In this document: positions 1-20,311 of the stretch, one piece after another | Layout: every line of letters starts with the position of its first letter | Position numbering within the stretch: the stretch's first letter is position 1 | Source of the DNA: a virus | Direction: 5' to 3' (one strand) | Virus record (IMG/VR): IMGVR_UViG_3300030328_001994 | Span: 3,774-24,084 of that record | Length of the DNA stretch: 20,311 nucleotides | Notes under the pieces: generated by a model | Told to the model about the DNA's origin: nothing | Database searches by the model: none | The model's input: the letters and a program-made list of their open reading frames with translations, nothing else | Made by a program: the position numbers and the translations under genes

Positions 1-22
1 ATCCTCAGCTTTGACTAGTCTG

Positions 23-163
23 CTAAAAAACACCATCTAAGCTATAAACCATCAAGTCTCGCCACGCAACGTATTTTAACTTGTATCTAAGCCTACCCTT
101 ATTTGACTGATCAAACGCCTGCTTTGTAGGTAGTTTATAACCTAGTAGTATTAAGCCTAACAT
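23..163 (-). CDS. Possible 46-aa protein of unknown function
   Basis: A short open frame starts with ATG and has a hydrophobic N-terminus (MLGLILLGYK) followed by a basic, aromatic stretch (RLRYKLKYVAWRD). I do not recognise the family. The frame is closed upstream by a TGA nine codons or so before the ATG, and I see no Shine-Dalgarno sequence in front of it, so the start is weak. It is separated from the next minus-strand gene by about 180 bases. The regular amino-acid composition (W, Y, D, R) argues mildly for a real gene. It could also be a chance frame in a gene-poor stretch. Confidence 0.35.
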   Translation of the reverse strand: MLGLILLGYKLPTKQAFDQSNKGRLRYKLKYVAWRDLMVYSLDGVF

Positions 164-230
164 CGTAAATATTGTAAAGCATACTCAAAAAGTTGTGCCA
201 GTGGTGAATTAGCCCATTATATACATATTA

Positions 231-265
231 CATAAGTGTACATAAAAAAATAAAAAACACTTATG
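231..265. repeat. 9-bp perfect inverted repeat in the 164-343 gap
   Basis: CATAAGTGT (231-239) and ACACTTATG (257-265) are perfect reverse complements separated by 17 very A/T-rich bases. Neither arm is followed by a clear U-tract outside the loop, so this is not a standard terminator. It may be an operator or a weak hairpin at the end of the leftward operon. The rest of the 164-343 gap shows only short frames of 23 aa or fewer, which I do not call. Confidence 0.4.
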
Positions 266-343
266 ACCTTGTCGAGCGTCACACACATTCACCTCGATTA
301 CGCCATCTGGCACACATAGCTTTTGGATGACAAGGGAATATTT

Positions 344-1051
344 TTAATCAAAATTACCCATTAACCAAAACACAAGCAAGTATCTATCTCCTTCTTCAAC
401 AGGTAGACCACGATGCATGTGGCTAAAACTAGGAAACATTAAAGCTGTACCGCTGGGTAGGGGGTCTACAATTCCTTTACGGTGAAACTCAGTTCCTCCG
501 CCTTTATACCCACTAGTATTCAGGGGCACCACAACACTAATATCTGCAGACGTATCATGATGCCAAGCCCCCTGTTGCTTGTCGGCTATATTATAGTTAG
601 CCAACTGTATACTCCCAGGACGCACGGAGTATCTCTGCCATAACGCCATAAATGCAGGGTTGAGGTAGTTTAGGACTACCGACCATAAATTTTCAAATAG
701 AGGTGGGCAGTTATCGTGAAGAGTAATTTCTGGTATTTGACGTAAAAAATCTTCGTTAGAGTTAGGTTCAAAACCAAGATAATGTTCCATGTGTTTTATT
801 TCATCTAACATCATTTCACAAAATTCTTGAGTAAATAATGGCATGGTAAAAACATCTGGTAATACTTCTGTTACATATTCTTGTAGCGTAGTAGTTAGAT
901 CGTTTTGTCCTTCATGTATTTCGTATTGTTCTATATCGTTTTCGGAATCTTGCACAAGGGCGAGGGTAGTTTTATCTACCAGCCACTCCCCCTGAACGCC
1001 CAACAAAGTGTTTTTTAAGCGATAAGGCATAAGTTCTTTGATATTTGACAT
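344..1051 (-). CDS. 2-oxoglutarate/Fe(II)-dependent dioxygenase, prolyl-4-hydroxylase-like
   Basis: The 235-aa protein has a C-terminal double-stranded beta-helix core. H164-x-D166 (in WHHDTSAD) and H213 (in HMHRG) form the expected iron-binding facial triad. R223, ten residues after H213, is placed to bind the 2-oxoglutarate carboxylate. The segments SVVVPLN, GGGTEF and GTALMFPSFSHMHRG follow the usual strand order of phage P4H/PKHD-type oxygenases. The first roughly 100 residues are not recognised. Such enzymes hydroxylate protein side chains, small molecules or, in some families, bases; the substrate here is unknown. The ATG overlaps the stop of the 58-aa gene upstream as TAATG, so the two are probably translated together. 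It does not look like TET/JBP. The fold call is firm and the substrate is open. Confidence 0.88.
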   Translation of the reverse strand: MSNIKELMPYRLKNTLLGVQGEWLVDKTTLALVQDSENDIEQYEIHEGQNDLTTTLQEYVTEVLPDVFTMPLFTQEFCEMMLDEIKHMEHYLGFEPNSNEDFLRQIPEITLHDNCPPLFENLWSVVLNYLNPAFMALWQRYSVRPGSIQLANYNIADKQQGAWHHDTSADISVVVPLNTSGYKGGGTEFHRKGIVDPLPSGTALMFPSFSHMHRGLPVEEGDRYLLVFWLMGNFD

Positions 1052-1227
1052 TATTTTTTCTCCAATTTAGTTAATCTTTCTTGTTTATCTTTGCTGGGTC
1101 TATTTATAGAAAAGCCCATAATTTTACCTGAGTGTAATGCTTTACTGGCTGCGGATCTAATCTCAGGGTAATTAGACTCTACAGCGTTTTCCATTTCAAA
1201 AATCATTTTTACTACATCTTTAGTCAT
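1051..1227 (-). CDS. 58-aa hypothetical protein between two oxygenase genes
   Basis: The frame reads MTKDVVKMIF... and ends ...KLEKK. It is charged and probably helical, with no family that I recognise. Its reality is supported by both junctions. Its ATG overlaps the stop of the AlkB-like gene as ATGA (1224-1227), and its TAA overlaps the ATG of the next oxygenase as TAATG (1051-1053). This is the same junction style used throughout the window. Its position between two Fe(II) oxygenases suggests co-translation with them, but gives no direct clue to function. Confidence 0.72.
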   Translation of the reverse strand: MTKDVVKMIFEMENAVESNYPEIRSAASKALHSGKIMGFSINRPSKDKQERLTKLEKK

Positions 1228-1823
1228 AGCCCAGTTCTAAAAGTTAAATTAATTCTTTCTTCTGCTAAAGGTAAATCTTCCACAGCATGTGTAGCATTCA
1301 TTTGAGAATGACCATCAAATATAAGGACATCTCCATGTTCTAAAATGTAGTGTGTTTCTTCTTTTATGAAGTTTTCTTTAAAAAAGACATCACTAGTGTT
1401 GGTGTGGTTCTTTATGGGGTTTTGGTATTTTCTCCAAGTAAATACACGTGGTCCACCAAAACTAGTAGAAACAACAATATCATCTAAAGTAGGAACTGTG
1501 TCACTGTGGTGTGGTATACCTTTTCCGTCATCTGTGTATAAACCACAAAGACAAAAGGTAAAATTAACTTCTCTTTCAAATATTTTGGAACACATTCCTT
1601 CTACAACTTGCTTTATTGAATTTAGTTTAGGAGTCCACGGTTCAGGATTCATAAACTTACCAGCATACTCAAACGGTGCATCTCCAAATCCTCTGCTGGG
1701 TCTCCCATACACCATACCATTATTGGTTTTACGAACAACAGGTTCATCCCAATAGTCAAACTCCATTGTGAAGTGTGCTAAGGCACCCTTTAAATAGTGT
1801 ATTTTTCCTGTAGTTTTATCCAT
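1224..1823 (-). CDS. AlkB-like 2-oxoglutarate/Fe(II) dioxygenase
   Basis: The 199-aa protein matches the AlkB layout. It has a nucleotide-lid-like N-terminus, then a core with LYTDDGKGIPHHSD giving H106-x-D108. Strands STSFGGPRVFTW follow, and then GDVLIFDGHSQMNATHAV with H179 as third iron ligand. The closing RINLTFR gives R190 and R196, the paired arginines six apart that bind 2-oxoglutarate in AlkB. Known AlkB enzymes oxidatively demethylate N1-methyladenine and N3-methylcytosine, and some act on RNA or protein. In a phage it could repair alkylated DNA or protect modified genomes. The length is normal for the family. It overlaps the 69-aa membrane protein gene by 8 bases upstream and the 58-aa gene by ATGA downstream. 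Confidence 0.88.
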   Translation of the reverse strand: MDKTTGKIHYLKGALAHFTMEFDYWDEPVVRKTNNGMVYGRPSRGFGDAPFEYAGKFMNPEPWTPKLNSIKQVVEGMCSKIFEREVNFTFCLCGLYTDDGKGIPHHSDTVPTLDDIVVSTSFGGPRVFTWRKYQNPIKNHTNTSDVFFKENFIKEETHYILEHGDVLIFDGHSQMNATHAVEDLPLAEERINLTFRTGL

Positions 1824-2025
1824 TTCTCATAAAAAACATTCTTACACAATACTTCCTTAGTAAAGCTAGGAAAGTAAAAACAATCGTTTGTGTTAAAGCT
1901 GTTGCTGTCACACTAAACCCCCAATCATCAGTTAAGGATAGCACAACAAAAGCCACAGGAAAAGAAATAGTTAATCCTATAGCTACGTCACTCACGCTTT
2001 CTTTTGCAGCATTTCTGTTTATCAT
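1816..2025 (-). CDS. Small two-helix membrane protein, DUF7220-like
   Basis: The 69-aa protein has two predicted transmembrane segments, about residues 13-31 and 39-56, followed by a basic tail (LRKYCVRMFF). The pattern of a variable first helix, then TxTIVFTFLALLRKYxxR, resembles a small membrane protein common in marine phages that I know as DUF7220. Its function is unknown; a role in lysis (holin-like) has no direct support here. There is no signal peptide or catalytic residue. The gene lies 6 bases after the terminase small subunit and overlaps the AlkB-like gene, so it belongs to the same leftward operon. Confidence 0.7.
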   Translation of the reverse strand: MINRNAAKESVSDVAIGLTISFPVAFVVLSLTDDWGFSVTATALTQTIVFTFLALLRKYCVRMFFMRNG

Positions 2026-2031
2026 TTATTC

Positions 2032-2523
2032 TTATTTCTTCGATTCTTCTATATCATCTAAATCAGTGGAGTCTCCTTCTATAATTTTACCCATAGGCAA
2101 AATACCACCTGTATCATAATAGATTTCTTTCATTCTCTCCAGTATTTGATCTTTATTCATTGTTTCAACTTTATTAACTACAAGTTCGCTACGGTTGATG
2201 TACAGACCTGCTGCTTTTCCCCTAGCAACTTCTGCACCAACCGCAGCAGACCACGCACCATTACGCATGGCACCTTCTCTTATGTCTTTTAAATCTGTGA
2301 GATGAGTAGCTAAATCTAAACTGGCTTTTTCTGAGGCTTTAAGCTGTAGTGCTTTTATTTTGTCTTGTACTAAAGGGTTCTCGTCACTAGCCAGTACATA
2401 CCCTGCTTTTACAGCATTCTTCTCGCTGTATCCTGCTTCAATTGCTGCCTCTTTTTTGGACATTCCTTTAGCTACATTCTGTGCGAACTTTTCTTGTTTA
2501 GGCGTAAGTTTTTTCTTAGTCAT
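2032..2523 (-). CDS. terS: Terminase small subunit
   Basis: The 163-aa protein opens with the classic small-terminase signature LTPKQEKFAQNVAKG followed by MSKKEAAIEAGYSEKNA. This is the N-terminal helix-turn-helix of the Terminase_2 family, which recognises pac or cos DNA. A helical oligomerisation region follows (about residues 50-110), then an acidic C-terminus (DSTDLDDIEESKK) of the kind that contacts the large subunit. Length is typical. The large subunit would normally be adjacent, but no terminase ATPase is visible in this window. The gene overlaps the preceding 53-aa frame by 8 bases and has only a weak Shine-Dalgarno sequence, so translational coupling is likely. Confidence 0.85.
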   Translation of the reverse strand: MTKKKLTPKQEKFAQNVAKGMSKKEAAIEAGYSEKNAVKAGYVLASDENPLVQDKIKALQLKASEKASLDLATHLTDLKDIREGAMRNGAWSAAVGAEVARGKAAGLYINRSELVVNKVETMNKDQILERMKEIYYDTGGILPMGKIIEGDSTDLDDIEESKK

Positions 2524-2677
2524 TTAATTTCTTGAATGTAAATATTAACTTGATATATCTATCTCTTCTGTCTTCCCAATCTTCTTTAGATTCATCTGCA
2601 ATTAACATAAAAAGAAGTTCCATAGGTACAGCGTATACATAGGGTATCCAATCTTTAAAAAATTCTTTTTTATACAT
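2516..2677 (-). CDS. 53-aa hypothetical protein upstream of terS
   Basis: The short frame MYKKEFFKDWIPYVYAVPME...KKLND contains a hydrophobic middle (about residues 11-27) and a strongly charged second half (ESKEDWEDRRDR). I do not recognise it. It fills the otherwise empty gap between the 113-aa gene and terS, and its stop lies 8 bases inside terS, as is usual in this operon. A GAGG sequence sits only one base before the ATG, which is too close for a good ribosome site, so the start is uncertain. Confidence 0.55.
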   Translation of the reverse strand: MYKKEFFKDWIPYVYAVPMELLFMLIADESKEDWEDRRDRYIKLIFTFKKLND

Positions 2678-2692
2678 ACCTCATAGTATAAC

Positions 2693-3034
2693 TCAGTTAA
2701 TGGATTTGACTTCGCTAGCTTCATAATCATACACTGGTAATTGCTGATAAATTTCCATTGGGCAATCCAAAACTGCTTTCATCACCATTCCGTCTTCATT
2801 GTACGGACCAATAATTTCTATTCGCATATGAAGATCTGTTATTTTTCCATCCGCATGTTCATGGGGCATAAGAGGAAACACAGGGTATTTTGCGGTATCT
2901 GGGTTGTAGCCATATTGACTTACAGTTTCAAAAAACTTTTTTGTATTTAAAGTTCGGTTGTAACCTTCCTTTATTGCAGTTTCGTTTGCTGTTTCTAATA
3001 GTTTTGAGTTCATTACTTTTATTTCAAAGTTCAC
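2693..3034 (-). CDS. 113-aa hypothetical protein with GTG start
   Basis: I do not recognise this protein. It is mixed alpha/beta, with proline- and histidine-containing middle residues (FPLMPHEHADG) and a strand-rich second half (DLHMRIEIIGPYNEDGMVMKAVLDCP). The longest frame begins at a TTG at 3046. I prefer the GTG at 3034 because it overlaps the stop of the upstream gene as GTGA (3031-3034), the overlap type seen elsewhere here, and a GGAG lies six bases before it. It is part of the left operon of small early-type genes; nothing in it suggests catalysis. Confidence 0.7.
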   Translation of the reverse strand: MNFEIKVMNSKLLETANETAIKEGYNRTLNTKKFFETVSQYGYNPDTAKYPVFPLMPHEHADGKITDLHMRIEIIGPYNEDGMVMKAVLDCPMEIYQQLPVYDYEASEVKSIN

Positions 3035-3285
3035 ACTGTTCTCCAAACTCGTAGCATTTTTATATCTCCTGCTTCCCCATTACCATCTTCGTAAGTAGTT
3101 CTACTAACATATACTCTACCGTTGCGTTTACCATACGCACTCGCAGCAACTCTGAATCGAGTAACTTCTTGTTGATTATTTTCAAAAGGAATTGCTTTGC
3201 TGTCCCCTACTTCAAAATCGCCAAAATGCCATTTAATTTTAAATGGTGGTCGTGGTATTTCTATACCAGATACTATCTCATTCAT
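3031..3285 (-). CDS. Small conserved phage protein, DUF7303-like
   Basis: This 84-aa protein has the layout IPRPPFKIKWHFGDFEVGDS, then RFRVAASAYGKRNGRVYVSRT, and ends in RVWRT. It resembles a short phage family that I know as DUF7303, whose members share an N-terminal I-P-P stretch, a VGDS turn, an AA..YGKR motif and a terminal RVWR. The function is unknown; the basic middle helix would be compatible with nucleic-acid binding. A strong AGGAG ribosome site precedes the ATG. It sits 2 bases after the ribbon-helix-helix candidate and overlaps the next gene by GTGA. Confidence 0.7.
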   Translation of the reverse strand: MNEIVSGIEIPRPPFKIKWHFGDFEVGDSKAIPFENNQQEVTRFRVAASAYGKRNGRVYVSRTTYEDGNGEAGDIKMLRVWRTV

Positions 3286-3287
3286 AC

Positions 3288-3491
3288 TTACTCCTTGTCT
3301 ATAAGACGGAAAATGTTTTCAAGTTGTTCAAGGTACTTCTGTATCGCCTTACCTGCAATTCCTGACATAGTTAGTCCGTGTTCATCACAAAAGCCTTTTA
3401 ACTCTTCGTGAACATAACTAGGGACACTAACATTTTTAAAAGCAGGTTGAGCTGATATGTCGGCGTAATCACCATCGTAGTTTATTTTCAT
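3288..3491 (-). CDS. Probable ribbon-helix-helix DNA-binding protein
   Basis: Residues 18-57 of this 67-aa protein (FKNVSVPSYVHEELKGFCDE, then HGLTMSGIAGKAIQKYLEQL) read as one beta-strand followed by two helices with a G-x-T-x-S turn. This is the pattern of CopG/Arc-type ribbon-helix-helix repressors, in which VSVP would be the DNA-contacting strand. Such proteins act as dimers on operators. It is the second gene after the promoter-containing gap at 3716-3882, so autoregulation through the repeats there is a reasonable but untested idea. The assignment is by pattern only. Confidence 0.5.
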   Translation of the reverse strand: MKINYDGDYADISAQPAFKNVSVPSYVHEELKGFCDEHGLTMSGIAGKAIQKYLEQLENIFRLIDKE

Positions 3492-3715
3492 TGAATTGTG
3501 GGGTTGTTTTCTTTATTAACCCCTCCCTCATCTTTGTAGAACCAACTTTCAACAGTAACTTCAGAAACTTGAATAAAGTCAGGGCTGAATTTTTCATCTA
3601 TTAATAGACACTCAGAATGAATGTCTTTTTCTTCCATCACTGTGCGTGAGTGTATTTCTCCGCCAAAACTTCCGTAAGAAATGGTATACATTGTGCTTAG
3701 TTTAGGTGCTTCCAT
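3488..3715 (-). CDS. 75-aa hypothetical protein, first gene of the left operon
   Basis: I do not recognise this small acidic protein. It contains a beta-rich start (TMYTISYGSFGGEIHSRTV) and a polar tail (GGVNKENNPTIQ). The ribosome site is excellent, AGGAGATATAT before the ATG. Its TGA overlaps the next start as ATGA. It is the promoter-proximal gene downstream of the AT-rich 3716-3882 gap, which suggests early or strong expression. Confidence 0.65.
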   Translation of the reverse strand: MEAPKLSTMYTISYGSFGGEIHSRTVMEEKDIHSECLLIDEKFSPDFIQVSEVTVESWFYKDEGGVNKENNPTIQ

Positions 3716-3882
3716 ATATATCTCCTATTTATATAATATAATTAGTATATATTAATATTGATCTTATACGAAGTATACTAAAATCTAAAATTATATTTAA
3801 GGCGTTTTAAGGCGTTGATTACTTAAATAGGGTTTAGGGTAAGGTTATTAAATCTAAACGCTCAGAGGGGCTCAGAGGGGCT
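3716..3882. promoter_or_regulatory. AT-rich intergenic control region with two 10-bp tandem repeats
   Basis: This 167-base gap contains TTAAGGCGTT twice in tandem (3797-3806 and 3807-3816) and CTCAGAGGGG twice in tandem (3861-3870 and 3871-3880). It also has an imperfect dyad TATAC-GAA-GTATA (3765-3777) and an AT-rich run leading into the ribosome site of the leftward gene. I infer a promoter reading left, but no textbook -35/-10 pair is convincing. The GGCGT repeat motif recurs once in the 18113-18485 region. Confidence 0.45.
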
Positions 3883-4146
3883 TTAATTAATGCTTTGAGT
3901 ATAAAAAGGTATTTTAAAAATAGTCACAAATTTATACTTACTCTTGTTTGTCTTACTTTTTATGGCTTTTACTACTGCCTTAGATACTTGGTCTTTATGT
4001 TCGGTTAACCAATCATACATATCATCGCCTACCAGTGCAGTAGGGTCATTTTTGTCGAGTTTCAATAGTAATCTTGCAGGGGATCCTTCCACTTCATGTG
4101 GGTTATGATAAACCATTTCCCATATTAATTCATAGTCTGGTTTCAT
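3883..4146 (-). CDS. 87-aa hypothetical protein
   Basis: I do not recognise this protein. The N-terminal half is acidic (MKPDYELIWEMVYHNPHEVEG, DDMYDWLTEHKD) and the C-terminal half is basic (KAVVKAIKSKTNKSKYK), then ends in hydrophobic and aromatic residues. The ATG overlaps the stop of the upstream 181-aa gene as ATGA (4143-4146). It is the last gene before the 3716-3882 gap and therefore probably the last of its transcription unit. Confidence 0.6.
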   Translation of the reverse strand: MKPDYELIWEMVYHNPHEVEGSPARLLLKLDKNDPTALVGDDMYDWLTEHKDQVSKAVVKAIKSKTNKSKYKFVTIFKIPFYTQSIN

Positions 4147-4688
4147 ATAATTTTAATGTACCCTAATTTAATATCATACTTTATGTCATTAATTTCTAGT
4201 ATACCTTGATCAAGAACGTCTTGAATAGTTTTAATTTTATTGTACTGTTTCATACGCTCTTTATTTTTAGTCGACATAGGCATTTTATCCGTGCGTCTTA
4301 TTTCCTGACTAGTGTCGTAAGGGTCACGAGCACTCACCTCATTACAATAATTATTGGGTTTAGTTATTTCTTTAGTTGTTTGATAAGATCTTTTCAAGTC
4401 CATCTCCTCTGGTTTAATTGCTAATTTATATAATAGATTCCACAGTTTAACCTGACTGTCTTTTTCGTTTTTAAATTCTTTAAGTTTACGCTTAGAAAAT
4501 TTATTGTAAACTTCTAACGCTTTCGTAATTGGTGTAATCGTATTCTTACTTGACATAAAAACAGGGTCACCAATACGCTGATAACCCTGTTCTATTTTAT
4601 GCAAATCTTGCATCTCTACTTTCACCACCCTTGAATATTCAGGGGCAGTGAAACATAGAAACTCTATAGTGTTATGCTGCTTCTGCAT
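4143..4688 (-). CDS. 181-aa hypothetical protein
   Basis: The family is not recognised. The sequence is lysine-rich and mostly helical, with several basic stretches (NKFSKRKLKEFKNEKD, NKERMKQYNKIK) and a C-terminus of short strands (INDIKYDIKLGYIKII). No catalytic motif or membrane segment is visible. It overlaps the end of the DUF932 gene by 17 bases and its stop overlaps the next ATG, so it is translated as part of the DUF932 unit. The middle helix-rich part with TITPITKALEVYNKFSKR could be a DNA-contacting region, but this is only an impression. Confidence 0.6.
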   Translation of the reverse strand: MQKQHNTIEFLCFTAPEYSRVVKVEMQDLHKIEQGYQRIGDPVFMSSKNTITPITKALEVYNKFSKRKLKEFKNEKDSQVKLWNLLYKLAIKPEEMDLKRSYQTTKEITKPNNYCNEVSARDPYDTSQEIRRTDKMPMSTKNKERMKQYNKIKTIQDVLDQGILEINDIKYDIKLGYIKII

Positions 4689-5700
4689 ACTCTATAGCTT
4701 TAGTCATAGCTCTAGTTTTTAAACTAGCTCTCCCACCAAACCAAGCGTTGTGCATTGCTGCGTCACGGTCATGACCCCACTTATGGTCCACGACAAAGGT
4801 AACAGCATTCATAGCACCCCACCAAGTACCTTTACTTGATTTAAGGTTAGCTCCAGGTTGCTGTTCTAACGCCTCATACACTTTACTAGGGGCACTTTGA
4901 AACTCGTCAAGCATACTCGCACGTGCAGCGTAGGCTTTCTCGTTTTTAGTGTTCTCTAGTATTTTCTGCTGCATAGCTAACTTAGGTTGCATTAAGTCGG
5001 CTATATAACTAATAACGCTATTCTCATTGTACTGTCGACTGCAGAGATATTCTGCTGCTTCTTTGTACTCTTTCATACGGTCACTAGCTAACCCTAACGC
5101 TTTTTCTGCACTCAGAATAAGGTCAGCGTCAAACACTTTAGTATGGGGCATTTTAAAATGTGGCTGACTTTTATCAGCTAACGCCATACTCAACGTGTTA
5201 TTACATACTACCCTAATAGGCGTAAACCTAATCTCATTAGCTTTACCCCACTCGTGACTCACAGACACAAGCAAGTTACCTAACACCCTATCATCTCCAG
5301 GAAGCGTAAAACTGTCATCAATTTCAGCTAACCCCCAGATTTGTCGACCGTCTTTTAATGAGCCTGCGGTTGACATACTCATATTACCAGCGTCGGTAAA
5401 CTTCTTAAAGAAGGTAAACGCATCACGGTTTTGGGTTGGTATAAACTTTGGTCCACAAGGTCCAAAGATTTGGTTATCACTATCTCTTACGAGTAGTGAG
5501 TGGTTAGGTGCCATGATAAGGTCTTTCGACTTATCAGCGTCTGCGTGGTCATAAGTAAATATGTCACGCTTACTAACTGACCAATCAAGACCAGCTTGCA
5601 CTAACATTTCTTCAGGCGTTAAGTTGCCATCAACTTTTACGCCTAGCCCATGCCAGGGTACTTCCCCTGCATAAGCCATTGTTTCTACGGCTGCTGCCAT
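4672..5700 (-). CDS. DUF932 phage/plasmid-like protein (TIGR03299 type)
   Basis: The 342-aa protein begins AAAVETMAYAGEVPWHGLG, the hallmark opening of the DUF932 family, and continues with LTPEEMLVQAGLDWSVSKR, RVLGNLLVSVSHEWG, RFTPIRVVCNNTL and a C-terminal KGTWWGAMNAVTFVVDHKWG segment. The family is common in phages and plasmids and is often placed among replication or recombination genes, but its biochemical role is not established. The length is usual. The ATG has a GGGAG ribosome site, and a 152-base gap upstream separates it from the nuclease gene, so it may have its own promoter. Confidence 0.88.
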   Translation of the reverse strand: MAAAVETMAYAGEVPWHGLGVKVDGNLTPEEMLVQAGLDWSVSKRDIFTYDHADADKSKDLIMAPNHSLLVRDSDNQIFGPCGPKFIPTQNRDAFTFFKKFTDAGNMSMSTAGSLKDGRQIWGLAEIDDSFTLPGDDRVLGNLLVSVSHEWGKANEIRFTPIRVVCNNTLSMALADKSQPHFKMPHTKVFDADLILSAEKALGLASDRMKEYKEAAEYLCSRQYNENSVISYIADLMQPKLAMQQKILENTKNEKAYAARASMLDEFQSAPSKVYEALEQQPGANLKSSKGTWWGAMNAVTFVVDHKWGHDRDAAMHNAWFGGRASLKTRAMTKAIEYAEAA

Positions 5701-5852
5701 AACATTCTCCCGTTATATTAACCGACAGTGGCTAATAACTTACCCTTATATAAGTAAGTAAATTAATATTAGGTTAGATGCGTTAATGATAAAAGGATAA
5801 TCATTAAGTTTTTTAAGACGCTGTTTGAAAAAAATATGTGCAAAAATTTTGG
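5701..5852. promoter_or_regulatory. Intergenic region with an 8-bp inverted repeat
   Basis: TTAATGAT (5783-5790) and ATCATTAA (5800-5807) are perfect reverse complements with a 9-base spacer. On the plus strand the repeat is followed by GTTTTTT, which resembles a weak terminator for plus-strand transcripts, but no plus-strand gene lies upstream. On the minus strand it lies between the nuclease and DUF932, where an operator or a promoter is more plausible. AT-rich blocks near 5735-5770 could hold a -10 element; none is clear. Confidence 0.4.
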
Positions 5853-6275
5853 TCAGGATTTAACTTCATACAGCCCTGCTTGTATCAGGAGTTCTTTATT
5901 GTTTAAATGCTGCTCAGCGATTTCTTTTTTACTTTGACCATAATATTTCACAGCGTAATGATTTAATACCATTTGATTGTTTAAATCAATGCCGTCGGCA
6001 ATCACAGAGCCCAGTACTCTACCAAATTTTCCTCTAGAATCTTTGAGTTTTGTTTGGATAATTATTTTCTTCGCCTCTTTTATTTTAGTAGAAAGATAAT
6101 TTTTTGCTAATAGACCACGAGCTTTTTCTTCAAGATCACGAGTCCTGCTTTCAGGTGTGTCAATGCCGTAGAGACGGACGCGAGCACGATAAAGAATGTC
6201 AAAACCAAGATCCAAGATAACGTCAATAGTGTCGCCATCAACAACTCTTTTAACTTGACAACTATACTCATACAT
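5853..6275 (-). CDS. Staphylococcal-nuclease-like (thermonuclease family) endonuclease
   Basis: The 140-aa protein is a compact SNase (OB-fold) domain. VVDGDTIDV gives D13/D15, RVRLYGIDTPES gives R34, D39, T40 and E42, and DSRGKFGRVLGSV gives R86. These correspond to the calcium ligands and the catalytic Arg-Glu-Arg set of staphylococcal nuclease. It should cut DNA or RNA with Ca2+. There is no signal peptide, so it would act in the host cytoplasm, perhaps in host DNA breakdown or in processing of replication intermediates. The ATG overlaps the stop of the AT-hook gene by one base. Family and catalytic residues are clear; the target is inferred. Confidence 0.9.
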   Translation of the reverse strand: MYEYSCQVKRVVDGDTIDVILDLGFDILYRARVRLYGIDTPESRTRDLEEKARGLLAKNYLSTKIKEAKKIIIQTKLKDSRGKFGRVLGSVIADGIDLNNQMVLNHYAVKYYGQSKKEIAEQHLNNKELLIQAGLYEVKS

Positions 6276-6475
6276 TATTTTTTCTTACGAGGTCTGCCTC
6301 TTTTCTTAGGAACTTTTGTATAGGCTTCGTTCTTATTTGGAGTGGTAGGATCGTCCCCTACATACTGACCCTTTTTATTTCTAGACCTAACAGTTTCCAT
6401 TTCCTGTAAAGGATTAGGAAGTTCTGCTGAAGATAGAGGTGTGAAAAACTTCAATACTTTTTTAAACCAGTTCAT
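6275..6475 (-). CDS. 66-aa protein with C-terminal AT-hook-like tail
   Basis: The protein begins MNWFKKVLKFF, an amphipathic or membrane-associating segment, and ends KVPKKRGRPRKKK. The RGRP core with flanking lysines is the AT-hook signature for binding the minor groove of AT-rich DNA. The middle (NKKGQYVGDDPTTPNKNEAY) is polar and probably disordered. No other domain is visible. A strong AGGAG precedes the ATG. It overlaps the DUF1289 gene by 14 bases and abuts the nuclease gene, so it could help target the nuclease to DNA, but this is speculation. Confidence 0.7.
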   Translation of the reverse strand: MNWFKKVLKFFTPLSSAELPNPLQEMETVRSRNKKGQYVGDDPTTPNKNEAYTKVPKKRGRPRKKK

Positions 6476-6713
6476 TTTTTCTCCTATTATGCTCTCTTAG
6501 AGAGTCTCTTTTTTGACGAGGAAGATAATCTTCCCAACACCTTAAAACTACTAACTTTTTTTCAAAGTCTGTATACGAACACCAGTCTCTTATCTCAGTT
6601 GCTGTTCTGCCACAACCTTTACAAGTTCGAGTTCCCCATTGCGTTACTGTGCACACGCCAATACAGGGAGAGTCGGCTAACCCTGTTGTTTCATGAAGAG
6701 CTTTTTGTGCCAT
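6462..6713 (-). CDS. DUF1289 small cysteine-rich protein
   Basis: This 83-aa protein contains SPCIGVCTV...TCKGCGRTATEIRDW, the DUF1289 signature, with C17-x3-C21 and C31-x2-C34 as a probable metal or Fe-S site. C45 and C59 are extra cysteines. DUF1289 proteins are widespread in proteobacteria and phages and have no firmly established function. A basic C-terminal tail (PRQKRDSLREHNRRKN) may contact nucleic acid. It overlaps the upstream HTH gene by 23 bases, a long overlap, so the start is chosen because it is the first ATG with an AGG-type ribosome site. Confidence 0.85.
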   Translation of the reverse strand: MAQKALHETTGLADSPCIGVCTVTQWGTRTCKGCGRTATEIRDWCSYTDFEKKLVVLRCWEDYLPRQKRDSLREHNRRKNELV

Positions 6714-7011
6714 CGTTTTTACCTTTTATAAGACGAACATTTTTAGTTCTTAACCATTCTCGTAAAAGTTTGTTCCTTTCTATTGTACTAAGGTTTGTGT
6801 CCAAAAGTAAAGTTTTATATTCCTGATTGTATAGATCATACCCAGCGTAATAATCACCATTACCTATATGATTAAACCGAACAATCTGCCATACTCTCTG
6901 TTTAGTCATGCCGTATTTAACACCAATTTCTTCGAGCGTACACTCACTATTGAGTGAAAGCATAAATATTTCGAAATATTTTTTTCTTAAATCTTTTCTT
7001 TTACCTACCAT
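6691..7011 (-). CDS. Sigma-region-4-like helix-turn-helix protein
   Basis: Residues 24-45 of this 106-aa protein (CTLEEIGVKYGMTKQRVWQI) match the helix-turn-helix of sigma-70 region 4, where the bacterial form reads LEEIGxxFGVTRERVRQI. No region 2 or other sigma domain is present. The rest is helical, basic and tyrosine-rich (GDYYAGYDLYNQEY) and is not recognised. It could bind promoter DNA as a phage regulator or bind host RNA polymerase. It has an AGGAG ribosome site and overlaps the end of polA by 11 bases, so it is expressed with the replication genes. Confidence 0.65.
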   Translation of the reverse strand: MVGKRKDLRKKYFEIFMLSLNSECTLEEIGVKYGMTKQRVWQIVRFNHIGNGDYYAGYDLYNQEYKTLLLDTNLSTIERNKLLREWLRTKNVRLIKGKNDGTKSSS

Positions 7012-8884
7012 TGTAAAACTCCTTGTAGTTCTCTACTGCTGTGCCCCAGCTGTGCCCTATTTCTGCGTCTACCTTATTAGGAACAACTAACGGAACACAG
7101 TCTGTCATAATCTGTATTATTTTTTCACACTCCTCTACACCATCCACCGATATATCTAATTCATCATGAACTTGGGTGTGAGGTAGTATGCCTTCTTTAT
7201 ACAGTTCTACCATAGCTTTCTTTGTCATGTCTGCTGCTGAGCCTTGTATTAACCTATTCATAGCTTTATATGTATACGCACGTTTAAGGTCGTCGCCATA
7301 TTTTTCTATTGCCTCTACATAAGGTAATGCTTGTTCTCTATCAAATCTTGGCTCAAATAAATTAAACCTACATCTACGACCTAATATAGTTGTGATAAAT
7401 CCACGATTACTACCCAGTCTAGAACATTGGTCTCGTAAACCCTTAATAAAAGGTACTCGTCTATGGAAGGTATCAAATAATATTTCAGCTTCTTGCGGTG
7501 AGATATCTAATTGAGATATAAGTTTATCTTTACCCATGCCATAACTTAAACCAAGATTAATAATCTTAGCTTCTTTACGACTAATGTTAGCCATGTCTGC
7601 TACAACTTGATGAAAGTCTGCGTCTTTATTACGGTAAGCATCTACTGCTTCATCTGCACCTTCTTGTTGAGTAATAGAAGAGTAGTGAACAGTTAGTCTT
7701 GGTTCTTGTTGGGAGTAATCAAAACAACCCCACTGTTTACCATCTTCTGGTACAAAAATGCTACGAATAAGAGGTCCTATATAATCATTACGTGCTGGTA
7801 CTTGCTGTAGATTAGGATTACTACTACTAAATCTACCAGTCACAGTTCCTCCACGGTCTGAGCGTAGTGGGTGTAATTCTCCATGAATTCTCCCATTAAC
7901 ACTATGTTCCAATATCATCTTATCTATAAAAGTAGTTCTAGCTTTGTTTAATTTACGTGCTCTTGCTATATTATTAGCTAACTTGTGATCGTGAGATTCT
8001 AGCCAATCTCCAGCAAAAGAAGGGGCGTTAGTTTTAGGTGTGCGTGGGTAACTTAACCCAGCCCTATCAAAAACAACAGCAACAGATTGTGCTGCCCATA
8101 AATCTGGGGCTACACCATATTCTTTTTCTATTGATTGGATAATAGATTTCTCTTCTGATAATAATTTTTTACCTACTGACTCTGCTTTATCTAAATCAAC
8201 AGGCACTCCTTTCCATCTCATGTCTAATAGTATGGGTATCAAACTAGTTTCTAACTCATAAATTTTTTCTACATTCTCTTTTATTAATCCCTCTTTTAGT
8301 ATTTGCCACAACTTTAAAGTTAGTGCTGCATCCTGCTCAGCGTACTTACCTACATACTTAGCTGGTAGTTTATACATTTCAGACTTGGGATTTATCTTAT
8401 AGGCTTTTGCTGCTTCTTCAAGTAATGTCTCATCTTTTATTTCACCTACATATCTTTGCCCTAGTTTATTAAGTGAGTACCCATATTGATTTTCATCAAC
8501 CAGAGGTGCAGCAAACATAGTGTCGTGTATTTTACCACCAACATGAACACCCATTCTTCTAAGCCACCCCATGTCATATAAAGAATTATGAAAAATCTTA
8601 TCGTTTTCGTGGCTCAATTCTTTCTTTAACCATTCAGTCACTACTCTTTTATCTAAATTACCCCCACCTACATGTTGTATTGGTAGATAGATAGCAAACT
8701 TTTCTGTCGCTATAGCTATACCAGTGACATACCCCTGCCCTTCAAAAGCCCACGACGGTCCATGAGACATGAGTAGAGGGTCATAAGTTTCTAGATCAAT
8801 AGCCACTTCTTTAAACTGACTTAGCTCAGGTAGACTTGAGGGGGGTAACCAATCGGTTTCAGGTGTGAATAAAGAAGGTTGCAT
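7001..8884 (-). CDS. polA: Family A DNA polymerase with 3'-5' exonuclease
   Basis: The 627-aa replicative polymerase lacks the 5' nuclease domain. The exonuclease motifs are D30-x-E32 (VAIDLETYDP), N100...D104 (FHNSLYDMGWL) and Y181...D185 (YAEQDAALTL). The polymerase has motif A with D389 (CFDYSQQEPRL, where most relatives have SQIELR). Motif B on the O-helix has R436, K440, L444 and Y448, and motif C is H573-D574-E575. L444 aligns with E. coli Pol I F762, a position that varies as Phe, Tyr or Leu in marine viruses and has been linked to replication style. All catalytic residues are present. It overlaps a 30-aa gene upstream by TAATG and has a GAGGG ribosome site. It would work with the AEP primase, the helicases and the probable SSB encoded to its right. 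Confidence 0.95.
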   Translation of the reverse strand: MQPSLFTPETDWLPPSSLPELSQFKEVAIDLETYDPLLMSHGPSWAFEGQGYVTGIAIATEKFAIYLPIQHVGGGNLDKRVVTEWLKKELSHENDKIFHNSLYDMGWLRRMGVHVGGKIHDTMFAAPLVDENQYGYSLNKLGQRYVGEIKDETLLEEAAKAYKINPKSEMYKLPAKYVGKYAEQDAALTLKLWQILKEGLIKENVEKIYELETSLIPILLDMRWKGVPVDLDKAESVGKKLLSEEKSIIQSIEKEYGVAPDLWAAQSVAVVFDRAGLSYPRTPKTNAPSFAGDWLESHDHKLANNIARARKLNKARTTFIDKMILEHSVNGRIHGELHPLRSDRGGTVTGRFSSSNPNLQQVPARNDYIGPLIRSIFVPEDGKQWGCFDYSQQEPRLTVHYSSITQQEGADEAVDAYRNKDADFHQVVADMANISRKEAKIINLGLSYGMGKDKLISQLDISPQEAEILFDTFHRRVPFIKGLRDQCSRLGSNRGFITTILGRRCRFNLFEPRFDREQALPYVEAIEKYGDDLKRAYTYKAMNRLIQGSAADMTKKAMVELYKEGILPHTQVHDELDISVDGVEECEKIIQIMTDCVPLVVPNKVDAEIGHSWGTAVENYKEFYNGR

Positions 8885-8976
8885 TAATACCCTCTAACCT
8901 TTATGTAGATAATAACTGCCATGATTATATTAACTAATACAAATAGTCCCATAATTATTCCTATTGCTTCAAGCAT
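8884..8976 (-). CDS. 30-aa single-helix membrane peptide
   Basis: The frame MLEAIGIIMGLFVLVNIIMA... continues hydrophobic to a basic end (YIKVRGY) and is a convincing single transmembrane segment. Its ATG lies 8 bases inside the upstream 109-aa gene and its TAA overlaps the polA ATG as TAATG, exactly filling an otherwise empty gap. There is no separate Shine-Dalgarno sequence, so it would rely on translational coupling. The function is unknown. Overlap at both ends and the hydrophobic profile favour a real gene. Confidence 0.6.
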   Translation of the reverse strand: MLEAIGIIMGLFVLVNIIMAVIIYIKVRGY

Positions 8977-9298
8977 CGACTTTAGCATCGTTTTGCTGTT
9001 TATTTGCTTCTTCTAATACCTGACCTGTGAAAGACTCAACTAATAATAAATACCTTCTTAAGTCACGAATGTCATCTAGTAAACCAGCGTCGCTAGTGTC
9101 AGCAAAAATTGCTGCAAACATATCCCAGCCTTGCTTATTAGTTTGGTTTTCTATCCTATCCCATTTACGTGCGAGCATCATAAAAGCACCCACACCACCA
9201 CGTTTACGCCAACTGTCACCGTAAGATACTTCAGCGTTTTTTAAACACTCAATATCTTGTTCGGTTAAAGTTTTAATCTTATCAAAATCTGCTGCCAT
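8969..9298 (-). CDS. 109-aa helical protein, possibly Nmad1 (DUF1599) or MazG-like
   Basis: The sequence is all helical with YGDSWRKRGGVGAFMMLARKWDRI (residues 26-49) followed by DDIRDLRRYLLLVESF (about 75-90). The order YGxSW, KxxRI and DDxxDLxxY resembles the nucleotide-modification-associated domain 1 (DUF1599) and, more distantly, the D-x2-D helix of MazG-type nucleotide pyrophosphohydrolases. If so, it might hydrolyse unwanted nucleotides, which would suit a phage that makes an unusual base. The match is by eye and weak. The ribosome site is AGGAG. It lies 12 bases after the PD-(D/E)XK nuclease gene. Confidence 0.5.
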   Translation of the reverse strand: MAADFDKIKTLTEQDIECLKNAEVSYGDSWRKRGGVGAFMMLARKWDRIENQTNKQGWDMFAAIFADTSDAGLLDDIRDLRRYLLLVESFTGQVLEEANKQQNDAKVDA

Positions 9299-9310
9299 AC
9301 TATTTCTCCT

Positions 9311-9994
9311 TTAGTCGTACCTACTGGGGCAAATATTCTGTTTGCCAAAGTAGCACCATTTACATTTAAACTGAGAAGGTCTAGCAGGGAACTCCTCAGT
9401 CGTCGTCATTTCTACAGCCCTAGCGTTTAGTCTTTCACGCTTAGCCTCTACTGTTTTTTTATCATATTGATATCTATCTAGCTTACCATGGTCCAAGTAC
9501 CACAACTCAGTTGTAATGGTGTCTAGTTCTGGTAGCCTTTTAAAAACTATTGAAGCATATAGCTCACACTGTTCTCTATGTCCTTCTTGATTACCATCGT
9601 ATCTACCTGTTTTAAAATCAATTACCCTAGCGTTCTTATCTCCCTCCACATGTACGAAAGCATCTACTTTAGCCCTACCCCATGTGTCATGATCAAACCA
9701 GCCTGTAGGTTCCCATTCGGTAGTAAAAGCCCAATCTCCTTCACAAAGTACATGCCCTTTTAAATGCATGTCCTTTAATAAATCAAAGGCTTCTTCAAAA
9801 TCCTGTAGGGCTTTAGGTATTTCATCATACCTACCTCTTATGTATTCTTCACATTCTTTGTGAATGTCTTTTCCTCTGTCCATGGCTTTATTCCCAGGTT
9901 CTTTTATTCTCTGTATGTACGCATACTCTGCTTTCTTTGGGCACCCTTCAAATGTTTTGAGTCTACTATAAGACCACTGCGGTATTGTAGGCAT
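9311..9994 (-). CDS. PD-(D/E)XK nuclease with Fe-S cysteines (RecB/Cas4-like)
   Basis: The 227-aa protein opens with WSYSRLKTFEGCPKKAEY, typical of the RecB/AddB/Cas4 nuclease family, followed by GKDIHKECEEYI with H45. The core is RAKVDAF (D111), VIDFKTG (D126 and K128) and REQCELYA (Q142, Y146). Cysteines C18, C211, C214 and C222 (the last three in KCKWCYFGKQNIC) match the four-cysteine iron-staple arrangement. It should be a single-strand-selective DNA exonuclease or endonuclease for recombination or end processing. Its start overlaps the thymidylate synthase stop by one base. There is no Cas1 or CRISPR array nearby, so a phage replication or recombination role is preferred. Confidence 0.9.
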   Translation of the reverse strand: MPTIPQWSYSRLKTFEGCPKKAEYAYIQRIKEPGNKAMDRGKDIHKECEEYIRGRYDEIPKALQDFEEAFDLLKDMHLKGHVLCEGDWAFTTEWEPTGWFDHDTWGRAKVDAFVHVEGDKNARVIDFKTGRYDGNQEGHREQCELYASIVFKRLPELDTITTELWYLDHGKLDRYQYDKKTVEAKRERLNARAVEMTTTEEFPARPSQFKCKWCYFGKQNICPSRYD

Positions 9995-11010
9995 TACTTT
10001 TCCTTATTATTAATTGATGTATTAAGCCAGTCAAACCCAGCGGTGCACCAATCAGTAGCCTCACACCTTTGAACTTCAACCAACGCCTCTTCGTACTCTC
10101 CTTTCTTATAACAGTACCAAGCGTCCTGCAGTGGGCAGGCGACGTCGGTAAAAAAATCATCCACAAACTCCATAGGTTCAAATGGTCTGCGGTCTAAAAA
10201 TGCAACTAAATCTGTATCCCAAGTATGAGAGTCAACTGACATCATAGGGTAGGGATTTATAGCTTTATTATCATAGGGATTTAAACTTTCTTTCATGCTC
10301 CAAAAATCGAATGCGTCTTGTGCTTCTAATTTGGCATGCATGTCTTCAAACACATCTACATAAGCATGAAAACTGTCACTAATTTGTGTATAAAAGCCAG
10401 TCTCCACTCCTATAGCAGAAGCAACATATTCATGAAGCATAGACATATGAACAACGTTTGCTCCAAAAGTGCCCCAAATAATATCATTTGATCTATTGCT
10501 AACAGTCATGTGTAGCATATTATCTCTTATTTTAAAATATATACAGGTATTACAAGGTACATCTACACCAGCCCTATTTAAATCCACCACAGGATCCCAC
10601 ATTTGAATAACACAACGTCTATCACTAGGATCCATTTGCAGTCTCTGGATAACTAATTCTAGTTGGTCGCCACCAAAATGTTCTCGCCACCTATAACCGT
10701 ACGCACCATGTAAAACAACACCATCGTCGCTGTACTCCTTCATGCGTTTATTGTATTTAACCACATAATCTAAATCATTACGACCACCAAGCATCCACAA
10801 ACTTTCCATAAAGTGGAAAAAAGGATTAGCTTTACGAATAGATTCAAATAGAACCCTTTCCTGTGGATTACCGAAGACAGTTGTAACAGGAACAGGAACC
10901 TCTATAACATCCCCTCCTCTACTAGTCGTAACGTCTTCTTTAAATTGATTTAATAGATCTAGCCCCTTTATAAAACCGTCATTCACATTTCTGCAATTTA
11001 TAACTAACAT
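9994..11010 (-). CDS. Thymidylate synthase homologue, possibly a dUMP/dCMP hydroxymethylase
   Basis: The 338-aa protein belongs to the ThyA superfamily. R131-R132 (SDRRCVIQMWDP) fit the phosphate-binding arginines, and C153 in VPCNTCIYF is the nucleophile. R173-S174-N175-D176 (SNRSNDIIWG) and N185 (GTFGANVVH) fit the dUMP-binding loop. SDSFHAYVD corresponds to the GDxHxY motif. Compared with bacterial ThyA, the residue after the nucleophile is Asn rather than His. The G-to-N spacing is one residue longer, and the DxHxY motif also carries an extra residue. These are features of a divergent phage branch. It could make dTMP or transfer hydroxymethyl to give 5-hydroxymethyl-dUMP or -dCMP. The neighbouring kinase-family and glycosyltransferase genes make the second reading attractive. 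The ribosome site is AGGAG. Confidence 0.85.
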   Translation of the reverse strand: MLVINCRNVNDGFIKGLDLLNQFKEDVTTSRGGDVIEVPVPVTTVFGNPQERVLFESIRKANPFFHFMESLWMLGGRNDLDYVVKYNKRMKEYSDDGVVLHGAYGYRWREHFGGDQLELVIQRLQMDPSDRRCVIQMWDPVVDLNRAGVDVPCNTCIYFKIRDNMLHMTVSNRSNDIIWGTFGANVVHMSMLHEYVASAIGVETGFYTQISDSFHAYVDVFEDMHAKLEAQDAFDFWSMKESLNPYDNKAINPYPMMSVDSHTWDTDLVAFLDRRPFEPMEFVDDFFTDVACPLQDAWYCYKKGEYEEALVEVQRCEATDWCTAGFDWLNTSINNKEK

Positions 11011-11228
11011 TACTTACTCCTACTACTGATTAAAAAATTAACAATTTTTAATTTGTCTGTTATCTCTGCCATTGTCCCGACCAGTTTGTCTACTTCTGTG
11101 ATTAAATTTGTGTGTTCGGATATAACAGTTGGGTTGGTTAATAAAATGTCTAGTGTAACATTTATTGTGTCTCTTTCTCCTTCTAACCTCTTCTTATACG
11201 CCTCTAATATTTCAGAATAATTCGCCAT
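11010..11228 (-). CDS. 72-aa helical protein, coiled-coil-like
   Basis: I do not recognise this protein. It is all helical with heptad-like spacing of hydrophobic residues (ILEAYKKRLEGERDTINVTL and VDKLVGTMAEITDKLKIVNF). It has a GGAG ribosome site, overlaps the glycosyltransferase gene by 17 bases and overlaps the thymidylate-synthase-like start by one base. Its place inside the proposed base-modification block suggests an accessory or structural role, but there is no direct evidence. Confidence 0.6.
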   Translation of the reverse strand: MANYSEILEAYKKRLEGERDTINVTLDILLTNPTVISEHTNLITEVDKLVGTMAEITDKLKIVNFLISSRSK

Positions 11229-11985
11229 TTGCTGCTCCTTGTTTTAACGCTTTTTTCCACATAACTTTTACATCTTTACGGATAGCTCCACCCCAAGCTG
11301 TCTTAGTTTCTTTCTCTACTACTGTCACTACTTCTGGGTGTAGCTTAGCCAATAACTCAGCCCCCTCTGATTGCACATCTAAGGTACGCCACTCACTACA
11401 GCCACCAGCTGCATTAGAACTACCTTGTCCTTGTGCATAGTAATAACTTATCTTACTAGGATATCCCTTTTTAAGAAGTTGTAAATTAATATCAAAATCT
11501 TCCATAACTCTAGTTCTTGCTAGTTCTATGCCATCAAATTTATCTAAGTTGTAGGCTAGTAATCTCATGTACCTAGTAGTTTCTACTGAGAGAGCTTCTA
11601 CTCTATTATTACCTTCCCTAGCACTCACGCCACAATGAGCATAGTCATCAAGCCACACATCTAACAACCCAAACAACGCAGGGTATTCCTCTGGTTCTAG
11701 GTATCTTAAATGCCAATCGTTAGTAGCTTTACGAATATAAAAACGCAAGTCGTCATCTAGCATAACTATTTTATTGTCATCGGTGTTGTTGTGGATAAAC
11801 TTACGCTTAGTAGCTATATCATGAACCGTGTTATCACACACCATAATTTTACAATCATATTTAGAGTATAAATCTTTTTCATGCTCGTCTACAACTAATG
11901 TGACTTCTTTGCGTAATTCTTCAGGAAAGAAAGACAAGGTCACTTGGCTGTCTGCTCTTCCTCTTGTGGGAATAAATATTCTCAT
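11212..11985 (-). CDS. GT-A glycosyltransferase, resembling TET-associated glycosyltransferase (TAGT)
   Basis: The 257-aa protein starts MRIFIPTRGRADSQVTLSFF, a nucleotide-sugar-binding first strand of GT-A enzymes. It continues with VTLVVDEHE and KIVMLDDDLRF, where D77-D79 supply the metal-binding DxD-type motif. EDFDINLQLLKKGYP (residues 162-176) supplies the ED acceptor-side motif. The order PxRGRA, MLDDDL and EDxDxxLxLLxxG resembles the TAGT family described next to phage TET/JBP enzymes, which glycosylates hydroxymethyl-pyrimidines in DNA. No TET/JBP is adjacent here. The donor sugar and acceptor are inferred, not seen. Its ATG overlaps the stop of the HMUDK-family gene as ATGA, tying it tightly to that enzyme. 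Confidence 0.75.
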   Translation of the reverse strand: MRIFIPTRGRADSQVTLSFFPEELRKEVTLVVDEHEKDLYSKYDCKIMVCDNTVHDIATKRKFIHNNTDDNKIVMLDDDLRFYIRKATNDWHLRYLEPEEYPALFGLLDVWLDDYAHCGVSAREGNNRVEALSVETTRYMRLLAYNLDKFDGIELARTRVMEDFDINLQLLKKGYPSKISYYYAQGQGSSNAAGGCSEWRTLDVQSEGAELLAKLHPEVVTVVEKETKTAWGGAIRKDVKVMWKKALKQGAANGELF

Positions 11986-12812
11986 TTATTTACCTTATAT
12001 TTTGCACGTGGTCTGCCTTCTCCCAAACGTGTACGTTCATATTTATCAAACTCGCAAAGGCAGTGTTCGATATCTCTCATTTCTAGTGGTAGCATATGTC
12101 CTTGTAAATAATCAGGAGAGCAATCTAATAACTCTTTCATCTCACTATTTAGTTGTTCTTTTTTAATTGTTTTATTTAAATCTCTATGATGTATTCTATT
12201 CAAGCCACGCTGAGCTCCAGGTCCAGGATTAGCCCACGTCATAATATCTTTAGCATTCTCTAACCATTTAGTGTGTCGTAAGTCTGTTACTACCTCGTAA
12301 GCCATAAAACCACTAAAACCAGCATGCTTTAAATACCCTCGCCATGTTTCTTCTAATGAGTCTTCTATCATAGGTGGGTGGTTATTGTATAACGGTGTTA
12401 GTATTTTATCTATAGTTTGTTCTACTTTAGTGCCACCTAAAGTGCCTGTCAACATGTACGCACCAGTATAAACTTTTTCTTTTCTGTTCATTCTACCTTG
12501 CATTATAGCTTTTAAACGTTCAGGATTCCAGTGCTCAGGAAAACCCAACTCTTCTAAAGTGTCTGGCCAATTGATTTGTCTAGCCATAGCCATAGCAAAA
12601 GGTAAATTAGGATGGTCAGCATAAGGCTCTCGCCAGTTAACTCGTATCCATTCTGTAACTCTATCTAGTTCACGGTACACGTTACAAAAACTATACTCAG
12701 TTAATATAGCATCACTAGTCCACGGATAAGCTACACCGTTTTGCCGACGTAAGTATATGATATGACGTTCATTTAGATAATTAAAAAACTTTTGTACTTC
12801 TTCATGATTCAT
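11982..12812 (-). CDS. 5-hmdU DNA kinase helical-domain family protein (aGPT-pyrophosphorylase relative)
   Basis: The 276-aa protein carries the full set of conserved stretches of the family often annotated 'nucleotide kinase domain-containing' (HMUDK_hel). These are PWTSDAIL (residues 30-37), FCNVYRELDRVTEW (42-55), VYTGAYML (114-121), WANPGPGAQRGLNRI (193-207) and CLCEFDKYERTRLGEGRPR (251-269). In thymidine-hypermodifying phages such as SP10, phiW-14 and ViI, this domain is part of enzymes acting on 5-hydroxymethyl-uracil in DNA. Here it stands alone, with no Walker A P-loop in the protein, so kinase activity would need a partner or the domain has another DNA-base role. Overlaps with both neighbours (ATGA at each end) place it in the modification block. 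Confidence 0.85.
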   Translation of the reverse strand: MNHEEVQKFFNYLNERHIIYLRRQNGVAYPWTSDAILTEYSFCNVYRELDRVTEWIRVNWREPYADHPNLPFAMAMARQINWPDTLEELGFPEHWNPERLKAIMQGRMNRKEKVYTGAYMLTGTLGGTKVEQTIDKILTPLYNNHPPMIEDSLEETWRGYLKHAGFSGFMAYEVVTDLRHTKWLENAKDIMTWANPGPGAQRGLNRIHHRDLNKTIKKEQLNSEMKELLDCSPDYLQGHMLPLEMRDIEHCLCEFDKYERTRLGEGRPRAKYKVNK

Positions 12813-13306
12813 GCTACTTCCTCTTTAGTCCACCACCATGGTTTAGGTGTGCACTTATTCCACTCAGCGTAATGCTTTTCGTTAATTAAATAATTACGAT
12901 AGGCTTTAACTGGGTTAGGGTCTTTATACTGGTCTGGCATAGCTTGGGCTGGTGGATAAAACTTATACTTAGGTATCTGAGTAGGAACCTCTGCTAGTTT
13001 ATCATTTAATTTACGATAACTAGCGTGTACTTTACCATACCGTCTATTGTACTCATGGGATAAAGCTACAAAATGCATATAAAGCCATTTATAATTCATA
13101 ACGCTTTCCCTAGCCCAGATAGTACAAGGGTGGTTAAGGTGAGCAGTTTTATAAAGACCCAATAGGTCGCAGTACTCATCACCGTTATAAACACGGTGCA
13201 CCGTAGATAACATTTGAGCACTTTCTAAAGGCATCTTAACTACTAGTTTATCTGGTAGGTAGATTGCAGCTTTAGCTGGATCTTTATCGACATAAAATAT
13301 ATTCAT
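12809..13306 (-). CDS. 165-aa conserved phage protein of unknown function
   Basis: The protein begins MNIFYVDKDPAKAAIYLPDK followed by LVVKMPLESAQMLSTVHRVY, then HLNHPCTIWARESVMNYKWL and EYNRRYGKVHASYRKL, and ends in a proline/tryptophan-rich tail (TPKPWWWTKEEVA). I have seen this pattern in many phage hypothetical proteins, but know no established function. Conserved K, H, D, W, R and the NHPC motif suggest an enzyme, perhaps acting on nucleic acid. An AGGAGATAAAAATAA ribosome site precedes the ATG. The stop overlaps the HMUDK-family ATG as ATGA. It is the first gene of the proposed base-modification block, just after a hairpin. Confidence 0.8.
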   Translation of the reverse strand: MNIFYVDKDPAKAAIYLPDKLVVKMPLESAQMLSTVHRVYNGDEYCDLLGLYKTAHLNHPCTIWARESVMNYKWLYMHFVALSHEYNRRYGKVHASYRKLNDKLAEVPTQIPKYKFYPPAQAMPDQYKDPNPVKAYRNYLINEKHYAEWNKCTPKPWWWTKEEVA

Positions 13307-13330
13307 TTATTTTTATCTCCTATATAAAAT

Positions 13331-13359
13331 TTTACTTTACTTGTTTAGTAAAAGTAAAG
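13331..13359 (-). repeat. Hairpin between helicase and modification block
   Basis: TTTACTTTACT (13331-13341) can pair with AGTAAAAGTAAA (13347-13358) with one bulged A and a 5-base loop. It starts directly after the helicase stop codon. On the minus-strand transcript it is followed by TAAAATTTTATAT and then the ribosome site of the 165-aa gene. It could be a weak terminator, an RNA-processing site or an attenuator. It is made only of weak A-T and G-C pairs, so stability is modest. Confidence 0.45.
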
Positions 13360-14859
13360 TTAAATCATAACTTGAAACTCTTTTCTAGTTCTCCCTTGAA
13401 TAATGTGTAGGTTTTGTTTAGTTCTTGTTACACCAACATAGAACGCTCGACACTCGTTGTCTGGGCTTTTGTATAATTCATCAAAAGTTCTAGTAGCCAT
13501 GTCTGTTAAAAGCACAACATTTTCACATTCTCCACCTTTAGTAGCGTGTATAGTGTTCAGCTTAATTCTTGAAGAATTTACTTTTTGGTGCTTACGCAAG
13601 CAAGATATAATATACTCCCTTTGGGAATCCCCTATTAAATCAAACACAGCGTGCCAAATACCATCAACCATAAGACCATAGCTTTCCTTTAATTGATTAA
13701 TGTCTAGTAATGTGTCTGGGTCGACCTGTTTAAGAGTTTTAAAGCCAGTCTTAACTCCTTTACCTGCTTTCATGTAACCGTATATCTTCTTTACTCTTAT
13801 GGCTTCTATACTTTCTCCTTTACGCAAAGACTCCCAATCCAGAATAGCTTTCAATAAATTTTCTGTTACAGAAGGTTTATTATTCTTAGTATAGAAGAAC
13901 CCACAAGTCCTGAGATGTTGTTCTACATTATTTAATAGGTAATTGTTTCTTGCTAAAAACAGCCATTCTCCTTCGCTATAGTCTATATGCTCATAGCTAT
14001 TATGGTAGGTAACGCTTCCTTCATCCTCTCTAGGTATCCATGTTTTATGTCTTCTCTTTTTAATACGCTTAACAATATTAAGAGCTACATCATGAACCTT
14101 TTTAGGTACTCTGTAACTTTGTTCCAGATATATTTCTTTACCGTCTAAATTTATAAAATGATCTGTATCTGCACCTGCCCATTTATAAATAGCTTGGTCA
14201 TCGTCCCCTGCTATGTAAACGTGTTCTAAACCTTGAGCCAATTTATGCACACACTTCCATTGTAAAGCAGATAAGTCTTGAGCTTCGTCTACAATTAAAG
14301 CCTTTAAAGGTGGGCGAGTATCAAAGTCTATAAACCCAGAAAGCATATCAGTGTAGTCTTTTAGAAAGTTTGTTTGTTTAAAATTATTGTAGCTACTACA
14401 GAACCAGTCAAAATGAATCCAACTCAAATCACCCTGAGCCACGTTCCAAGCTTCTCGGTAAGTTTTACAGGTATTACGTGCCATGTTTTCTAGGAATAAC
14501 ATATTGTCCCCTAAACTATTTAACGCCATTAAATTTTCACCGTCCCAAGCTGAGTTAATACGTTCCCCAACCAATTGACTAAATGTTCGTAAGTCTTTAC
14601 GGTCTAGTACATCCGACTTAGTAAGTCCTTGCCAAAAATAACAAAGCGAATGAATCGTTCGGAAATATATTAATTGATCTGGTTCATAGTCAAACTTAGC
14701 AACCGCACGAGTTAGTGCTTCTGTTGCAGCTTTCTTAGTAAACGCAAGGTATGCTAATTCATATGGTTGTATATCTTCTTGGAATAAATCTTCAACTTTA
14801 TTAAGCAGGAAAGTAGTTTTCCCAGTTCCAGGTGGTCCAAGAACTATGTTCCAACTCAC
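13360..14859 (-). CDS. UvrD/Rep-like superfamily 1 DNA helicase
   Basis: All SF1A motifs are present in this 499-aa protein: Walker A LGPPGTGKTT (residues 7-16), motif Ia LAFTKKAATEAL, Walker B IVDEAQD (189-195), motif III GDDDQAIYKWAGA (218-230), motif IV LEQSYRVP (245-252), motif V TIHATKGGE and motif VI FYVGVTRTKQNL. It is an ATP-driven 3'-5' type DNA helicase, shorter than cellular UvrD because its 1B/2B insertions are reduced, as in phage versions. The start is GTG, overlapping the primase stop as GTGA (14856-14859). Direct coupling to the primase suggests a function at the phage replication fork or at initiation. Confidence 0.93.
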   Translation of the reverse strand: MSWNIVLGPPGTGKTTFLLNKVEDLFQEDIQPYELAYLAFTKKAATEALTRAVAKFDYEPDQLIYFRTIHSLCYFWQGLTKSDVLDRKDLRTFSQLVGERINSAWDGENLMALNSLGDNMLFLENMARNTCKTYREAWNVAQGDLSWIHFDWFCSSYNNFKQTNFLKDYTDMLSGFIDFDTRPPLKALIVDEAQDLSALQWKCVHKLAQGLEHVYIAGDDDQAIYKWAGADTDHFINLDGKEIYLEQSYRVPKKVHDVALNIVKRIKKRRHKTWIPREDEGSVTYHNSYEHIDYSEGEWLFLARNNYLLNNVEQHLRTCGFFYTKNNKPSVTENLLKAILDWESLRKGESIEAIRVKKIYGYMKAGKGVKTGFKTLKQVDPDTLLDINQLKESYGLMVDGIWHAVFDLIGDSQREYIISCLRKHQKVNSSRIKLNTIHATKGGECENVVLLTDMATRTFDELYKSPDNECRAFYVGVTRTKQNLHIIQGRTRKEFQVMI

Positions 14860-16361
14860 AACATATCCTCTGTAAAGTCATGGGCGTCTAATGTTTCATC
14901 CCTGTATTCAAATTCTGGTATAAACCAGACGTTAGTACCTCTACCTTTTAAATTCCAGAAAACATGCTTAGCTTTTAGGTCTCTTAATTTACTAGCAATT
15001 TTATTGGTTTCTAACTCAGTAAACCTGTGTTTAACTAGGTATTCTTTTAAATCTTTTATTCTAAAGAAAGTATTACCGTCTTCTGTGTATGGTTTACCTA
15101 ATAAAACTTCCTCTCTTGTGCTAGCTTGTGCTAAATCACTACAGAAAGATTCTAATAATTCCATAAACTGACCGTCTAGTGATACGTCTGTGCTTACTTC
15201 TATTATTTCCATACCATTATCCATTAGTGTTTGGATTTGTGCTTGCCATGCCCTTTCGTTAGTTCTAGGGGGCATAATATTTAAGGTCTCCATACAACTA
15301 CGTTGAAACTTAGTTTGATTTTGTAATTGCTCTGTAGTTAATTCTAGCCTCTTATCATCTATTGATAAGAACCACAGAGGTGGTTTAGAGTCTAGCTTAG
15401 CTAAGCTAGAAAAAGTTGGAGTAGTATTGCCTTTACCCACACCAAACTTACACGTTCTACACTTTTGTACGTCACAATAAGAGCGTATGGGTTCATCCCC
15501 ACACTTATAGTTATACTCTTTTTTATCTAGAGTACTGATTAAGGTTAGTACCTCTTTAGCAGGTAAGGGGGGTTGAACAAACTTACGATTATATTCTTCT
15601 ATATCTGTTTGCCACTGGTCAGGGGAAGATTGTTTTAAATAGACACCCACATTAAACAATCCATTATTACGAGTACCTTCAGGGAAACCTTGTTTTAATA
15701 AAGTTTTTAAACACGGTGGTCCACCTTCCATTTCCTCTACTTCAGGCACAGAAAGTTCAAGTAACTCTTCGCTAGTTACCTTACGACTATTGGCAAAGTT
15801 TATAAATTCTTCTGGTGTTAAAGACTCACCCTTAGCACTAAAGGCATATCTAATAGAGGTTTCCCCACCAAAATATGGCATGTTCAACCAACTACCTATG
15901 TCTCCACGATCAACTAGGACTTCCCTTTGTTTAGGGAATATTTCTACACCACCATAACCAAGACCTGCAGCTAACTCTCTAAGTTTGTCCTGCATATCCC
16001 CAGCACTTACCCAATCATTGGTAAAACAGAAGATATGAGCACCACCACTCTTACTTCTACATACTACTAAAGGTACTTTAAAAGATTCTACCTTTTTAAC
16101 TAATTCTGGTAAGTCTAAGGGGTAGGTATCAACATCAACCACACCCCACTTAACTAAGTTGTCTTCGTTGATAGGTATGATACCCAATCCAAGAGTTCCT
16201 TCTAAGTGTGATTGCCAGTTGTCTAAATTGGCTCCGATTGTTTTTATTGTTTTAGCAATACCTTGTTGCTTCTGACCTGTGTTTTCACTATTAATAGTAA
16301 AAGTACCGTGAGCTCTTTTTGAGCCTTCGAATAGTAAGCTAAATTGTTCTGTTAAATTCAA
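14856..16361 (-). CDS. Archaeo-eukaryotic-type (AEP) primase
   Basis: The 501-aa protein has the AEP core. D76-x-D78 lies in WGVVDVDTYPLD, SKSGGAHIF (S103-H109) follows, and then VEIFPKQREVLVDRG with the third catalytic acid region. MPYFGG comes next. The wording is closest to primases of the TOTE type. A PriCT-like helical segment follows (FPEGTRNNGLFNVGVYLK, about 226-243), and then a C287-x8-C296-x4-C301-x2-C304 metal-binding cluster. The C-terminal 180 residues are not recognised but contain a winged-helix-like part (RIKDLKEYLVKHRF). The start is TTG at 16361, supported by AAGGAG (16368-16373) six bases before it. A structured intergenic segment lies just upstream of that ribosome site. 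The enzyme should make primers for PolA. Confidence 0.87.
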   Translation of the reverse strand: MNLTEQFSLLFEGSKRAHGTFTINSENTGQKQQGIAKTIKTIGANLDNWQSHLEGTLGLGIIPINEDNLVKWGVVDVDTYPLDLPELVKKVESFKVPLVVCRSKSGGAHIFCFTNDWVSAGDMQDKLRELAAGLGYGGVEIFPKQREVLVDRGDIGSWLNMPYFGGETSIRYAFSAKGESLTPEEFINFANSRKVTSEELLELSVPEVEEMEGGPPCLKTLLKQGFPEGTRNNGLFNVGVYLKQSSPDQWQTDIEEYNRKFVQPPLPAKEVLTLISTLDKKEYNYKCGDEPIRSYCDVQKCRTCKFGVGKGNTTPTFSSLAKLDSKPPLWFLSIDDKRLELTTEQLQNQTKFQRSCMETLNIMPPRTNERAWQAQIQTLMDNGMEIIEVSTDVSLDGQFMELLESFCSDLAQASTREEVLLGKPYTEDGNTFFRIKDLKEYLVKHRFTELETNKIASKLRDLKAKHVFWNLKGRGTNVWFIPEFEYRDETLDAHDFTEDML

Positions 16362-16384
16362 CAGATTCTCCTTATAATAAATAA

Positions 16385-16482
16385 GCTAGTGCGGTGGGAA
16401 GCCTTAACTGGAGGACAGAGACTTGGAGGTTTCCCACCTTACAGCATCACTAGCAAGACTGAAATAAATCCCAAGCCCTGTC
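16385..16482 (-). ncRNA. Structured RNA element upstream of the primase
   Basis: The 134-base gap between the SSB-like and primase genes holds nested inverted repeats. GCTAGTG (16385-16391) pairs with CACTAGC (16448-16454), 7 bp. GGTGGGAA (16393-16400) pairs with TTCCCACC (16431-16438), 8 bp, extendable by about three more pairs. The apical segment contains GACAG (16414-16418) and CTTGG (16422-16426). These can pair in order with CTGTC (16478-16482) and CCAAG (16471-16475) outside the stem, giving a pseudoknot or a competing fold. P1 ends about 11 bases before the primase AAGGAG. It has no tRNA T-loop or anticodon arm. It may be a regulatory leader for the primase or a small phage RNA; it matches no riboswitch that I can name. 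Confidence 0.6.
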
Positions 16483-16495
16483 TAACTAAATTATT

Positions 16496-17278
16496 CTAGA
16501 ATGGTGCTTCTGAAGTAGTCTCGCTATCATTAGCTTGTGATAAATTCACATCACCCACAGTTGTTGCAAAGTCTTTTGCAGCTTGGTAGAAGAACATGTC
16601 TTCTTCCGATAGTGGTCCATCCATAGTTATATTCCAACCGAACCAAGTTCCACGGTCATTGGACTCAGCTTTAGTTTTCATAACATATTTATGACTATAA
16701 CTTGCAGGGGTAAATACTTTATCTCCCGAACGCATTTTTATACTCGCCATAATAGAGTTCCAAGTACGAGACTTCTTCAGCTGAGTACCAGCCATAGCTA
16801 TCATCGCATTGTCGTAACTACCGTCTTCATGTATTGATAATACAAAGTGCGTAGCTGAAGTTTGGATATAATTACCATTCTCTAGCATATCTCTACCCAT
16901 ATTATCTTTAGTAGTTTTAGACAAGATACTAGCGTCTTCATGTTGAGCTACTAGCCCACCTCCAGACTCTCTTGGTCCCCACTCTAAAAATAAACGCTTA
17001 TAAGCCACAGGTAAAACTACCAGTGGATTATCGTTTGTATAGAGTTTACTAGTGACGGTATTTATAATATCACCAGCATTTGCACCTTCGACATACTTAC
17101 CATCGTTCTTTAATACTTCTGGGCTCATAGCCTGTAGTACTTTTAAACGAGGGATAGTAATATCCTCGGCAGTTAATGTTTCTAGTCCACTGTTGGCGTC
17201 TTCTATAAAAGCAGACGGCACAGCAACACTAGTGTTTTTCTTTTCGCTTATAGCGTTTTCACTTTTTTCATTACTCAT
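16496..17278 (-). CDS. Probable phage single-stranded DNA-binding protein
   Basis: The 260-aa protein contains EDITIPRLKVLQAMSPEVLK, GANAGDIINTVTSKLY and VVLPVAYKRLFLEWGPRESGGG, a set of segments shared by a family of phage replication proteins that I associate with ssDNA binding. It ends in SETTSEAPF, an acidic tail closing with Pro-Phe as in bacterial SSB, where the tail recruits partners. It sits directly before the primase and after two replication-linked small genes. The N-terminal 25 residues are polar and flexible. Its ATG overlaps the 177-aa gene as ATGA. An OB fold is inferred from context and family, not shown by motif. Confidence 0.68.
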   Translation of the reverse strand: MSNEKSENAISEKKNTSVAVPSAFIEDANSGLETLTAEDITIPRLKVLQAMSPEVLKNDGKYVEGANAGDIINTVTSKLYTNDNPLVVLPVAYKRLFLEWGPRESGGGLVAQHEDASILSKTTKDNMGRDMLENGNYIQTSATHFVLSIHEDGSYDNAMIAMAGTQLKKSRTWNSIMASIKMRSGDKVFTPASYSHKYVMKTKAESNDRGTWFGWNITMDGPLSEEDMFFYQAAKDFATTVGDVNLSQANDSETTSEAPF

Positions 17279-17808
17279 TTTTTTATTACCTTAGTTTTCT
17301 GACCTATATAAACATTAAAAGTTTCTAAAGGCAGGTCAGAGCCTTTTTCCACTTGTTCCCGCACAAACGCTTTTAGAGTCATAGGCTCTACCCACTTTTT
17401 CTGTGCGGTAGAAAACCCATTATCTTCCAGCTCTTCTGCGAGCTTCTTAGCAGAGTCGTCTTCTTCCCTGCCAAAACTTACTGAAACTGTGTTTTTAATA
17501 ATATCGCTAAAGCCGTTTTCATCAAGCCAATCGAATGCTTCCTCACGGTTTTCATCTGTGATACGTGCTGAATAATATGTTGTAGTGGTAATTTTATTAC
17601 CGTCTTTAAGGGTAATTTCGCTTAGCCCCAATTCATTTAACATATTGGGTATTATTATTTCACTTAACTCTCTAGTCTTAGCTTTTAACTTACCCATTTG
17701 TTCTTCTAAGTCAGCAAACTCAGATAAGAGTTCTCCTAACTCTTCTGAACGACTAGTTAAGTCTTTTAAACTAGTGTCGTTTATATTTTTTTCTTCTGGT
17801 TCAAACAT
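17275..17808 (-). CDS. 177-aa conserved phage protein with N-terminal coiled coil
   Basis: Residues 13-55 form a long heptad-rich helix (LKDLTSRSEELGELLSEFAD and onward). A domain follows with LGLSEITLKDGNKITTTTYYS, EEAFDWLDENGFSDIIKNTV and EPMTLKAFVREQVEKG, ending with FNVYIGQKTKVIKK. This pattern (elGl..itL.dG, then WL...G....IKn.v.v.Fgr, then TLkAFvREq) is recurrent in marine phages next to SSB-like genes, but its function is not known to me. GGAGG lies eight bases before the ATG. It overlaps both neighbours, so it is expressed with the replication genes. Confidence 0.75.
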   Translation of the reverse strand: MFEPEEKNINDTSLKDLTSRSEELGELLSEFADLEEQMGKLKAKTRELSEIIIPNMLNELGLSEITLKDGNKITTTTYYSARITDENREEAFDWLDENGFSDIIKNTVSVSFGREEDDSAKKLAEELEDNGFSTAQKKWVEPMTLKAFVREQVEKGSDLPLETFNVYIGQKTKVIKK

Positions 17809-18112
17809 TTGTAGTTACCTCCACGCAGTAATATGTATGTTCTCGGTTATCCCACTTTAATAATTTAGCCCTACCTCTATTATTTTGTAAAGCAAAGTGT
17901 ACGCAAATACCTATCGCAGCAGGATCACCTATTAATAGTAAATAGTCATCATCGGAAAAGTCTTTAAGTTTTTTACGAACCATACTAACAGTTGGTCCAG
18001 GGCTGAACATTAAATCAGGGTAATCACCTAATACAAATTCAAACTCCCCATACTTTGCGGCAGAGAGAATGTTTTTATTAGCACTTGGCTTTTGAACTAC
18101 ATGTACTGTCAT
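17801..18112 (-). CDS. 103-aa conserved phage protein, first gene of the replication operon
   Basis: The protein has the shape HVVQKPSANKNILSAAKYGE, FSPGPTVSMVRKKLKDFSDD, DYLLLIGDPAAIGICVHFAL and AKLLKWDNREHTYYCVEV. The central DDYLLLIGDPAAI block is a recurrent feature of a small phage protein found before replication genes; no biochemical role is established. The ATG lacks a good Shine-Dalgarno sequence (GAGACAAGAAACAAG precedes it), and a perfect hairpin lies 24 bases upstream. As the first gene after the divergent region, it is probably early expressed. Confidence 0.78.
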   Translation of the reverse strand: MTVHVVQKPSANKNILSAAKYGEFEFVLGDYPDLMFSPGPTVSMVRKKLKDFSDDDYLLLIGDPAAIGICVHFALQNNRGRAKLLKWDNREHTYYCVEVTTNV

Positions 18113-18485
18113 CTTGTTTCTTGTCTCTTAAAGTTGGGCTACTTTTTACAGTAGCCCCATATTCACGGGAGATAACTATGAATAATTAATTACTTATTAA
18201 TAAAATAATTAAGTAAATTAACTATACGCTTGATGGTTTAAAAAATAAAGCCTTATGTTAAATAAATACCTATTACTATATATGGTGGATAGAAATAAAT
18301 TATTTTAAAAATTAAAAAACGCTAATAATAGCTAATAGCAGTAATAGGACTTTTGTAACTCTAGGTATTTAAAGGCGTCAAGGGGTATTAGCAAAACCTA
18401 TTGACTACCTATTGGCATAAAACACGTAATAGTATTTTAGAATTAAGTAGAAGTAGTTTATAGTTATATATAAGAAACGAGACAA
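18113..18485. promoter_or_regulatory. Divergent intergenic region, candidate promoter/origin
   Basis: This 373-base AT-rich region separates the leftward replication operon from the rightward SNF2 gene and has no convincing gene. It holds ACCTATTG twice, 11 bases apart (18396-18403 and 18407-18414), and ACCTATT at 18268-18274. GCTAATA occurs at 18321-18327 and 18331-18337, with its inverse TATTAGC at 18386-18392. TATTTAAAGGCGT lies at 18366-18378, close to a repeat in the 3716-3882 region. TTGACG on the minus strand and TTGACT on the plus strand are possible -35 boxes, but I see no well-spaced -10 partner. Both flanking starts are preceded by similar GAGACA/AGAAAC sequences. Confidence 0.5.
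18136..18157 (-). promoter_or_regulatory. Perfect 8-bp hairpin in the leader of the replication operon
   Basis: GGGCTACT (18136-18143) and AGTAGCCC (18150-18157) are perfect reverse complements with a 6-base loop. In the leftward transcript the hairpin ends 24 bases before the ATG of the 103-aa gene. It is not followed by a U-tract on either strand, so it is unlikely to be a simple terminator. A leader hairpin for RNA stability, translational control or protein binding is more likely. It stands out because the surrounding region is nearly all A/T. Confidence 0.6.
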
Positions 18486-19931
18486 ATGACAGAATTTATA
18501 TTTAAGACTGATCCTTATGATCACCAGCGTCAAGCCTTAACTGAATCTTGGGATAGAGAAGAGTATGCTCTCTTTATGGAGATGGGTTGTGGTAAATCTA
18601 AAGTTGTTATTGATAACTTTGTTCATTTGTATGGTCAATCAAAAGTTTACAATGTTCTAATTGTTGCACCTAAAGGTGTATACAATAATTGGATAGCTAA
18701 AGAAATACCCACACACATGGCAGACCATGTAACACACGACATAGTTAAGTGGCAAAGTAATCACACTAAGAAGTTTGAAAAAGAAATGGAAAAACTTTTC
18801 GAATTTGATTTTAAATTAAAAATACTTGTTATGAATATAGACGCTTTTAGTACTAAAAAAGGTTGTCAGTATGCTAGTAGGTTTATACAACACAATAAAA
18901 CTATGTTTATAATAGACGAAAGCACAACTATAAAAAACCCTGAAGCAAAACGCACAGCTAATTGTGTTAGGTTAGGTAAGTATGCACACTACAAAAGAAT
19001 CCTAACAGGTTCACCCATAACTAAAAGCCCATTAGATTTATATAGTCAATGTATGTTTTTAGATCCAGCAATACTAGGCTTTAGCAGTTTTTATTCTTTC
19101 CGTGCAAGATACGCAGACCTAATAGAAAAACGTGGTCAAGGTAGAACCTACAAATTTGTAGCAGGATATAAAAATTTAGAAGAGTTAAATGAAACTTTAG
19201 AAAAATTTAGCCATAGAGTTCTAAAGAAAGACTGCTTAGATCTACCAGAAAAAGTGTATATGCGTAGAGAAATACAAATGACACCTGATCAAGTAAAAGC
19301 CTATAGAGAATTACAAAGGTTTTCTGTTACTTTATTAAAAAATTCTAAGACTGTAACCATAAACCATGTCATAACGCAAATCATACGTTTACACCAAATT
19401 TCATGTGGATTCACAGTAACCGATGACGGAGTTACTACCGAAATATCTTCTCAGAGGCTTCCAGAATTGCTGTCTATTATAGAAGAAACAGATGGAAAGA
19501 TGATTATTTGGGCAAATTATAGATACGATATACAACGTATAGAAAAAACCTTAAAAGAACTTTATGGTAATAATTCAGTAGGAACTTACTACGGTGGAGT
19601 TGAACAAGAAGAACGTGAAAGGGTAATTGAAGAGTTTCAAAATCCAGACAGCCCTTTAAGATTTTTTGTTGGTAATACTCAAACTGGTGGTTACGGTATT
19701 ACACTGACTGCTGCCAGCACGGTAGTGTACTATAGCAACAACTATGATTTAGAAAAACGTTTACAATCAGAAGACCGTGCTCATCGTATTGGTCAAACCA
19801 ATAAAGTTACTTATATAGATATTGTTTGTGAAAAAACTGTTGATGAAAAAATAGTGAAAGCATTAAGAAAGAAACAATCTATTGCTAGCTTAGTTCTAGG
19901 CGAAGACCGTATTACTGATTGGTTAACTTAG
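18486..19931 (+). CDS. SNF2-family DNA-dependent ATPase/helicase-like protein
   Basis: The 481-aa protein has both RecA-like lobes. The Q-like DPYDHQRQAL is followed by Walker A MGCGKSK (residues 33-39), motif Ia LIVAPKGVYNNW, Walker B IIDESTTIKN (142-151) and motif III LTGSP (173-177). The C-terminal lobe has YYGGVEQEERERVIEEF, GGYGITLTAAS and DRAHRIGQ (430-437). These are the SNF2 motifs, with DEST in place of DEAH. SNF2 proteins translocate on dsDNA; phage versions often sit with replication genes, and their role is not settled. It is the only plus-strand gene, with a divergent promoter region upstream and no clear Shine-Dalgarno sequence. Its stop overlaps the stop of the convergent minus-strand gene. 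Confidence 0.93.
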   Translation: MTEFIFKTDPYDHQRQALTESWDREEYALFMEMGCGKSKVVIDNFVHLYGQSKVYNVLIVAPKGVYNNWIAKEIPTHMADHVTHDIVKWQSNHTKKFEKEMEKLFEFDFKLKILVMNIDAFSTKKGCQYASRFIQHNKTMFIIDESTTIKNPEAKRTANCVRLGKYAHYKRILTGSPITKSPLDLYSQCMFLDPAILGFSSFYSFRARYADLIEKRGQGRTYKFVAGYKNLEELNETLEKFSHRVLKKDCLDLPEKVYMRREIQMTPDQVKAYRELQRFSVTLLKNSKTVTINHVITQIIRLHQISCGFTVTDDGVTTEISSQRLPELLSIIEETDGKMIIWANYRYDIQRIEKTLKELYGNNSVGTYYGGVEQEERERVIEEFQNPDSPLRFFVGNTQTGGYGITLTAASTVVYYSNNYDLEKRLQSEDRAHRIGQTNKVTYIDIVCEKTVDEKIVKALRKKQSIASLVLGEDRITDWLT

Positions 19932-20311
19932 GCTTTATACAACTCATTAACAGCTTCTTGTGGCACAAGAGAAGTGACACCTGACCCAAAAACAGGGAAC
20001 ATTAAATTACCATATTGTTGGTAAGGGTTAGTGAAGTTTTGGTTTGTAGTCTTGTTTGGGTAGCCACTACCAAAAATATTATCCATTTGAAATTGAACAT
20101 CTGCAGGTGTTGAGTATGTGTTTTGATAAGAAACATTCGGTATACCGTATTGTCCTTGACTATTTCCATAGTTAGCTACTTGTTGATTAGGTGTTTGAGC
20201 ACGTCGGCTTATGTATTCCCCTGCTTGTAAACCAGATTGTTGCCCTTGTGGGCTTGAAGCATTATACACAGGCATATTTTGTTGTGCTGCTGCTTGTGCT
20301 TGAGCAAATCC
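19928..20311 (-). CDS. Q/N-rich probable virion protein, 5' end cut by the window edge
   Basis: The frame stays open from the stop at 19928-19930 to the last base. Twelve further codons (GFAQAQAAAQQN) lie before the internal ATG at 20275, so this is the C-terminal part of a longer protein. The visible 127 residues are rich in Q, N, G, Y and P (NYGNSQGQYGIP, YPNKTTNQNFTNPYQQYGN) and low in charge, as in the tails of phage structural or internal virion proteins. No domain is recognised. It converges on the SNF2 gene with overlapping stop codons, leaving no room for a terminator between them. Confidence 0.65.
   Translation of the reverse strand, partial: GFAQAQAAAQQNMPVYNASSPQGQQSGLQAGEYISRRAQTPNQQVANYGNSQGQYGIPNVSYQNTYSTPADVQFQMDNIFGSGYPNKTTNQNFTNPYQQYGNLMFPVFGSGVTSLVPQEAVNELYKA

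Follow-up and report, generated by a model that had tools for sequence, protein, structure and literature searches.

What does a marine phage, related to phages infecting SAR11 bacteria, make with a gene cluster that joins a thymidylate synthase homologue, a TAGT-like glycosyltransferase and a protein of the HMUDK_hel family? The cluster lies in a window of 20,311 nucleotides, the whole stretch of DNA that was analysed here (virus record IMGVR_UViG_3300030328_001994, positions 3,774 to 24,084); the record is a 24-kb fragment, and relatives of ~60 kb were used for wider gene searches. Judging from its sequence, the gene set probably replaces thymine with hydroxymethyl-uracil and goes on to add a sugar. 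We read it as a sugar-on-thymine cassette that glycosylates 5-hydroxymethyluracil in DNA independently of a kinase, the HMUDK_hel protein presenting the flipped base, and give this reading a probability of about 0.58. It draws on protein families, residues, predicted fold, synteny, selection and recurrence, and on searches in which members of the known kinase, amino-acid transferase and TET families did not appear.

Organization and conservation of the cassette

The sequence-only reading had described five genes joined by 1- to 17-base overlaps, and this observation of a gene block is confirmed. All five ORFs are on the minus strand and run from 13306 to 9994 in the order Pyr_excise-like, HMUDK_hel, TAGT, 72-aa protein and ThyA, with neighbours sharing 4 (12809-12812), 4 (11982-11985), 17 (11212-11228) and 1 (11010) bases. 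The following PD-(D/E)XK exonuclease gene shares 1 base (9994) with ThyA. The features of the locus are:

13360..14859, minus strand: UvrD helicase, left border of the cassette
12809..13306, minus strand: Pyr_excise-like protein, 165 aa (PF03013, phrog_624)
11982..12812, minus strand: HMUDK_hel protein, 276 aa, predicted 5-hmdU-DNA base-flipping/presenting protein (PF18723)
11212..11985, minus strand: TAGT-family glycosyltransferase, 257 aa (PF20691, phrog_842)
11010..11228, minus strand: small protein, 72 aa, probably accessory (phrog_1811)
9994..11010, minus strand: ThyA-superfamily protein, 338 aa, predicted dUMP 5-hydroxymethylase (PF00303)
9311..9994, minus strand: PD-(D/E)XK exonuclease, replication-module neighbour (PF12705, 1.5e-19)
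7001..8884, minus strand: Family A DNA polymerase (PolA), right border of the cassette

The nearest named relatives by PolA, 023Pt_psg01 (54% identity), HTVC023P (49%) and DSL-LC04 (49%), share the primase-UvrD-PolA order, have an empty site between UvrD and PolA, and lack HMUDK_hel and ThyA.

Two of the five genes proved not to be obligatory members of the block. The 165-aa protein, thought to be a conserved unknown, belongs to a known family: it matches Pyr_excise PF03013 (8e-9) and phrog_624 (7.8e-56), and the phrog_624-type family is widespread, with members in ~600 records from very different phages. The gene was not seen beside the cassette in contigs L054, L084, L111 and L115. The 72-aa helical protein (phrog_1811, 1.1e-7) is fast evolving and poorly conserved; only some of the relatives have its gene, and searches did not recover it in L008 and L010, two of the closest. 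As both genes are dispensable across relatives, the compact five-gene block was rejected as a functional unit.

A survey of the proposed five-gene co-occurrence upheld it for HMUDK_hel, TAGT and ThyA; the other two genes vary. About 60 related contigs carry the trio as a group, and the lineage contigs that reach far enough keep it, with the exception of L112. Its dN/dS is about 0.01-0.14 (0.014-0.107 for TAGT), and this joint retention under such values indicates that the grouping is more than chance. The trio also occurs in unrelated phages: in the cultured Brevibacterium phage LuckyBarnes, with ThyA as gp41, TAGT as gp40 and gp39 and HMUDK_hel as gp38, and further in L104/L105, L290, L284, L287, L289, L306 and L313, the set L284-L293 having been retrieved with TAGT as sole query. 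In the diverse alignments A3 and A4 no region was conserved well enough to scan contigs with, and the scans were built on the narrower alignments A5 and A6.

The ThyA homologue is a predicted dUMP hydroxymethylase

The Pfam scores of ThyA, TAGT and HMUDK_hel are all far above the gathering cut-offs. ThyA matches PF00303 (E 1.1e-20), bearing out its description as a thymidylate synthase homologue, and has the catalytic set of the Thymidylat_synt/pyrimidine hydroxymethylase superfamily (Cys153, Glu69 and the phosphate-binding Arg131-Arg132). The best solved match is the CMP hydroxymethylase MilA (1.4e-22), with thymidylate synthases at 2e-13 or weaker. The protein is 48% identical to YuA/M6-like homologues and identical to M6 gp58 at every motif compared; phage M6 produces 5hmdU-derived bases (PMC6449724). 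Its base-selecting position is Asn185, the uracil type, and not Asp, the cytosine-selecting residue (Asp179) of T4 dCMP hydroxymethylase (PMC6400193). The predicted product is 5-hydroxymethyl-dUMP; we infer the transfer of a hydroxymethyl and not a methyl group from the nearest homologues only, M6 gp58 and MilA.

Could the genes serve ordinary metabolism, with ThyA a plain thymidylate synthase and TAGT acting on protein or cell-surface sugars? PHROGs labels the ThyA family 'thymidylate synthase', and ThyA is the sole Thymidylat_synt match in the relatives tested, both of which would fit. Yet the hydroxymethylase is the better match, and HMUDK_hel, TAGT and ThyA are found together in unrelated phages. 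Moreover, the cassette-less relatives tested have no ThyA of any kind, so that ThyA is unnecessary for dTMP supply in this lineage. Taken together, we regard ordinary metabolism as extremely unlikely.

The glycosyltransferase is a TAGT-family protein, mostly found without TET/JBP

Pfam searches placed 11212-11985 in TAGT and 11982-12812 in HMUDK_hel, as the sequence-only reading had claimed. TAGT scores 68.5 bits against PF20691 (1e-18), above the curated cut-off of 27.5, matches phrog_842 at 5.7e-47 and carries the family-conserved motifs DDD (D77-D79), D163, GGC194-196 and R200. Sequence searches of the PDB with the TAGT and HMUDK_hel profiles gave nothing meaningful, and NCBIfam held no helpful match for either protein or for the 165-aa protein. 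As Iyer et al. reportedly described in 2013, TAGT is associated with TET/JBP. Tet_JBP had no match in 22 of the 23 TAGT records searched, including the window's lineage; the sole carrier is DLP_6, where a divergent TAGT is paired with a TET/JBP protein.

The DLP_6 pair is one of three points that would suit a T4-like cytosine route, in which 5-hmdCMP would be the ThyA product and hmC would then be glucosylated by the glycosyltransferase; the others are the PHROG label of TAGT, 'beta-glucosyl-HMC-alpha-glucosyltransferase', and the activity of MilA on CMP. Against them stand Asn185 at the base-selecting position, the M6/YuA-like enzymes as the closest to ThyA, and the presence of HMUDK_hel, a thymidine-pathway protein. 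This makes cytosine very unlikely as the modified base.

HMUDK_hel is a helical domain without a kinase

The 276-aa protein matches PF18723 with 159 bits (1.8e-46, cut-off 25) over residues 6-264 and is related to the SP10 5-hmdU DNA kinase. The proposal of a 5-hmdU DNA kinase helical-domain protein is thus borne out, but the protein is no 5-hmdU kinase: in Pfam searches it is the helical domain alone, and the P-loop kinase domain of a 5-hmdU DNA kinase was found neither in it nor in related ~60-kb genomes. With the kinase domain missing, 5-hmdU kinase activity of this protein was rejected.

An AF2 model of HMUDK_hel (pLDDT 94.9) has an overall fold predicted to be like that of HhH-GPD (helix-hairpin-helix) DNA glycosylases; a single-sequence AlphaFold model (pLDDT 34) was not used. 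The nearest solved structure is the 5-PmdU glycinyltransferase gp46 of PaMx11 (PDB 8z2n, VIA Z 11.3), and many HhH DNA glycosylases align over 160-210 residues with VIA Z of 8-10.4, a remote match with all Foldseek E-values >0.001. The model leads us to predict a protein that flips or presents the base in 5-hmdU-DNA. Residues R16, D34, R47, D50, R78, K129, D177, D189, GPG197-199, R202, CE253-254, DKY256-258 and R260 are invariant, and they are unchanged whether the partner is a kinase or a glycosyltransferase. With such a density of invariant charged residues, HMUDK_hel may itself be a catalyst.

The same residues, including C253-E254 and D256-K257-Y258, could belong to a second transferase, one that couples the base to a small molecule, with TAGT decorating the product or supplying the leaving group. 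The gp46 fold match points that way, as does the fact that, among the genes of these cassettes, HMUDK_hel and ThyA alone are independent of the partner. M6-like phages, however, have a separate PF18724 transferase near HMUDK_hel, which is thus unneeded for that step, and in SP10-like phages the domain is built into the 5-hmdU DNA kinase itself. We judge a transferase role rather improbable, and retain the presentation of the base as the preferred role.

Kinases and amino-acid transferases tend to keep apart from TAGT

The kinase families PF18748, PF18751 and PF18747 had no match in the related ~60-kb genomes tested, and the amino acid:DNA transferase PF18724 had none in the lineage, while M6-like phages matched in the same search; PF18748, PF18724 and PF18751 all had positive controls in M6-like phages or Koji. 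Across 32 clusters, TAGT and kinase tend to exclude each other (one cluster has both, p 0.011), and the amino-acid transferase occurs in none of the TAGT clusters and exclusively in clusters with a kinase (p 0.0002). In these Fisher tests related clusters count as independent, and the labels were in part assigned by hand. The HMUDK_hel tree implies at least nine switches between kinase and glycosyltransferase, many of its branches being weak. L293 has TAGT alongside a kinase-like gene, so strict kinase/TAGT exclusion was rejected; L001 has TAGT-ThyA-HD and no HMUDK_hel, and together these exceptions show that neither the exclusion nor the dependence on HMUDK_hel is absolute.

These data bear on an M6-type route, in which an unrecognised, non-homologous phage or host kinase would act with HMUDK_hel, and TAGT would sugar that product or a fraction of the bases. 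In SP10-like and M6-like phages HMUDK_hel does accompany a kinase, either as a fusion or as a neighbour. In addition, phiW-14 and nACB2 carry HMUDK_hel and have no PF18748 or PF18747 match, so a kinase of an unrecognised family is possible, and L293 shows that a kinase-like gene can accompany TAGT. The route is opposed by the empty searches in the ~60-kb relatives, by the confinement of the amino-acid transferase to kinase clusters, and by the 4 bases shared between HMUDK_hel stop and TAGT start in this phage. On this evidence we think it unlikely.

HMUDK_hel may have other partners as well: a methyltransferase in L112 and sulfotransferases in L218 and L235. Tentatively, and with the odds somewhat against it, it could be no kinase domain at all but an all-purpose presenter of 5-hydroxymethyluracil in DNA, the chemistry changing with the partner: a kinase, a TAGT or GT-B glycosyltransferase, a methyltransferase or sulfotransferases. 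If so, phages would have a ThyA route, independent of TET/JBP, to base-J-like glycosyl-hmU and probably also to methylated and sulfated thymines so far undescribed.

Proposed pathway

The sequence-only reading had suggested glycosylation of 5-hydroxymethyl-uracil in the phage genome. The co-occurrence of a ThyA-superfamily hydroxymethylase, TAGT and HMUDK_hel without TET is consistent with this; as a whole that reading is supported in part. In the kinase-independent pathway that we favour, going by residues and homology, ThyA would hydroxymethylate dUMP to 5-hmdUMP, which would be phosphorylated and built into DNA by the phage PolA, replacing some or all T. HMUDK_hel, having no kinase domain, would then bind the 5-hmU-containing DNA and flip or present the base, and TAGT would move a sugar from a nucleotide-sugar donor onto the hydroxymethyl oxygen. 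The base would so receive a sugar where other pathways add a phosphate or an amino acid. The resulting glycosyl-hmU would be base J or something akin to it, and its likely purpose would be to shield the phage DNA from nucleases of the host.

If true, sugar-coated thymine occurs in the DNA of an abundant lineage of marine phages, whose route to it uses neither the kinase and amino-acid transferase known from thymidine hypermodification nor the TET/JBP enzyme of base J. The helical domain of 5-hmdU DNA kinase would gain a role that explains why its residues are kept beside different enzymes, and further thymine modifications, possibly undescribed, are to be expected. LuckyBarnes is a cultured phage for testing.

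Comparison with known systems

A 2022 paper reports TS and aG/PT-PPlase1, in some cases with a putative beta-glucosyl-HMC-alpha-glucosyltransferase, in HTVC023P-type pelagiphages, the same kind of genes in the same phage lineage as here, and assigns the TS and aG/PT-PPlase1 set to the M6 pathway (PMC9599517). The co-occurrence of the genes in the lineage is thus already known. The partner-swap reading goes beyond that account, which in its passages on these genes carries no remark on the missing kinase, the fold, recurrence elsewhere or partner swap. The cassette resembles that of the M6/YuA-like phages (Mesyanzhinovviridae, 5-(2-aminoethyl)deoxyuridine) in ThyA (48% identical) and HMUDK_hel (42%), both near PolA. 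In M6-like phages HMUDK_hel has a 5-hmdU kinase as its neighbour, and there are also an amino-acid transferase and genes with the annotations threonine dehydratase and DNA repair photolyase, whereas here the HMUDK_hel neighbour is TAGT, and kinase and amino-acid transferase are missing. The fold and family are those of the helical domain of SP10-type 5-hmdU DNA kinases, but Goe26, of the SP10 type, has kinase and helical domain in a single 652-aa frame, and the protein encoded here consists of the helical domain alone. PaMx11 gp46 and the HhH-GPD glycosylases are alike in overall fold, at ~10% identity and in a different Pfam family. In contrast to TAGT with TET/JBP, the hydroxymethyl group would here come from ThyA, before replication. 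The order of steps, hydroxymethylase and then glycosyltransferase, would be that of hmC glucosylation in T4, from which the cassette differs in its uracil-type ThyA and its additional HMUDK_hel protein.

A conserved gene set in an HTVC023P-related phage

The closest PolA relatives are phage 023Pt_psg01 (54%), Pelagibacter phages HTVC023P and HTVC027P (49%) and phage DSL-LC04 (49%), and by sequence the window phage is placed in the HTVC023P-related lineage. The window covers bases 3774-24084 of a linear IMG/VR virus record that is 24,084 bp long; the genome is therefore incomplete. Five ORFs lie where the sequence-only reading had put them, with neighbour overlaps of 4, 4, 17 and 1 bases, and the exonuclease gene following ThyA overlaps it by 1 further base:

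13306-9994, minus strand: Pyr_excise-like protein (165 aa), HMUDK_hel protein (276 aa), TAGT glycosyltransferase (257 aa), 72-aa protein, ThyA (338 aa)

Pfam gave the families which that reading had assigned to ThyA (PF00303, 1.1e-20), TAGT (PF20691, 1e-18) and the kinase helical domain HMUDK_hel (PF18723, 1.8e-46); the protein it had called unknown matches Pyr_excise (PF03013, 8e-9). The 72-aa protein has a good match to phrog_1811 only.

Two contig scans yielded 51 TAGT loci and 74 HMUDK_hel loci. Gene order in the lineage is largely conserved (primase-UvrD-(Pyr_excise)-HMUDK_hel-TAGT-(72 aa)-ThyA-exonuclease-PolA), and HMUDK_hel, TAGT and ThyA are present in all its contigs of sufficient reach except L112, which has no TAGT. 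Where measurable, dN/dS came to 0.014-0.107 (TAGT), 0.07-0.14 (HMUDK_hel) and 0.07-0.12 (ThyA). No copy of the 72-aa gene was recovered in L008 or L010, both among the closest relatives, and Pyr_excise is absent next to the cassette in several others, hence both genes are accessory. HTVC023P, 023Pt_psg01 and DSL-LC04 keep primase-UvrD-PolA with no cassette genes in between, and their whole genomes have no matches to HMUDK_hel or ThyA, which are found in related carriers; the cassette parts thus look jointly gained or lost.

The same gene run includes a DUF932/TIGR03299 phage-plasmid protein (4672-5700, 220 bits). Two 2OG-Fe(II) oxygenase genes (344-1823), one AlkB-like (PF13532, 4e-17), are not TET/JBP by Pfam; in relatives L069, L076 and L112 the AlkB-like gene adjoins UvrD or lies inside the cassette.

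HMUDK_hel and its fold

According to Pfam, the window protein is the helical domain alone. An AlphaFold model built from a 57-sequence alignment (pLDDT 94.9) has as nearest solved fold the 5-PmdU glycinyltransferase PaMx11 gp46 (Z 11.3, 216 residues, 3.9 A), followed by 8-oxoguanine glycosylases, Mag1, Mag2 and endonuclease III (Z 8-10.4); Foldseek E-values were weak. Viral models closest to it include those of SP10 5-hmdU DNA kinase and PhiW-14, and Goe26 holds PF18748 and PF18723 within a single 652-aa frame. The domain is thus part of a known 5-hmdU DNA kinase polypeptide, but with its own DNA-base-handling fold.

HMUDK_hel homologues also occur in Patescibacteria and Alphaproteobacteria contigs (L314-L352), almost none with ThyA nearby. 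In long Hyphomicrobium/Hyphomonadaceae contigs (L296, L297, L298, L308) HMUDK_hel adjoins ThyA, possibly as a prophage or cellular modification system.

Proposed exchange of partner enzymes

A PF18748 kinase lies near HMUDK_hel in M6, MP1412, Sonora, FP1, RHph_TM26, LysYB1, Goe26 and contigs L102 and L103, with a weak match in PaMx11; Koji has a PF18751 kinase. None of the kinase families PF18748, PF18751 and PF18747, nor the amino acid:DNA transferase PF18724, was found in any tested genome of the window's lineage (up to 63.6 kb), where TAGT adjoins HMUDK_hel. TAGT is likewise a neighbour in L104, L231, L284, L287, L289, L290, L292, L306, L313 and LuckyBarnes (ThyA-TAGT-TAGT-HMUDK_hel), and in L107-L110 the partners are GT-B-type glycosyltransferases and SPASM radical SAM genes. 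In 32 clusters at 60% identity, uncorrected for phylogeny and with partly hand-set labels, kinase and TAGT tend not to occur together (p 0.011), and an amino-acid transferase is present only where there is also a kinase (p 0.0002). The HMUDK_hel tree requires at least 9 kinase-glycosyltransferase changes; on its starred branches TAGT labels change at least 10 times and kinase labels at least 7. Invariant HMUDK_hel residues are identical beside either partner.

SPASM radical SAM enzymes, frequently accompanied by GT-B-type glycosyltransferases, occur together with HMUDK_hel and ThyA in L108:6446-12107 (with a sugar-nucleotide epimerase-type gene), L104:5260-10400, L290, L292 and L293. In pelagiphage-like L112:9138-10906 a class I SAM methyltransferase, which could methylate 5-hmU, lies immediately upstream of HMUDK_hel. 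The HMUDK_hel-ThyA operons L218:596-4796 (also with APS kinase and a PIG-L-type deacetylase) and L235:6004-9582 have weak sulfotransferase matches, possibly pointing to a sulfated thymine or sugar.

A Tet_JBP match was found in one of 23 TAGT records, DLP_6, near its TAGT and without HMUDK_hel; TAGT therefore occurs in two settings, with TET or with ThyA and HMUDK_hel. In DLP_6 (L126:12001-16291) the match lies inside a stretch annotated 'SNF2 DNA repair protein', with a nucleotidyltransferase-type gene between it and TAGT.

Predicted chemistry and comparison with known systems

We regard the gene set as a DNA modification cassette (probability about 0.9; this and the gradings that follow are judgements, not calculated). 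Synthesis of 5-hmdUMP by the cassette is likely, and we lean towards a sugar on 5-hmU. This chemistry, glycosylation without TET, was that of the sequence-only reading and is the best supported; the role of HMUDK_hel has changed, with an even chance that it serves as presenter for TAGT.

The available part of PMC9599517 reports thymidylate synthase with aG/PT-PPlase1, other annotators' label for the HMUDK_hel family, in three clades of the lineage (V, VIII and IX), some of whose members also encode a putative glucosyltransferase close by; that part does not mention the missing kinase, the fold, the wider recurrence or the partner swap, which may have been noted elsewhere.

ThyA retains Glu69, Arg131-Arg132 and Cys153, and has Asn185 at the place of T4 dCMP hydroxymethylase Asp179, the determinant of dCMP versus dUMP (PMC6400193). 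Among solved structures it matches the hydroxymethylase MilA best (1.4e-22), with thymidylate synthases next (2e-13 or weaker), and we predict that it is a dUMP hydroxymethylase. The ThyA proteins of LuckyBarnes (L125:9601-11154) and Montesquieu (L127:6992-8542) are ~517 aa, with a long C-terminal extension. The motifs of the window ThyA are the same in gp58 of phage M6, a phage with bases derived from 5-hmdU (PMC6449724).
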